The notes beneath the pieces are model-generated. The model was not told where the DNA came from. It did not search any database and saw nothing but the letters and a program-made list of their open reading frames with translations. A DNA stretch of 59,403 nt, from the NCBI GenBank assembly GCA_016841625.1, contig JAENYU010000003.1, positions 123,073-182,475 on the forward strand. Direction: 5' to 3'. The position numbers and the translations under genes are program-made. Below, piece after piece: positions 1-59,403 of the stretch; the first letter of the stretch is position 1; each line of letters opens with the position of its first letter. The DNA comes from Methanobacteriota archaeon (GTDB taxonomy: Archaea > Halobacteriota > Methanosarcinia > Methanosarcinales > Methanosarcinaceae).

Positions 1-90
1 TATAATCCATTTATAATCTGAATTTATAATCCATTTTTAATTCAAATTTATAATCTGAATTTATAATCCATTTATAATCTGAATTTACAG
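1..90. repeat. AT-rich tandem repeat at window start
   Basis: Alternating 12-13 bp blocks (ttataatccatt and tataatctgaat) repeat about seven times with small changes. The array may extend beyond the left edge. The rest of the stretch to position 355 holds no gene that I can support, only the promoter of the deaminase gene. Confidence 0.8.
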
Positions 91-323
91 TCCGGATTTG
101 TAGTACGAAACATGTCCGAAAATCCCGGGCTCTTCCGGAAATCAATTCATATCGCCATTCCGGAAATAAGTGATTAAGTGATCAATACTTCTTAATAATG
201 CTGATGAATTTGATCTTTTTCAATTCTGTACTCTCATCGATTATATCAATTCTTCCTCTTTAAGTCGAAGATCCGTGTCATTAAAAATTAATCTAAAAAA
301 TGGTACAAGTTCTAACGTCACAA

Positions 324-333
324 CTATATATAC
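324..333 (+). promoter_or_regulatory. TATA box of the dCMP deaminase gene
   Basis: ctatatatac lies about 25-30 bases before the ATG at 356, and no Shine-Dalgarno sequence precedes that ATG. Transcription would therefore start just before or at the start codon, so the mRNA is probably leaderless or nearly so. Confidence 0.5.
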
Positions 334-355
334 GAGTTACTGTTCATAAAAAATA

Positions 356-826
356 ATGATAGAAAGACCATCCCTTGACGAATATTTCCTCGAAATCGCC
401 TTCGTGGTAGGCAAACGGGCCACCTGCCTCAGGAACAATGTGGGGGCAGTGATCGTCCGGGACAAGCGCATCCTTTCAACCGGATACAATGGTGCTCCGA
501 GCGGCATGGACCACTGCCTGGATATAGGCTGCGTCCGGGAACTGGAGAACATCCCATCGGGCACACGGCATGAGAAATGCCGGGCAGTGCATGCGGAGCA
601 AAACGCCATTATACAGGCTGCCCTCCACGGCGTGAGCATTGCCGGGGCAACCCTCTACTGCACCCACCAGCCCTGCATCCTCTGCGCAAAAATGATTATC
701 AACTCGAACATCAAAAAAGTAGTGTACGCAACCCCTTACCCGGACAGCGATTCCCTGAACTATTTCAGGGATGCGGGAGTGGAAGTCGAGTACGCCCCCT
801 TTGAAGAGGAAGAAATATCGGACTGA
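356..826 (+). CDS. Deoxycytidylate (dCMP) deaminase family protein
   Basis: The 156-residue protein carries the cytidine/deoxycytidylate deaminase zinc site: H79-A80-E81 with the catalytic Glu, and P106-C107-x2-C110. TGYNGAP (42-48) and the HEKC motif (72-75) are typical of the dCMP deaminase/ComEB branch. The family deaminates dCMP to dUMP, the precursor of dTMP, in the cytoplasm. Length is normal and the gene looks intact. It is monocistronic, with a hairpin plus T-run after the stop, and converges on cofE. An exact substrate cannot be fixed by eye; dCMP is the family norm. Confidence 0.9.
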
Positions 827-833
827 AAAGGAG

Positions 834-860
834 AAAAGCCTGGCTTTTCAGCTTATTTTT
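834..860 (+). terminator. Hairpin-plus-T-run terminator between convergent genes
   Basis: AAAAGCC and GGCTTTT form a stem immediately after the deaminase stop, followed by a run of seven T. It overlaps the cofE stop codon. A T-rich stretch only on the plus side suggests it serves mainly the deaminase gene. Confidence 0.45.
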
Positions 861-1614
861 TTAAAAGGCAGCGAAGCCCTTTTTTGATAACGTCAAACTC
901 TTCGGGACGGTACATTTCCCTGATTCCCGGGTTTTCCTCGCAATAATAATCAAGCCCTCTGATCACGACCACCGGGACGCCGCCGTTGCCTTCTCCCATC
1001 AGGAGGTTTGCAGCCCCCGCAAGCTCGTCAGCCACGGCTTCCTCGGTTATCTCCAGGGTTTTCCCGAAGAGGTCCTTTTCCCCGATCCAGCGCTTGGCGG
1101 GCTTTATTTTGTAGACTCCGATGGCAACCCCCGTCTGCCCTACCTTGAACGCCCTCCCGTTCGTGTCCGTGACAATGACGCTGAGCTTCTTCCCGCTCAG
1201 GGTTTCGAGCCCCTCCCCGATTTTTGCGGCACTGGCATCCGGGTTTTCCGGGGTGTTCAGCAACAGCTCGCCCTCAACGTTTGAATCGTCAATCCCCGCA
1301 TTTACGCAGGTGTGGCCTGCAAGGGTCGTTGCGAGCATAAAAGGGGCTTCTACCAGGACTTCCCGACTCCTGTCAAGGACTGCCTGGACAAAACGCGGGT
1401 CCTGCCCGTTTTGGGAGGCGAGATCAAGAGCCCTCTCCCCGGGGTTGATATCCTCGAGCCTGAAAGTCTCCCCTTCGGCTTTTCCGACTATGGTGGAGGC
1501 AATGATAACTATGTCCCGGTCCTCAAGCACTATATTTTCCCAGATGATAGAGGGGAGGTTGTCCCCCTTCTGGATGAGAGGGATATTTTCTACGGCGATG
1601 GCTTCGAATTTCAA
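853..1614 (-). CDS. cofE: Coenzyme F420-0:L-glutamate ligase
   Basis: CofE adds glutamates in gamma linkage to F420-0 using GTP, giving the F420-2 carrier used as hydride donor in methanogenesis. The 253-residue protein shows the family core DTNGRAFKVGQTGVAIG in mid-protein and a C-terminal block with ANLLMGEGNGGVPVVVIRG. The frame is open further upstream, but a TTG at 1614 (M-KFEAIAVENIPL) sits behind a clear GGAGG, and this gives the usual family length of about 250; the longer reading adds unlike residues. The gene stands alone, divergent from the 1925 gene and the candidate sRNA. Confidence 0.93.
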   Translation of the reverse strand: MKFEAIAVENIPLIQKGDNLPSIIWENIVLEDRDIVIIASTIVGKAEGETFRLEDINPGERALDLASQNGQDPRFVQAVLDRSREVLVEAPFMLATTLAGHTCVNAGIDDSNVEGELLLNTPENPDASAAKIGEGLETLSGKKLSVIVTDTNGRAFKVGQTGVAIGVYKIKPAKRWIGEKDLFGKTLEITEEAVADELAGAANLLMGEGNGGVPVVVIRGLDYYCEENPGIREMYRPEEFDVIKKGLRCLLKK

Positions 1615-1769
1615 TAGGCTACCTCCAATTAGGAGTAGGTGATTTATATTATTACACTGATATATTATAGATGAGAGCTCACACAACATTTTATAGCAGG
1701 CAAAATTTGCCTATAATTTGCAGCAGTAAAGGCAGTAACCATAAATAAGACCACCTATTATACTACTTT

Positions 1770-1836
1770 TTGCGGCGATGATGAGAGTTACCCCGACCGA
1801 GCAAAGTATGACGAGAACTATTTCCTGATGCCGCAC
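1770..1836 (+). ncRNA. Candidate box C/D guide sRNA
   Basis: Box C ATGATGA (1778-1784) and box D CTGA (1825-1828) are closed by a perfect 5-bp terminal stem, GCGGC 1772-1776 with GCCGC 1830-1834, as in archaeal C/D sRNAs. Between them lie a C'-like ATGACGA (1808-1814) and a D'-like CCGA (1797-1800). The element is about 60 nt, the usual size. A TATA-like ataaataag (1741-1749) lies about 28 bases upstream and a T-rich tract follows. The D guide would be gagaactatttc and the D' guide gagttaccccga; their rRNA or tRNA targets were not identified. The D' box is imperfect, so this is a candidate. Confidence 0.6.
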
Positions 1837-1924
1837 TTTTCTTAATACTTAATTATGGCTGCTAATTGATACATTTGCTAATTCTTATCTAGCTTGCAAA
1901 CCAAAGCTCCTAAGAGGTGAAAGC

Positions 1925-2317
1925 ATGAGCCAGTACGACCCTAACATCATCATACAGAAAATCAAGGATAAGAGTCCTTTTGAGGTTAAAGACAATGACC
2001 GGAGCAGGCCCAGGGTTTTAAGGATCATCACAAGCAAACTGTATTATTCCCTGGACTATGAGAACGAACCCCGGGCTACCCGGGAAAAGGTCACAGGGCT
2101 CCTACTCTACCACGGGCAGTTCGGCAAAGAAGAAATCGATGAGATATTTCAGTCCTCAGCCAAAGAAACCACTGCCTACTCAAGAGAATTCCTGAAACAG
2201 CACCCGGAAATTGCACGGGCTGAAGCCCTGAAAAGCAAGGAATTCCCGGATGAAGAAGAGGAGGGAGCAGGGGAAAAGATCAGGGAAATAAAATACATCT
2301 TCCCACACTATGCGTGA
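1925..2317 (+). CDS. Small charged protein, conserved-looking, function unknown
   Basis: I do not recognise this 130-residue protein. It is predicted soluble, rich in Lys, Glu and Arg, with no signal peptide or membrane segment. The middle part (FEVKDNDRSRPRVLRI, then TGLLLYHGQFGKEEIDEIF) looks like a compact alpha/beta fold, and an acidic stretch (DEEEEGAGE) precedes the C-terminus KYIFPHYA. A good ribosome binding site, GAGGTGA, lies six bases before the ATG. It is monocistronic and converges on hsp20. The clean start and balanced codon use make it a real gene, but no function can be inferred. Confidence 0.75.
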   Translation: MSQYDPNIIIQKIKDKSPFEVKDNDRSRPRVLRIITSKLYYSLDYENEPRATREKVTGLLLYHGQFGKEEIDEIFQSSAKETTAYSREFLKQHPEIARAEALKSKEFPDEEEEGAGEKIREIKYIFPHYA

Positions 2318-2340
2318 GTTTCCTGCAAAAAAAATCAAAA

Positions 2341-2380
2341 AGTTCAAAAAAAATAGAGACTGGTGAGGTTTACCCTCACT
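2341..2380 (-). terminator. Hairpin and T-run after hsp20
   Basis: On the minus strand the inverted repeat GTGAGG/CCTCAC (2363-2368 with 2374-2379) is followed by a run of eight T, a plausible terminator for hsp20. The convergent 1925 gene ends just before it. Confidence 0.4.
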
Positions 2381-2405
2381 CTAAGGCTTAAAGTCTTTTC
2401 GAAAA

Positions 2406-2870
2406 TCACTCGATATCTATCTTTTTCTTGGGCTCTTCGAGCTTGAGCTTCGGAATCGTGATCTTCAATACCCCGTTATCCAGCTTTGCGGTTGCGTTTT
2501 CGTCCGTGACGCTGGTTGGCAACTGGACTGCCCGGTAAAAGCTCGTGTAAGTCCGCTCCCGACGCAGGTAGCCTTCTTCTTCGGTTTCCTTTTCCTGGCC
2601 GAATTTTGCGCTGATCTCAAGCATGTCTTCTTTTACGTTTATCTCAATGTCCTTTTTATCGATTCCCGGAAGGTCGGTAGTGACCACGAGCTTGTCGTCT
2701 TCTTCCATGATGTCAATGGCAGGAGCGTATACTTTACCCCCGACCCGCTCCTCGACTGGCATATACTCTTCAAACAGCTGGCTCAGGCGATCCTGTGTCC
2801 TCCTGATCTCGTCAAAAGGATCCCAACGTGCAGGACCCCCTAAAGGTTTTCTGACAGGCCATTTAACTAT
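2406..2870 (-). CDS. hsp20: Small heat-shock protein (Hsp20 / alpha-crystallin family)
   Basis: Hsp20 proteins are ATP-independent holdases that form oligomers around unfolded clients. The alpha-crystallin domain covers most of the protein and ends with the hallmark AKLDNGVLKITIPK; an IDIE tail follows. The first ATG in frame (2762) would remove the N-terminal arm. The open frame continues 36 codons upstream through WDPFDEIRRTQDRLSQLFEEY, which is typical Hsp20 N-terminal sequence, to an ATA at 2870. That ATA follows GGGGGA at normal spacing, and no ATG, GTG or TTG is available in between. I therefore place the start at ATA, giving 154 residues; a sequencing error (ATG read as ATA) is the other explanation. 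Confidence 0.88.
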   Translation of the reverse strand: MVKWPVRKPLGGPARWDPFDEIRRTQDRLSQLFEEYMPVEERVGGKVYAPAIDIMEEDDKLVVTTDLPGIDKKDIEINVKEDMLEISAKFGQEKETEEEGYLRRERTYTSFYRAVQLPTSVTDENATAKLDNGVLKITIPKLKLEEPKKKIDIE

Positions 2871-3097
2871 AAAAATTCCCCCTTAAATGAAGTAATAACG
2901 TTCAATGTTTGAATATATTGAGAGCAAATATATAGGTTTTCTGTAGAAATATAATTAATATGTGAGATTAAAAAAGGAAAAAATGACAAAAAGAAAAAAG
3001 CTGCAAAAGGAAAAAGTTGCAGAAAGAAAAAGCTGCAAAAGGGAAAAAGTTCCCGGGATTCGGAAACCCGGGAAAATAAGAACAGGAAATAAGGCAA

Positions 3098-4294
3098 TTA
3101 TTCAGCCCTGATAAGCATCCCTACAAGGTCCGAAGCTTTCACGGTGCCCATGGAACCGCTTTTAACAGACTCTTCATCAAAAGCCTCTGCCTCATCCGGG
3201 TCATCCACATCGGTTCTGTAGACCGCGAAAGGCACAGGGTCCGGGGTATGGGTCTTTAAGGAGATGGGAGTCGGGTGGTCGGGCATTACAAGGATGGTAA
3301 AGGGCTCGTCGGAGGCTTCGGCATACTCAAGGATGGGAGCAACGATCCTGCGGTCAAAATCCTCAACAGCTTTCAGCTTTTTCTCAAGGCTTCCCTCGTG
3401 TCCGGCTTCGTCCGGGGCTTCCACGTGGACAAAAACAAGGTCCAGGGTCTCGAAAGCTTCGATTGCGGAGCGGGCTTTTCCCTCATAGTTTGTGTCCAGG
3501 TAACCGGTAGCTCCCGGGACTTCGATTACACCCAGCCCTGCATAGACCCCTATCCCTTTCAGGAGGTCCACTGCCGAGATCACGGCTCCGGTCTTCCCGT
3601 AAAGCTCCTTGAAGGGAGTAAACTGCGGAGCATGTCCCTGGCCCCAGACCCAGATGGAATTGGCCGGGTTTTTGCCATCCTCAGCCCTCTTCAGGTTCAC
3701 AGGGTGCAGTTCCAGGATCTCCATGGAAACCTCCATAAGATCCCTGAAGAAATCCCCATCCTGCCCTTTCGGAAGGTGATCATCCGCCTTTTCCCCGGTC
3801 ACATCGTGGGGAGGGGTGCATTCCGTTTCGATACCCCGGTTCGCTCTGGCGACCAGGAGATGCCTGTAGCTGATTCCGGGGTAGAACTTAAGCTCATCAG
3901 TCCTTAATTCGGAATCAATTGTCTTGATAAGGGTTTTCGCTTCACCACTGCTTATGTGCCCTGCACTGTAATCCTTTACCAGCCCGTTTTCGATTGTCAC
4001 GAGGTTGCACCTGAAAGCCACATCATCCGCGGCAAGATCCACCCCCATACTTGCAGCTTCCAGGGGAGCCCGCCCGGAATAGTAGACTGCGGGGTCGTAA
4101 CCGAGAATGGACATGTTTGCCACATCACTGCCGGGGGGGAAGCCTTCCGGGACGGTTCTTGCAAGCCCTGTTTTTCCGCGGGCTGCGATGGAATCCATAG
4201 CTGGGGTACTGGCTGCCTGGAGGATTGTCTTTCCGCCCAGATCCTTAATAGGATAATCCGCCATTCCGTCTCCTATAAGTACGGCGTATTTCAT
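3098..4294 (-). CDS. apgM: 2,3-bisphosphoglycerate-independent phosphoglycerate mutase, archaeal type
   Basis: This enzyme interconverts 3- and 2-phosphoglycerate in glycolysis/gluconeogenesis and belongs to the alkaline phosphatase superfamily. The metal site at the N-terminus is visible as GDGMAD (8-13). [12 protein letters not shown] and the C-terminal VMPDHPTP and HEGS motifs follow the archaeal ApgM pattern. An ATG at 4294 with GGTGA nine bases upstream gives [11 protein letters not shown] and 398 residues, the normal length. The frame is open upstream for 49 codons, but that part is unlike the family. The gene is not in an operon. Confidence 0.93.
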
Positions 4295-4891
4295 TGCTTC
4301 ACCTTTGTTCAACTGTTTTACTCTCTTCCATCTTGGGGATAAGATATATCCCTTTCTACCATTTCTTTCTACAGGGCACTGCATTAAGCCTGCCTGCAAG
4401 AGATTTTCTGAAATTCTAATCCCACACTTTGTTTTACACAAATGTTATAATATAGTACCTATATCCTATACAGAAAATGCTTGCAGCGTAAATTATATTA
4501 ATCTGCAAAAAGAGCCGGCATGTAAATGCCCGTTCAGAAAAAAACCGTATCAGAGAATGGGGAACTGCAAACAGAACGGATAAGCATTGAATAAATTCAA
4601 GAATTAAATAAATTCCAGGGAATGATGCCATTTCCAAATCAGAACCTGTGAAATGACAAGATACCCCTGTTAAAAATAAACCATTAAAATATGGCTCTTC
4701 GCCATTTCTTGTGGGGAAGATAAGTTTCAATTCAAGGCCTGTTTGTTTTTGTGAGGGTTACACACACAAAAAAGAGGAGCCTGGAATATCCCTGTTAAAA
4801 ATAAGCCATTAGAATAACCCTATTAAAAATAGGTCATTAAAAAATTCATAGTAAAAATATTTCTACTTAAATTCTGAAATGTGGTCCGATC
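4295..4891. other. Gene-free region with aspartate kinase leader
   Basis: No supported gene lies here. A near-repeat of the form CCCTRTTAAAAATARRYCATTA occurs three times, at about 4665, 4790 and 4817. A long hairpin is possible at 4735-4785, where TTTTTGTG faces CACAAAAA inside an AGGC/GCCT pair. Both lie within about 220 bases of the aspartate kinase start and may belong to its leader. Confidence 0.4.
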
Positions 4892-6298
4892 ATGAGACTT
4901 GTGATGAAATTTGGAGGAACTTCCGTAGGCGACGGAAAGAAGATCCGTCATGTTGCCCAGCTCCTCAAGAAGTACTACGAGGAAGGCAACCAGATCGTGG
5001 TGGTAACTTCGGCACTTGGCAGAGTGACCGATATGCTCATGGAAAATGCGAACTTTGCTTCCACAAAGGGCAAGGTAACTCTTGTGAAAGAGTTTAAGAC
5101 AGAACTGACAAACAAACACCACGAAGCCGTTAAGGAAGCCATTGAAGACCCCAAAATCGCAGAGGAAGTCCTCCAGATCCTTGACCTCCGTATTGACGAA
5201 CTTGAAAAGGCTCTGATCGGGATCTGTTACCTGGGAGAACTTACTCCAAGGTCAATTGACTACATCTCATCCTACGGGGAACGCCTGGCAGCCCCTATCA
5301 TATCCGGGGCAATCCGCTCCCTCGCTGTTCCCTCCACGGAATACACGGGAGGCGAAGCCGGGATCATAACTACGGGAGATTATGGAAACGCCCGGCCTCT
5401 TGAAAAGACCTACGAATTGGTGGAGAAGCGACTGGGCTGCCGGCTTGAGTCCCAGATCCAGGTGGTCACGGGCTTTATCGGGGAAAACGAAGACGGGATC
5501 GTCACAACTCTTGGCCGGAGCGGCTCGGACTTCTCGGCATCCATCCTTGGAGCTGCCCTGAAAGTTGATGAAATCTGGCTCTGGAAAGAAGTAAACGGGA
5601 TCATGACCACCGACCCCAGGATCGTGGCCGAGGCCAGGACCATCCCCCAGATTTCCTACTCCGAAGCCATGGAACTTTCCTACTTCGGGGCAAACGTGCT
5701 CCACCCGCGGGCAATCGAACCTGCAATGCGCGAACACATTCCTGTCCGGGTCAAGAACACTTTCGACCCCCTGTTCGAAGGCACCCTTGTGGTCGCGGAC
5801 AAGTTCCAGTGCAGGCACGTGGTAAAGGCGGTAAGCCTTATCAAAAACGTAGCCCTAATCAACATCTCAGGGGCCGAAATGGCGGGCACCATAGGCACCG
5901 TTGCAAGGCTCTTTACGGCCCTTGCCAACGCAGGCGTGAACATTGTTATGATCAGCCAGGGCTCTTCTGAGTCCAACCTCTCCTTCGTGGTAAGCGAAGC
6001 CCATGTGGAACCGGCCTTAAACGCTCTCCATAAAGAATTTAATAGGGAAATCGTCCGGGAAATCATTTCGGACAAAGACGTCTGCGTGGTTGCTGTGGTG
6101 GGTGCAGGCATGGCAGGGACCCCGGGAGTGGCAAAGCGGGTCTTCGGAGCTCTTGGGAATTCCATGATCAACATCATAATGATCAGCCAGGGCTCTTCCC
6201 AGTACAACATCTCCTTCGTGGTCCGGGAAAAAGACGCAATCTTCACAGTCAGAACCCTGCATCAGGAATTCGAACTCTACAACGGAAACGGGATCTAA
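4892..6298 (+). CDS. ask: Aspartate kinase
   Basis: Aspartate kinase phosphorylates L-aspartate with ATP, the first step toward lysine, threonine, methionine and diaminopimelate. The kinase domain starts at MKFGGTSVG (5-13) and continues to about residue 300 with GRSGSDFSA and the TTDPR motif. Two ACT regulatory domains follow, visible as duplicated ISQGSS blocks followed by (S/N)LSFVV or NISFVV near 355 and 435; these normally bind the feedback amino acid. The 468 residues are a full-length monofunctional enzyme. purM follows after 43 bases and may be cotranscribed. The long upstream leader contains repeats and a hairpin. The downstream end product that inhibits it cannot be told from sequence. 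Confidence 0.93.
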   Translation: MRLVMKFGGTSVGDGKKIRHVAQLLKKYYEEGNQIVVVTSALGRVTDMLMENANFASTKGKVTLVKEFKTELTNKHHEAVKEAIEDPKIAEEVLQILDLRIDELEKALIGICYLGELTPRSIDYISSYGERLAAPIISGAIRSLAVPSTEYTGGEAGIITTGDYGNARPLEKTYELVEKRLGCRLESQIQVVTGFIGENEDGIVTTLGRSGSDFSASILGAALKVDEIWLWKEVNGIMTTDPRIVAEARTIPQISYSEAMELSYFGANVLHPRAIEPAMREHIPVRVKNTFDPLFEGTLVVADKFQCRHVVKAVSLIKNVALINISGAEMAGTIGTVARLFTALANAGVNIVMISQGSSESNLSFVVSEAHVEPALNALHKEFNREIVREIISDKDVCVVAVVGAGMAGTPGVAKRVFGALGNSMINIIMISQGSSQYNISFVVREKDAIFTVRTLHQEFELYNGNGI

Positions 6299-6341
6299 TC
6301 CCAATTTACCAGATTTGAACTGCACGTCAAGAGGTCAGAGA

Positions 6342-7343
6342 GTGAGTGAAAAACACCTTACATACGCAGAATCAGGCGTTGACATCAGGAAAGAAGAAAA
6401 AACCATTAAAGCCCTGACAGGCAAACTCAGCTATATACGGGAAGGCCTCGGAGCCCCCCTGACAGGAATCGGGCACTATGCAGGCCTCCTGGACTTCGGG
6501 GAATATGCCCTTGCCCTGGCAACGGACGGGGTAGGCTCGAAAGTCCTCATCGCAAACGAGATGCAGCGCTGGAACACTGTGGGAATCGACTGCATCGCCA
6601 TGAACGTAAACGACCTCCTTGCCATAGGAGCCGAACCCATGGCTTTTGTGGACTACCTGGCTCTCGAAAAGCACGATGAAACCTTCGCCGAGCAGATAGG
6701 GGAAGGGCTTTTGAAAGGGGCCGAAATATCCAGGATGTCCATCGTGGGAGGGGAAACCGCAACCCTGCCCGACATTATCAAAGGCTTCGACCTTGCAGGC
6801 ACCTGCCTGGGGATGGTTAAGAAAGGTGAGATAGTAACCGGGGAAAAAGTGCAGGTCGGAGACGTTATTGTGGGGATCCCTAGCAACGGGGTGCACAGCA
6901 ACGGCTACACGCTTGTCAGGAAGATCATTGAAGAATCGGAATACTCCTACCGGGATCTTTGCCCCTACGATGCTTCAAAAACCATAGGAGAAGACCTCCT
7001 GACCCCGACCAGGATCTACATCGAAGTCCTGGACGCCCTCAAAGAATGCGAAGTCCACGGGCTTGCCCACATCACGGGCAGCGGACTTTTGAAGCTGAAA
7101 AGGGTTACAGAACTCGGTTTCGACTTTTACGACCCACTTGAACCCCAGGAAATCTTCAAGCTCCTCCAGAAAGAAGGCGGAGTCGAAGACCTTGAGATGT
7201 ATAAGACCTTCAACATGGGCATGGGCTTCCTGCTCATCCTCCCGGAAAAAGACGCAGCCAGGGCTGCCGAAATCACCGGTGGGAAAATAGTCGGGAAAAT
7301 CGTGGAAAACGGTATCAGGGTAAGAGACCTGGAAATAGAGTAA
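6342..7343 (+). CDS. purM: Phosphoribosylformylglycinamidine cyclo-ligase (AIR synthetase)
   Basis: PurM closes the imidazole ring of FGAM using ATP to give AIR in purine synthesis. The ATP-grasp-unrelated PurM fold is seen from TYAESGVDI at the N-terminus, LATDGVGSK, the GMGFL block, and VGGETATLPD in the middle. The chosen GTG at 6342 follows GAGGT and gives MSEKHLTYAESGVD and 333 residues, the usual archaeal length; the frame is open nine codons further up but without a better start. It follows aspartate kinase on the same strand at short distance. Confidence 0.93.
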   Translation: MSEKHLTYAESGVDIRKEEKTIKALTGKLSYIREGLGAPLTGIGHYAGLLDFGEYALALATDGVGSKVLIANEMQRWNTVGIDCIAMNVNDLLAIGAEPMAFVDYLALEKHDETFAEQIGEGLLKGAEISRMSIVGGETATLPDIIKGFDLAGTCLGMVKKGEIVTGEKVQVGDVIVGIPSNGVHSNGYTLVRKIIEESEYSYRDLCPYDASKTIGEDLLTPTRIYIEVLDALKECEVHGLAHITGSGLLKLKRVTELGFDFYDPLEPQEIFKLLQKEGGVEDLEMYKTFNMGMGFLLILPEKDAARAAEITGGKIVGKIVENGIRVRDLEIE

Positions 7344-7480
7344 ATCCCTGTTAAGAGGGTAAACGAGTGTAGAACTGATGAGTGTAAAACCCGGTTTTGA
7401 AAGTCAACTTAGAGGAAAGTGAGGGTAAAAACCTTTTCCCCTATGTTGAAATCTTATTAGAGTTCACTTGCTTTTAGAGT

Positions 7481-7855
7481 TCACTTTTTCCACATATCCA
7501 GGAAGCTTCCGGAGGGTTTTTTGGAGCTTTCAGGAGGCTTGCCCTTCTTTAATGAGGCAGTCACCTTTTCCTTCTCCTTCTCCCTGAGCCGATCGATTTC
7601 CTTTATACTGTCCTCGTTGTCTATGGTCAGGACAAAAGATCCATAGCAGGGCTTTGTATAGGTGAAGATCAGAGCACTGCCTTTAACCCCCAGAGCAATG
7701 GGCGGTACTCCTATTATGTGGTAGTCATTGAAGATCTTGTAGCCGGGGGGTACATAGTAAACCTCGTCCGAGTTTTCCTTAATGTACTCTCTGGCATCCT
7801 TATAGGTCGTCTTATTCAGGAGAATCTCGTACTTCATCTGCTCAATACAGCTCAT
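7481..7855 (-). CDS. DUF1894 family methanogen protein
   Basis: A 124-residue soluble protein that I place in DUF1894, a family known only from methanogens and of unknown function. The core runs from LNKTTYKDAREYI through YYVPPGYKI to LIFTYTKPCYGSFVL, followed by a basic, Lys-rich tail. Its start overlaps the stop of the DUF1890 gene by four bases (ATGA), so the two are translationally coupled and probably act together. A paralogue with the same KPC(Y/F)G(S/F)FVL core lies at 8778 on the other strand. Confidence 0.85.
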   Translation of the reverse strand: MSCIEQMKYEILLNKTTYKDAREYIKENSDEVYYVPPGYKIFNDYHIIGVPPIALGVKGSALIFTYTKPCYGSFVLTIDNEDSIKEIDRLREKEKEKVTASLKKGKPPESSKKPSGSFLDMWKK

Positions 7856-8310
7856 TTGACTATCCCCTCCACCACCTTATCCAGCTTGTTCTTGAGCTGA
7901 GCGGGGTTGTGAGCGCCCTTTGCAACAATCTTTTCACAATCGAACTCAACGGTTTCGGCCAGATCCTCGGCATTCCTGCCAAATACTATGGAGTACATCC
8001 TGGCTTTAGAAACGGAGCTCATGGTCGCGGCATAGGTCATTCCGGCATCGTTATGCATAAAGGCGAAGCAGATGTCGAAATCCTCTCTGTCCTCAATAAT
8101 GGCCTCCAGGGTTTTATCGAGATTCACCAGCTTTTTTACATAATAGCTGTCGGAATCAGACACCCTCAAAAGTTTGGTTGCTGCACCTGTCCCGGCAACG
8201 GTTACATCGAATCCTAAGCTGGCCAGCTTATGGGAAAGATACAGGGCAATGCTGGTTTGAATTGGGACCTCTGGACATCCCATCATTAGGAGCACTTTTG
8301 CGCCGGTCAT
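7852..8310 (-). CDS. DUF1890 family methanogen protein
   Basis: A 152-residue protein of the DUF1890 family, found in methanogens. It has a Rossmann-like start (GAKVLLMMGCPEVPIQ) and alternating strands and helices, with a conserved-looking FAFMHNDAGMTYAATMSS block and a C-terminal ending in LDKVVEGIVK. No catalytic motif is evident to me. It is the first gene of a two-gene operon with the DUF1894 gene. The MGCPEVP cysteine near the N-terminus is a possible ligand or active-site residue, which is inference. Confidence 0.85.
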   Translation of the reverse strand: MTGAKVLLMMGCPEVPIQTSIALYLSHKLASLGFDVTVAGTGAATKLLRVSDSDSYYVKKLVNLDKTLEAIIEDREDFDICFAFMHNDAGMTYAATMSSVSKARMYSIVFGRNAEDLAETVEFDCEKIVAKGAHNPAQLKNKLDKVVEGIVK

Positions 8311-8777
8311 AACATTTCATCTCGGATGTATTTTATCTATAAGAATAGAATAAAGCTAATCCTGAATTTCAACCTTTGCAATGAGATTTAGGTGGAAATT
8401 CTTGAAAACGCGCCAACGTTTTAATTCAACCATGTTTCCTATAGGTTCGCGTTTCAATCCCTCTAGGTCTGGTTTTAATCATTCTCATGTCATCACCAAG
8501 TTATATACTTGTTTACATCAGTCTTAAAACTGGGCAATCCTCCCGCTGAACTGTCGTGAAAAGGAAGTTCGGAGAATTACTCAGAGCAAGAAAGTTAAGT
8601 ACTCAGGTTAAAGAGCAAAACTTAGAGCCCTCTTTCACTCTTTTTAGAATGAACTATCTCTATATATCATCCTTCCTTAATTTTAATTTGTAGATTTAAT
8701 TAGGGGTCATTTTGGGCAGTGACAGCCATCAGAATCTTTCTTGCTTGATCGGGAAAAAATTATAAAAGGTAGCAAAA
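8311..8777. other. Gene-free divergent region between DUF1890 and DUF1894 paralogue
   Basis: No gene is supported. It contains a CRISPR-repeat-like 30-mer (8451-8480, listed separately), a TATA-like agttatatac near 8500, and an inverted repeat at about 8540-8577 in which gaact pairs with agttc and ctcc with ggag. A second TATA-like ctatatatc near 8660 and tataaaagg at 8762 could serve the 8778 gene. Confidence 0.4.
8451..8480 (+). repeat. Solitary CRISPR-repeat-like 30-mer
   Basis: The 30 bases begin gtttcaatccc, contain aggtctg and end in ttttaatc. They follow the pattern of archaeal type I-B repeats (GTTTCAATCCC..AGGTCTG.TTTTAA.). Only one copy is present, with no spacer array and no cas gene in the window, so it is a relic or a chance resemblance. 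Confidence 0.4.
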
Positions 8778-9080
8778 ATGGTATGTTTAAGCGAGCTGGA
8801 ATTTGAGATCCTCCTGAGAAATACCACACTCAAGGATTGTGAAAAAACCGTCAAAGCTAATTCCGAAGAAGCTTACCTTGTCCCCGGCGGATACAAGGTA
8901 AAAGGCTTTACTCTCCTGGGAAAGTCATCCCCTGTGGGTTTTTCAGGGAATGACATAATATTTCAGTATACAAAACCCTGCTTCGGCTTTTTTGTCCTGA
9001 GACTGAAAAATGAATCAGAAGAGGTCAAAAAACTGAAAGCACAGTACAGAAAAGACAAAAACGTCAAAAAAATTAAATGA
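8778..9080 (+). CDS. DUF1894 family protein, detached paralogue
   Basis: At 100 residues it aligns along its whole length with the 7481 protein: LLRNTTLKDCEKTVKANSEE against LNKTTYKDAREYIKENSDE, AYLVPGGYK against YYVPPGYK, and FQYTKPCFGFFVLRL against FTYTKPCYGSFVLTI. It ends in a short Lys-rich tail. It lacks a DUF1890 partner next to it and is on the opposite strand from the coupled pair, separated by 467 bases. Function unknown; perhaps an alternative subunit for the DUF1890 protein. Confidence 0.8.
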   Translation: MVCLSELEFEILLRNTTLKDCEKTVKANSEEAYLVPGGYKVKGFTLLGKSSPVGFSGNDIIFQYTKPCFGFFVLRLKNESEEVKKLKAQYRKDKNVKKIK

Positions 9081-9138
9081 GGAAAGGAAGACCCTGATTT
9101 TTCCTCCAGATTTTAACATTCCAGACATTAACATTTCT

Positions 9139-9705
9139 TCAGACTTTAACTTTGCAGGCACCACACACCCTGCATTTGAAGAACTCTTCGGCAGGCAGTT
9201 CATGCACCGTGGTCGCCACTACCAGCCCCTTTCCGATTTCCTTTGCAACCATGATAGCTCTTCCTTTATCATCTTCCAGCACAATGTCTGCATCGGTTTC
9301 CGGGAAGTAGCCGTCACAGCCGACAGGCGGCAGCACGCCTTCCACCAGTTTCTGGGCGTCGTGTTCACCTACAGGCTGGGGAGTGCAGGGGTTTTCTTCC
9401 ATTACGTACTTCAGGGTGAAGGGCAGCCACTCATATTCATATTCGGGAACAAGGGGGCTGAAGACTAGCAGGTTCCCGCCTTTATCCACAAACCTTTCAA
9501 GGCGGTTTCCACTGCTCTCGATCCCGGGTCCGATTTTGGTGTACTGCCGGTTTGCAAAACCTGTGGGCACGATCAGAATTTTGCAGGCAGGAAGATAAGG
9601 AGTGCCCAGAGAACCGGAATGCGTTCGGGTGCATTCAAGACCGTACTCCAGAAACAGTTTTTCAAAAAGCAGGGGACAGTCCCAGAGAAGAATCACGTCA
9701 CTCAT
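9139..9705 (-). CDS. Predicted glutamine-amidotransferase-like alpha/beta protein with C-terminal Cys motif
   Basis: I do not recognise a named family. The 188-residue protein has Rossmann-like features of the type I glutamine amidotransferase/ThuA kind: VILLWDCP at the N-terminus, KILIVPTGFANRQY, then GGNLLVFSPLVPEYEYEWLPF, and GKGLVVATTVHELPAEEFF near the end. No catalytic Cys-His pair is clear. The C-terminus carries CRVCGAC, three cysteines that could bind a metal. It follows the tandem RHH paralogues on the same strand but its own upstream gap suggests a separate promoter. Confidence 0.6.
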   Translation of the reverse strand: MSDVILLWDCPLLFEKLFLEYGLECTRTHSGSLGTPYLPACKILIVPTGFANRQYTKIGPGIESSGNRLERFVDKGGNLLVFSPLVPEYEYEWLPFTLKYVMEENPCTPQPVGEHDAQKLVEGVLPPVGCDGYFPETDADIVLEDDKGRAIMVAKEIGKGLVVATTVHELPAEEFFKCRVCGACKVKV

Positions 9706-9771
9706 GGAAAAGGGATAGGAAACTCTGCAATATCAATTTATCTGTCTAAACATAGCCCCGGAAGCAGAGGT

Positions 9772-10956
9772 TCAGGGAATCAGAGAACCGGGGTCGACAA
9801 AATCAGGATCGACAAAATCAGGATCGACAAAATCAGGATCGACAAAATCGGGATCGAAAAAATCGGGTTTTTTGTCGTCACAGGAATCGGAGCCTTTCCC
9901 GAAATCAAAAAGGATCAGGTTGGGACTGGAAGTGGCAACGAAGGGATAGCAAAGCGCCCTTAACATGTTTGAGTAATACTGAGTGATGCATTCACGGACC
10001 TTTTCATCGGAATACTCATAGATGAGTTTTATGTATTCACGCCCTTTTTCCGTGGAGACCTCAATATCACTCCCAATGTTGTCTGTCAGGTAGAGTTCCT
10101 TGAAAATCATAATGTGTTCGGAGAGGGTGAAGGCATCAGGGGGTTTTCCCGCAAGGAATTCGAAATCCCTTGCAATATCCGCAACATCGGGCATTCTTCC
10201 GGAGACAAGAGACTCAAATATTTTTTTGTTCATGCTGATGCGCTGATAGTTGTGCTGCCTGTAGAGGTGGATGAGATTTCTCCAGAAATCGGGCTTTTTC
10301 CGGATTTCCCGGTAGGTTCCGTCCATGGAACCGAAATGCTCTTCAAGACCTCCAGGGACCTTTTCGTAATTAAGGTAATTAAAACGTTTCAGGTAAAGCT
10401 TGGTCACGTTTGACCTGCTGTACAACCCCTGGACATCCAGTTTCATCTGTTTTGCCAGGTAAAGAGCAACCCCGTGAGCCAGGTGTTCCCGGAAATAAGG
10501 ATTGCCATTTGAGAGAGTAAGGATAACAGCCCCCGTTTCCGGTTCCCCCTGGCATTCTGCGGAAACCTTAATATTCCAGCCAAGTTTCTCGTTAAGTATG
10601 TTCAGGTGGTGGATTATTTCAGGGATTTTTATGAACTTATAAGGATTTATAAGCTCATATATAGTAGATTCGTCTATAAGCAGTCCCGAAGTGTTTTTAA
10701 CAAACCATTCTAACATGCTACGGTGTACAAGTATAAATTCGTCCTTCTCAATAAGCTTATTACGAATTTCCGCATTTCCAGGAACATTATTTACGTACGT
10801 TTCCGCATTCACAGCCTCTTTTCCTTCCATTACCCGGGAAGAAATTTCAATAGCGTCCCTTATAGCCGCACTCAGGTTTCCGTTATTTTTTTCCAGAAAA
10901 GGCTGGAGCTTATCGACATAGTACTGATCGATTGAAATATTCTTTCGGACTATCAC
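9772..10956 (-). CDS. RHH-like N-terminal protein, paralogue 1, with DPDFV repeats
   Basis: First of three neighbouring paralogues. The N-terminus VRKNISID...LQPFLEKNNGNLSAAIRDAIE resembles a ribbon-helix-helix DNA-binding arm. The large remainder is unrecognised but shared: LRNxLIE-like, EL(I/F)NPY(K/R), and the strongest block KPDFWRNLI..YRQHNYQRISMNKKIFE. The C-terminus is unusual, ending in five DPDFV-type pentapeptides generated by a 15-bp tandem repeat. GTG at 10956 matches the starts of the other two copies (M-[I]-RKNIS); a TTG at 10974 is the alternative. Likely a regulator, by inference from the N-terminus. Confidence 0.75.
   Translation of the reverse strand: MIVRKNISIDQYYVDKLQPFLEKNNGNLSAAIRDAIEISSRVMEGKEAVNAETYVNNVPGNAEIRNKLIEKDEFILVHRSMLEWFVKNTSGLLIDESTIYELINPYKFIKIPEIIHHLNILNEKLGWNIKVSAECQGEPETGAVILTLSNGNPYFREHLAHGVALYLAKQMKLDVQGLYSRSNVTKLYLKRFNYLNYEKVPGGLEEHFGSMDGTYREIRKKPDFWRNLIHLYRQHNYQRISMNKKIFESLVSGRMPDVADIARDFEFLAGKPPDAFTLSEHIMIFKELYLTDNIGSDIEVSTEKGREYIKLIYEYSDEKVRECITQYYSNMLRALCYPFVATSSPNLILFDFGKGSDSCDDKKPDFFDPDFVDPDFVDPDFVDPDFVDPGSLIP
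9796..9867 (+). repeat. 15-bp tandem repeat inside the 3' end of a gene
   Basis: About 4.5 copies of gacaaaatcaggatc. Because 15 is a multiple of three, the copies are read in frame on the minus strand as repeated FVDPD residues at the C-terminus of the RHH-like protein. Confidence 0.9.
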
Positions 10957-11304
10957 ACAGATTGCCTTCTTCAACCTATTGGGACCAGGCAGGTAATTTA
11001 AGCATTAATTATTCACTCACCTTGACCACAGAATTGAGTCCCTTAATTTCGTCTCTTAATTGAGCCACTCCAACTGTGTGAAATAATTGTAGTTCATTGC
11101 TCTTAATTTTATTGGAGCTTCTATTAAAAAACTTGACAGTTGCGGAGAACAGAAACGTGAAAAACAGAACTTTAGGGAGGGAAAGCCGGGAAAAAACTTA
11201 CTGCAATTTAAGGAAAAATGAGGAGCCCTCCAGGAGATGAGAAAAATCCCTGAAAACGAAGAATACCCGAAACAGGAACTAGCCAAAAAAAGCTTTGAAG
11301 GCTG
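10957..11304. other. Gene-free gap between RHH-like paralogues 1 and 2
   Basis: No open frame with a credible start. The stretch is AT-rich and without an obvious repeat or hairpin; it presumably holds the promoter of the 9772 gene. Confidence 0.4.
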
Positions 11305-12357
11305 TTAACATTTCTCCTCGAATTCAAAAATCATAAGATTCGAAACGAACCTTACCTCAAACTCATATCCTGCCGCCCGGAACAGTTTGGAAAAAAGTTC
11401 AACCAATTTAAAGGAAGCCTTTTCACTGGAAAACTGATGCCGGATTTTTACCTGCATCTTCCCTTCCTCAAAAACCCTTTCCACATCGCTTACAAGCTGG
11501 GTGACCGTAGCCAGTTTTTTTGTGGCAACAATCATTTCACAAAGCGGGATCTCCCGGATAGGTTTGCCTGCAGATTCTTCGAAAAAGCTTGTTACGTCCG
11601 GGACTTCTCCCAGGAGGAAAGCTTCAAAAACATCCTTGTTCAGGTTCACCCTCTGGTACCTTTGCTGCTTGTACCTCCCTATGAGAGAAATCCAGAAATC
11701 AGGCCTGCTTCTGATCTCCTTGAAAACGGTATCAAAAGCTCCGAAGTTCTTTACGATTCCGGGAGGGAGTTCCAGGTCCATGGAACTGTATTCCTTGAGA
11801 TAGATACGGACCGAGTTTGATTTCCGGTGAACAAAGGAGACATCCAGCTTCAGATAAAGGGCAAGGAAAATAGAGATTTTCTCAGAAATGAAAGCCCTGA
11901 AACTCGGGTCCCCATTTTCGAGTATTATTACTTCGGTTTTATCATCATCCAGTTGATAAGTCGAAGCTTCAAGTTCCCACCCCATATTCCGGCTTCGGGT
12001 GTTCAGGTACTCTACCAGGTCTGTAAGGGACTTTATCCGGTAAGGATTGAAAAGTTCACTTACGATTCCATCTTCCACGAGAATCCCGTCGGTTTTCTCG
12101 ACCAGCCACCTGACGGCGAGCTGGCTCATCAATATACATTCTCCACTTTCAATCAGACTGTTGCGAAGCGCAGGGCACCCGGATTCTTCCCTGAGGTGCT
12201 TAATTGCCTCCTCGATCGTGTCGTATTCCTTAAGCGCAGCTTCGGCAAGTTCGATGGCATCCCGTATCGCCGCACTCAGATTACCAGAATTATTATCCAG
12301 AAAAGGGCGCAATTTTTGCAGGTGCTCATCTTCCATTGAGATATTCTTTCGGATCAC
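11305..12357 (-). CDS. RHH-like N-terminal protein, paralogue 2
   Basis: The 350-residue protein starts GTG-IRKNISMED with GAGGA nine bases upstream. Its N-terminal 40 residues (LRPFLDNNSGNLSAAIRDAIEL) match the other two copies and resemble a ribbon-helix-helix arm. The shared blocks FNPYRI, RPDFWISLIGRYKQQRYQRVNLNKDVFEAF and GEVPDV follow, and the C-terminal region ends FEFEEKC without pentapeptide repeats. No signal peptide or membrane helix. The C-terminal domain is unrecognised; ligand sensing is a guess from the regulator-like architecture. Confidence 0.78.
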   Translation of the reverse strand: MIRKNISMEDEHLQKLRPFLDNNSGNLSAAIRDAIELAEAALKEYDTIEEAIKHLREESGCPALRNSLIESGECILMSQLAVRWLVEKTDGILVEDGIVSELFNPYRIKSLTDLVEYLNTRSRNMGWELEASTYQLDDDKTEVIILENGDPSFRAFISEKISIFLALYLKLDVSFVHRKSNSVRIYLKEYSSMDLELPPGIVKNFGAFDTVFKEIRSRPDFWISLIGRYKQQRYQRVNLNKDVFEAFLLGEVPDVTSFFEESAGKPIREIPLCEMIVATKKLATVTQLVSDVERVFEEGKMQVKIRHQFSSEKASFKLVELFSKLFRAAGYEFEVRFVSNLMIFEFEEKC

Positions 12358-12797
12358 TAGCGTTCCTCAGAGTTGCTTTTGAAATCAGGTACTTCCAAGC
12401 CAGGTATTGAATTTTGAAACAAATGTCCCTCGTATTTCAGGATTACGAATGTTTAGGACATCATAATGTGAATAGACACGATCTGATACACACTAAGATG
12501 TGATTTGATGGTATATAAAATATTTTAAATAATATATAAATATGCATATGCATCCCTCATGCCGGCCTCTAAAGGAAACCCGATAAAGACCTGAAAGGAT
12601 TAGAAAAAAAAGGATCGGAAAGGATTCAAGAAGGAAAGATTGAGAAAGAAAGGATTCAAGAAGGATAGATTGAGAAAGAAAGGATTCAAGAAGGATAGAT
12701 TGAGAAAGAAAAAATTCAAGAAGGAAAGGTTGAGAAAGGAAAGATGGAAAAAGAAAAGATCAGAGAAACTGAAATTGGACCTCCGGTCATCATTTTC
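12358..12797. other. Gene-free gap between RHH-like paralogues 2 and 3
   Basis: Contains the 30-bp tandem repeat listed separately and an AT-rich tract (12500-12545) that could be the promoter of the 11305 gene on the minus strand. The frame over the repeats can be read as a Lys/Arg-rich peptide, but it lacks a plausible start and family. Confidence 0.5.
12621..12740 (+). repeat. 30-bp tandem repeat, four copies
   Basis: The unit ggattcaagaaggatagatt followed by gagaaagaaa repeats at exactly 30-bp spacing, with substitutions in the first and last copies. It is purine-rich on the plus strand. Confidence 0.9.
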
Positions 12798-13913
12798 TCA
12801 GAGTTCCGCTCCTTCGGCCGCAGGGATGGGGAACCCGGAACTTTCCTTTTCAACTTCCAGGTCATTGAACTCCAATATTGTAAGCCCTTTAAGAGAGGTT
12901 ACACTGAAACTGTGCAATCCTGCCCGAAATACATCAGAAAAAAGACGGACCATTTTGGCGCTTACCTCTTCACGGGAGTAATTATGGAAAATTTTTACGT
13001 ACTCCTCCCCTTTTTCCGTGTTAATTTCGACATCATTCACGAGCTGAGAAACCATAAACAGGTGTTTGAAGAGAGGGATTAGTTCCGAAAGAGGAATTTC
13101 ATGTATCGGGCGCCCGGCTTTTATCTCGAAATACTTCTTTATATCGGGGAATTCCCCGGCAGCAAAAGCTTCAAAGAGGTTCCTGTCGATGTTTACCCGC
13201 TGGTAGTTGAAAAACTTATATAATTCTGTGAGCGTGTTCCAGAAATCCGGCTTCCTTTCGATCTCCCTGTACATACCGTCCATCGAGCCGAAGTATTTCA
13301 GAACCCCGGGAGGGATTTCCTGAGCTTCATTCCGCACAAAGGGCTTCAGGTATATTGTGGTCGAATTGGATTTCAGGTAAACGGTTTCTAAATCCAGATC
13401 CAACCATCGTGCAAGGAAAAGGCAGACAGTTTCTACCAGGAGTTCGCGAAGATCCCTGTGCCCCCCTACAAAGTCCATGATTGCACATTCTTTCCAGGGC
13501 TCATCTCTTGAAGAAGAGGAGATCTCGATGTCCCATCCCCTTCGCTTGCTTCTGCAGTTCAGGTACTTTTCCAATTCAAGAAGAGTGGTAATCCTGTAAG
13601 GATTCAACAGTTCATTGATCACATCATCGTCTACAAGTTTGCCCGAGCAACTATGTACAAGCCAGCTAAGCACCGGGCGACTCAGCAGGACACATTCCCC
13701 GCTCTGGACAAGTTTTTCCATCGTCCCGGAGTGTTCCTCTTCGTTCTTCAGGGCCTCGACCGTTTCTTCGAGAGTCCCGTGCTTTGCCAGGCCAAGATCG
13801 GCAAGTTCGATAGCTTCCCTTACCGCCGCACTGAGATTTCCTCCATGCCTTTCCAGAAAAGGCTGGAGTTTAAGGAGATGAGCATCATCCAGGGAGATGT
13901 TTTTACGAATCAA
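12798..13913 (-). CDS. RHH-like N-terminal protein, paralogue 3
   Basis: The 371-residue protein begins TTG-IRKNISLDD at 13913, with GAGG seven bases upstream, so that all three paralogues start alike; a TTG four codons further up is possible. The N-terminal LQPFLERHGGNLSAAVREAIEL is the ribbon-helix-helix-like part. Shared blocks are LLNPYRI, the KPDFWNTLTELYKFFNYQRV stretch, and a C-terminal region around VEINTEKGEEYVKIFHNYS. It is the promoter-proximal member of the trio and diverges from the PUA gene. Confidence 0.78.
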   Translation of the reverse strand: MIRKNISLDDAHLLKLQPFLERHGGNLSAAVREAIELADLGLAKHGTLEETVEALKNEEEHSGTMEKLVQSGECVLLSRPVLSWLVHSCSGKLVDDDVINELLNPYRITTLLELEKYLNCRSKRRGWDIEISSSSRDEPWKECAIMDFVGGHRDLRELLVETVCLFLARWLDLDLETVYLKSNSTTIYLKPFVRNEAQEIPPGVLKYFGSMDGMYREIERKPDFWNTLTELYKFFNYQRVNIDRNLFEAFAAGEFPDIKKYFEIKAGRPIHEIPLSELIPLFKHLFMVSQLVNDVEINTEKGEEYVKIFHNYSREEVSAKMVRLFSDVFRAGLHSFSVTSLKGLTILEFNDLEVEKESSGFPIPAAEGAEL

Positions 13914-14164
13914 TAGAGACCTCAACTATTTTTATAAAGACAGCTTTTCCGGGCAAGTAACTCGGGTCCACAGAGCCTGGAACCCGGAAAACGTCATAAA
14001 CTTTCAAGAAATTTTATTTATTTCTGCCAGTTATTGCTTTAATGGTGCAAATATAAATATTTTATTATATCGTTAATAAATATTAAGTTTGCAAGGCCAT
14101 AGAAATATACCCGGGGCCGCAGGATGACCGACACGGATTTAAGTTCTGCATATTATCTACCCTC

Positions 14165-14647
14165 ATGCACAGCAGAGAAGAAAGACTTTCAAAAGTCCGT
14201 ATGATCGCGGATTACCAGTTCGGAAAAGGTTCCGGAAAAGAGCTTTTCCCGGAAGGGGCGACATTCCAGTTATCCAGGACAAAAAGAGTGCGCCAGGTCT
14301 TCCACTCCGGAAAGCGCATCGTAACGGCAAGGGCAAAGGATGGTTTTTTTACCCTGAGCATGAAAGGGGCATCCGTTCTTCACGGATTTTTGCCGGAAAA
14401 AAGGCTCAGGGTAGTGGTCTGTGAAGAGGCGTCTCCTTTTGTGGCAAAAGGCAAAACAGCCTTTGCAAAACACGTAGTTTCCCTGGATCCCGAACTCCGG
14501 GCAGGGGACGAAGTCCTGGTCACGGACGAAGCCAACAGGCTGCTTGCGACCGGACAGCTGCTCCTCTCTCCCGAAGAGATCCTGGCCCTTGAGAGCGGAC
14601 CTGCAGTGGATGTGCGGGTAGGGACAGAATCAAAAAAAGCTGAATGA
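14165..14647 (+). CDS. PUA-domain RNA-binding protein
   Basis: A 160-residue protein whose C-terminal half is a PUA domain, seen as GDEVLVTDEANRLLATGQLL, the fold that binds tRNA or rRNA in pseudouridine synthases and archaeosine enzymes. The N-terminal half (LSKVRMIADYQFGKGSGKELFPEG) matches the pre-PUA module found in archaeal tRNA-guanine transglycosylase relatives. No catalytic domain is present, so it is a stand-alone RNA-binding protein. No strong ribosome binding site precedes the ATG. Single gene, divergent from the RHH-like paralogues. Confidence 0.82.
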   Translation: MHSREERLSKVRMIADYQFGKGSGKELFPEGATFQLSRTKRVRQVFHSGKRIVTARAKDGFFTLSMKGASVLHGFLPEKRLRVVVCEEASPFVAKGKTAFAKHVVSLDPELRAGDEVLVTDEANRLLATGQLLLSPEEILALESGPAVDVRVGTESKKAE

Positions 14648-14887
14648 ACCTCTAGCACAGAAGTTCCTGTTTATTTCCATTTCCATTTCCCTTCCCGAGT
14701 TTATTTTTTAGAGTTTACGGGGAAGACACATGAAAAGGGAGATAAAACAGATATTTCCGGGAATTTACCCAATTTTTTATATAGTTAGATCGGTATAAAC
14801 AGGACATAATATAATTATGATGTCACCCTGTTTAGCGCAGGCCTACAGTTAATGAATAAAAATATATTCTAGTTTAGTAGTTTTTGC

Positions 14888-16090
14888 TTGAAAGGACTTC
14901 ATAGATTTCTGAAGAAAGCTTTCAAACAATATCCCTGCAACATAGATCTTGGCATCCAAAATCAGTTCCCGGAGAGTGAAAACATTTCAGAGCCAGAACA
15001 GGTCTTTAAATCCCTGCTCATTCCCGACAACACCAGAATAGAAGCTAACCGGATCGTCGTGGAAGGAGACGTAATTGTCGGCAATCACTCCAGTATTGAA
15101 TACGGGGTTTCCGGAGATACGGTTATAATTGGGGAAGGAGTGAGCATTTCTGGAGACGTTGCGGCCAGGTCCGATGCCAGGATTGACATGTGGTCCAAAT
15201 TCGGAAGCAATGTCGATGTTGGAAAAAACGCCTACCTCGGAGAATTTGTGACAATTGACGGGAAACTGACCGTTGAAGGGGATCTGGACGTAGGAAAAGA
15301 AGTAAAGGTCACAGCCGGATTCGAAACCAAAGGCTGGATAGTGGTCAGGAACCCTGTACCCGTAATCATGTTCCTCTTCCTGTACATCAGGGAAATGGTG
15401 GGCCTCGGAAAGGGCGAAGAAGTTGAAAAGGCCATTGAAGACCTCTTCGAAGATTGTGAGGACAATGAAGGAAGCCCCCTGCTTGACGAGAAGCTACTGA
15501 TTGTACCCGCCGGCTCGAAAGTCTCCCCGAAAGCCATAGAGGTCACAGAAAAAGCCGTAATAGGAAGTGGCTGCCTCCTTATAGGAAATATAAAGGCACA
15601 GTCGGTAGAGGCAGGAAAAGGCCTGAACCTGCAGGGAAGCATCCATTCGGAAGACAAAATTACCCTTGGGGACAACAGTACAGTTCACGGCAGCCTTGTT
15701 TCAAAGGGGGAGGTCCGCATAGGAAGAAACAGCCGGATCTACGGAGGAATAAAAGCCGATTCCGTGTTCCTGCATGAAAAGGCAAGGGTAGACGGCATGA
15801 TCAGGGCACCTTCCGGAGTATCTTTTATCCGGGAACCCGCAGAAAAAACAGCTTTCAGAAAAGTCCAGAACTTTGAGAGCCCTACAGCTGGAAAAGCAGC
15901 TGAAGGGTTTAAAGAAAGCGTTCATGAAGAGGGACTCGTAAAAGCCCTTGAAGTGGTGGAAATTGAAACTCTCATGAAAACAAAGGCAAAAGCCAAAAGC
16001 GGCCTTGTGCCTGGCAGAGACAGAAGATCAGCCAGGACCAGGGCAATGGGAAGAAGCCGACGTTTCATAGGTGCGCAGAGATTCAGATAA
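14888..16090 (+). CDS. Bactofilin-like polymer-forming protein
   Basis: The 400-residue protein contains two stretches of right-handed beta-helix type repeats with V-x-G-D/S spacing, residues about 50-155 and 205-325 (for example VVEGDVIVGNHSSIEYGV and LNLQGSIHSEDKITLGDN), as in bactofilins. A hydrophobic segment about 162-178 (VVRNPVPVIMFLFLYIREM) separates them and could sit in or on the membrane. The C-terminal tail is strongly basic, ending RRFIGAQRFR. Likely a cytoskeletal or envelope-associated polymer, by family inference. The start is a TTG without a visible ribosome binding site; a TATA-like tttatatag lies near 14775. Confidence 0.75.
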   Translation: MKGLHRFLKKAFKQYPCNIDLGIQNQFPESENISEPEQVFKSLLIPDNTRIEANRIVVEGDVIVGNHSSIEYGVSGDTVIIGEGVSISGDVAARSDARIDMWSKFGSNVDVGKNAYLGEFVTIDGKLTVEGDLDVGKEVKVTAGFETKGWIVVRNPVPVIMFLFLYIREMVGLGKGEEVEKAIEDLFEDCEDNEGSPLLDEKLLIVPAGSKVSPKAIEVTEKAVIGSGCLLIGNIKAQSVEAGKGLNLQGSIHSEDKITLGDNSTVHGSLVSKGEVRIGRNSRIYGGIKADSVFLHEKARVDGMIRAPSGVSFIREPAEKTAFRKVQNFESPTAGKAAEGFKESVHEEGLVKALEVVEIETLMKTKAKAKSGLVPGRDRRSARTRAMGRSRRFIGAQRFR

Positions 16091-16504
16091 GAATAATGCA
16101 GGGGTTCAGGGTCCGGAAGGCTGCCATAAGCCGGGGACCGGACTTTCCCCAACTCCCTGCCTACCCGGGGAAAAGTCAGAAAAATCCTGAACCCTGACTA
16201 ATCCTGACCTTTCTACGGCATACTCCGATTTTTTTTATTTTGAATGAAGAAAACTTTAAGAGGATACTGTATTCTTTGAAGGAAATTGCCGGGTAACAGT
16301 AAGATTATTAGGGAATCAGGAAATTATCTGGTTTCAGATAGAATAGATGAGAGTTTCAACTGACGGCTACAATTACGTAGATATTCTTCTGCTGATAAAC
16401 GGTTGCGAATAAGCGGCTGCAAGTAAGTGGCTGCAAGTAAGTGGCTGAAGGCAAGCAGTTTACCATTATAACTTACAATTATGAATCTCAGGGAAGGTGT
16501 TCAT
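16091..16504. other. Gene-free leader region of argD
   Basis: No supported gene. The last 60 bases contain an imperfect 13-14 bp repeat (aagtggctgc, about three copies at 16410-16448). A possible box C/D-like arrangement at 16345-16425 was considered and rejected. Confidence 0.5.
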
Positions 16505-17692
16505 TTGACAGAAGGACTAAGGGATCAGAAGGATCCACAGGCAAAATACGAATCAGTTATCGAAAAAGATGCAAAATACGTGATGCAGACCTACGGGCGC
16601 CAGCCCCTGGTACTCTCGAAAGGGGAAGGGGCGCTTGTCTATGACGTGTACGGGAAAGAGTATATCGACTGCGTGGCAGGGATCGCGGTAAACAACGTGG
16701 GGCACTGCCACCCGAAAGTGGTCCAGGCTATCAGGGAGCAGGCAGGAGAACTGATGCACGTCTCCAACCTCTACTACACCGAAATCCAGGCCGAACTTGC
16801 AAAAGCCCTGGTCTCGGTTACGGGCATGGGACGTGTCTTCTTCTGCAACTCGGGAACCGAAGCCGTGGAAGCTTCAATGAAGCTGGCCCGCACGGTCTCC
16901 GGGAAAAGCGCCTTTATTGCAGCTGAGGGCTCTTTCCATGGCAGGACAATAGGAGCACTCTCCGTAACCTACAAAAGTGCCTACCGGACACCCTTCGAGC
17001 CTCCCGTGAGTTCGCAGACTACCTTTGTCCCCTACTCTGACGCTGACGCTGTCAGGCAGGCAATTTCCGAAAACACCGCTGCCGTGATCCTGGAACCCGT
17101 CCAGGGCGAAGGCGGGGTGAACATCCCGGACCCCGGCTACCTTAAAGAAGTCAGGGAAATCTGCGACGAAACCGGCACCCTCCTGATCTTTGACGAGGTG
17201 CAGACGGGCTTTGGGAGGACAGGGACCTGGTTCTGTAAGGAACAGGTCGGGGTCGAACCCGATATCATGAGCATGGCAAAGGCAATCGGAGGAGGTTTCC
17301 CCATGGGAGCCATAGCAGCCAGGGACGGGATCAGTTTCGAGCGCGGGCAGCATGCAGCCACCTTCGGGGGCGGGCCCCTTGCCTGTGCGGCAGCTCTTGC
17401 CTCTATCGAAGCCATCAAAGAAGAAAAGCTTCTGGAACGCTCCCGCGAAATAGGGGCTTATTTCATGGAGAAGCTCAGGAACATGGACAGGGACGATATC
17501 GTGGAAGTCCGCGGGAAAGGGCTCATGATAGGGGTTGAGATGAACTATAAATGCGGGGATATAGTGGACTTTGCCCGGGAACACGGCGTGCTTGTGAACT
17601 GTACCTCGGACTCGGTGCTCCGCCTTGTGCCCCCGCTTGTTATTAGCAAAGAGCAGATAGATACGGTAGTTGGTGTCCTTGAGCAGGCCTGA
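16505..17692 (+). CDS. argD: Acetylornithine aminotransferase
   Basis: ArgD transfers an amino group to N-acetylglutamate semialdehyde in arginine synthesis and may also serve lysine synthesis. It is a class III pyridoxal-phosphate aminotransferase: [26 protein letters not shown], and the PLP lysine in [16 protein letters not shown] choose TTG at 16505, which follows GGAAGGTG and gives 395 residues; an ATG at 16481 in the same frame is possible but has a weaker site. The stop codon lies inside the start of hisC, which it overlaps by about 20 bases. Confidence 0.92.
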
Positions 17693-18773
17693 ACTCATAA
17701 AAAAGGAAATTTTTGAAATTGCAGAGTATGTGCCCGGAAAGTCCATAGAGGAAATAGCCTCCGCTTACGGGCTTGACCCTGCAGCGATTATCAAACTCGG
17801 CTCGAACGAAAACCCGCTTGGCCCCTCCCCGAAAGCCGTGGAAGCCCTGGTAAAAGCCGCTTCCGGCGCAAACATCTACCCCTCAGCCGATGCCCGGGAA
17901 TTAAGGGAAGCTCTTTCGGAATACACAGGTTTCCCTGTCTCGAACCTTGTTGCATCCGGCCCCGGGATGGACGGGCTCCTGGACGGGCTTTGCAGGCTCA
18001 CCCTCGAAAAGGGAGACGAGGTCATTGTCCCGACCCCCACCTTTGCCTATTACGAACTTCCGGCCCTGGCCTGCGGGGGGACCCCGGTCTTTGTCAGCCG
18101 GGAAGCCGACTTTTCCGTGGACCCGGAAAAAGTCCTGTCAGCCGAAACGCCGCGGACAAAGCTTATCTTCCTCTGTTCCCCCAACAACCCCTCAGGAAAC
18201 CTCCTGCCCGAAGCCGACCTTAGAAAGGTGCTCGAAAATACCCGGGCTCTTGTCTTCGTTGACGAAGCCTATGTGGAATTTGCCGACAGAAAGCTCGCAG
18301 GCCTTGTCAGCGAGTACGACAACCTGATCGTGGGCAGGACCTTTTCCAAAGCCTTCGGACTTGCGGGTCTGCGCCTTGGCTACGGGATCATGCCGGAATG
18401 GCTTCAAAGGGAATACATGAGAGCAGCAACGCCTTTCTGCGTAAGCCTCCCCGCTCTCAGGGCAGGAATCGCCGCCCTCTCGGATCCCGAACAGCTCCGA
18501 AAGAGCATAGAACTTGCCAGGAAAGGCAGGGAAGACCTGAAAAAGAGGATGCCTTTCAGGGTTTACCCCTCCCAGGCCAACTTCGTCCTCGTGGACGTCG
18601 CCCCCCTTAAATCAAAAGCTGTATCCGAAGCTCTCCTGAAAAAAGGAATCATTGTGCGTCCCTGCGACTCCTTCCGGGATGCCGGGGATACCCTGATCCG
18701 CCTGACAGTGGGCATCCCGGAACAGAACGATAAGGTGATCCGGGCTTTCGAGGCTGTAAAAGAAGAGATGTGA
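17673..18773 (+). CDS. hisC: Histidinol-phosphate aminotransferase
   Basis: HisC is a fold-type I PLP aminotransferase forming histidinol phosphate from imidazole-acetol phosphate. Visible motifs are [12 protein letters not shown], the substrate-facing [19 protein letters not shown], and the PLP lysine in [18 protein letters not shown]. Start choice is uncertain between TTG at 17670 and GTG at 17673, both overlapping the argD end; either gives about 366 residues, the normal length. The overlap implies translational coupling of arginine- and histidine-pathway aminotransferases. Confidence 0.92.
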
Positions 18774-18777
18774 ACAA

Positions 18778-18850
18778 GGAAGTTTCAAAAAGGAAGTTTC
18801 AAAAAGGAAGTTTCAAAAAGGAAGTTTCAAAAGGGAAGTTTCAAAAAAGA
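18778..18850 (+). repeat. 14-bp tandem repeat after hisC
   Basis: Five to six copies of aaggaagtttcaaa begin directly at the hisC stop codon, with small changes in the last copies. Confidence 0.9.
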
Positions 18851-18896
18851 ATGTCACAGAAACCCGGAACCCGGGTTTCAAATCTCTAATTTTAAT

Positions 18897-19304
18897 TCAA
18901 ATTTCTTCAATTCCTTCGATTTTCATAAGGGGATAATCCAGTTCGGGGTCGTACTCCATTCCCACTTTCACCCTTGCAGAGCCGTATTTTACAGTGATCT
19001 TTACTTTCAGCATGGGTCCCTGAAGTTCAAAGTAGCCGAATTCGTCGTTCAATTTGCTTTTCAGCATTTCCCGGTCGATTTTCACGGAAATGTCTTCCAC
19101 GTAAGGCTGGACGGAGATGCTTTCCTGAACGGCTTTTTCCAGACTTCCTGCCGTTTTCAGGTTCACGGGGGAGCCGGTAAACTGGTGGAAGAGAGCCCCC
19201 AATTTTATGCCTGCCTCGAAGAGGGCGTTGTCCCTGTCAGTTATATTGTCATTTAAACTGTCATTTGAACTGTCATTCGTAATATCAGCTGCACTATCAG
19301 TCAT
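18897..19304 (-). CDS. mptD: Archaeal 7,8-dihydroneopterin aldolase
   Basis: MptD cleaves 7,8-dihydroneopterin to 6-hydroxymethyl-7,8-dihydropterin, a step toward tetrahydromethanopterin/sarcinapterin. The body ALFEAGIKLGALFHQFTG, the QPYVEDISVKIDRE block and the end ELDYPLMKIEGIEE match the archaeal MptD (DUF372) pattern. The first 25 residues are a low-complexity SNDSLND-type stretch and look non-essential. ATG at 19304 follows GAGGT and gives 135 residues; a TTG at 19319 is possible. It sits downstream of pssA on the same strand but 52 bases away. Confidence 0.85.
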   Translation of the reverse strand: MTDSAADITNDSSNDSLNDNITDRDNALFEAGIKLGALFHQFTGSPVNLKTAGSLEKAVQESISVQPYVEDISVKIDREMLKSKLNDEFGYFELQGPMLKVKITVKYGSARVKVGMEYDPELDYPLMKIEGIEEI

Positions 19305-19355
19305 ATTAACCTCAGTCAAACGGACTTCTCCTTTTTGTGGCTTCTGTTTTTCAGG

Positions 19356-20054
19356 TTAGGACCTTTTCTTTTTATTATTAGCATTGCTCAACATGGGTAC
19401 TTTCAGGAAGGGAGAGAGCATATAAACCAGCATCAAAATGAAAGGAATCGGGGAAAAGAACCGCATGTACCGCAGGTCTATGAAAAAGAGCAGCACCATG
19501 GCAAAAAACACGAAAGCTATGGAAGCCAGGAGTTTAAAGTTCCTGATCTTGGGATAGGCCACGGAGCTGACCATCAGGAGGGACAGGGCAAGGGTAAGGA
19601 CAAGCAGGAAGTCAATCCTGACAAAGCTTTCTCCCAGGAGCATGTACGAGGCGAGCATAACACAGCCTGCGGTGATTGGGAGCCCTTCGAACCCTGGCTT
19701 TTCCGAGGGGATGGCGTTAAAACGGGCAAGCCTCAGAACCCCGCAAAGGGCATAGAAGTATGCAAAAATTACTACTATCAGGTCTTCTCCGCCAAAATAG
19801 AAGTAAATGAGAAGAGCAGGAGCGACCCCGAAAGAGACAGCATCTGCCAGGGAGTCCATCTGTTCCCCAAGTTCACCTCCCCCGAATTTCCGGGCAAAGT
19901 ACCCGTCAGCCCCGTCTGCAATTGCTGCAAGGAGCAGGAAGACCAGGGCAAGGTCAAAGGAGCCTACATGAGCAGCGGAAATAGCCGAAATTCCGAAGAA
20001 AAGGTTCGAGAGGGAAACAAAGTCAGGTAGTCTTAAAAGATGCAAAAGAGTCAT
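19356..20054 (-). CDS. pssA: Archaetidylserine synthase (CDP-alcohol phosphatidyltransferase)
   Basis: The enzyme attaches L-serine to CDP-archaeol in the membrane. The CDP-alcohol phosphotransferase signature is complete: D50-G51-x2-A54-R55, then G63-x3-D67-x3-D71. Several membrane helices follow and the C-terminus ends in a basic NKKKRS tail. The 232 residues fit the family. Its ATG overlaps the asd stop as ATGA, so it is the third gene of the artA-asd-pssA operon. Confidence 0.92.
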   Translation of the reverse strand: MTLLHLLRLPDFVSLSNLFFGISAISAAHVGSFDLALVFLLLAAIADGADGYFARKFGGGELGEQMDSLADAVSFGVAPALLIYFYFGGEDLIVVIFAYFYALCGVLRLARFNAIPSEKPGFEGLPITAGCVMLASYMLLGESFVRIDFLLVLTLALSLLMVSSVAYPKIRNFKLLASIAFVFFAMVLLFFIDLRYMRFFSPIPFILMLVYMLSPFLKVPMLSNANNKKKRS

Positions 20055-20677
20055 ACTACATCACTGTCCTCATTTAGTGTTGCTATAATGGTCCTGCCTA
20101 CGAACACCCTCTCTCCTTTACGGACAGCGATGTCAAAGGCTTCGGGGATTGTCACGTCTACCCTCGACCCGAAACGGATCATTCCTATGCGCTGGCCCTG
20201 TTCAATAATATCATCTTTTTTTGCATAAGTAACGATCCTGCGGGCAATTGTACCTGCTATCTGTGTAACACTAACATCCCCGTATTTGCTGATTATGATG
20301 AACTCGTTTCTTTCATTCCTTTCGGAGTCCTTGCAAAAAGCCGGAAGATATCCTCCTTTTTTGTAGACTACTTCCTTAATCCTGCCGGAAATTGGAGTCC
20401 TGTTTACATGAACATTCTGAAGAAACATGAATATGCAGATTTTACGTCCTCTTATGTCAATGACCGTGCCGTCAGCCGGGGAGATCATGTAGTTGTCCGA
20501 AACTTCTACCTTCCTCTCAGGGTCCCTGAAGAACCAGACCATGAATACGGACATTGCTGTCCCCAGATACGTAGCATGGAGAAACAAGGAGTAATTAGTA
20601 ACCCGGTGAAAGCCCGCAAGAAGAGCAGTAGCGGAGATTGCAGCACAAACCCAGGATTCCGAACCTTTTGCAAGCAT
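20051..20677 (-). CDS. asd: Archaetidylserine decarboxylase proenzyme
   Basis: This pyruvoyl enzyme decarboxylates archaetidylserine to archaetidylethanolamine. Self-cleavage happens at the GSR motif, here FGSRVDV, whose serine becomes the pyruvoyl group. One N-terminal hydrophobic segment anchors it; PADGTV and NVHVNR are typical for the short (type II-like) family and 208 residues is the usual length. A GGGGGA ribosome binding site lies at the end of artA. The downstream ATGA overlap couples it to pssA. Confidence 0.92.
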   Translation of the reverse strand: MLAKGSESWVCAAISATALLAGFHRVTNYSLFLHATYLGTAMSVFMVWFFRDPERKVEVSDNYMISPADGTVIDIRGRKICIFMFLQNVHVNRTPISGRIKEVVYKKGGYLPAFCKDSERNERNEFIIISKYGDVSVTQIAGTIARRIVTYAKKDDIIEQGQRIGMIRFGSRVDVTIPEAFDIAVRKGERVFVGRTIIATLNEDSDVV

Positions 20678-20683
20678 ATTTTT

Positions 20684-21556
20684 TCAATCCCCCGCAAACC
20701 TGTTCAGGATATTTTTAATTTCCCTGGAAAGAACAACCCATAAACCATCGATCAGCTCCAGCAATTCCGGCAGGATGCGGAGTACTGCATACGAAATTAA
20801 AAAGAGAGCTACCCCTGAGCCTGCCTTTGCAATATAGTTGTGGGCAATCGAGAAACTGTTAACTCCAAACCACTGTTCCCCGTAAGCCAGAACCACAAAA
20901 ATATCCCTGATAAGGTTAAGCACGTAAATCACCGGCACTGAAACGATAAAAGCGGCAACCAGGCGTCTGAAAGGAGCACTTACCGAACCGATAAGCCCCA
21001 TGAAAAGAGCAATGCTCTCGATTGCCGTGCAGGCAAGGATGATCTCCACGGTGTACCCGTTCAGGGTTATCATGTTCCAGTCATTCATATGTGCAGGGAT
21101 GTCGAAATACTGGAGTGTCCAGACAACCTGGGAGGCTACCCCTCCGATGATCCAGGTGTTCAGGGATGGAAAACTTGCAAACGGGAAATAGATAAGAGCT
21201 CCGAGGGAATTTGCACTGGTAAGCATGGAAGTTATTTCAATGCCTTTTTCCCCGCCTATGGGGGGAGGAATTTTCGAGCGTACCAGTTCCCTGTTCTTCC
21301 TTACCAGAAGGGCACCCTCCCTGTATTCCCGGAACATAATGTACGCAACGAACATACAGAAAAGAGCGAAGAGAAAGGTTAAGCCGACATTTGCATAGTC
21401 CTGAGTCTCTATGTAGTGAAGGGGCTGGTAACCCCAGTGAACGGAAAATAATACCCATCCTATCCCGCCAACCAGTTTGCGGACCATAAGGTTCCTGGGG
21501 ATTACTGATGATGCAATCATTAAACCGACTGCAAGCCAGAGTACATTTTCTATCAT
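20684..21556 (-). CDS. artA: Archaeosortase A
   Basis: ArtA is a multi-pass membrane transpeptidase that cleaves the C-terminal PGF-CTERM signal of surface proteins and helps attach them to archaeal lipid. The catalytic Cys is in ACTAIES (C176) and the catalytic Arg in NLIRD (R217); the 41-residue spacing equals that of Haloferax volcanii ArtA. R260 is a candidate for the third active-site residue. About eight membrane helices fill the 290 residues. Its position upstream of asd and pssA in one operon supports ArtA, because lipid synthesis and archaeosortase action are linked in haloarchaea. A candidate substrate lies at 36303 in this window. Confidence 0.9.
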   Translation of the reverse strand: MIENVLWLAVGLMIASSVIPRNLMVRKLVGGIGWVLFSVHWGYQPLHYIETQDYANVGLTFLFALFCMFVAYIMFREYREGALLVRKNRELVRSKIPPPIGGEKGIEITSMLTSANSLGALIYFPFASFPSLNTWIIGGVASQVVWTLQYFDIPAHMNDWNMITLNGYTVEIILACTAIESIALFMGLIGSVSAPFRRLVAAFIVSVPVIYVLNLIRDIFVVLAYGEQWFGVNSFSIAHNYIAKAGSGVALFLISYAVLRILPELLELIDGLWVVLSREIKNILNRFAGD

Positions 21557-22045
21557 TTTTCAAGCACCTTTTTCCGGAAAACAGTATCTGAAATTCTCCA
21601 AGATGATTAAAAGCATTTCTATTGAAGATTCAGTTACAGTCTACCAGGCATTCGGATTTTAGTCTCATTCGGAAAAACCCGATGCGTTATGGCTACAAAA
21701 GCCAGAAGAAGCTCGGGGGAGAGCACTCAATTTACAAGCACTTAGTAAGTATGATAATAAATTCCTATCTTAGTAAGTATGATAACAAATTCCTATCTTA
21801 GTAAGTATGATAACAAATTCCTATTATAGAAGAATACCGATTACATGAAGGTTTCCGTTAATAAAAAACCTGCTGTCTGAATAAAAAAAAATTACCAGAT
21901 AGGAAAGAAAAGTTACTTTGGCAGTAAAAAATAGAAAACTTTAAGAAAGACTTCAGCAAAAGGAGCTTTTTTACAAGTGAGAAATTCCTGCTAGAAAAAG
22001 AGAATTTAGAAGAATAATTGAAATATGATAACGATTTTCTATAAT
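21557..22045. other. Gene-free divergent region upstream of artA and nudix-tfs
   Basis: Contains the 28-bp triple repeat listed separately and AT-rich promoter-like tracts. No supported gene. Confidence 0.5.
21745..21826 (+). repeat. 28-bp tandem repeat, three copies
   Basis: Copies of cttagtaagtatgataacaa followed by attcctat, nearly identical (one a/c difference). Confidence 0.9.
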
Positions 22046-22186
22046 ATGTACAAAATAATATATTATTCTACTCCGACTAATATGTTATTCTACTCCGGCA
22101 AACCTTCCGGAAAAACAGCATTCATAAAGGAGATTGATAGCGGTAAAAACATCTCCGTGAAAGTGAATTACGAAGGCGTTTTATGA
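22046..22186 (+). CDS. Possible 46-residue small ORF coupled to nudix gene
   Basis: ATG at 22046 opens a 46-codon frame (second ATG at 22082) whose TGA overlaps the nudix ATG as ATGA. The second half, SGKPSGKTAFIKEIDSGK, has protein-like composition. There is no clear ribosome binding site and I recognise no family. It could be a leader peptide, a remnant, or chance. Confidence 0.25.
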   Translation: MYKIIYYSTPTNMLFYSGKPSGKTAFIKEIDSGKNISVKVNYEGVL

Positions 22187-22620
22187 ATCCTCCTCTCAGT
22201 CCCAGTCTAACCGTAGACGCGGTGATCCTCTTTAAAAACAGGCTTGTTCTTGTAAAGAGAAAAAACCCTCCTTATCAGGGAAAATTTGCCCTTCCGGGCG
22301 GCTTTGTTGAACTTGGAGAAAGCACGGAAAGGGCAGCTTCAAGAGAAGCTTTTGAAGAAACCGGACTTTCTATAGAGATCGTCAAGTTAATCGGAGTCTA
22401 TTCCGACCCCCGGCGAGACCCGAGAAGACATACGGTTTCGGCGTGTTACCTCGCAACAGGACACGGACAATTAAGATCGGGCTCTGATGCCACTGCTGTG
22501 GAGCTTTTTGAGCTTGATTCAATCCCTGAACTGGCTTTTGACCATGATAAAATGATAAACGATGCAAAAAGTGATATTAATGCGGTTTTGTCCCAAATGC
22601 AAAAGTATGATGTTTCCTAA
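22183..22620 (+). CDS. Nudix hydrolase, ADP-ribose pyrophosphatase-like
   Basis: Nudix enzymes hydrolyse nucleoside diphosphates linked to another moiety. The Nudix box is complete: GGFVELGESTERAASREAFEETGL from G40 (G-x5-E-x7-REAFEETG). The preceding KFALPGG and the YSDPRRDPR motif after the box are typical of ADP-ribose or related pyrophosphatases, but the substrate is not fixed by sequence. The 145-residue protein is full length. Its last 41 bases overlap the start of tfs. Confidence 0.88.
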   Translation: MNPPLSPSLTVDAVILFKNRLVLVKRKNPPYQGKFALPGGFVELGESTERAASREAFEETGLSIEIVKLIGVYSDPRRDPRRHTVSACYLATGHGQLRSGSDATAVELFELDSIPELAFDHDKMINDAKSDINAVLSQMQKYDVS

Positions 22621-22894
22621 GAATGGCAATTTAGAGTGTAGAAAATGTGGCCATGCGGAACCCATTGAAGAAAACGCAAAAGCGTTTGTCTCCAAATCAA
22701 AGATGGAAGAACACGAAGTGGTAGTTCTGGAAGGCGAACAGATGTCAGGCCTGCCCTCGACAAACGCAAAATGTGCGGAATGTGGGAATAACACCGCATA
22801 CTGGTGGTTAAGGCAGCTCCGGTCAGCAGATGAATCCGAAACCCGCTTCTTCAAGTGCACCAAATGCGGATTCACCTGGAGAGAATACGACTGA
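22580..22894 (+). CDS. tfs: Transcription factor S (TFIIS-like cleavage factor)
   Basis: TFS rescues backtracked RNA polymerase by stimulating RNA cleavage. The N-terminal zinc ribbon has Cys 4, 7, 20 and 23 (MRFCPKCKSMMFP). The C-terminal ribbon is CAEC...FKCTKC with the catalytic acidic loop RSADE. The ATG at 22580 follows GTGAT and gives 104 residues, the normal length; an upstream ATG at 22562 would add six unlike residues. The gene starts within the nudix gene, overlapping it by 41 bases in another frame. Confidence 0.93.
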   Translation: MRFCPKCKSMMFPKNGNLECRKCGHAEPIEENAKAFVSKSKMEEHEVVVLEGEQMSGLPSTNAKCAECGNNTAYWWLRQLRSADESETRFFKCTKCGFTWREYD

Positions 22895-23234
22895 AAATCC
22901 CGGGAAAAAAATCCGATCCCGAAAAAAAAGGCTCGAGAACTGCACAGGAGTTGCTATTCCCGCAATCCTGCATTCCTGAGAGAAAAAGAATACCCACTCC
23001 GAACCTGCCTTCCTACTTCCGGATGAGGTTAAAGCCTTCGGTTTTTCTAACCAAGCTTTATATAGTTGCCGGGACTTTGAACCTATTGATTCCAGAATTC
23101 CAGAAGACTGTTTCCCCGGATTCCGGATTTTTCCGTCCGAAACAGCCTGAAAGCGCCCTCGCCGATAAAGAAATTTATATATCTCAAGGGTAAATAGGAG
23201 TTTAAGATTTAAATTTATTTAACGGAGAAGAACT
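22895..23234. other. Gene-free region before pcn
   Basis: No supported gene. A TATA-like ctttatatag lies near 23055 and the likely pcn TATA box is listed separately. Confidence 0.45.
23171..23183 (+). promoter_or_regulatory. TATA box of the pcn-priL operon
   Basis: aaatttatatatc lies about 52-64 bases before the pcn ATG, leaving a leader of about 30 bases with a GGAGAA ribosome binding site at 23224-23229. Confidence 0.45.
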
Positions 23235-23972
23235 ATGTTCAAGGCAGCGATTAATGCAGAGCTTCTGAAAGATTCGATTGCCTCACTGGCTGTAATTGTC
23301 GATGAAGTACGCTTCAGGATTTCCCCGGAAGGAATTTCCGTAAAGGCGGTTGACCCCGCAAATGTTGCAATGGGGATTTTCGAGCTCGGATCGGCAGCTT
23401 TCGATGAATACAGCGCAGATGAGTGCGAAATCGGAGTCGACCTTAACAAGATCACGGACCTGCTGGGAATTGCGGACAGGAGCGATACAGTGAGGATGGA
23501 GCTTGACGAAGTAAACCAGAAACTCCTGATCGACGTCGGTGGGCTTTCCTATACCCTTTCCCTTCTTGACCCCTCAACCGTCCGGGCAGAACCACGGGTA
23601 CCCCAGCTAGAGCTGCCTGCAAAAGTCGTCCTTAACGGAGCTGACCTGAGGCGGGCCGTAAAGGCGGCCGAAAAGATCAGTGACCACATGCTCATGGGAA
23701 TTTCCGAAGATATCTTTTACATGGAAGCAAAAGGGGACACCGATAAGGTCCGCCTGGAGATGGGCAGGGACCAGCTGATCGATATGAAGTCCGGAGATGC
23801 GTGCTCGCTTTTCTCGCTGGACTACCTGACCGATATTGTCAAACCCACAAACAAGATTAACGAGGTTACCCTCTCCCTTGGCAGAGACTTCCCAATCCTG
23901 ATCGATTTCGCAATAGCAAACGGAGCAGGAAAGATCTCCTATCTCCTGGCTCCGAGGATTGAATCGGACTAA
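23235..23972 (+). CDS. pcn: DNA polymerase sliding clamp (PCNA)
   Basis: The homotrimeric clamp tethers replicative polymerases, ligase and nucleases to DNA. MFKAAINAELLKDSIASL, EGISVKAVDPANVAM and the C-terminal ISYLLAPRIESD are PCNA hallmarks, and 245 residues is normal. It forms an operon with priL five bases downstream, tying clamp and primase expression. Confidence 0.95.
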   Translation: MFKAAINAELLKDSIASLAVIVDEVRFRISPEGISVKAVDPANVAMGIFELGSAAFDEYSADECEIGVDLNKITDLLGIADRSDTVRMELDEVNQKLLIDVGGLSYTLSLLDPSTVRAEPRVPQLELPAKVVLNGADLRRAVKAAEKISDHMLMGISEDIFYMEAKGDTDKVRLEMGRDQLIDMKSGDACSLFSLDYLTDIVKPTNKINEVTLSLGRDFPILIDFAIANGAGKISYLLAPRIESD

Positions 23973-23977
23973 GATTT

Positions 23978-25144
23978 ATGGAAACTGAACAACTGGCATA
24001 CTACCCATTTGTTTCAGAAGCGTCTGCCTACGTTGAAAGTCTGGGAGTATCCCTGGACAGTCTCCTCAATTCCCGCGCCTACCGGGCTGCCAGAGCCCGG
24101 GGGATAGAAAGGGTTAAAGAGGCACTCGAAGGTGAGATTGGAAAATCCTCCCTCAACGGAGAAGCCCAGATCCTTTCGGAACTCCTTTCTTATCCTTTTG
24201 CCAGGATGCTGGTCGCATGTATTGATGACCAGCTCTTTACCCGGCGCTATGCCCTGGCAGAAGCAAAAGCTGCCTATACTCTCCTGAGAACGGAAAGTCC
24301 CGATTTTTTGCTTGACTTCGGGGAAGACTTCGGAATCTCCGCCGAACCCCGGGAAACTCATTTTAGCATGCATTTTACGGATTATATCAGGTTCTCGAAT
24401 TCTTTAAAAGACCCTGCCTGGAAACTGACCAACCGCCAGCTCCGTGCAGGAAAAGTCCGGGTTACCAGAGAAGAATTCGCAAGACTGCTCCAGGAAGCCG
24501 TCAGGGAACGCATCGAGCAGTCCTTTCCCATACCCGAAATCCCCGAAGAGGTTTCAGCCTTTTGCGCCCCGCACGCTGCCGGGATCAAAGAACAGTTCGA
24601 GGTCCAGAAGAAAAAGTTCGGGGCAACGGATTTCGGAGTAGTGGAACCCGGACTCTTCCCCCCCTGTATCTCCCATGCTCTGGCAAACGTGCAGGGCGGG
24701 GTGAACCTGGCACATTCCATGCGCTTTGCCATGACCTCTTTTCTCCTGAACGTAGGGATGTCCGTGGACGAAATCCTGAACCTCTTCAACGTCTCCCCTG
24801 ACTTTGACGCGGAAAAGACCCTCTACCAGATCGAGCACATCGCAGGAGCTACAGGCAACGAGTACAAACCCCCTGCCTGCGAAACCATGAGGACCTACGG
24901 GAACTGCGTAGGAAAGGACGGGCTCTGCGAAAAGATCAGCCATCCCCTGGGATATTACGAGAGGAGGGTTTTCCTGAAGAACAGGGATAGGGAAAAGGAA
25001 GAAGAAAAGGAAGAAGAAAAGGAGAAAGCAGGAGAAAAAAAGAACGGAGAAGCTCGGAAAAAGGGCGAAGGAAAGGTAAAAGAAGAAGGGAAAGAAGAAA
25101 GGAAAGAAGAAAAATCCGGGAAGTCCCCCGAAAAAGCCGAATAA
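23978..25144 (+). CDS. priL: DNA primase large subunit
   Basis: PriL joins PriS in the archaeal/eukaryal primase that makes replication primers. Its C-terminal iron-sulfur domain is present with cysteines at about 230, 301, 310 and 317 (PPCISH, then CETMRTYGNC and CEK) followed by SHPLGYY. After about residue 335 an added tail of about 50 residues is almost pure Glu, Lys and Gly, which probably is disordered and is not part of the family core. It directly follows pcn. Confidence 0.92.
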   Translation: METEQLAYYPFVSEASAYVESLGVSLDSLLNSRAYRAARARGIERVKEALEGEIGKSSLNGEAQILSELLSYPFARMLVACIDDQLFTRRYALAEAKAAYTLLRTESPDFLLDFGEDFGISAEPRETHFSMHFTDYIRFSNSLKDPAWKLTNRQLRAGKVRVTREEFARLLQEAVRERIEQSFPIPEIPEEVSAFCAPHAAGIKEQFEVQKKKFGATDFGVVEPGLFPPCISHALANVQGGVNLAHSMRFAMTSFLLNVGMSVDEILNLFNVSPDFDAEKTLYQIEHIAGATGNEYKPPACETMRTYGNCVGKDGLCEKISHPLGYYERRVFLKNRDREKEEEKEEEKEKAGEKKNGEARKKGEGKVKEEGKEERKEEKSGKSPEKAE

Positions 25145-25189
25145 TCAAACCTGAATATTTCACTCAATCCTGTTACAATCCTGTTTTTA

Positions 25190-25325
25190 CTTTCTTCCGC
25201 TTACTCTTTCTCGTTCACTTACTTCCTCCTGTCCACTTCCTCCTATTCACTTCCTTCCACTTACTTTCTTCCACTTGCTTCCTTCCGCTCACTTTCTTCC
25301 ACTTGCTTCCTTCCGCTCACTTTCG
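25190..25325 (+). repeat. Degenerate pyrimidine-rich 12-15 bp repeat
   Basis: Variants of cttccttccactt occur seven or so times between priL and the cbiA end, running to the cbiA stop codon and probably slightly into its last codons. Confidence 0.75.
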
Positions 25326-26636
25326 TTTGTATTCCTTGCACTTTTCCACGAACTTTTCTACGGGGAAGGTGGAGGGATGGGCGTGCATGTACCCTGCAAG
25401 GGTGTTGTGTTCCAGCAGCCCGTCAAAGCCGTCCTGGATGCCTTTGCCCCTGAGCATTTCGTAGGCGAACCGGGCGTCCCGGTCGCAGTCGGTAAGGGAA
25501 TAGTGGAACTCGTGGCCTTTGAGGTTGTGGGGGCTGAAACTTTTGTCGAGGGGGCGGGCTTCGGTGTACCCGAGGCCTCTTAAACGATTTGTCATGCGGG
25601 TATCGGCGGGCACGACGTCTGCCAGTTTGTAGGTCCGTCCTTCCACTTCATATGTGCCGCAGAGGTAGAGCAGTCCTCCGCATTCCCCGTAGATGGGCAG
25701 GCCGTCGGCTGAAAGGTCCTTTAAGCTGCGGGTGGTCTTCGAAACTTCCAGTTCCCCGGCGTAGAGTTCGGGGTAGCCGCCTCCGAAATAGATCCCGTCC
25801 ACGTCCGGAAGTTCCCCTTTCATCGGGCTGAAGAACTCGACTTCGGCTCCGCAGGCCCGGAAGGCGTCGAACATATCCTGGTAGTAGAAACAAAATGCTG
25901 CGTCCCTGGCGATCCCTATCCTGACCTCAGGTTCGGGCACCGGGACTTCTTCGGCTTCAGGAACTGAATAGGGCTCCATCAGTTCGAGGACTGCATCAAG
26001 GTCCACGTTTTCCTCAATGAATTCCGCCATTTCGGCAGTGTTGTAGTCCTTTTCATGGGCCATGTACAGCCCGAGATGCCGGGAAGGGACCTCGATATCT
26101 TTCCTTCGTGGGATCATTCCGACAATGGGGATGTCGCCCGGAAGGGCGTTTTTTATCATTTCCCCGTGACGGGGGCTTCCTACCTTGTTCAGGATAACGC
26201 CTGCAATCCGGACTTCAGGGTCAAACTCGGAGTAGCCCTTGAGGAGAGCTGCAGCGCTTCGGGACATCCCGTGCACGTTGATGACCAGGAGAACCGGGAT
26301 GTCAAGGATCTTTGCAACGTGCGCCGAGCTTGCAATTTCCGTAGAATCCATTCCGTCAAAGAGCCCCATGACCCCTTCAACGACAGAAATTTCGGAATCT
26401 CCGGATGTCCTTGCCACGGTTTTCCCGACCCCGTCCGTGCCCATCATGTAGGTGTCAAGGTTCCGGGAGGGACGCCCGCAGATGGCAGTGTGGTGGGACG
26501 GGTCGATGTAATCAGGGCCTACTTTGTACGGCTGGACCTTAAGCTGCCTGTGTTTGAGGGCAGCCATTATACCCATGGAAACAGTGGTTTTTCCAACCCC
26601 ACTGTGGGTTCCTGCTATAAGTATTCCTTTTGTCAT
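25317..26636 (-). CDS. cbiA: Cobyrinate / Ni-sirohydrochlorin a,c-diamide synthase
   Basis: This ATP-dependent glutamine amidotransferase amidates the a and c side chains of a corrinoid or, as CfbB, of Ni-sirohydrochlorin on the way to coenzyme F430. The N-terminal synthetase domain begins GTHSGVGKTTVSMG (P-loop); the C-terminal GATase domain has the nucleophile in YGECGGLLYL and HEFHYS. The 439 residues are full length. In methanogens one protein may serve cobalamin, F430, or both; the sequence alone does not decide, and no other cobalamin or F430 gene is adjacent. A TATA element at 26655-26670 suggests a nearly leaderless transcript. Confidence 0.9.
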   Translation of the reverse strand: MTKGILIAGTHSGVGKTTVSMGIMAALKHRQLKVQPYKVGPDYIDPSHHTAICGRPSRNLDTYMMGTDGVGKTVARTSGDSEISVVEGVMGLFDGMDSTEIASSAHVAKILDIPVLLVINVHGMSRSAAALLKGYSEFDPEVRIAGVILNKVGSPRHGEMIKNALPGDIPIVGMIPRRKDIEVPSRHLGLYMAHEKDYNTAEMAEFIEENVDLDAVLELMEPYSVPEAEEVPVPEPEVRIGIARDAAFCFYYQDMFDAFRACGAEVEFFSPMKGELPDVDGIYFGGGYPELYAGELEVSKTTRSLKDLSADGLPIYGECGGLLYLCGTYEVEGRTYKLADVVPADTRMTNRLRGLGYTEARPLDKSFSPHNLKGHEFHYSLTDCDRDARFAYEMLRGKGIQDGFDGLLEHNTLAGYMHAHPSTFPVEKFVEKCKEYKRK

Positions 26637-26654
26637 TTGTTCACTATTGTACAG

Positions 26655-26670
26655 ATTAATATATATTAAT
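26655..26670 (-). promoter_or_regulatory. TATA box of cbiA
   Basis: The palindromic attaatatatattaat is centred about 26 bases before the cbiA ATG, and no ribosome binding site is seen, so transcription likely begins at or next to the start codon. Confidence 0.45.
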
Positions 26671-26896
26671 TGGGCTGTTTTTCAGGAAACCAGTAACCGT
26701 TTACCGGAAATTCAATATTTTTTGCAGTACCGACCCGAAAAGCCTCCGGAAACTTTCGGAAGACCTGCGCTACTAATTTATATCACCTGTTATTAGGTAT
26801 ATTACCGGCTATACATAACCGATTTTTATTCCAGAGATCATTTTCGCCTTCTGCAGTGACGGTCCTCAAATGGGGGGCAAAAAAACTATACTCAAA

Positions 26897-26905
26897 TTAT
26901 ATAAA
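26897..26905 (+). promoter_or_regulatory. TATA box of moaA
   Basis: ttatataaa lies about 20 bases before the ATG at 26921, close enough to imply a leaderless or very short-leader transcript. Confidence 0.4.
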
Positions 26906-26920
26906 AAAGGCTGAGAACCC

Positions 26921-27943
26921 ATGTCAGAAGACAGGCCTGAACTCAATGCTCAAAAAACATCATCCGGAGCAACAAAAAAAACAGGAGCAGGAAAAGATAC
27001 TTTTGAAAACGTTCTGCCCCTGGTAGACCCTTACGGGCGAAAGGTAACAGGGCTCCGCGTATCTATCACGGAGAGGTGCAACCTTACCTGCATGTACTGC
27101 CACCACGAAGGGGCAGAGGGCTGTACGAGGGGCTCCTCCGAAAAGGAGATGCCTCCTGAACTGATCTGCAGCATCGTCCACACGGCTGCAAAATTCGGGG
27201 TCCGCAAAGTCAAATTCTCAGGAGGAGAGCCCCTTCTCCGAAAGGATTTCGAGGAAATCCTGGCCTGTCTACCTTCCCTGAAGGAGGTCTCGGCAACTAC
27301 CAACGGCATCCTGCTAGCGAAACGCGCAAAGACCCTGAAAGCTGCAGGCCTGGACAGGGTAAACGTGAGCCTTGACTCCCTGGTCCCGGAAAGGTACGAG
27401 GCAATTACGGGAGCCCCACCGGGTACCCTGGAAAAGGTTCTGCAAGGGATCGACAGGGCAGTTGAAGCGGGCCTGACCCCTGTAAAGCTGAACATGGTGC
27501 TCCTGAGAGGCGTAAACGACGATGAGATCGACTCCATGATGGATTTCATCCGCCCCTACGGAGGACAGGTCATCCTGCAGCTGATCGAACTCATGGACAT
27601 AGACCCGGAACTCGCCCCTTACATGATCGATTCGGAATCCCTTAAAAAAACCCTGGCAAAGAGGGCAAAAGAAGTCAGGGTCCGGCACCTGCACCACCGG
27701 AAAAAGTACATGATCGACGGGGTGGAGGTGGAGTTCGTACAACCCATGGACAACTCCGAATTCTGCGCCAACTGCAGCAGGCTCAGGGTCACTGCAGACG
27801 GGAAATTAAAGCCCTGCCTGCTCGTAAACGACAACCTGGTAGACGCCATGGGAGCAGGAGACCAGGAAGAAATCGAAGAACTCCTGAGGCTTGCGGTAAA
27901 CCGGAGAAAACCGTACTACCGTAAGGAAATTTCGGTAGATTAA
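26921..27943 (+). CDS. moaA: GTP 3',8-cyclase (molybdenum cofactor biosynthesis protein A)
   Basis: MoaA is a radical SAM enzyme that rearranges GTP on the way to cyclic pyranopterin in molybdopterin synthesis, needed for formylmethanofuran dehydrogenases. The SAM cluster motif is CNLTCMYC (near residue 52-59), and the second cluster is held by FCANCSRLRVT plus a later Cys in LKPCLL. GGEPLL and the ATTNG motif are also present. The first 25-30 residues are an extra polar arm. The 340 residues are otherwise standard. Confidence 0.92.
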   Translation: MSEDRPELNAQKTSSGATKKTGAGKDTFENVLPLVDPYGRKVTGLRVSITERCNLTCMYCHHEGAEGCTRGSSEKEMPPELICSIVHTAAKFGVRKVKFSGGEPLLRKDFEEILACLPSLKEVSATTNGILLAKRAKTLKAAGLDRVNVSLDSLVPERYEAITGAPPGTLEKVLQGIDRAVEAGLTPVKLNMVLLRGVNDDEIDSMMDFIRPYGGQVILQLIELMDIDPELAPYMIDSESLKKTLAKRAKEVRVRHLHHRKKYMIDGVEVEFVQPMDNSEFCANCSRLRVTADGKLKPCLLVNDNLVDAMGAGDQEEIEELLRLAVNRRKPYYRKEISVD

Positions 27944-27992
27944 GTAGATTAAGTAGATTAAGTAGACGAAATGAAGTAGACGAAATGAAGTA
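27931..27992 (+). repeat. 9-16 bp tandem repeat across the moaA stop
   Basis: Copies of gtagattaa, then of gtagacgaaatgaa, begin in the last codons of moaA (GTAGAT-TAA) and run downstream. Confidence 0.85.
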
Positions 27993-28034
27993 GATTAATC
28001 AGAAGAGTAAACAGGATACTAAGGAGGAAGAAAC

Positions 28035-28205
28035 GTGAAAATCGAACTCGTAATTGATGGGAAGAAAGTTCCGATGAACGACTTTATAAGGAAAATCTTC
28101 ACCAATACCGTAGGGGCGATGGTGGAGTGCCTGCACGGAATCGACGAAAACTGGACAGAGATTTCGTTAAAAATAGAAAAGGACGGGGAAGGAGAAGAAT
28201 CCTGA
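28035..28205 (+). CDS. Small conserved-looking protein, function unknown
   Basis: A 56-residue gene starting with GTG behind a strong AAGGAGG. The sequence MKIELVIDGKKVPMNDF and the AMVECLHGIDENWTEISLKI part look like a compact alpha/beta fold with an acidic end. No cysteine pair or membrane segment. I do not recognise a named family. It follows moaA by about 90 bases and may share its transcript. Confidence 0.7.
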   Translation: MKIELVIDGKKVPMNDFIRKIFTNTVGAMVECLHGIDENWTEISLKIEKDGEGEES

Positions 28206-28369
28206 GTTATGGATTTGACTCCCCACTGTACTTCCGCTTTTTCTGACTTATCTAATTTTCCGGACTCACGGACGTCCAATTTTTCTGATTTATCCAGGTT
28301 CTCGGACTTACCTAATTTTTCAGATTAATCTCATTTTCAGGGACACCTAAGTTTTCAGACTTGCCTGAT

Positions 28370-29170
28370 TCAAAAATACTTCTCAAGCTCTGAAAACTCG
28401 ATAGGGGCTGTCGAATCCAGGGATATGGGAGTTATTGAGATGTGTTCTTTTTGCATCAGGGCATGCACGTCTGTCCCTTCTGCTTCTTCCTTTATCAGGT
28501 CTCCTGCGATCCAGTAGTAGGGCCTGCCGCGGGGATCGTGCCGCTCTTCCACGGCGGTTTTGAAAACCTTCCGGGCAAGCCGGGTGATTTCTATTGGGGT
28601 GTCCTCTTCGGCGTGGTAGGGGACGTTGACGTTCAGGAGGTCCACGGAATCGGGCATGCCATGTTTGAGGACGTTTCTGGCAATTCTGTTTACGACCTTT
28701 ATTGCAACTTCGAAGCGTTCCCTGTGGTAGTCCCTGGGGTCGTCGAATTTTTCCCCTTCCTCCAGGACCTGGATGGACGCAGCTATTGCCGGAACACCGT
28801 AGCTTGCGGCTTCAAGGGCCCCTCCGATAGTCCCGGAAGTCGTGATCGTATCCGTACTGATGTTTTCCCCGATATTGAAACCTGAAAGGATGAGGTCCGG
28901 CATCGCCTTCATTATAGTAAAAATTCCGAGAATAACCGAGTCTGTGGGAGTACCGCCAACGGCATGGGCAGTGATACCTCCAATATCCGTTTTCGTGATT
29001 CGTAGGGGTTCAAAAATAGAGATCGAACGTCCGACCCCGCTCTGCTGCATAGCAGGGGCTGAGATGGTGACTTCCCCGAGGTCTGCAACGCTTTCATAGG
29101 CAGCTTTGAGACCCGTAGAATAAACACCATCATCATTTGTAACAAGAATTTTGGGGGACATTAGCTTCAC
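28370..29170 (-). CDS. surE: 5'-nucleotidase SurE
   Basis: SurE is a metal-dependent 5'/3'-nucleotidase acting on nucleoside monophosphates. The active-site motif KILVTNDDG is near the N-terminus, SGFNIGENIS and GTIGGALEAA follow, and RGRPYYW is in the C-terminal half. 266 residues is normal. The start may be GTG at 29170 or ATG at 29161; both are close to weak ribosome binding sites. Convergent with the 28035 gene across an imperfect, T-rich repeat tract (28230-28369). Confidence 0.92.
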   Translation of the reverse strand: MKLMSPKILVTNDDGVYSTGLKAAYESVADLGEVTISAPAMQQSGVGRSISIFEPLRITKTDIGGITAHAVGGTPTDSVILGIFTIMKAMPDLILSGFNIGENISTDTITTSGTIGGALEAASYGVPAIAASIQVLEEGEKFDDPRDYHRERFEVAIKVVNRIARNVLKHGMPDSVDLLNVNVPYHAEEDTPIEITRLARKVFKTAVEERHDPRGRPYYWIAGDLIKEEAEGTDVHALMQKEHISITPISLDSTAPIEFSELEKYF

Positions 29171-29745
29171 TCTTAAGTTTCCTGATGATTTAAAATTAAT
29201 GGAGGGGAACCCCCCTGAAAAAACGCAAATAAAAAGGGATGTGAAAGGAACTTCTTCAAAGGAATATTTTTCATTTAAATAATATTATAAAAACAAGGAT
29301 AATATATATGGAACTATATATATAATATCTAAAAAGGTATTGCGGGGGTGGGAACAAAAAAGTGCCCGCTATGAAAGAGAAAAGAATGGCGTCGGGAAAG
29401 TAGCCGGGAAAATGACCGGAAGGATTCAGAAAGGCAACATTCCGGGAACTAACATTCCAGAAGATAAGGTTCGAATCGTGATTTATTTTCCTAATTATCT
29501 GCAGTGAAGAGTGCCTACTATGAGCTTTTCACATTGCTGGTAGTCTTTATAACCTCCATTCGAAGAACAGAATCAAAACAGGAATGGAATCAAAGAGCAG
29601 ATTCGATTCAAGAAAACAGGATTCGACGAGCAAAAAAGGATTCAAGAAACCATTGATTGAAGAAACCGCAGATTGAAAAACGATTAATTAAAGAAACCAT
29701 TACTCAACAAAAACCTAAAGAAGTTAAGTCAGGGAGCTGATCCCA
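29171..29745. other. Gene-free divergent region surE / acetate transporter
   Basis: No supported gene. TATA-like tracts occur at 29300-29330 (gaactatatatataatatc) and at about 29544 (ctttataac). If the first is used, the transporter mRNA would have a leader of nearly 400 bases; the second gives about 180. Degenerate gattcaagaaac-type repeats fill 29575-29700. Confidence 0.45.
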
Positions 29746-30330
29746 ATGACAGAAACACAAGAAGTGATGACAGAGATAAAGGACATGACTGCAAACCCAT
29801 CACCTTTAGGGTTTACGGGGCTTGGGCTTGCTGCAGCCCTCCTGAGCCTGAGTTACATAGGGCTTTTTCCTGTGGATTCGATGATCGTGTCCATGGCAAT
29901 TTTCCTGGGAGGCTTTGCCCAGGTCTTTGCGGGCATCATGGCCTGGAAGAAGGGAAGTGTTTTCGGAGGCACTGCATTTTGCGCATTCGGTCTGTTCTGG
30001 TTCTCCCTTGCAGGACTTATACTCCTGCCCGCAGCAGGCCTGATTGATGCACCGACCCCGATATCGGTTGCATCCTACCTCTTCTTCTGGGGAATGTACA
30101 CCTTCGTTATGCTCATAGCCACCCTGAAACTGGGCAGCAAAGCCATAACGTTCGTTTTTGTGACCCTGTTTATGTTGTTCATACTGCTGGCAATCGTAAA
30201 CGCCACAGGTAACGCAGGTTTGCTAGTAATAGCCGGCTATGTGGGGCTCATCATGGCCCTGGGGTCCCTGTACACAGCCCTTGCGATAGTGCTAAACGAT
30301 GCATACGGAAAAACGGTTGCCCCGGTCTGA
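29746..30330 (+). CDS. Acetate transporter, AceTr (GPR1/FUN34/YaaH) family
   Basis: The 194-residue protein has six hydrophobic helices and the family signature near the first, NPSPLGFTGLGLAAALLSL. Family members carry acetate and related monocarboxylates, often with protons. A polar N-terminal arm of about 16 residues precedes the core. In an acetate-using methanogen this fits uptake or export of acetate. Monocistronic, with a long upstream region and a 28-bp tandem repeat just downstream. Confidence 0.88.
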   Translation: MTETQEVMTEIKDMTANPSPLGFTGLGLAAALLSLSYIGLFPVDSMIVSMAIFLGGFAQVFAGIMAWKKGSVFGGTAFCAFGLFWFSLAGLILLPAAGLIDAPTPISVASYLFFWGMYTFVMLIATLKLGSKAITFVFVTLFMLFILLAIVNATGNAGLLVIAGYVGLIMALGSLYTALAIVLNDAYGKTVAPV

Positions 30331-30379
30331 GGGAAATACCGGAAAGGCAATCTGAAGGATAAAAAGGAAAAGGCAGCAA

Positions 30380-30458
30380 GATAGAGACATCAACGTAAAG
30401 ATAGCAATATACAGATATCAACGTAAAGATAGCAATATACAGATATCAACGTAAAGGC
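30380..30458 (+). repeat. 28-bp tandem repeat, about 2.8 copies
   Basis: Unit agcaatatacagatatcaac followed by gtaaagat; starts about 50 bases after the transporter stop. Confidence 0.9.
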
Positions 30459-30525
30459 AAGAAATACACAAAAGTTAAAGTAAAAACAAAATCAAAAATA
30501 AAAAATTAAAGAGAAATGCGAAATT

Positions 30526-30570
30526 TCAAGGCTGTTTCTTTAGCGTTTGCTGAGCCTTGAACTCTTTTTT
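30526..30570 (+). terminator. Strong hairpin with T-run, possible end of an RNA
   Basis: TCAAGGCT (30526-30533) pairs perfectly with AGCCTTGA (30553-30560) and is followed by actctttttt. It lies about 200 bases after the transporter stop, so it could terminate that mRNA or a separate short RNA. Confidence 0.4.
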
Positions 30571-30696
30571 ACAATAAATGTTCAAATCGTCCCTGAAGCA
30601 TTCCTTAAACCATGATCGGTAGAGAGAATAAATAATCCCCACAAAAATATAAAAGGGGAAATTTAGGGAATGATGTGAATTCGATATAATCGCGGC

Positions 30697-30870
30697 TTAA
30701 AAAATTGTCTTAACCGCATAATCATAGAGGTGATACAGACTCAAAGATATCATTATCACCTTTATTGCCAGAAATTCGAGGCTGTGGAGCGATTCCACAA
30801 CCAGTTCCATACTTAATTCTCTTTCTTCAACGATAAGTTTTACAATTTCTCTTAAACTTCTTTCCAACAT
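30697..30870 (-). CDS. Possible small membrane-associated protein
   Basis: A 57-residue frame from ATG at 30870 (GGGGT seven bases upstream) with a charged first half and a hydrophobic second half, LEFLAIKVIMISLSLYHLY. In-frame starts at 30879 and 30897 are possible. A TATA-like catataaaat lies near 31070. I do not recognise it and it may not be a gene. Confidence 0.35.
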   Translation of the reverse strand: MLERSLREIVKLIVEERELSMELVVESLHSLEFLAIKVIMISLSLYHLYDYAVKTIF

Positions 30871-30897
30871 TTCAATCATACCCCACTGATAACACAT

Positions 30898-31449
30898 ACC
30901 TACAAAGTATTCGCATACCCATTTAACAAATACTCATAAAGTATTCTATTATCAATACTGCCCTGAAAAGGCATCTTCAATTGAAAACATCCTTTTCTCA
31001 CCCCCGTAGCATCTAGCTTTACATATCGATCGTATTAATAAATTTTGGGTTAATACAAAATATTTTATATGAGTGCATTAATGATGCTCTGGCCCTCCAA
31101 TCCACATATAAACCATCCAGGCAGGAAGTAGAAGCCGAACATGAAAAGTAAAGAATGGCGGGGCATAGGGTTTGAAAAGAAGATTTGAACAAAAAAACAA
31201 CTTCAAGAGCGGTGTTAAGTAGTTACCGTTAATTCTTCATGTCCTTTCGGGCTGAGCCGAAAAAACCCTGAAATTCCGGAAAAAAGAGCTTAAAAAAGCC
31301 TTTAAGAATCAAAAATAAACAAAACACTTGCCTTTTATCATGCTGTATTTATTTTTAAACTGCCAGCTTAGCTTCCGGAAAAACTGTCAAAAAATTAAAG
31401 GATTCTTCCGGATTCTCAAGGTAAAAAGGCAAAACAGGTTTCAATCTAT
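30898..31449. other. Gene-free left flank of accessory island
   Basis: AT-rich, no supported gene. At about 31250-31330 a degenerate match to the downstream flank of the composite repeat is seen (gccgaaaaaaccctgaaatt, then gagctt and aagaatc in the same order). Confidence 0.4.
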
Positions 31450-31572
31450 CAAATACTTGTCTCGAAAACCGGGGAAAAGCCTGTGAATCCGAAAAAACAA
31501 AAGCTGAGGCAACATTAATAGCCGTTTCCCTTCTGTCTACCCCCGCGCCCTGGCGCGGCCCGAGCAAGAATA
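31450..31572 (+). repeat. Composite repeat, copy A (partial)
   Basis: Shares with copy C the upstream cttgtctcgaaaac and with all copies caacattaatagccgt and the GC hairpin CCGCGCC-CT-GGCGCGG (31543-31558) followed by cccgagca. It lacks the other two hairpins. Confidence 0.85.
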
Positions 31573-31642
31573 TAGGCAACATCACCTGGCACAAATGTCG
31601 AGCTTCCAAAAAGTATTTATGAAAATTTAAAACATTATTTTC

Positions 31643-32446
31643 ATGAAAAACGGAACCCTCGACCGCCCCTTTTCATTAAAAGTCTATTTGCTAATTATCT
31701 TTGCTCTTTCCTGGCCTTTTCAGATCGCTTACCCATTTTTAGGAGAAGCCTTCAGACCTCTCCTTTTAATATCAATGATCATGGTTGCTGTAGGCACTTA
31801 TATTGCCGGCAAGTTTGTATTTCATGATGGATTTGAAAATGCCGGCTGGCAGTGGGGCAGGCCCAGGCATTATGTATACGCTCTTGCACTGGCACTATTT
31901 TTGTGGGTTTTCCCGAGAGTAATTGAACAGCTGCTGGGAATTTATGAAGCTCCTCAAGATCTAAGCCCAACAACCATTCTGGCTGAGTTTTTACTTAGCT
32001 TTACAATCACGCTTATTCCGGCTTTTGGGGAAGAGTTCGGCTGGCGTGGATATCTGCTGCCTCGCTTATTTGCGCGATACAGTACCCGCCGAGCATTACT
32101 TTTTCATGGCTTTATCACCTGGGTCTGGCACCTGCCGGTTTTAGTTGTGATGGGAATACAAATGACGGGCAATCCTCTTGTTTCAGTGCCGCTTGTCATG
32201 CTTGTCAGTTTAATACCGACAGTCATGCACGCAGTTGTATTCGCCTACATCTGGTCAAGCACGCAAAGTTTAGCTGTAGTGACTGTGTATCACGCCGCAT
32301 TCGATGAAGTTCGTGATACCCTTGAAGGATCGGTCGGGTTAGGTCCGCTTTCACAAAACTGGCAAATGCTGATCCTGACCATTTTGGGAGTTGCACTATT
32401 GTGGAAAGCAAAATGGAAAACGAAATGCGAAAACTCCCTATCATGA
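31643..32446 (+). CDS. CPBP-family intramembrane metalloprotease
   Basis: The 267-residue protein has about seven membrane helices and the CPBP (CAAX protease / bacteriocin-processing) motifs: EE-x3-R in GEEFGWRGYLLPRL, FHGFITWVWHLP, and a late HAAFDE. The family includes prenyl-protein proteases, bacteriocin immunity and membrane regulators; the role here is unknown. It sits between repeat copies A and B in the AT-rich island, its neighbours are defence-type genes, and it may be horizontally acquired. The ATG at 31643 lacks a strong ribosome binding site. Confidence 0.85.
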   Translation: MKNGTLDRPFSLKVYLLIIFALSWPFQIAYPFLGEAFRPLLLISMIMVAVGTYIAGKFVFHDGFENAGWQWGRPRHYVYALALALFLWVFPRVIEQLLGIYEAPQDLSPTTILAEFLLSFTITLIPAFGEEFGWRGYLLPRLFARYSTRRALLFHGFITWVWHLPVLVVMGIQMTGNPLVSVPLVMLVSLIPTVMHAVVFAYIWSSTQSLAVVTVYHAAFDEVRDTLEGSVGLGPLSQNWQMLILTILGVALLWKAKWKTKCENSLS

Positions 32447-32482
32447 CCTTAGTAAAGGTAAAACCCGCGGGCAAATTATGCA

Positions 32483-32712
32483 GAGATTTACAACTTTATT
32501 TTTATATTTCACCTGCGGGTGCCAGGAGCAAACCGACGTAACGTTCAAAATATGAGCGCTTGAAGTATGAGATTCCAGGGTAGGGAGAGTTTCAAACTCA
32601 ATGACTCAAAAACGGAGCAACTTTAATAGCCGTCTCACGTCTGTCTTTCCCCGCGCCTCGGCGCGGCCCGAGCAGGAAAAAACCTGAAATGAAAAAGAAA
32701 AGAACAAAACGG
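32483..32712 (+). repeat. Composite repeat, copy B (partial)
   Basis: Contains the ttacaactttatt segment, the tgccaggagcaa loop, gaagtatgagattccagg and tttcaaactcaatgactcaa, then the GC hairpin CCGCGCC-TC-GGCGCGG (32651-32666) inside a TTTCC/GGAAA outer pair. The CCGGTCAG hairpin is absent. Confidence 0.88.
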
Positions 32713-32729
32713 CGATTTAAGAAGAAGCC

Positions 32730-33086
32730 TCATCCTTCATGGCTTTTCTCTTCCTTGAGAACTTGCCTTACATTTGTTTCCAGGGAATTGAGCCTGTACT
32801 TTATGACATCCCAGACAATATCAAGGTCAATTCCAGAGTAATCATGAATCAAGATATTTCGCAAGCCCACAATTTTTTTCCATTCTATTTCCGGATATTT
32901 AGCGCGGATTTCAGGGGCAATATGTCCAGCAGCTTCTCCTATTACCTCAAGATTCCTGATTACCGCATCTATTAGCATTTCATTTTCCAAAAACTCGTCA
33001 AAGGAAGAATCACCCAGGTATTTTCGAATTTTTTCAATCGATTCAAGAATGTCCTCTAAATAAAGAACAGGACTTTTCTCAGGCAT
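32730..33086 (-). CDS. hepT: HepT-like HEPN toxin (DUF86)
   Basis: HEPN-domain RNase toxin of the MntA/HepT type II/VII toxin-antitoxin family. The catalytic R-x4-H motif is RNILIHDY. The helical body LEDILESIEKIRKYL and DAVIRNLEVIGEAA is typical. The ATG at 33086 overlaps the mntA stop by eight bases and gives 118 residues; an upstream TTG at 33092 is also in frame. Co-transcribed with its antitoxin. Confidence 0.88.
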   Translation of the reverse strand: MPEKSPVLYLEDILESIEKIRKYLGDSSFDEFLENEMLIDAVIRNLEVIGEAAGHIAPEIRAKYPEIEWKKIVGLRNILIHDYSGIDLDIVWDVIKYRLNSLETNVRQVLKEEKSHEG

Positions 33087-33363
33087 ACACAACTTCCTTC
33101 ATGATGATATCCTTGAGTTGTCTCTTGAGTGCTTTTTCAGTAACGAGGTCAACTTCCCTGCCAAATAAGTCTTCCAGGTAAAACTTCAGATCCATATAAT
33201 TATCGAATGTTTTCTGACCCTCTTCAAACTCCACGAGTACGTCAAGATCACTATCTTCCCTTTCCTCCCCCCTCGCAAAAGAGCCGAATATCCCGATCCT
33301 TTTTACTCCGAATTTCTGCCGTATAAGTTTCTCGTGCTCCTTCAAAGTCGAGATAGCATCCAT
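33079..33363 (-). CDS. mntA: MntA-like minimal nucleotidyltransferase antitoxin
   Basis: The 94-residue protein has the DNA polymerase beta-type motif GSFARG (27-32) followed by D39-x-D41 (SDLDVLV), as in MNT antitoxins that AMPylate HepT to silence it. It is the first gene of the two-gene operon. It lies between composite repeat copies B and C, the start of copy C being just upstream, so its promoter may lie in the repeat. Confidence 0.9.
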   Translation of the reverse strand: MDAISTLKEHEKLIRQKFGVKRIGIFGSFARGEEREDSDLDVLVEFEEGQKTFDNYMDLKFYLEDLFGREVDLVTEKALKRQLKDIIMKEVVYA

Positions 33364-33387
33364 AATTAGTACTCGGCATCAATCTTT

Positions 33388-33834
33388 TAAATATTTGTCT
33401 CGAAAAACCGGAAAAGGAGAACATTTGGATCAGGAATCAAAAAACCGGGACAACATTAATAGCCGTCTACAGTTTGTCTTTCCCCGCGCCTCGGCGCGGC
33501 CCGAGCAGGAAAAACTCTGAAGTATAAGAGAAAAGAGCTCAAAGAGGACTTCAAGAATCGAAAACATGGGAAACAATTCCAAAATTATACATTTTAGTCT
33601 TCAAAATACATTTATGGAAAAGCCGGTCAGCAAGCTGACCGGTGAGAGCCCCGGTACCTAGAAAGCAGATCAAAAAAGGTTTCTTGGGATTTTTGCCCAA
33701 TTTTTACAACTCTATTATTATATTTCGTTGGGGACGCCAGAACCAACCCCACGAAACATTCAAAGTATGAGCACTTGAAGTATGAGATTCCAGGGCAGGG
33801 AGAGTTTCAAACTCAATGACTCAAAAAACAGAGC
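33388..33834 (+). repeat. Composite repeat, copy C
   Basis: Full-length unit with, in order: cttgtctcg-like flank, acattaatagccgt, hairpin CCGCGCC-TC-GGCGCGG (33484-33499), hairpin CCGGTCAG-CAAG-CTGACCGG (33623-33642), a third possible hairpin gttgggg/ccccac (33727-33754) and the gagattccaggg and tttcaaactcaatgactc segments that lead into copy D. Confidence 0.92.
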
Positions 33835-34210
33835 AACATTAATAGCCATCTTCCGTCTGTTTTTCCCCGCGCTTCAGCGCGGCCCGAGCAGGAAAAACTC
33901 TGAAATACAAAAGAAAAAGCTCAATTACGTCATCAGGAATCAAAAACAGGGGAAGCGATTCCAAAATCGTCCCTTGCATTTTTTTCTGAACATTTCGCCC
34001 CACAGCCGGATTCATTTCTTGTTCATTAAAATACAATTTATGGGAAAAGCCGGTCAGCAAGCTGACCGGTGAGAGTGCCGGTACCTATGAAGCAGATCCA
34101 AAAAAAGTTTCCGGGGATAACTAAGCAGGGACAATTTGCCCGATTTTTACAACTCTATTATTATATTTCGCCCGGGGGACGCCAGAACCAACCCCACGCA
34201 ACATTCAACA
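33835..34210 (+). repeat. Composite repeat, copy D
   Basis: Follows copy C head to tail. Its GC hairpin is CCGCGCT-TC-AGCGCGG (33867-33882), in which the innermost C-G pair of copies B and C is replaced by T-A, keeping the stem. The CCGGTCAG hairpin (34050-34069) is identical to copy C, and the third GGGG/CCCC segment is present. About 44 extra bases separate hairpins one and two. The rest of the stretch to 34235 holds no gene. Confidence 0.92.
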
Positions 34211-34235
34211 AAAGCACCCCCAAAAAAAGAACCTT

Positions 34236-34649
34236 TTAACCCTCTGCCTCGATCGCTTCGACAACCCGCCTGCAAACCCTATCCATCAGTACCCAGTAAT
34301 CCCTTATCTGGTGATAGATCTCTTCTGCGACTTTCTCAAAGTTAGCACGCTCGGTAATATTCTCAATCTCCTCCCTCTGATCGATCATCTCAAGTGCCTG
34401 CACCGTTTCTTCTTCATCCATAAGCCCGACCTTGAACGCCATCCTCATGCAGGGCTTCGATAAATCGCATACTAATCCTTCATGGACGCAGAGGTAGTCT
34501 TTCAGGAGCTTGCTGAAGATTTCGACGCTGCGGTTGAATCTGAGAAGAGCGGCGTCTCGGATAATTGGGGAGTAGGGTTCGGAGAGGATTTCTTGGAAGG
34601 AGGATAGGGATTTTGTTGTGAGTTCGAGTTTGAGGTTCAGGTTTTGCAT
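34236..34649 (-). CDS. HEPN-fold nucleotidyltransferase-substrate-binding protein, orphan
   Basis: The 137-residue protein resembles the HI0074 / nucleotidyltransferase substrate-binding family: LELTTKSLSSFQEIL, IIRDAALLRFNRSVEIFSKLLKDYL, MRMAFKVGLMDEEE, and EKVAEEIYHQIRDYW. These normally pair with an MNT protein. Here the usual RN-x3-H-x-Y segment is replaced by QREEIENITERANF, so the catalytic-type histidine is missing, and no MNT gene adjoins it. Probably a degenerate or orphan toxin-antitoxin component. It runs in the same direction as the hepT-mntA pair, about 0.9 kb away. Confidence 0.7.
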   Translation of the reverse strand: MQNLNLKLELTTKSLSSFQEILSEPYSPIIRDAALLRFNRSVEIFSKLLKDYLCVHEGLVCDLSKPCMRMAFKVGLMDEEETVQALEMIDQREEIENITERANFEKVAEEIYHQIRDYWVLMDRVCRRVVEAIEAEG

Positions 34650-34699
34650 TGATTGTTCTTTGATGTCTGGTTGCTTAAAATTATCTGAACTTTCTGAAA

Positions 34700-36226
34700 T
34701 TATGGCCTGATCATTACATTCGTTAAAGTTACCAAAAACAAGCCGAGAGTTAACCAGCCCAAAAATCCTTCAATCATAACCCATTTTCTGAACTTGTCTT
34801 TTGGATACCAATCTCCATACCCAATTGTCGCAAAGGTGACCATACTGAAATAAAACGCATCCGAAAAACTTGTCTTCTGATTCGTGTTTTCATACCTTTC
34901 TTTTGGTTGAGAAATTCCATTTCCTCTCCAGTAAAGAAGGGAAAATAGCAAAACTATTCCGCCACCTAAACCAAATGCACGAAATGGTTTCACGCCATAC
35001 CCACATGCAAGCCACATGAATATATCTCCCCATTTTGAGAGGGAAAGCCACGAATCTCTTTTTTGACACTCTTTTCGGTACTCGTAATATGCTGTGTCAG
35101 CATCTTCAAACTGTCCCTGATTCCTAAAATTTTGAACTAATCTTAAATACACCAACTCATCAAAAATAAGCGAGTCCCTGAGAGAACTCCACTTTACCTC
35201 CATATTGTTGAAATCTGTACCATTGAAATATACGTTTGAACCAAAATGAACATCATCAAAGTCTGCCTTACCTGCAAAATTCGCATCATAAAAGAAGACA
35301 TCTCCAGAAAAATTTGTCTTTTCAAAGTCAGCATCTCTACTAAAAACAGAATTAAAGAAGTAGGTATCACCCAAAAAGACAGAATTAATGAAGCTAACGC
35401 TGTCTTTAAAATCTGAGTATAAAAAATAAGTAAGAGTTTGGAATTTTGCATCGTCGAATTCGACATCTTTATTAAAATTTGCTCTGGTAAAATCGGTTAG
35501 GCGGCTAAAATGAGTGTTAAAAAAGCTTGACTCGTCAACAAAATCTACATCTACAAAATTAACAGTTCCTTTAAAACATGAATTTTGGAAACCGACTTCA
35601 TTACTAAATATAGCATCCTGAAAGTTTACGTTGCTCCCAAAATCGATGTCCGACATCAAGACAGCGCCATAGAAATTTACTTTTCCAAAATCAACATAAC
35701 CTCTAAAACTAGAATTTAAAAAACAGGCACTATCCTTAAAACTCGCATTCCAAAAATTAGCATCACCAGAAAAATTTGCACTCTGGAACCAAGTATCACC
35801 TATAAAATCCACATCTTGAAATGATGAATTATCAGCAAAGTATGAGCAGGAAAAGTCAGACTCGCCTGAAAAACAAGTACCTTCAAAAGAGATAGACTTT
35901 TTGAAAAAAGTATTTGAAAACTCCACATCATCTTCAAAAATAGAATTTCTGATTGTTATGTTATAGTCTACAACCTTCAAACTTTCATTGGCCTCAACTT
36001 CGGAGGAAAACGAACCTTTTTGCTCACCAGAGAAAGTGCCAAGTTTATTGCCTAAATTTACTTTTCCAATTATGCGAGAATTTTCAAGATATAAGTCTCC
36101 ATCATCTATATTTTCAAGAATATTATAAGCATAAACAGTTTTATATTCAACAGCTTGAGCGACAGGGGACATTGAAACAATTAATGAAATCAGTAGAATT
36201 TCGTAAAAAAAATTATTTCGTAACAT
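34700..36226 (-). CDS. Secreted/membrane pentapeptide-repeat protein with potassium-channel pore
   Basis: The 508-residue protein has an N-terminal signal sequence (residues about 7-25, ending AQA), then about 50 pentapeptide-type repeats of the A/C-D/N-F-x-x kind to residue about 350 (for example SANFSGDANFWNASF). After a linker come two membrane helices flanking a pore loop with the selectivity filter TIGYGD (467-472), that is a two-TM potassium-channel module. With the signal peptide, the repeat domain would lie outside the cell. A large external pentapeptide beta-helix on a channel is unusual. It lies just downstream of the 36303 gene on the same strand. Confidence 0.85.
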   Translation of the reverse strand: MLRNNFFYEILLISLIVSMSPVAQAVEYKTVYAYNILENIDDGDLYLENSRIIGKVNLGNKLGTFSGEQKGSFSSEVEANESLKVVDYNITIRNSIFEDDVEFSNTFFKKSISFEGTCFSGESDFSCSYFADNSSFQDVDFIGDTWFQSANFSGDANFWNASFKDSACFLNSSFRGYVDFGKVNFYGAVLMSDIDFGSNVNFQDAIFSNEVGFQNSCFKGTVNFVDVDFVDESSFFNTHFSRLTDFTRANFNKDVEFDDAKFQTLTYFLYSDFKDSVSFINSVFLGDTYFFNSVFSRDADFEKTNFSGDVFFYDANFAGKADFDDVHFGSNVYFNGTDFNNMEVKWSSLRDSLIFDELVYLRLVQNFRNQGQFEDADTAYYEYRKECQKRDSWLSLSKWGDIFMWLACGYGVKPFRAFGLGGGIVLLFSLLYWRGNGISQPKERYENTNQKTSFSDAFYFSMVTFATIGYGDWYPKDKFRKWVMIEGFLGWLTLGLFLVTLTNVMIRP

Positions 36227-36302
36227 TCCTTCCCAACCTAAATTGCAGTATTTTATTCTCTGATGTCTTAGTTTTCGATGTAATCCTTGCCTAAAACTTA
36301 TT

Positions 36303-38795
36303 TTACTTCTTACTCAAAAAAAGAACCATTAGTATTCCTATTACATAATATCCTTTGAAGTCGGGAATAGGATATGAATCAATGCCTATTCCGTTACTAT
36401 TTATTACCGCAAAGTTGGAAAATCCAAAGGTTTGAGCCTCAAAATAGACAAATTCTTCATCTTCTGATATTTGTATCGTTTGGAGTGGGCTCCATCCTCC
36501 ATCGCTACACCTATAAAGACAAATTTTTTTGTTATCGATAGCATTTTCAGAAATCCAAGTTTTACTGACCCTGAAGCCTACAACAACGTTTGCAATGTTT
36601 TGCGAAGTTGCAAACCCACAGTCACCAACCCAGATGTTCAGGTACCTGTAGACATCTCCTGGAGGATTGGCCTTAGTCAGAAAGGACCTGCCCTTTAGTT
36701 CTTCAACAATAGCAGTAGTTTTTCTTAAATTTTTTATAGAGTAGAATTCCACATAAACTACCGGAGTATCTCCCTCAATGAACTCAAACCTTATAAGTTC
36801 CCCATTTTCTATAAAATTTTGGGAAATTTCTCGGAACTTGATATTTCTTGCAGGTTCAATGGAATCACAAGTTAATTCATTATCTGGATGATTGCTTTCA
36901 TACGCTATTGCAAATAAAGAAAAGCCAGATGTTTGAGCCTCGAAATAGACAGATTCTTCGTCTTCTGATATTACTTTCGTATGGAGCGGGCTCCATCCCT
37001 CATCACTGTACCTGCAAAGGAATATCGTTGTTCCTTCGATTCCATTTTCAACAATCCAAGCTTTTTCCACTTTGAACCCTACCCGGGGTTCTGCGATATT
37101 TTCCGGAGATGCAAATCCACTGTTTCCAACCCAGATGTTCAGATACTTGTAGACTTTTCCTGGAGGTTCAACTGGAGTCAGTAGGGACCTACCCGTCAGT
37201 TCTTCAACGATAGCTGTGGTTTTTCCAAAAATTCTTTTCGAGTCGAATTCCACATAAACTACAGGAGTGACTTTCCTCACGAACTCGAACCTGATGCGAT
37301 TACCGTTAGTAACGAACTGCTGGGAAAGTTCCTTCCCCCGGACGTTACTTGCAGGTTCTGGGGAGCCTCCACTACCTCCACCGCCTGAAGAACCACCACC
37401 ATGATCATCTTCATCAGAAGACTCATCTGAAGATTCAACGCTAATCATAAAACTCAATAAATTTTCGACAAGTAAATTGGAATAGGATTTAGAAAAAATA
37501 GATAAGTTAAAATTATGATTCCCTTCTGCTGAGTTAGGGACAAAAATCGTAAAATTAATTTCTTTGTTTTCTCCAGCCTCAAGTTCAAATGTAAAAGGCG
37601 AAAACTCAAACCAATCAGAATAATTCTGATCTTCTACGGAAACATTGCAACTCAGAGATTCGTTGTTATTATTAGTAACATTGAAAGAATATTCTAAGAT
37701 ATCTCCTTTTTTTGCGCTGATACTTAAATTATCAGGAAATAATTGGAGAGGAGACAAAGTGAAAGCACTTATATTAAGATGGACAGGAAGCTCATATTTT
37801 TCGAGAGAAGTTGAGTTTGAAAAAACTCTGATATTCAGTTTGCAATCAACATCTTCTGCTGAGGAAAGTGGGGGTTTAACTTCAAGAGTGAGATTCAGAT
37901 TTTCATCAGGGTGCAAATCAAACTCCTTGGGAGAAATTTCAAACCAATTAACATAGACAGACTCATTTATGGATACATTGTAGTGTAAAGATATATTATT
38001 GGTATTTGTAATACTGACCTGTTTTCCGATTGAATTGCCAGCTGTAACATTAATTATTAGTTCATCTGGGGACAGCAGGGGAGGTAACAAGCCATAATCA
38101 CTTACATTCAGATGAATGGGCAACTCATTTTTACCCAAAAGGATATTGTCTGAAAAAATTACAAAAGTGAGATTGTAATCAAAAGTCCCCGTTTCAATTG
38201 GCGTTACATTCAGAAAAAAATCAATTTCGTCTCCTGAAGCTAACTCAGAAGAACCCGAAAGTTTTAAACGGCTTTCATGGGAAAAATTCTCTACAAAAAC
38301 AGATAAACTCACAGGAAAACTATTATTATTCGTAACATTAATTGTTGTCTCTATAGAACTATCATTATAAATATTTATATCAATTTTGTCTGGAGAAAAA
38401 AGTAAAAAAGGCTCATAAGAAGCACTAAAATTAATTAAAATTGGAACATTGATTGTTTGAGTTAAATCTCCTTCAGAAGAAAATTTGGCCTGAAGGTTAC
38501 ATTTTTGAGGCCAATATTCTGCAAAAAATGGAGGTTTATATGTTATGCTAATATTCTGAGAATCGGAAATACTGAGATTGCAAAATGAAGGGGATATCTC
38601 AAACCACTCCTCATATTCATTTTCGACAATACCTAAGGAACAGTTACAAAACTCAGAAAAAGGATTCATGATCTGGATTTTCTCTGAAGTATTATAACCA
38701 GATGATAAATTAAAACTCAGCTCTGAGGGGTAAACGGAAAGATTTTCAGCAGAGACTATTTGTATAGATCCAAAAAAAATAATTAGTATCAGCAA
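36303..38795 (-). CDS. Large cell-surface protein with two PGF-pre-PGF-like domains
   Basis: The 830-residue protein has a signal peptide (1-16), four Ig-like/NEW3-type domains of about 110 residues (each starting like LSVYPSEL or LFPDNLSI), an acidic-then-glycine linker (452-475), and two copies of a domain of about 155 residues, near 488-640 and 648-802. The copies share VVYVEF, KTTAIVEEL, YLNIWVG, and GFS.FA and match the PGF-pre-PGF domain of archaeosortase substrates. It ends YPIPDFKG, a hydrophobic helix and SKK, a variant CTERM sorting signal. Many N-x-S/T sites suggest glycosylation. The start is uncertain: TTG at 38795 lacks a basic residue before the hydrophobic core, while an ATT four codons upstream (38807) follows GGAGG. 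Confidence 0.85.
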   Translation of the reverse strand: MLILIIFFGSIQIVSAENLSVYPSELSFNLSSGYNTSEKIQIMNPFSEFCNCSLGIVENEYEEWFEISPSFCNLSISDSQNISITYKPPFFAEYWPQKCNLQAKFSSEGDLTQTINVPILINFSASYEPFLLFSPDKIDINIYNDSSIETTINVTNNNSFPVSLSVFVENFSHESRLKLSGSSELASGDEIDFFLNVTPIETGTFDYNLTFVIFSDNILLGKNELPIHLNVSDYGLLPPLLSPDELIINVTAGNSIGKQVSITNTNNISLHYNVSINESVYVNWFEISPKEFDLHPDENLNLTLEVKPPLSSAEDVDCKLNIRVFSNSTSLEKYELPVHLNISAFTLSPLQLFPDNLSISAKKGDILEYSFNVTNNNNESLSCNVSVEDQNYSDWFEFSPFTFELEAGENKEINFTIFVPNSAEGNHNFNLSIFSKSYSNLLVENLLSFMISVESSDESSDEDDHGGGSSGGGGSGGSPEPASNVRGKELSQQFVTNGNRIRFEFVRKVTPVVYVEFDSKRIFGKTTAIVEELTGRSLLTPVEPPGKVYKYLNIWVGNSGFASPENIAEPRVGFKVEKAWIVENGIEGTTIFLCRYSDEGWSPLHTKVISEDEESVYFEAQTSGFSLFAIAYESNHPDNELTCDSIEPARNIKFREISQNFIENGELIRFEFIEGDTPVVYVEFYSIKNLRKTTAIVEELKGRSFLTKANPPGDVYRYLNIWVGDCGFATSQNIANVVVGFRVSKTWISENAIDNKKICLYRCSDGGWSPLQTIQISEDEEFVYFEAQTFGFSNFAVINSNGIGIDSYPIPDFKGYYVIGILMVLFLSKK

Positions 38796-39135
38796 TTCCT
38801 TTAAAATGGTGAGCCCCCTCCAAAAATAATTTACTTAAATGAATATCGTTAGTTAACAATTTGGCACTTCGCCAAGAATTACAATCGAAACTCTCGTTAT
38901 AATAAAACCTTATCTTTTTTAATTATTTCTAAATCGATTCACTTTCAAAAAAGAAGCATTTAACTGGAAGTGGGGATACGGGGTTTAACACTCCACATCC
39001 TCCTCAACCCCTCCCTCCGCTCTCAGACCAGTATAAATTTAATATGATGAATCCGTTATCCCTCTAATATTCCGGACAAATCACGAATTCACAATCATCT
39101 AATACCCCGAATCAATCATCACGAGGATTTATAAA
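38796..39135. other. Gene-free region between surface protein and glyS
   Basis: Contains an inverted repeat TTGGC..GCCAA at about 38861-38875, a TATA-like tttattataac on the minus strand near 38900 and gtataaattta near 39030 on the plus strand, likely promoters of the two flanking genes. No supported gene. Confidence 0.5.
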
Positions 39136-40971
39136 ATGGACAAGTACGAGCAGGTTATCGAGCTGGCAAAACGCCGCGGTTTTCTCTGGAACTCTTTTGA
39201 GCTTTACGGCGGAAGCCGTGGTTTTTACGATTACGGACCCCTCGGGAGCACGCTGAAGCGGCGGATCGAGCAGATCTGGAGGGAGTTTTACGTTATTCAG
39301 GAAGGGCATATGGAGATCGAGTGCCCGACCATCGGGATTGAGGACGTCTTTGTAGCTTCCGGGCACGTGGGCGGTTTTTCTGACCCTCTCTGCGAGTGCA
39401 AGAAGTGCGGGGAGGCTTTCAGGGCTGACCACCTGGTGGAAAACGTCATGGACGCGGCAGGGACCCTGAGTGCGGAACAGCTTACGCAGGTCATAAAGGA
39501 AAAGGGAATCACCTGTCCCGAATGCGGCGGAGAGTTCGGGGAAGCTTATGAATTTAACCTGATGTTCAAGACCACAATCGGGCCCGGAACCGGGCGCCAG
39601 GGCTACCTCAGGCCGGAGACCGCCCAGGGGATGTTCGTGGACTTCCAGAGGCTGTCCCGTTTTTACAGGGAAAAGCTCCCCTTCGGGGCTGTCCAGATCG
39701 GAAAGTCCTACAGGAACGAAATCGCACCAAGGCAGGGGGTAATCCGGCTTCGGGAGTTTACCCAGGCCGAGTGTGAGATCTTTACCGATCCCAGGGACAA
39801 GTCCCACCCGAACTTCGAGCGCTTCGCAGACAGGGAGCTTATGCTCTACTCCCAGGAAGCCCAGGAGAAGGGCGAGCCGTTCAGGATGACCGTTCGGGAA
39901 GCAGTCGAGAAGGGTATCATTGCCCACGAGTTCCTGGGCTACAACCTCGCGCTTACAAACGAATTCCTGACAAAGATCGGGATCGACCCCACAAGGCTCA
40001 GGTTCAGGCAGCACCTGAAAGACGAGATGGCACACTACGCAATCGACTGCTGGGACGCCGAGATCGAGATGGACCGCTTCGGCTGGGTCGAGACCGTGGG
40101 GATTGCCGACAGGACCGACTACGACCTGAAAGCCCATGCGAAAGTCAGCAAGACCGAGCTTTACGTCTACGTGGAATACGACGAACCCAGGATGGTTACC
40201 AGCTTTGTCGTAAAGCCGAACATGAGTAAACTCGGCCCCATCTTCAAAGGAAAGGCAAAAGCCGTTTCAGAAGCTCTCAAACAGCTCTCTGAAGCAGAGC
40301 TCAGCCAGGCCGAGATCAAAGTTACCCTGGACGGCGAAGAAGTCAGCGTCAGCTCCGACATGGTAGAGTTTGCGGAAGAGACCGTGAAGGTCAGCGGCGA
40401 AGCAATCGTACCCCACGTAATCGAACCCTCCTACGGGATTGACAGGATCTTCTACGGGACCATGGAACACGCCTTCGAAGAAGAGGACGTGGCTGCAAAG
40501 GAAGCAAACTCCGGGCTCAAAGGTGCCGGGGAAGCACAAGAAGGAGATTCGGAAACTGCAGTCGAAACCGAGGGGAAAGCCGAAGGCGAAGCCGAAGAAG
40601 AAACCCGTCTGGTCATGCGCTTTTCAAGTGCCGTTGCCCCTGTGCAGGTGGCAGTCCTCCCGCTCCTGACACGAAAAGACCTCGCAGACCCTGCAAAGGA
40701 AATCCTGGCAAAACTCAGGGAAAAGAACCTGCTGGTCGCCTACGACGATTCCGGGACCATCGGGCGCCGCTACCGGAGAAACGACGAAATAGGGACTCCC
40801 TACTCTGTCACCGTGGACTACGCCACCCTGGAAGACAAAACTGTCACCATCAGGGACAGGGACTCCATGCGTCAGGTCAGGGCTCCCATAGAAGGCATCG
40901 AAGACGTGCTCCACGAACTGATCTACCGGGGTAGGAACTTCGAATCCGCAGGCAAACCTTTCAACTTCTGA
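39136..40971 (+). CDS. glyS: Glycyl-tRNA synthetase
   Basis: Class II homodimeric enzyme that charges tRNA(Gly). The N-terminal block FLWNSFELYGGSRGFYDYGP, the GYLRPETAQGMF motif 2 region, EFTQAECE and the C-terminal anticodon-binding domain (VQVAVLPLL ... TIGRRYRRNDEIGTP) are as in the archaeal/eukaryal type; 611 residues. A low-complexity acidic insert (EANSGLKGAGEAQEGDSETA and onward, residues about 454-490) lies between catalytic and anticodon domains. A GAGG site and TATA box precede the ATG. Confidence 0.94.
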   Translation: MDKYEQVIELAKRRGFLWNSFELYGGSRGFYDYGPLGSTLKRRIEQIWREFYVIQEGHMEIECPTIGIEDVFVASGHVGGFSDPLCECKKCGEAFRADHLVENVMDAAGTLSAEQLTQVIKEKGITCPECGGEFGEAYEFNLMFKTTIGPGTGRQGYLRPETAQGMFVDFQRLSRFYREKLPFGAVQIGKSYRNEIAPRQGVIRLREFTQAECEIFTDPRDKSHPNFERFADRELMLYSQEAQEKGEPFRMTVREAVEKGIIAHEFLGYNLALTNEFLTKIGIDPTRLRFRQHLKDEMAHYAIDCWDAEIEMDRFGWVETVGIADRTDYDLKAHAKVSKTELYVYVEYDEPRMVTSFVVKPNMSKLGPIFKGKAKAVSEALKQLSEAELSQAEIKVTLDGEEVSVSSDMVEFAEETVKVSGEAIVPHVIEPSYGIDRIFYGTMEHAFEEEDVAAKEANSGLKGAGEAQEGDSETAVETEGKAEGEAEEETRLVMRFSSAVAPVQVAVLPLLTRKDLADPAKEILAKLREKNLLVAYDDSGTIGRRYRRNDEIGTPYSVTVDYATLEDKTVTIRDRDSMRQVRAPIEGIEDVLHELIYRGRNFESAGKPFNF

Positions 40972-41097
40972 ATTCCTGCAATCCGAAGCTACAATTTGAA
41001 GCTACAATCCGAAACTGCAAAATAAGGGCTCTTAACCGGGCCCTCAGCAAACTTTTTATTTTTTATTACTTTTTTATAACACGGACTTATTATAGTA

Positions 41098-41205
41098 CTA
41101 ACTGACTGCACTGAAATATCTAAGCTGAGAGCACAAACTGATAGCTCTAACTGACAGCACTGAAGTATATCGCTAAGTTGAGAGCACAAACTGAGGCCAC
41201 TGGAT
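41098..41205 (+). repeat. Imperfect duplication in the hef leader
   Basis: Two units of about 50 bases (taactgac..gcactgaa, then gagagcacaaactga) lie head to tail directly before hef. Confidence 0.75.
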
Positions 41206-41209
41206 CTAA

Positions 41210-43528
41210 ATGAACGACACACTCTTCACGAACGAGCCTTCCTACATCAAGCACCCGCTGATAAAACCCGATACCGTGGAGCAGAGGCTCTACCAGCTCA
41301 ACCTGGCAGGAAAAGCCCTTGAAGGACCAAGCCTGGTGGTGCTCCCGACAGGCCTTGGGAAGACCATCATAGCCCTCTTTGTCATTGCTTCCCGGCTCCA
41401 GCGCTTCGGGGGAAAAGCCCTCCTGCTCTCTCCCACCAAACCTCTGGTGGAGCAGCATGCATCTTTTTTCAGGAGAGTAATGAACATCTCCGAAGAGGAA
41501 GTCCTGACCTTTACAGGGAGCATCTCCCCCGCGGAGCGGGAAAAGCTCTGGGAAAAAGGCAGGCTGATCGTGTCCACGCCCCAGGTGATCGAAAACGACA
41601 TCCTGACAAAGCGGATCAGCCTCGAGGACGTCAGCCACGTCACCTTTGACGAAGCCCACAGGGCTGTTGGGAATTACGCTTACACCTTCATTGCCGAGAA
41701 ATATTTCGAGGCCGCTAAAAACCCGCACATCCTGGCGATTACCGCAAGCCCGGGGAGTTCCGACGAGAAAATAGCCGAGGTCTGCGAAGCCCTGCATATC
41801 GAAAACGTCGCCGTGAGAACGGAAAAGGACAGGGACGTCAAGCCCTATGTGCATGAAAAGGAAATCGAGTGGGAAAAGGTAAACCTCCCACCCGAAATGA
41901 AAGAGATACGGGACCTGCTTGACAAAATCATGGACGACCGCATAGGGAAACTCGGGGAACTGGGCTTCCCGGTGGCTGCCCGGAAAAACATGTCCAAGAA
42001 AGACCTGCTAGCCCTCCAGAAAAGTCTCCAGTCCGAACTCCGGGGGGAAGGAAACCCGGCAGTCTTTACCGCCCTTTCCGTCCTGGCAGAAATGATGAAA
42101 CTGAACCACGGCATAGAACTTATAGAGACGCAGGGAGTGCTAGCCCTTCAAAAATACCTGGAAAAGCTCGGGCAGGAAGCCTTTGCAAAAGGCGGAACCA
42201 AAGCCGCAAAAAGGCTGATGGACGACCTGTACATGCGAAAAGCCCTCCACATGTTAAAAGAAAATATGGGCGAAGTCGAACACCCGAAACTCGGCCTGGC
42301 ACAAAAAATCGTATCCGGACAGCTTGAAGGGAGCCCTGAATCAAGAGTGATTGTCTTTACGAACTACAGGGATACTGCGGAGATGGTCACGGATGCCCTT
42401 TCCGAAGTTCCGGGGCTTTTCCCGGTCCGCTTTGTGGGGCAGAGTTCCAGATACAAAGATAAGGGACTCACCCAGAAAAAGCAGGTCGAAATCATCGAGA
42501 AGTTCAGGGAAGGGGAATATAACGTCCTGGTAGCGACTTCCGTAGCAGAAGAGGGGCTTGATATCCCTTCCACCGACCTTGTACTCTTCTACGAACCAAT
42601 CCCTTCGGAAATCCGGAGCATCCAGCGCAAGGGCAGGACAGGAAGGCAGCATAAGGGCAGGGTCGTCGTGCTGGTGACGAAAGGGACAAGGGACGAAGCC
42701 TACTACTGGAGCAGCAAAAACAAGGAAAAAAAGATGCTGAACAGCATGCACGGACTGGAGTCGGCTCTGGGTTCGAAGAAGACCACTGACTTATCGGCTT
42801 TTGAAAACGGAACCGACGCGGGGCCAGAAAAGCAAAAGACCCTCGGGGAGTTTGAAGTTCCAGACGAAATGGGGGGCGAAACCCTCAGGGTAGTCATCGA
42901 CCACCGGGAGACAAAAAGCGGGGTTGCAAAAGCCCTGGACAGGATGGGAGTGGGGCTGAGCTTCAAGGCCCTGGAGATAGGGGACTATGTGGTAAGCGAC
43001 CGTGTAGCGGTTGAGAGAAAACGCACCGACGACTTTGCCAGCTCCCTGATCGACGGGAAACGCAACCTCTTTGCCCAGCTCTCGGACCTTACCCGGGTGT
43101 ATGAAAAACCTGTCCTGATTATCGAAGGCGAAGACCTGTTCACCGCAAGACAGCTCAATCCGAACGCGATTTACGGATCCCTTGTCTCCATTGCAATCGA
43201 TTTCGGGATTTCCATCCTCTATTCCAGGGACGAGGAAGAAACGGCTTCGATCCTGAAGGTGCTTGCAAAACGCGAGCAGATCGGAGAAAAACGCGAAGTC
43301 AACCCCCACGGGAAAAAATCCGCAAGAACCCTTGCCGAGCAGCAGGAATACCTGGTCTCCGCAATCTCCAACATCGGGCCCAAAGCCGCCAGAAACCTCC
43401 TCGTCCATTTAGGGTCCGTGGAAGCTGTCATGAACGCCGACACGGAAGAGCTTCAAAAGATAAAACTGATCGGCCCGAAGACCGCAGCCAGGATCAGAGA
43501 AATCGTAACAAGCCAGTACAAAGGTTGA
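41210..43528 (+). CDS. hef: Hef helicase-nuclease (XPF/FANCM-like)
   Basis: Hef remodels stalled forks and branched DNA. The N-terminal SF2 helicase has LPTGLGKT (Walker A), FDEAH (motif II) and the late SIQRKGRTGR. A linker about residues 520-560 contains QKTLGEF, a candidate PCNA-interacting peptide. The XPF nuclease follows with VIDHRETKSG and the catalytic GDYVVSD..VERKR.DDF, then tandem helix-hairpin-helix (NIGPKAARNLL and IGPKTAARIREI). The 772 residues give the complete fused form, not the separated Halobacterium-style one. Start at ATG 41210; no strong ribosome binding site. Confidence 0.94.
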   Translation: MNDTLFTNEPSYIKHPLIKPDTVEQRLYQLNLAGKALEGPSLVVLPTGLGKTIIALFVIASRLQRFGGKALLLSPTKPLVEQHASFFRRVMNISEEEVLTFTGSISPAEREKLWEKGRLIVSTPQVIENDILTKRISLEDVSHVTFDEAHRAVGNYAYTFIAEKYFEAAKNPHILAITASPGSSDEKIAEVCEALHIENVAVRTEKDRDVKPYVHEKEIEWEKVNLPPEMKEIRDLLDKIMDDRIGKLGELGFPVAARKNMSKKDLLALQKSLQSELRGEGNPAVFTALSVLAEMMKLNHGIELIETQGVLALQKYLEKLGQEAFAKGGTKAAKRLMDDLYMRKALHMLKENMGEVEHPKLGLAQKIVSGQLEGSPESRVIVFTNYRDTAEMVTDALSEVPGLFPVRFVGQSSRYKDKGLTQKKQVEIIEKFREGEYNVLVATSVAEEGLDIPSTDLVLFYEPIPSEIRSIQRKGRTGRQHKGRVVVLVTKGTRDEAYYWSSKNKEKKMLNSMHGLESALGSKKTTDLSAFENGTDAGPEKQKTLGEFEVPDEMGGETLRVVIDHRETKSGVAKALDRMGVGLSFKALEIGDYVVSDRVAVERKRTDDFASSLIDGKRNLFAQLSDLTRVYEKPVLIIEGEDLFTARQLNPNAIYGSLVSIAIDFGISILYSRDEEETASILKVLAKREQIGEKREVNPHGKKSARTLAEQQEYLVSAISNIGPKAARNLLVHLGSVEAVMNADTEELQKIKLIGPKTAARIREIVTSQYKG

Positions 43529-43813
43529 AGAGAATACAAAGCCGGATGAAAAAATAAAGCCATGACAACAAAATAAAGCCATTCCAAACAAAAAAAACAC
43601 ATCAAAGAAAAAAAACCAGAATTTAAAATATAAAAGCCGGGGCCCTGCAGAAATAAACCCATATAATGATCAGGAGGAAGCGGACAGTATCAGAGGAAAA
43701 CCGCTTTGTCAGTACATGAAACAATAATATTTAACCCTGCAGACCCCAGAAAATTTCGTTTTTTAAATAAGGAATTCCCCGGAAGGAATTCCCACGAGAG
43801 AGAACCGGTCTCT
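43529..43813. other. Gene-free region after hef
   Basis: A-rich stretch with no credible frame; the 68-residue frame from 43706 lacks a ribosome binding site and overlaps the small membrane gene. Confidence 0.45.
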
Positions 43814-43993
43814 TTAATACCTTTTAAGGTTGCAACGCCTTTTCAAATGATGCCCGAGCGCGGTACTTTTTGGTTCAGACAGCATGCAGAAAAGGAGGAC
43901 GATCCACCCTAAAGGAACTAGAAGGATCAGTCCGCAAAGCAATTCCAGAAAGGTAAAAAGATATGAAACCAGATCTCTGGACACATCTCGCAT
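43814..43993 (-). CDS. Small membrane protein, function unknown
   Basis: A 59-residue frame from ATG at 43993 behind AGGTGAT, with a TATA box 40 bases upstream. It contains a hydrophobic stretch (residues about 9-36, LFTFLELLCGLILLVPLG and on) long enough for one long or two short membrane helices, then a basic end (HHLKRRCNLKRY). Good expression signals make it a likely gene, but no family is recognised. Confidence 0.55.
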   Translation of the reverse strand: MRDVSRDLVSYLFTFLELLCGLILLVPLGWIVLLFCMLSEPKSTALGHHLKRRCNLKRY

Positions 43994-44030
43994 ACTTTCA
44001 TCACCTCTCAATAGTAAAGTGTGAGTTTCT

Positions 44031-44040
44031 GAAATATAAA
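44031..44040 (-). promoter_or_regulatory. TATA box of the small membrane protein gene
   Basis: tttatatttc on the minus strand, about 40 bases before the ATG at 43993, giving a leader of about 15 bases with the ribosome binding site inside. Confidence 0.45.
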
Positions 44041-44594
44041 GACTCCTAAAATAAATTTACTAACAATCGTGATAGATAAAAGAGGGGGTTTGAGGTGGAA
44101 TCCTGAAAAAATGGCTTTAATTTCAATGATAAATTATGACATATAAACCCCTTCAAAGGGAGTTTGAAAAATATTTGCACAAAAGAAAAAATCCCCTTCT
44201 TCATGATATCGGAAATCTGTATCCCACAGTATCCAGATATCTAAAATGAGAAAAGGAAAGCCTGAATCAGAAATGAAGAGCCGGAATTATAACGATAAAT
44301 CAGGACAGACCGGAAATAATTTTATAAGATATATATTTAAAGAAGTATATCGCGATAAAAATACAGGCGTCTTTATAAATTCCTGCTGAAACCTGAGCCA
44401 AGGCACATAAGAGGGGAAAGGATAGCAAGAGAGACAACCGCGTGAATCGGGGAGGAACACGTAGACCTGAAAGGAAAATATTCCCGAAGATAATGTTCCG
44501 GCGCATCCGGTCTCCTTGCAGCGAGTCAGGGCGCTTCTGCCCAAGGACGCCCGGGAGACCAGGAAGTTTCAGAACTTATTAACACTTCAAGTCC

Positions 44595-44641
44595 TTCGAA
44601 GCTCAAGCCTTTTCGAAGCTCAAGCCTTTTCGAAGCTCAAA
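44595..44641 (+). repeat. 17-bp tandem repeat, nearly three copies
   Basis: Unit ttcgaagctcaagcctt. Confidence 0.85.
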
Positions 44642-44744
44642 CCGTAAGTCTCAAACCATCCTTCCTTAATCATCAGTTTCTAAATCTTAACTCCTCGAAC
44701 CAGCCAGGAATTGAGCATTCCTTCCTTCCTTCCTCAGTATTTCC

Positions 44745-45356
44745 TCAGTATTTCCTCAAGAGCTCGATCAGTCCCAGACCTTTTTCGATCAGTTTGAACT
44801 CCTCAATGACCCGGCGTGGGTCCTTTTCAGCCTGCAAGGAAGTGGCAATGCTGACGAGTTTCCTCAAAAGCAGGGCTTCAAGCTCTGCCCGGTCTCCCTG
44901 GAGTTCGGGGACATTAGCAGGTCTGGCATTTTGTACCGCAGCCTTCTGCAGGGGCGGCTCCTTGCTCTCGGGAACGGTTCTCTGTGCTTCTATCCTTGAC
45001 TGCGGGACCGTTTCTTCTACTTCCCCGGCTGCTTCCGCCCTCCTGGGCTCGAACCAGGAATTCTGACGGCTTTCCTGAACTTCCTTTTTCGTATCATACC
45101 AGGGTTTGCTTTTCTCAGGCAAAGTTCCGGTTTCCGGAGCAGGCATTTCCACGGGAGCTACGGGAACTGCTTCAGGGGATGCCTGCGCTTCTTCTCCTTG
45201 CCCTTCCTCTCGGACATCACAGAGGGGACAGATTACCTGACCCTGGTACCTGAACTTCGGGGCGCCGCAAACTTTGCAGTGCTCTGCAAGCATCGTACCT
45301 CCGAGTTCAAGGAAGCGGGCTATTCGTTTTACCTTCTGGTCTTTCTCGGAATCCAT
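44745..45356 (-). CDS. SSSCA1 / autoantigen p27-family zinc-binding protein
   Basis: The 203-residue protein has the Sjogren/scleroderma autoantigen 1 zinc ribbon near the N-terminus: GGTMLAEHCKVCGAPKF, then CPLC, giving a C-x2-C...C-x2-C site. The centre (about 50-145) is a Pro/Glu-rich, probably disordered linker. The C-terminal 50 residues (ELEALLLRKLVSIATSLQAE) look helical. Function of archaeal members is unknown. A GAGGAAGG ribosome binding site precedes the ATG. Confidence 0.85.
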   Translation of the reverse strand: MDSEKDQKVKRIARFLELGGTMLAEHCKVCGAPKFRYQGQVICPLCDVREEGQGEEAQASPEAVPVAPVEMPAPETGTLPEKSKPWYDTKKEVQESRQNSWFEPRRAEAAGEVEETVPQSRIEAQRTVPESKEPPLQKAAVQNARPANVPELQGDRAELEALLLRKLVSIATSLQAEKDPRRVIEEFKLIEKGLGLIELLRKY

Positions 45357-45468
45357 GTTTTAACCTTCCTCTCTGCACACATTCGCACTTCTCTTATAAG
45401 ATTTCTCCACTCCGCTTCATATATATTAAACTACCTTAATCTGCCCTTCAAGAGAAAAATAACAAGAT

Positions 45469-45600
45469 AAAGTAAAGCATCAGGAGAAGGGGAAACGTCA
45501 AGGGAAAGGGAAATATCAAGGGAAAGGGAAATACCAGAACGAAGTAAAGCATCAGGAGAAGGGGAAATATCAAGGGAAAGGGAAATACCAGAATAAAGGA
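45469..45600 (+). repeat. 72-bp duplication built on an 18-bp purine-rich unit
   Basis: gtaaagcatcaggagaagg recurs after 72 bases, and within each period aaatatcaagggaaaggg-type units repeat. It fills most of the gap between the SSSCA1 and UPF0147 genes (45357-45761), which holds no gene otherwise; a TATA-like tattttatataac near 45682 may serve the next gene. Confidence 0.8.
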
Positions 45601-45761
45601 AAACACAGGGGAAATAAAAACACTATACGAAAACACAATGAGAAAATCAAAAAATGATGAATACCGGGAATTACCGATAATATTTTATATAACGAACCTA
45701 TCTTACACTAAATTAGCTAGCCCTTATTTTACATCATAATTAACCACTGAAGGTGATTTGA

Positions 45762-46034
45762 ATGTCATCAGTTGATTCATCAGAAGTTATCAGGCAATGT
45801 CTCCAGGTCTTAGAAAGCATAACCAACGACTCGTCGGTTCCGAGAAATATCAGGCGTTCCGTAAACGAAATCATAGATACCCTTAACAACAATTCCGAGG
45901 CTGTTTTCCTCAGGGCCGCATCCAGCATTTCCATTCTGGAGGACGTCAGTAACGATCCGAACCTCCCGCTGCACACAAGGACCCTTATCTGGAACCTCTC
46001 AAGCCAACTCGAAACCATTCCCGTTGACGAATAA
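45762..46034 (+). CDS. UPF0147 family protein
   Basis: A 90-residue helical protein with the UPF0147 pattern: [20 protein letters not shown], then NEIIDTLN and [19 protein letters not shown]. The family is widespread in archaea and of unknown function. GGTGATT six bases before the ATG is a strong ribosome binding site. Single gene. Confidence 0.9.
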
Positions 46035-46673
46035 GTCCGTTGACCGGCGAGTGGCGCTTAAAAATGACACTTGAAACAAGAAAAGAACACAAATCTTCCA
46101 AAGAACACAAATCTTCCAAAGAACACAATTCTCCCTAACTCTTACGAAAAACCCAGAATAAAAATCCGAATACACCCGCTAAAAACGAATTTAGGGCCCC
46201 GGAGCTGGAAAAAGCGCTTCGAGTACGTTTTTAAGACATCCCTGTTTAAAGCCCCAAAGGTCGCCTCATTCTGAAAAAAGACAGCAGGGAAAAGTCATCA
46301 TTATATTTTCATATATACTGCTGGCTGATGCGGGTGCACTCCTGGCCAGGTGCGCTTCCGGGAAAAACCGGGAACGGAACATCGGGAAAAACACCTTTTA
46401 CTTCTTTTTTATCCCTTCCATGTGAAGCAGAATTAGAAGCCTCATTTCTAATCTACTGGAGATTATCGAAACGGAGCATATCGAAACAGGGAAAACTCCG
46501 GAACTCCAGAAAAACAGAGATTTACAAATTTTAAGAAATATGGCTGCCACCGATAGGCATAATATGTTTGAAGGGAAAATTGCTGGAAGTATTCAGCAAA
46601 CTTTGAACAAATCCGGTACAATCCACAAAGGGAAGGGTTTCAAACCGGCCTTTCCGAAGGGGTCATGAAATAA
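46035..46673. other. Gene-free region with short repeat
   Basis: No supported gene. A repeat of aacacaaatcttccaaag (about three copies) is at 46087-46130. A TATA-like ttttcatatatac near 46307 may be a promoter for the translin-family gene, leaving a leader of about 340 bases. Confidence 0.45.
46087..46130 (+). repeat. 18-bp tandem repeat, nearly three copies
   Basis: Unit aacacaaatcttccaaag, the last copy incomplete. Confidence 0.85.
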
Positions 46674-47351
46674 ATGCTCGAGGAAATTTCAGCCAGGGTA
46701 AGGGAAAATTTTGAGGCAAAGGACAGGGTGAGGGAAGAAGGGTTAAAGCTTTCCCGGCAGGTCGTTCGAGACTGCCGGACCGCTACGTTCGCCCTGCACG
46801 GACAGAATTTCAAAAAGGCCGAAAAAAGCATAGAAGAAGCTGAAAAAGCCCTACGGGAGCTCGATGCTCTCTTCGAGGGGCACTCTGACATTTACCACGC
46901 AGGCTTTGTGGAACATGCCCAGCAGGAGTTTGCAGAAGCCTCCATTCTTTCCGGCCTGCTCAGGGAGGAAGAAAAACCTGAAACACTGCCTTCCCCGGAA
47001 GCCCTGGGCATCGGGTATGCAGCTTACCTTAACGGGCTCGGAGACGTGGTGGGGGAACTCAGGAGGCATGTCCTGGACCTTATCAGGACGGAAGCCCTGG
47101 AAAAAGCCGAAGTGTTTTTAGGTATTATGGAAAATATCCATGCAGTCCTTATGGACTTTGACTACCCGGACGCGATAACCCGGGGGCTCAGGCGAAAGAC
47201 CGATGTAGCCCGCAGCCTGATCGAAAAGACCCGGGGAGACCTCATCAACGCAGTCCAGCAAAAGAAACTGGAAACGGCAATGAGGGAACTGGAATCCAGG
47301 CTTGGACCCGCGCAGGTCCCGGAAAAACACACAGGTCCGGAATCACGGTAA
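46674..47351 (+). CDS. Translin family protein
   Basis: The 225-residue, all-helical protein follows the archaeal translin pattern: SRQVVRDCRTATFALHG, ELDALFEGHSDIYHAGFVEHAQQEFAEA and LGIMENIHAVLMDFDYPDAI. Translins bind and, with TRAX, cleave single-stranded RNA; archaeal homologues form similar octamers or heteromers. Catalytic residues of the TRAX type (acidic triads) cannot be confirmed by eye. ATG at 46674; the ribosome binding site is weak (aaggggtc). Confidence 0.85.
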   Translation: MLEEISARVRENFEAKDRVREEGLKLSRQVVRDCRTATFALHGQNFKKAEKSIEEAEKALRELDALFEGHSDIYHAGFVEHAQQEFAEASILSGLLREEEKPETLPSPEALGIGYAAYLNGLGDVVGELRRHVLDLIRTEALEKAEVFLGIMENIHAVLMDFDYPDAITRGLRRKTDVARSLIEKTRGDLINAVQQKKLETAMRELESRLGPAQVPEKHTGPESR

Positions 47352-47392
47352 ATCACATTAACCATATCAATAAGCAGACTTCCATAATTCAA

Positions 47393-47500
47393 ACTTCATA
47401 ATTCAAACTTCATAATTCAAACTTCATAATTCAAACTTCATAATTCAAACTTCATAATCCAAACTTCATAATCCAAACTTCATAATTCAAACTTCATAAT
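47393..47500 (+). repeat. 14-bp tandem repeat, about eight copies
   Basis: Unit cataattcaaactt with occasional t-to-c change, between the translin-family gene and sepS. Confidence 0.92.
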
Positions 47501-47559
47501 ACGCAGATAAATAAGCACTGCGATAAAGGATTCCGATAATCGATAACAAGAGGATACCC

Positions 47560-49179
47560 ATGAGATTTGATCCCGAGAAGATAAAGAGGGAAGCAAAGGA
47601 GAACTTTGACCTTGCCTGGAACGAAGGGAAAAACCTGATCAAAACCCCTTCCCTGAACGAACGTTATCCCAGGACTATCCTGAAGTATGGGAAAGCCCAC
47701 CCGGTCTACGACACAATCCAGAAGCTGAGGGAAGCTTACCTCCGCATGGGCTTTGAAGAAATGATGAACCCTTTGATAGTGGATGAAAAGGAAGTCCACA
47801 AACAGTTCGGAAGCGAAGCCCTCGCCGTTCTGGACCGTTGTTTCTACCTGGCAGGCCTGCCCCGCCCGAATGTGGGGATTTCCGACGAGAGAATCGCCCA
47901 GGTCAGGGAAATCCTGGGAGACGTAGGGGAAGAAGGCATTGACAAAATCCGGAAAGTCCTTCATTCATACAAGAAGGGTCAGGTTGAAGGAGATGACCTT
48001 GTCCCCGAAATTTCAGCCGCCCTTGAAGTCTCGGACGCCCTTGTGGCTGAGATGATCGACCAGGTCTTCCCGGAATTCAAGGAACTGGTGCCCGTAGCAA
48101 GCACGAGGACCCTGCGCAGCCACATGACAAGCGGCTGGTTCATTTCCCTGGGTGCGCTCCTTGAGCGACAGGAACCCCCCTTCCATTTCTTCTCGGTGGA
48201 CCGCTGTTTCAGGCGGGAACAGCAGGAAGACGCTTCCAGGCTCATGACCTATTACTCGGCTTCCTGTGTTATCATGGACGAGGACGTGACCGTAGACCAC
48301 GGAAAAGCTGTTGCCGAAGGGCTCCTCTCCCAGTTCGGTTTTGAAAAGTTCCTCTTCAGGCCCGACGAAAAACGCAGCAAGTACTATGTACCTGATACCC
48401 AGATCGAAGTCTTTGCTTTCCACCCGAAACTCGTGGGCTCGAACTCCAAGTACTCGGACGGCTGGATCGAGGTCGCAACCTTCGGGATCTACTCCCCGAC
48501 AGCCCTTGCAGAATACGGAATCCCCTGCCCTGTCATGAACCTGGGACTCGGGGTCGAGCGCCTTTCTATGATCCTCCACGACGCCCCTGACATCCGCTCC
48601 CTGAGCTACCCGCAAATCCCCCAGTACAGCGAGTGGGAGATGTCCGACAGCGAGCTTGCAAAGCAGGTATACGTTGACAGGGTCCCGGAAACCCCCGAAG
48701 GAAGGGCCATCCTGGAAGCAGTGGTTGCCCAGTGCGAACTGCACGGGAGTGAACCGAGCCCCTGTGCCTTCCCTGCCTGGGAAGGGGAAGTCTGCGGAAA
48801 GAGAGTAAAGGTATCCGTAATCGAACCCGAAGAAAACACGAAACTCTGCGGCCCTGCAGCCTTTAACGAAGTCGTCGCCTATAACGAGGACATCCTGGGG
48901 CTTCCGAACACCAAAAAGTGGCAGAAAGCTTTTGAAAACCACTCCGCAATGGCCGGGATCCGTTTCATAGAAGCTTTTGCCGCCCAGGCTGCCCGGGAAA
49001 TCGAAGAAGCAGCAATGTCCGGAGCAGATGAACACATTACAAGGGTCAGGATTGTAAAGGTTCCTTCGGAAGTCAACCTGAAGATAGGCCCAATGGCCCA
49101 GCGCCACATCACGGGCAAGAAAAAGAAGATCGACATCAGAGGCCCTATTTTCACCACGGTTAAAGCCGAGTTTGAGTGA
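47560..49179 (+). CDS. sepS: O-phosphoseryl-tRNA(Cys) synthetase
   Basis: SepRS charges tRNA(Cys) with O-phosphoserine; SepCysS then converts it to Cys-tRNA, the methanogen route to cysteine. This class II synthetase starts MRFDPEKIKREA, has SHMTSGWF, CFRREQQEDASRLMTYYSAS (motif 2 area) and NLGLGVERLSMI (motif 3). The 539 residues are the normal length and AGAGGATA precedes the ATG. The usual partner pscS is not in this window. Confidence 0.95.
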   Translation: MRFDPEKIKREAKENFDLAWNEGKNLIKTPSLNERYPRTILKYGKAHPVYDTIQKLREAYLRMGFEEMMNPLIVDEKEVHKQFGSEALAVLDRCFYLAGLPRPNVGISDERIAQVREILGDVGEEGIDKIRKVLHSYKKGQVEGDDLVPEISAALEVSDALVAEMIDQVFPEFKELVPVASTRTLRSHMTSGWFISLGALLERQEPPFHFFSVDRCFRREQQEDASRLMTYYSASCVIMDEDVTVDHGKAVAEGLLSQFGFEKFLFRPDEKRSKYYVPDTQIEVFAFHPKLVGSNSKYSDGWIEVATFGIYSPTALAEYGIPCPVMNLGLGVERLSMILHDAPDIRSLSYPQIPQYSEWEMSDSELAKQVYVDRVPETPEGRAILEAVVAQCELHGSEPSPCAFPAWEGEVCGKRVKVSVIEPEENTKLCGPAAFNEVVAYNEDILGLPNTKKWQKAFENHSAMAGIRFIEAFAAQAAREIEEAAMSGADEHITRVRIVKVPSEVNLKIGPMAQRHITGKKKKIDIRGPIFTTVKAEFE

Positions 49180-49222
49180 AAAAATAGAGGACCGAAAGAG
49201 GAATGAGCCTATGCAGAGTGAA

Positions 49223-49635
49223 AAAACAACATTTCGGGGTTTCCCGGAACTCAGCAGGCTGCTGAAAAAGCAGCTCTGGCGCTTCCCAGGCTTGAAAAAA
49301 AATTCTGCTCAATCAGAGTCGAGCCTCTTTCCCTGAACAGGGGAAATTTTAACGTACTTATCCTGTTCCTGAAACCCGAAAAAGCCATGCACGTCGTCCA
49401 GGCCAACTCATATGCGAAAGGGAAAAGGGCAAAACTGGATACCCTGGGCGCTGCTTCCGTTTGCGGGGACTGTACGGCGCTCGCCCTTCAGGAAGGCCTG
49501 GGGCTGTCCTTCGGGTGTAAGGGGTCAAGGAAGCACAGCGGGTATGAGGACTTTGAGGTCCCTCTAGGAATTGCTTTTGAAAAAGTTAAGGAAATTGAAG
49601 ATGGGCTTTCAAGACTTCCCGGGACTCGAGCCTGA
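49223..49635 (+). pseudogene. Remnant of a DUF169 family gene
   Basis: A single frame runs from just after a TGA (49219-49221) to 49635 and encodes 137 residues resembling the C-terminal two-thirds of a DUF169 protein: FPGTQQAAEKAALALPRLEK, VLILFLKPEKAMHVVQANSY, ASVCGDCTALALQ, and LGIAFEKVKEIEDGL. DUF169 proteins are normally about 200-240 residues, so the N-terminus is missing. No ATG, GTG or TTG lies in frame until ATG 49387, inside the fold. Other-frame ATGs at 49203 and 49211 close quickly. A decayed gene is the simplest reading. Confidence 0.7.
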
Positions 49636-49801
49636 AAAAAGGAAAAACGCACAGGACAAAATACGGTCGTGGGGGTCAGTCATTGAAAACCGGTTGCAGA
49701 AGAACTTTCTGCAAATATGTCTAACCAAGCCGAATGTGTCTGTTTTCTCAATCATTATCAATGACTCACGGACACAACCCAAAATACTTAGACCAAAATA
49801 C

Positions 49802-50581
49802 TCAGACCAGGCTTTTTGCTAAAAGCACCACCTTACCAAAAATTTCTGTTACAGCACCTAATCCTGAAGCCTCTGCTCCCACAAGGTCGGGAGAAACAAT
49901 CGTCAGGACCAGAAAAAGACAGATCAGGACAACAGTATAGCGAAAAGCCTTCATTACGGTGAAAACTGCTAAAAACCCGGATTTTTTGCCGGCGTCGTCA
50001 TCAATATCTTCATCAATTCCTTCATATTTAACTTTCACATAGGACCAGTCCGCACTGTTTTGCCCTGCACTGGATGAAACTTCTTTCGACCGGTCATGGC
50101 TGTTCGCACTCTGTTCAGAAGAGGAGTGTTTAGACCAATCGGGTTTTCCGGATTCACCTGTACCTTCGGAGAGTGAAGCAGGTCCGGCAGGTTGGGAATC
50201 TAAATCGGATTTGAAAGAAACGTAGGAAATACCGGTCGATTTGAAAGCACCCTTAAAACCTGAAACAGGCTGATCGGGAGCAGGAGAAATGGAAGAGTCC
50301 GGGGGAGGGACTTCGGAGTCGGAAGAAATACCCTCGGAATCCTCTGGTTCGGAAGAAGCTTCCATTGCCTTTTCTTCGGGAGGCAGAGATGCATCATATA
50401 CCTTCTTTTTCTGAGGGTTTTTTAGAGTCTCGTAAGCCTCTTTGAATTTTATGAACTTTTCATGGGCATCAGGGGATTTAGACCTATCCGGGTGGTATTT
50501 CTTTGCAAGTTCATGATACCTGTATTCAATGTCTTCAGGGCTTGCAACCCTGGGAATATCCAGCAATTGATAATAATCCAC
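49802..50581 (-). CDS. Membrane-anchored J-domain protein
   Basis: J-proteins stimulate Hsp70 ATPase. The J-domain is residues 1-65 with Y29-H30-P31-D32 (HPD motif) and KFKEAYETLKNPQKKKVYD. A Ser/Pro/Glu-rich, probably disordered stretch covers about 75-195. A membrane helix lies near 213-231 (AFRYTVVLICLFLVLTIVS), leaving the J-domain probably cytoplasmic. No Gly/Phe or Cys-rich DnaJ domains are present. I start at GTG 50581, behind GGGGGAAA; an upstream ATG at 50608 adds nine residues. It follows the Hsp70 gene by 43 bases in one operon. Confidence 0.82.
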   Translation of the reverse strand: MDYYQLLDIPRVASPEDIEYRYHELAKKYHPDRSKSPDAHEKFIKFKEAYETLKNPQKKKVYDASLPPEEKAMEASSEPEDSEGISSDSEVPPPDSSISPAPDQPVSGFKGAFKSTGISYVSFKSDLDSQPAGPASLSEGTGESGKPDWSKHSSSEQSANSHDRSKEVSSSAGQNSADWSYVKVKYEGIDEDIDDDAGKKSGFLAVFTVMKAFRYTVVLICLFLVLTIVSPDLVGAEASGLGAVTEIFGKVVLLAKSLV

Positions 50582-50624
50582 TGCCTTTCCCCCTTTGAGA
50601 TTTCTCATTTGTTATTTTGAGATG

Positions 50625-52106
50625 TTAGTCGTTGAGCCCCACAGGCCTTTCAATGGTAACGCTTCGAATATTTCCTGTCGCAAGGTCTCTGGCTATGGCG
50701 TTTATTATGCCGTTTGCATCGATGTCAAAAGTAACCTCTATCCGCGGGACACCTTTCAACTCAGGGGGAATATTCTCGAGGATAATCGTTCCCAGAGCCA
50801 CGTTTTTGGATGCTGCCTGCTCTTCTCCCTGGAGAATCTTACCCCTGACGATCTTCTGGTTGTCATAATGCGTGGTAAAGACTTTACTATTTCTTGTAGG
50901 GATCGTAGTGTTCCTGGGAATTATGAATGCCGTCGTGTCCCCCACGGTTTCGAATCCAAGTGAAAGGGACGTTACATCAAGGAGCACAAGATTGCCGCCG
51001 TCGATCTGCTGGTCCCCGGAACTTTTCAGGTACTCGTTTCCGAGGATCCCGGCCTGGACAGCCGCTCCCATTGCCACTACTTCATCGGGGTTAATGCTCT
51101 GGAGGGGAGCCTTCCCCATGAAATCTTCTACCTGTTTTGCCACGGCAGGGATTCTGGTGGATCCCCCCACAAGAATGATTTCATCAATATCTTGAGGAGA
51201 AAGTCCTGCATCTTTCAGGGCTTTTTCAGTGATTGAAATGGTTTTTTTAACAAGGTCCTCAGTCATTGCTTCGAATTGTTCCTTTGAGATCTCCATATCA
51301 AGACGTTTATTTTCGGAAATGTAAGGGAGATCAATATTTGAAGTCGTAAGGGAGGACAGGTCAATCTTGCACCTCTCTGCGGCTTCCTTGATACGCTGCA
51401 TGGCCTCCACATTTTCAGAAAGGTCTATTCCTTCGGCTTCCTTAAACCCCGATAACAAATAATCGACGATTTTCCGGTCGAAGTCATCGCCACCAAGTTC
51501 AGTGTCCCCACAGGTAGCCAGCACTTCAAAAACGCCGTTTTTGATTTTGAGGATCGATACATCAAAAGTTCCGCCACCGAGATCGTAAACCAGGATTTTC
51601 TGGTCCTGGACGCCGTCCCTCAGGCCGTAGGCAAGGGCTGCAGCTGTAGGTTCGTTTATAACCCTCAACACATCAAGGCCTGCCATTTCTCCAGCTTTTT
51701 TCGTTGCGAAGCGCTGGGAATCGTTAAAATAAGCCGGAACCGTAATCACGGCTTTTCCGACAGCATCCCCAAGGTATTTTTCCGCATCGACTTTAAGCTT
51801 CTGGAGAATCATTGATGAGATTCCGTGAGGTGTATATTTCTCATTATTCAGCGCTACCCTGTAGTCAGGTTTTCCCATATACCTCTTTATTGACTGCACG
51901 GAATTCTCGGGATTGGAAACTATCTGCCTTTTGGCGAGTTCTCCCACAAGCAGCTCATTCTTTTTTGAAAAACCTACAACTGAAGGTGTAATCCTTTTTC
52001 CTTCTGAGTTTGTAATGACCTTTGGTTCCCCGAGTTCAATTACAGCCACACACGAATTGGTGGTCCCGAGGTCGATACCCAATACTTTACCTTTAACTTG
52101 AACCAT
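50625..52106 (-). CDS. Short Hsp70 (DnaK-like) lacking the C-terminal lid
   Basis: The nucleotide-binding domain is complete: [10 protein letters not shown] (10-19), [21 protein letters not shown] and [10 protein letters not shown]. The substrate-binding beta domain follows ([40 protein letters not shown]), and the protein stops directly after it with RPVGLND at 493 residues. A full DnaK is about 610-640 and ends in a helical lid, missing here. The J-protein gene lies directly downstream. A second, canonical dnaK may exist elsewhere; none is in this window. GGGGGA precedes the ATG. Confidence 0.88.
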
Positions 52107-52302
52107 AAAGTCCCCCGAAATTTTATTATGAAGACAAGAGATATTAACTTTTCTATTACAGTCTTATGATCTATCTGTTCAACTAAACAAGGAAATGGAC
52201 TATATCTGTATTATAATATTTACATTATAAGTGCTTAAAATATTAATTTTTCATCAAAGTATTGTAGCCCACAAATTAAATTAACACCTGAATTAAATCT
52301 AT

Positions 52303-52391
52303 TGAACCATTGGATCATTGAACCATTGAACCATTGGATCATTGAACCATTGGATCATTGAACCATTGGATCATTGAACCATTGGATCATT
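52303..52391 (+). repeat. 16-bp tandem repeat, about five copies
   Basis: Unit gaaccattggatcatt, one copy shortened to gaaccatt. Confidence 0.9.
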
Positions 52392-52916
52392 AACAGTTAA
52401 ACAGTTAAAACTATTAAGCCATTAAACTATTAAAACCTTCAAGTTGTTTGAACCATTAAACTATTAAAATCTTCAAACTGTTTGAACCATTAGACCACTA
52501 TTTAATACAGCACCATTTAAATTGTTGAACCGTAGACTCCATAAAACTTGTTAAGCAATTAAAAGATCAAATCCATCGAGAACGTTAAACCATTTAACTA
52601 ATCAAACCTTTGAACAGGTTAACCAGGACAATTGAACTCAGAAAAATTCCCGCTTTTAGGAATATTTGTGTTAAATAATACTTTTTTTGAATGTAATATT
52701 CCGACAGATAGCAAAAAACAGGTTTATCAGGAGCAGAAATGTTGAAAAAAATTAGAGAAAATGACCCTGATGAATAATCTCTTTTTTTGGAGAAAATAAT
52801 AGCAGATCCGCCTCAAGTTGACCCTGGGAATTGAACTTATAAAGGAAAGAGTTTGCACCGGCTTTATCGCTGAGAAGAGCTGCGGAAGCATAGATGTCCG
52901 ACTTTAACCAATGGGA

Positions 52917-52928
52917 TGATTTTATATA
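52917..52928 (+). promoter_or_regulatory. TATA box of the thermosome gene
   Basis: gattttatatag, about 70-80 bases before the ATG; transcription start near 52950. A GGAGGAT ribosome binding site lies at 52984-52990. Confidence 0.45.
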
Positions 52929-52997
52929 GAAGTACAAACATGTAAAATGCGTTTTTAATTCCAAGATACCAATTCACGCTAATGGAGGATTAGATAC

Positions 52998-54656
52998 ATG
53001 GCAGGACAAGGACAGCCAATATTCATATTAAGAGAAGGCAGCCAAAGAACCAGAGGCAGAGATGCCCAGAACAACAACATCATGGCCGCAAAGGCAGTAG
53101 CCGAAGCAGTCAGGACCACCCTCGGGCCCAAGGGAATGGACAAGATGCTCGTGGACGGCATGGGTGATGTGGTCATAACCAACGACGGGGCAACCATCCT
53201 CAAAGAGATGGACATCGAACACCCCGCCGCAAAGATGGTTGTGGAAGTTGCCAAGACCCAGGACGAAGAAGTTGGAGACGGAACCACCAGCGCCGCTGTA
53301 GTCGCAGGGGAACTCTTAAAGAAAGCTGAAGACTTAATCGAACAGGAAATCCACCCGACAATCATCGCGTCCGGATACAGGCTTGCAGCCGAGAAGGCCA
53401 TTGAAGTCCTGAACTCCCTGGCAATGACCGTGGAGATGTCCGACAGGGAACTGCTTATCAGCATTTCCGAAACCGCCATGACAGGTAAGGGTGCAGAGTC
53501 CTCCAAGAGAATCCTCTCCGAAATTGCAGTGGATGCGGTCACCAGCGTTGTAGACAAAAACGGGAAGAACATCGTGGACAGAGAGAACATCAATGTTATC
53601 AAGAAGGTAGGCGGCAGGGTCGATGACTCCGAACTTATCCCTGGCATGATCCTTGATAAGGAAAGGATCCACTCCAACATGCCTGAAAAAGTCAACGATG
53701 CAAAGATCGTCCTCCTGAACGCCGCAATCGAACTCAAGGACACCGAAGTGGACGCAGAGATCTCGATCACCTCTCCTGACCAGCTCCAGTCCTTCCTTGA
53801 CCAGGAAGAAAAGATGTTAAAGGACATCGTGAACAAGGTCATCAACAGCGGGGCAAACGTCGTATTCTGCCAGAAGGGAATCGAAGACCTGGCCCAGCAC
53901 TACCTGGCAAAGGCAGGTATCTTTGCCGTGCGCAGGGTCAAGAAAAGCGACATGGAGAAACTCGCCCGCGCAACCGGCGGCAAGCTCATCACCAACATGG
54001 ACGAGATTACCCCCGAAGACCTCGGATACGCCCAGTCCGTGGAAGAAAAGAGAGTCGGCGGCGACAACATGACCTTCGTCACCGGCTGTAACAACCCCAA
54101 GGCAGTTACCATCCTCCTCCGCGGCGGCACCGAGCACGTTGTGGAAAGCATCGGCAGCGCCCTCGAAGACGCAATCCGTGTAGTAGGCGTGGCAATCGAA
54201 GACGAGAAGCTCGTTGCAGGCGGCGGTTCTCCTGAAGTGGAAGTTGCACTCAGGCTCCAGGAATACGCAGCAACCCTCGAAGGCAGGGAACAGCTCGCAG
54301 TCAAGGCCTACGCCGAAGCTCTCGAAGTCATCCCGAGGACCCTTGCAGAAAACGCAGGTCTCGACCCGATAGACATGCTTATGGAGCTGCGCTCCCAGCA
54401 CGAGAAAGGCATGAAGACCGCAGGTCTCAACGTCTACGAAGGCAAGGTTGTTGACATGTGGCAGGCCTTTGTGGTCGAACCTCTCAGGGTCAAGACCCAG
54501 GTAGTCAACGCCGCAACCGAGTCCGCAGTCATGATCCTCAGAATCGACGACATCATCGCATCCACCCGCACAGCCAGCCCCGAAGAAATGGGCGGAATGC
54601 CCCCAGGAATGGGCGGAATGCCCCCAGGAATGGGCGGAATGCCTCCAATGATGTAA
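52998..54656 (+). CDS. thsA: Thermosome subunit (group II chaperonin)
   Basis: ATP-driven protein-folding double ring, the archaeal relative of TRi[25 protein letters not shown] and the ATPase motif [15 protein letters not shown] are present, and the 552 residues are full length. The C-terminus is the typical Met/Gly-rich tail, [20 protein letters not shown]. Methanosarcina species usually have several paralogous subunits; which one this is cannot be said from the window. Strong GGAGGAT ribosome binding site. Codon use is strikingly biased, as expected for a highly expressed gene. Confidence 0.95.
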
Positions 54657-54784
54657 ACGTCAGAAAAATAAGATTTCAAAAATTCGGGTAAAACCCGAAA
54701 GCGAAACAAAAAGGTGCAGTTTTTCCGCTGCCCCTTTTCTTTTAAAATTTTTTAACCAGATGTTCTTATTTTCAGGAAACTGCC

Positions 54785-54905
54785 TGCTGCAAGTACTCAA
54801 GCTGTTGAAAGTACTCAAGCTGTTGAAAGTACTCAAGCTGTTGAAAGTACTCAAACTGTTGCAAGTACTCAAGCTGTTGCAAGTATTCAAGCTGTTGCAG
54901 GTTTT
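54785..54905 (+). repeat. 18-bp tandem repeat, nearly seven copies
   Basis: Unit ctgttgaaagtactcaag, with ttgca for ttgaa in some copies. A hairpin-like T-rich tract (ctgccccttttcttttaaaa, 54729-54748) before it may end the thermosome transcript. The remaining bases to 55020 hold nothing evident. Confidence 0.92.
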
Positions 54906-55020
54906 TAACAAAATTTCTTGTGAATCCCCACTATTCTTTTATAAGTTATTTAAGCGGACCTTTTAAAGAATGAAACTATATTAAGTTCTTTTTTAAAGCG
55001 GGTTGCAAGACAAACGATTA

Positions 55021-56148
55021 TCAGGACTTTTCAAGACAGTTTAGTATGTCCCTTGCTTCAAATTGTGTCGTTATTATCCGCGTCCTGCCTCTCTGCCCCT
55101 TGCCTGTAAAGTCCGCATCGACGTAGTTCAGGGCCTTGAGTTTGTTGACCATCCCGTAAAAGCGCGTGTACCCCAGGTCTGTAAGTTCATAGAAGGATTT
55201 GTAAAGTTCTCCTGCCTGGATTTCCCCTTTCCTTGCAACCAGTTCCAGAAGGGTCTTTTCGTGATCTGAGAGAAGGCTTATGCCCCTGCAAAGATGGAGC
55301 AGTTTGGAAGCCTCATAGGCTTTTTCCACATCCTCGGAAGAAACCGTACGGCTTCCCCGCCTCTCGGCATTGAACCCGGAGCGCTTTAAAAGATCGATCC
55401 CTACCCTCAGGTCTCCGGTCTTTTCTACGTACGAGACCACTATTTCCAGGACCTCTTCGGAAACTACCTTCGGATAAAAACCGTACTTCACCCTGTCCCT
55501 CAAAATATCCAGGATTTCCTCAGACCCGTATCTGGGAAAAGAAATCTCTTCCGGTAGGAAAACCGAGTTGACCCGCGCGTCGAGCCTGTAGAGGTCCGAA
55601 GCGTCGTTTACGATCCCGATTACCCCTATCCTGACCCCCGGATACTGTTCATGAGCCCGCAGGAGGGAATACATGACCTCGTTTGCATGCCCTTCATAGC
55701 AGAGGTAGTTGAGGTCGTCCAGGGCCAGGAGCAGCACTTTTTCGGAGGAGATCAGGAAGTCCACAACATTTTCAAAAAGTTTCCTGAAGGCGACCCCTGA
55801 GGAGGGAGGGGAAATCCCGAACATTTTTTTGTAAATCCGGGAAATAACCGCAAAACGCGTGGAATCAATCTGGCAGTTGACCTTCACCGGCACGACGCTG
55901 GTTGTGTGGGCCTCGACTTCCCTGAACACCTTCATGACCGCACTGGTCTTTCCGGTCCCCGGAGGCCCCACCAGCAAGCAGTTCATCGGACGCATGCCGC
56001 GCAGGGTGGGGCGAAGGGCAAACCTGAGCGAGTTCAACTGAGTGTCTCTGTGGGGAAAATAATCAGGGAGGTGGTCAGGTTCGAGTACAGAGAGGTCCTT
56101 GAAAAGGGTTTCGTCCCAGAGTAGCATGTCGTTATTGGTCAAGGGCAA
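55021..56148 (-). CDS. cdc6: Orc1/Cdc6 family replication initiator
   Basis: ORC1/Cdc6 proteins bind origins and load the MCM helicase. The AAA+ ATPase has GPPGTGKTSA (Walker A) and LLLALDDLNYL (Walker B), and sensor regions around RVNSVFLPEEISFP. The C-terminal winged helix covers about residues 295-375 and ends NCLEKS. 375 residues is normal. The start may be TTG 56148 (GGAG just before it) or ATG 56127. An AT-rich region with 22-bp iterons lies upstream, as expected for an origin. Confidence 0.92.
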   Translation of the reverse strand: MPLTNNDMLLWDETLFKDLSVLEPDHLPDYFPHRDTQLNSLRFALRPTLRGMRPMNCLLVGPPGTGKTSAVMKVFREVEAHTTSVVPVKVNCQIDSTRFAVISRIYKKMFGISPPSSGVAFRKLFENVVDFLISSEKVLLLALDDLNYLCYEGHANEVMYSLLRAHEQYPGVRIGVIGIVNDASDLYRLDARVNSVFLPEEISFPRYGSEEILDILRDRVKYGFYPKVVSEEVLEIVVSYVEKTGDLRVGIDLLKRSGFNAERRGSRTVSSEDVEKAYEASKLLHLCRGISLLSDHEKTLLELVARKGEIQAGELYKSFYELTDLGYTRFYGMVNKLKALNYVDADFTGKGQRGRTRIITTQFEARDILNCLEKS

Positions 56149-56462
56149 TTACTCCATTCGTTTATAAGGGTACACCAGATTCGTGTGGTGAATTTTTGAA
56201 TAGATTTTTTTGTCTTTGGAATTATGTTTGTCTTTAGATTATGCTTATCTTTAGATTATGCATATCTTTAGATATTACTTGATGTTTACTGCGATAAATC
56301 ATATAAGATGTAGCTTATAAGATGCAACTTGTTTTAAAAGTTTACTACCTTTCGCAATTTCGTTTGCCATTTAACCTTGATTCCGATTTCAGTTGACCGC
56401 ATTCAATCAAAACCCCGAGAAACGATAAAAACCTTCTTGAAAGTTTCTTAATTTGGGGATAA

Positions 56463-56572
56463 ATGTTTATAAAAGGGATATAAAATATTTATAAAAGGGA
56501 TATAAAATGTTTATAAAAGGGTTATAAAATGCTTATAAAAGGGTTATAAAATATTTGTCAAAGAGATATAAA
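56463..56572 (+). repeat. 22-bp tandem array, five copies, candidate origin iterons
   Basis: Unit atgtttataaaagggatata then aa, with single changes, repeats at exactly 22 bp, about two helical turns. Each copy contains ttataaaaggg. The flanking region (56149-56716) is AT-rich, holds no gene, and also contains a shorter ctttagattatgc-type repeat at 56205-56280. No clear ORB (origin recognition box) sequence was found by eye. Confidence 0.85.
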
Positions 56573-56716
56573 ATGTTTTATTAGTTACCGAAAAAGAAAG
56601 ATGGATCTTTTCAGTTATTCGGAACCGCAACCGATCAGAACCTGCTTTATATAAAAATACAGATATAATACGAGAATGACTATATTGCATGTGCTTGTAT
56701 ATAGGAGGGGGAAAGC

Positions 56717-59350
56717 ATGGAAATCGAATCGAAGTTTCTTGTAACGGATGAAGCGGACTTCCGAGCCCTTGAAAAGCTGTCCCGGTTGGGGGACTATTCC
56801 CTTTCCGAAACTGTGGTCCAGCCCAAAGAAGACAGCTTCCTGGACACGGAAAACATGGCTATAATGGCATCGGGTTACTATCTGCGGCTGCGTAAAGACA
56901 TCGGAAAAGAAGGGCACTGGATAACCATCAAAAGCCTGGGCGGGTTTGAAGGCGGAGCCCACAAAAGAGAAGAACACGTCTGTTTTCTGCCCGAGGGAGT
57001 ACCTATCCTGGAATGCCCCGATACCGGGATCAGGAACAGGATTTTCGAACTTAGCGCAGGTTTTGACCTGTCCACAATCCTGAAACTCAAACAAAAAAGG
57101 GTTGTCAGCCAGGTGAAACTTGGAGAAAGGCACGTAGCCGAACTCTCCATGGACCGGGTGAACCTGAAAAGCGAAAGCAGGGAAAAAACTTACAGCGAAC
57201 TTGAAGTGGAACTAAAAAGCGACGGGAACTCCAAAGACCTGGCCACGATTTCAAAATACCTTCTGGAAAATTACAACCTTACTGAGAGCCCTTTTTCCAA
57301 ATTCGAAAGAGCCGTCCTCTTTAGCGAAAACCTCCCGGAAAAAACCCTGCTGACCCACAGGGAAAGGGCTGTCTGCATGCAGCTCAGAGAACACAAGAAT
57401 ATCTACGGGAAACAGGCCGGAATTCTCCTGGAGCTTGACAGGGGCAAATCGAGTTCGGAACTGAGCCTCCTGTTTAAAATTCCCGAACCTGAAATCGAAG
57501 CCCTCCACTCGAAGTTCAAAAAAGAGAGGCTTTCCTTCTTTCCCTTTGTAATGGAAGACGCCACAGACCGGGAACTCCACTTTAACCCCGGAAGCGGGAT
57601 ACTGGAACAGGGCTGGGAAGCCATGGGTTTTGAGGCATGGACTCCTGAAGCCTTCTTCGAATGCTACAGTGTAGACGAGGCAAAGGCAAAAAGGGTCAGA
57701 GATGCTGCCCTTGCCCTCTTTGACGGGCTTTCCCCCTACCACGGCCTGGGAGCTGAAGAAAGGGAACTGCTTGCCCTGGCAGCCCTCCTGAAAGACATCG
57801 GAATTTCCGTATCCAGGGAAGAAAAAGCTCGAATGAGCAAGGAAATTCTCCTGAGCCACCCCCTGAAAGGCCTCGAACTCCACAGCTTACGCATGCTCGC
57901 CCTGATCACGGAACTCCAGGACCCCGGGTTCAGTGAGAAAAACCTCGGGCAGGCCCTGAAAGAGTCACATATCAGGCTCCTTCCCGGACTCCAGAATAAA
58001 GCCCTGGTGCTCGCAGCCTTCGTCCGGATTGCGGACCTCCTGGAAACCCAGGTTTCCCCTGTCCGGCTCGGCAGGATCCGGCAGCTCGAAGATGCCCTGG
58101 AAATCGAACTGATAGGGCCTGATGCAGAAAAAGCCGGAAAGAAAGCAGAGAAGCGAAGCGAACTCTGGGAATACCTCTTTGGCATAAAACTCTGGTTCAC
58201 CCCGACGGAACAGCCGCATGAAGCCGGAACCGAAGAAGAAGAAGAAGAAGAAGAAGAGAAAAAGGAAGAGGAAGCAAAGGGGGAAGAAGGGGAAGGAAAA
58301 GTCGGAGAAAAGGGAGAAAAAGCTAAAGAGAAGAAAAAAGGCGAAACTTCCAAAAAGTTCACTGTCAGACCCGGAGATTCCATGGGAGAAGTCGCCCACA
58401 GGACATTTTCTTACCAGTTTGCCCGGATGCTGTCCCACGAAAAAGGGACCCGGAAAGGGGAGGATATCGAAGAACTCCATGACATGCGGGTGGCGGTCAG
58501 GCGCATGCGGGCGGCATCAAAGGTCTTTGAAACCTATCTTGACTCCAGGCAACTGAGCCCGCACATGAAAGGGCTTCGCCTTACCCTGGGAGCCCTCGGG
58601 GATGTCCGGGATCTGGACGTTTTCCGGGAAAAGGCAGAGGAGTATCTGGAAACCCTTCCCGAAGGCCACGAACAGGACCTGGACCCCCTCTTTGCCGTGC
58701 TCGGAGAAGAAAGGGAAAAAGCCAGGAAGACCATGCTTGCATACCTGGACAGCGAAAAATACGCCCGCTTCAAAAGGGATTTCTCGGAATTACTTGAAGT
58801 CCCCGGGGCAGGGACCCTTCCCACCAGCAACAAAAAACATGACGCTCTCCCCCACAGGGTAAAGGACGTGCTCCCTTCAGTTATTTACGCCCGCTTCGCC
58901 GACATAGCTGCCTATTCCGAATGGGTGGAAGGGCCTTACGTCTCGGTAGAACGCCTGCACAGGCTCAGGATCGCTGCCAAGGGACTGCGCTACACCTTCG
59001 AGTTTTTTGAGGACGTACTCGGAGATAATACAAAATCCATGATCAAGGAGTTCAAGGGTCTGCAGGACCACCTGGGAGACCTGCACGACGCCGTGGTCGC
59101 AATCGACCTGCTGAGTTCTTACCTGAGGACCGGGGCCTGGGGCCTTGCAGAAAGCGAAACCGGGAAAAAGTCCGGGAAAAAGGAGAAGCTTGAAGGCCTG
59201 GAAGGAGTTGAAACCTACCTGAGATACAGGGAAGAAGAACTCCGGATCCTGCTCGACACTTTCCCCGAAGCCTGGGCAAAGTTCAGGAACAAGGGGTTCA
59301 GGGAAAAGATCGAAGAAGCCATCGAAAACCTTCATGAGACTCCTTCATGA
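56717..59350 (+). CDS. CYTH - Ppx-C-like - CHAD fusion protein
   Basis: The 877-residue protein joins three modules. Residues 1-205 are CYTH (triphosphate tunnel metalloenzyme) with the signature E2-I-E4-S-K6 (ExExK). A helix-turn-helix-like stretch follows (about 212-275). Residues about 315-480 resemble the C-terminal HD-like domain of Ppx/GppA exopolyphosphatases, but the key His is replaced: ALLKDIG instead of ALLHDIG. A Glu/Lys-rich linker (about 500-545) leads to CHAD (about 555-870) with its His-rich helices LHDMRVAVRRMR, LHRLRIAAKGLRY, and LQDHLGDLHDAV. All three modules bind or process polyphosphate or triphosphate, so a polyphosphate-related role is likely. GGAGGGGG precedes the ATG. 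Confidence 0.88.
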   Translation: MEIESKFLVTDEADFRALEKLSRLGDYSLSETVVQPKEDSFLDTENMAIMASGYYLRLRKDIGKEGHWITIKSLGGFEGGAHKREEHVCFLPEGVPILECPDTGIRNRIFELSAGFDLSTILKLKQKRVVSQVKLGERHVAELSMDRVNLKSESREKTYSELEVELKSDGNSKDLATISKYLLENYNLTESPFSKFERAVLFSENLPEKTLLTHRERAVCMQLREHKNIYGKQAGILLELDRGKSSSELSLLFKIPEPEIEALHSKFKKERLSFFPFVMEDATDRELHFNPGSGILEQGWEAMGFEAWTPEAFFECYSVDEAKAKRVRDAALALFDGLSPYHGLGAEERELLALAALLKDIGISVSREEKARMSKEILLSHPLKGLELHSLRMLALITELQDPGFSEKNLGQALKESHIRLLPGLQNKALVLAAFVRIADLLETQVSPVRLGRIRQLEDALEIELIGPDAEKAGKKAEKRSELWEYLFGIKLWFTPTEQPHEAGTEEEEEEEEEKKEEEAKGEEGEGKVGEKGEKAKEKKKGETSKKFTVRPGDSMGEVAHRTFSYQFARMLSHEKGTRKGEDIEELHDMRVAVRRMRAASKVFETYLDSRQLSPHMKGLRLTLGALGDVRDLDVFREKAEEYLETLPEGHEQDLDPLFAVLGEEREKARKTMLAYLDSEKYARFKRDFSELLEVPGAGTLPTSNKKHDALPHRVKDVLPSVIYARFADIAAYSEWVEGPYVSVERLHRLRIAAKGLRYTFEFFEDVLGDNTKSMIKEFKGLQDHLGDLHDAVVAIDLLSSYLRTGAWGLAESETGKKSGKKEKLEGLEGVETYLRYREEELRILLDTFPEAWAKFRNKGFREKIEEAIENLHETPS

Positions 59351-59403
59351 GACTCCTTCATGAGACTCCTTCATGAGACTCCTTCATGAGACTCCTTCAT
59401 GAG
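59328..59403 (+). repeat. 13-bp tandem repeat across the end of the CHAD gene
   Basis: Five or more copies of tccttcatgagac begin inside the last codons of the preceding gene and continue through its stop codon to the window edge, so the array may extend further. Confidence 0.92.

Follow-up and report, generated by a model that had tools for sequence, protein, structure and literature searches.

The window analysed here, the whole stretch of 59,403 nucleotides, carries close to its end an open reading frame encoding an 877-residue protein (56717..59350, + strand, as are the parts of the gene given below). Pfam recognises three domains in the full protein, each above its curated cut-off: CYTH (PF01928, residues 2-199, E 1e-14), Ppx-GppA_III (PF21447, residues 311-415) and CHAD (PF05235, residues 565-799, E 6e-58). 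Together with the alignments and models described below, these matches give the order CYTH, HTH-like module, Ppx domain III with a dead HD site, E/K-rich linker and CHAD. The linker (residues 498-548, 58208..58360) is recognised by its composition and predicted disorder (pLDDT about 27), and its length differs between orthologues. NCBIfam matches to DrmA, a capsid protein and PriX fell largely within or beside this low-complexity segment and were discarded. A full-length AlphaFold2 model, built with 12 full-length orthologues as input, has confident domains and disordered joints (pLDDT 78, pTM 0.54); the relative placement of the domains in it is therefore unreliable. Upstream of the gene is a 22-bp AT-rich tandem repeat (AAATGTTTATAAAAGGGATATA) at 56461-56578. 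A 13-bp tandem repeat (CCTTCATGAGACT) at 59329-59403 overlaps the stop codon and reaches a stretch of N immediately beyond the window end; this repeat supplies the C-terminal residues HETPS, which are missing from congeneric orthologues. Also just past the window end are a convergent full-length ppx gene and then ppk1, both identified with Pfam.

The CYTH/TTM domain (residues 1-203, 56717..57325) was assigned from the Pfam match, alignments and Foldseek, in which the modelled residues match the eight-stranded tunnel fold of TTM enzymes (TMt about 0.7). It retains the ExExK, RxR, TxK and ExE motifs together with K195/R198, and the residues concerned (E2/E4/K6, R57/R59, T70/K72, E163/E165, K195/R198) are invariant among the three-domain orthologues, those of ExExK and ExE in 12 such proteins. 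With this catalytic signature intact, the protein as a whole is probably an enzyme, and not the pure polyphosphate sensor or scaffold that an earlier sequence-only reading had suggested.

The CHAD domain (residues 549-877, 58361..59347) is modelled as two four-helix bundles and is matched in the full-length model by the CHAD-polyphosphate structure 6qva (TMt 0.87, Foldseek). Residues H588, R591, R595, R631, R758 and Y759 are invariant among the three-domain orthologues and correspond to H253, R256, R260, R296, R418 and Y419 of the Chlorobium CHAD protein CtCHAD, mutation of which weakens polyphosphate binding (PMC6537752). In E. coli YgiF, a CYTH-CHAD protein, the CHAD domain stimulates tripolyphosphatase activity (PMC6537752).

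Residues 204-277 (57326..57547) form a helical module absent from the sequence-only description. An AlphaFold2 model of residues 204-510 (pLDDT 85, pTM 0.85) predicts four helices here in an HTH-like pattern. Pfam HTH_23 matches 2/22 orthologues and HTH_29 4/22, with weak E-values (3e-4 and 1e-3); the window copy of the segment has no HTH profile match, and a PDB profile search gave weak HTH-type matches. The module is thus a candidate member of the HTH group.

The region between this module and the linker (residues 306-497, 57632..58207) resembles domain III of Ppx/GppA exopolyphosphatases, as the sequence-only reading had proposed. The PF21447 match scores 40-43 bits against a cut-off of 27.3 (E 3.6e-10). 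In a Foldseek search with the 204-510 model, ranks 1-28 were all Ppx/GppA proteins, among them the C-terminal domain of Yersinia Ppx (3rf0, TMt 0.70), and there were no other confident matches; a different fold for residues 300-490 was thereby ruled out. The catalytic domains I-II of Ppx (PF02541) gave no Pfam match in the window protein and are present in the neighbouring gene.

The H...HD...D metal-ligand pattern is missing from this domain in the window protein, in which the ligands are substituted by K323, K359-D360, K370, Q401 and E443. An alignment of 95 domain-III sequences from the loci examined found the full set in 0/39 three-domain proteins, against all 55 readable sister domains. 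The sequence H / HD / H / H / D is kept in 32/32 neighbouring full-length Ppx proteins, 12/12 two-domain CYTH-PpxIII proteins, 9/9 readable stand-alone copies and 2/2 metallophosphatase-PpxIII fusions. The prediction of a dead HD part is thus borne out across the orthologues. Its emphasis on a key histidine replaced by lysine holds in part: K359 is real (LLKDIG, with the codons of K359 and D360 at 57791..57796, where sister domains have HD), but it is one of several losses and not a general rule. The position is K in 15, Q in 13 and H in 6 of the 39 copies, and each of those six misses other ligands, so that on the alignment lysine 359 is one symptom of a general ligand loss. A sequencing error as the source of K359 was ruled out, since congeneric orthologues have K, K and E at this position and the other ligands are gone as well. 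Loss of the HD site within this fold is not unique. It has precedent in E. coli Ppx, whose domain III is itself partly degenerate (Q for H, HE for HD and N for the last D), and in Deinococcus Ppx, which carries HE instead of HD in solved structures.

Continued catalysis by the HD domain with altered ligands would fit the presence of the HD aspartate in 23 of the 39 copies; however, with the histidine-metal set complete in none of them and most ligands now K, R, Q or E, we regard it as highly improbable. No new polyphosphate site was identified in the dead domain, whose conserved basic residues are common to its active sisters.

The dead domain is nevertheless maintained. In genus g1 its dN/dS is 0.22, compared with 0.18-0.19 for CYTH and CHAD, and in the g8 set it is 0.18, somewhat faster than the 0.12-0.13 of the other two domains. 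Values of about 0.2 indicate purifying selection and disfavour a decaying pseudodomain. They likewise count, in the two genera tested, against a passive relic or spacer retained for folding only, as do the occurrence of the domain in four genera and the confident, intact fold of the window copy. A relic would nevertheless account for the variable residues at the vacated ligand sites and for its conservation, the lowest of any folded domain in the set (26/192 columns at 95% or more). On balance, we consider it rather unlikely.

Within the family, full-length three-domain copies are present in 4/4 genomes of g1, 2/2 of g2, 28/31 of the Methanosarcina-like g8 and 5/6 of g11 (in three of the five g11 genomes the copy shows up as a pair of matches within a single frame). 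A sample of 392 genomes of the phylum gave full-length matches in this family only. Additional copies of the gene, broken or partial, occur in G106 (locus L102), G117, G126 and G128; at L102 a CYTH-containing remnant still adjoins ppx and ppk1, with an intact copy elsewhere in the genome (L086).

The gene neighbourhood strengthens the link to polyphosphate made in the sequence-only reading. A full-length ppx lies downstream in 28/39 three-domain loci, convergent in every case, at a distance of 17-313 bp in 27 loci and 3.2 kb in one, and in most of them ppk1 comes after it. Both copies of the block in genome G103 have their own ppx. Ppx dimers use their C-terminal domains, and the dead domain shares the fold of Ppx domain III. 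It might therefore be a docking module that pairs with domain III/IV of the neighbouring Ppx, thereby tethering Ppx at polyphosphate granules or regulating it there. Yet convergent genes are not co-transcribed, no ppx was found in the flanks examined of the g11 genomes with the fused protein, and the window dead domain shares up to 35% identity with the branch of CYTH-PpxIII and stand-alone proteins but 28-29% with the neighbouring Ppx. We consider docking unlikely.

In other genera of the family these modules occur as individual genes, in clusters that also contain ppk1, ppk2 and ppx. The clusters of the sister genera g5 and g14 comprise a two-domain CYTH-PpxIII protein (415-435 aa), a CHAD gene, a different ppk1 and a ppx of 297 aa that lacks domain III; ppk2 adjoins CYTH-PpxIII in one g14 genome. 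The CYTH and PpxIII domains of these proteins are related to those of the window protein, but their HD ligands are intact (12/12), a short joint takes the place of the HTH-like module, and CHAD is encoded separately instead of being fused. In most cases this separate CHAD has four predicted transmembrane segments. At L051, L054, L055 and L098, the CHAD protein has four N-terminal predicted transmembrane segments (with a DUF7139 match in L051) and its gene precedes ppk1 and a short ppx without domain III. One CYTH-PpxIII protein, starting MGTKAK (L093, 9318-10565), has lost ExExK and keeps its HD ligands, the opposite of the situation in the window protein. Elsewhere in the order, in other families, a calcineurin-like metallophosphatase is fused to PpxIII with HD ligands intact (L038, 9096-10475; L062, 1730-3247), in neighbourhoods shared with CHAD and ppk1 genes.

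The genome that contains the window also encodes, elsewhere and not noted in the sequence-only reading, a stand-alone 220-aa Ppx domain III with complete HD ligands (L033, 7547-8209, on contig C62). Its gene adjoins one of the histidine phosphatase superfamily, and similar copies occur across g1, g2 and g8. This paralogue is possibly an active HD phosphohydrolase. In a tree of 57 domains, every sampled three-domain copy falls in a single clade (support 100/96); because long branches come together around the g11 copies, the depth of this clade is uncertain. The same tree groups stand-alone copies from the Methanosarcina-like genera with CYTH-PpxIII proteins (98/97). In a simple reading, an active CYTH-PpxIII gene would have undergone duplication, after which one product became the stand-alone protein and kept its HD site, and the other joined the HTH-like module and CHAD and lost that site.

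Pseudo-enzyme sensors typically lose catalysis but keep the fold, and the genome has retained the intact paralogue as a separate, stand-alone protein. Both points would suit a role for the dead domain and HTH-like module as a ligand sensor, for nucleotides or Pi for example, that controls CYTH. The former active-site positions nonetheless vary among orthologues (R/K/Q, K/Q/H, K/S/E), leaving no common ligand pocket evident, and we think such a sensor improbable.

Fusions of CYTH with CHAD and with HD modules are already known, and the window protein, an uncommon form of an established enzyme type, does not amount to a novel system. It resembles the YgiF-type CYTH-CHAD tripolyphosphatase (PDB 5a60) in its N-terminal CYTH with ExExK, C-terminal CHAD and link to polyphosphate, but differs in having the HTH-like module, the dead Ppx domain III and the E/K linker between CYTH and CHAD. 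It resembles Ppx/GppA domain III (PF21447; E. coli Ppx 1u6z, Yersinia 3rf0) in fold and in a sequence above the Pfam cut-off, but has neither the catalytic domains I-II nor the HD ligands. Iyer and Aravind 2002, as cited in PMC8233210, is credited with reporting CYTH joined to HD, exopolyphosphatase and CHAD modules; the CYTH-HD and CYTH-exopolyphosphatase fusions among these likewise join CYTH to an HD-type module and have an inferred role in phosphate metabolism. In the literature searched, which covers Iyer and Aravind 2002 through later citation, no paper describes this domain combination in Methanosarcina.

From the computed domains, residues, selection and gene neighbours, we propose that the window protein is a CYTH (tri/poly)phosphatase bound to granules or polyphosphate, in which the dead Ppx domain has a non-catalytic part, handling the polyphosphate chain or acting as a spacer. 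We give this proposal about an even chance. CHAD would grip polyphosphate chains or granules, and hydrolysis of short chains or of chain ends would take place in the CYTH tunnel. Domains III/IV of exopolyphosphatases serve as non-catalytic chain-handling or spacing modules, and the inserted domain III, its HD metal chemistry lost and its fold kept, may do likewise; its role could be structural alone. The protein would work alongside Ppx and PPK1, the products of the neighbouring genes. A phosphatase held on polyphosphate is the likeliest reading because the CYTH signature and the six CHAD residues are kept and because CHAD stimulates YgiF (PMC6537752).

A bolder version makes the protein a granule organiser, in which CHAD holds polyphosphate, the dead Ppx domain captures the neighbouring Ppx and DNA is linked to the granule through the HTH-like module. 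We see this as a long shot; if true, a pseudo-exopolyphosphatase would coordinate polyphosphate storage in Methanosarcina and its relatives. Split and fused forms occur in one family, with intact and dead versions of domain III cleanly sorted by architecture, which provides a natural comparison for what Ppx domain III does. The regulation of archaeal ppk1, ppk2 and ppx has been described as unknown (PMC6864096). Conserved, encoded beside ppx and ppk1 and combining probable polyphosphate-binding and polyphosphate-cutting parts with a pseudo-exopolyphosphatase domain, the window protein is a direct candidate for a part in archaeal polyphosphate regulation.
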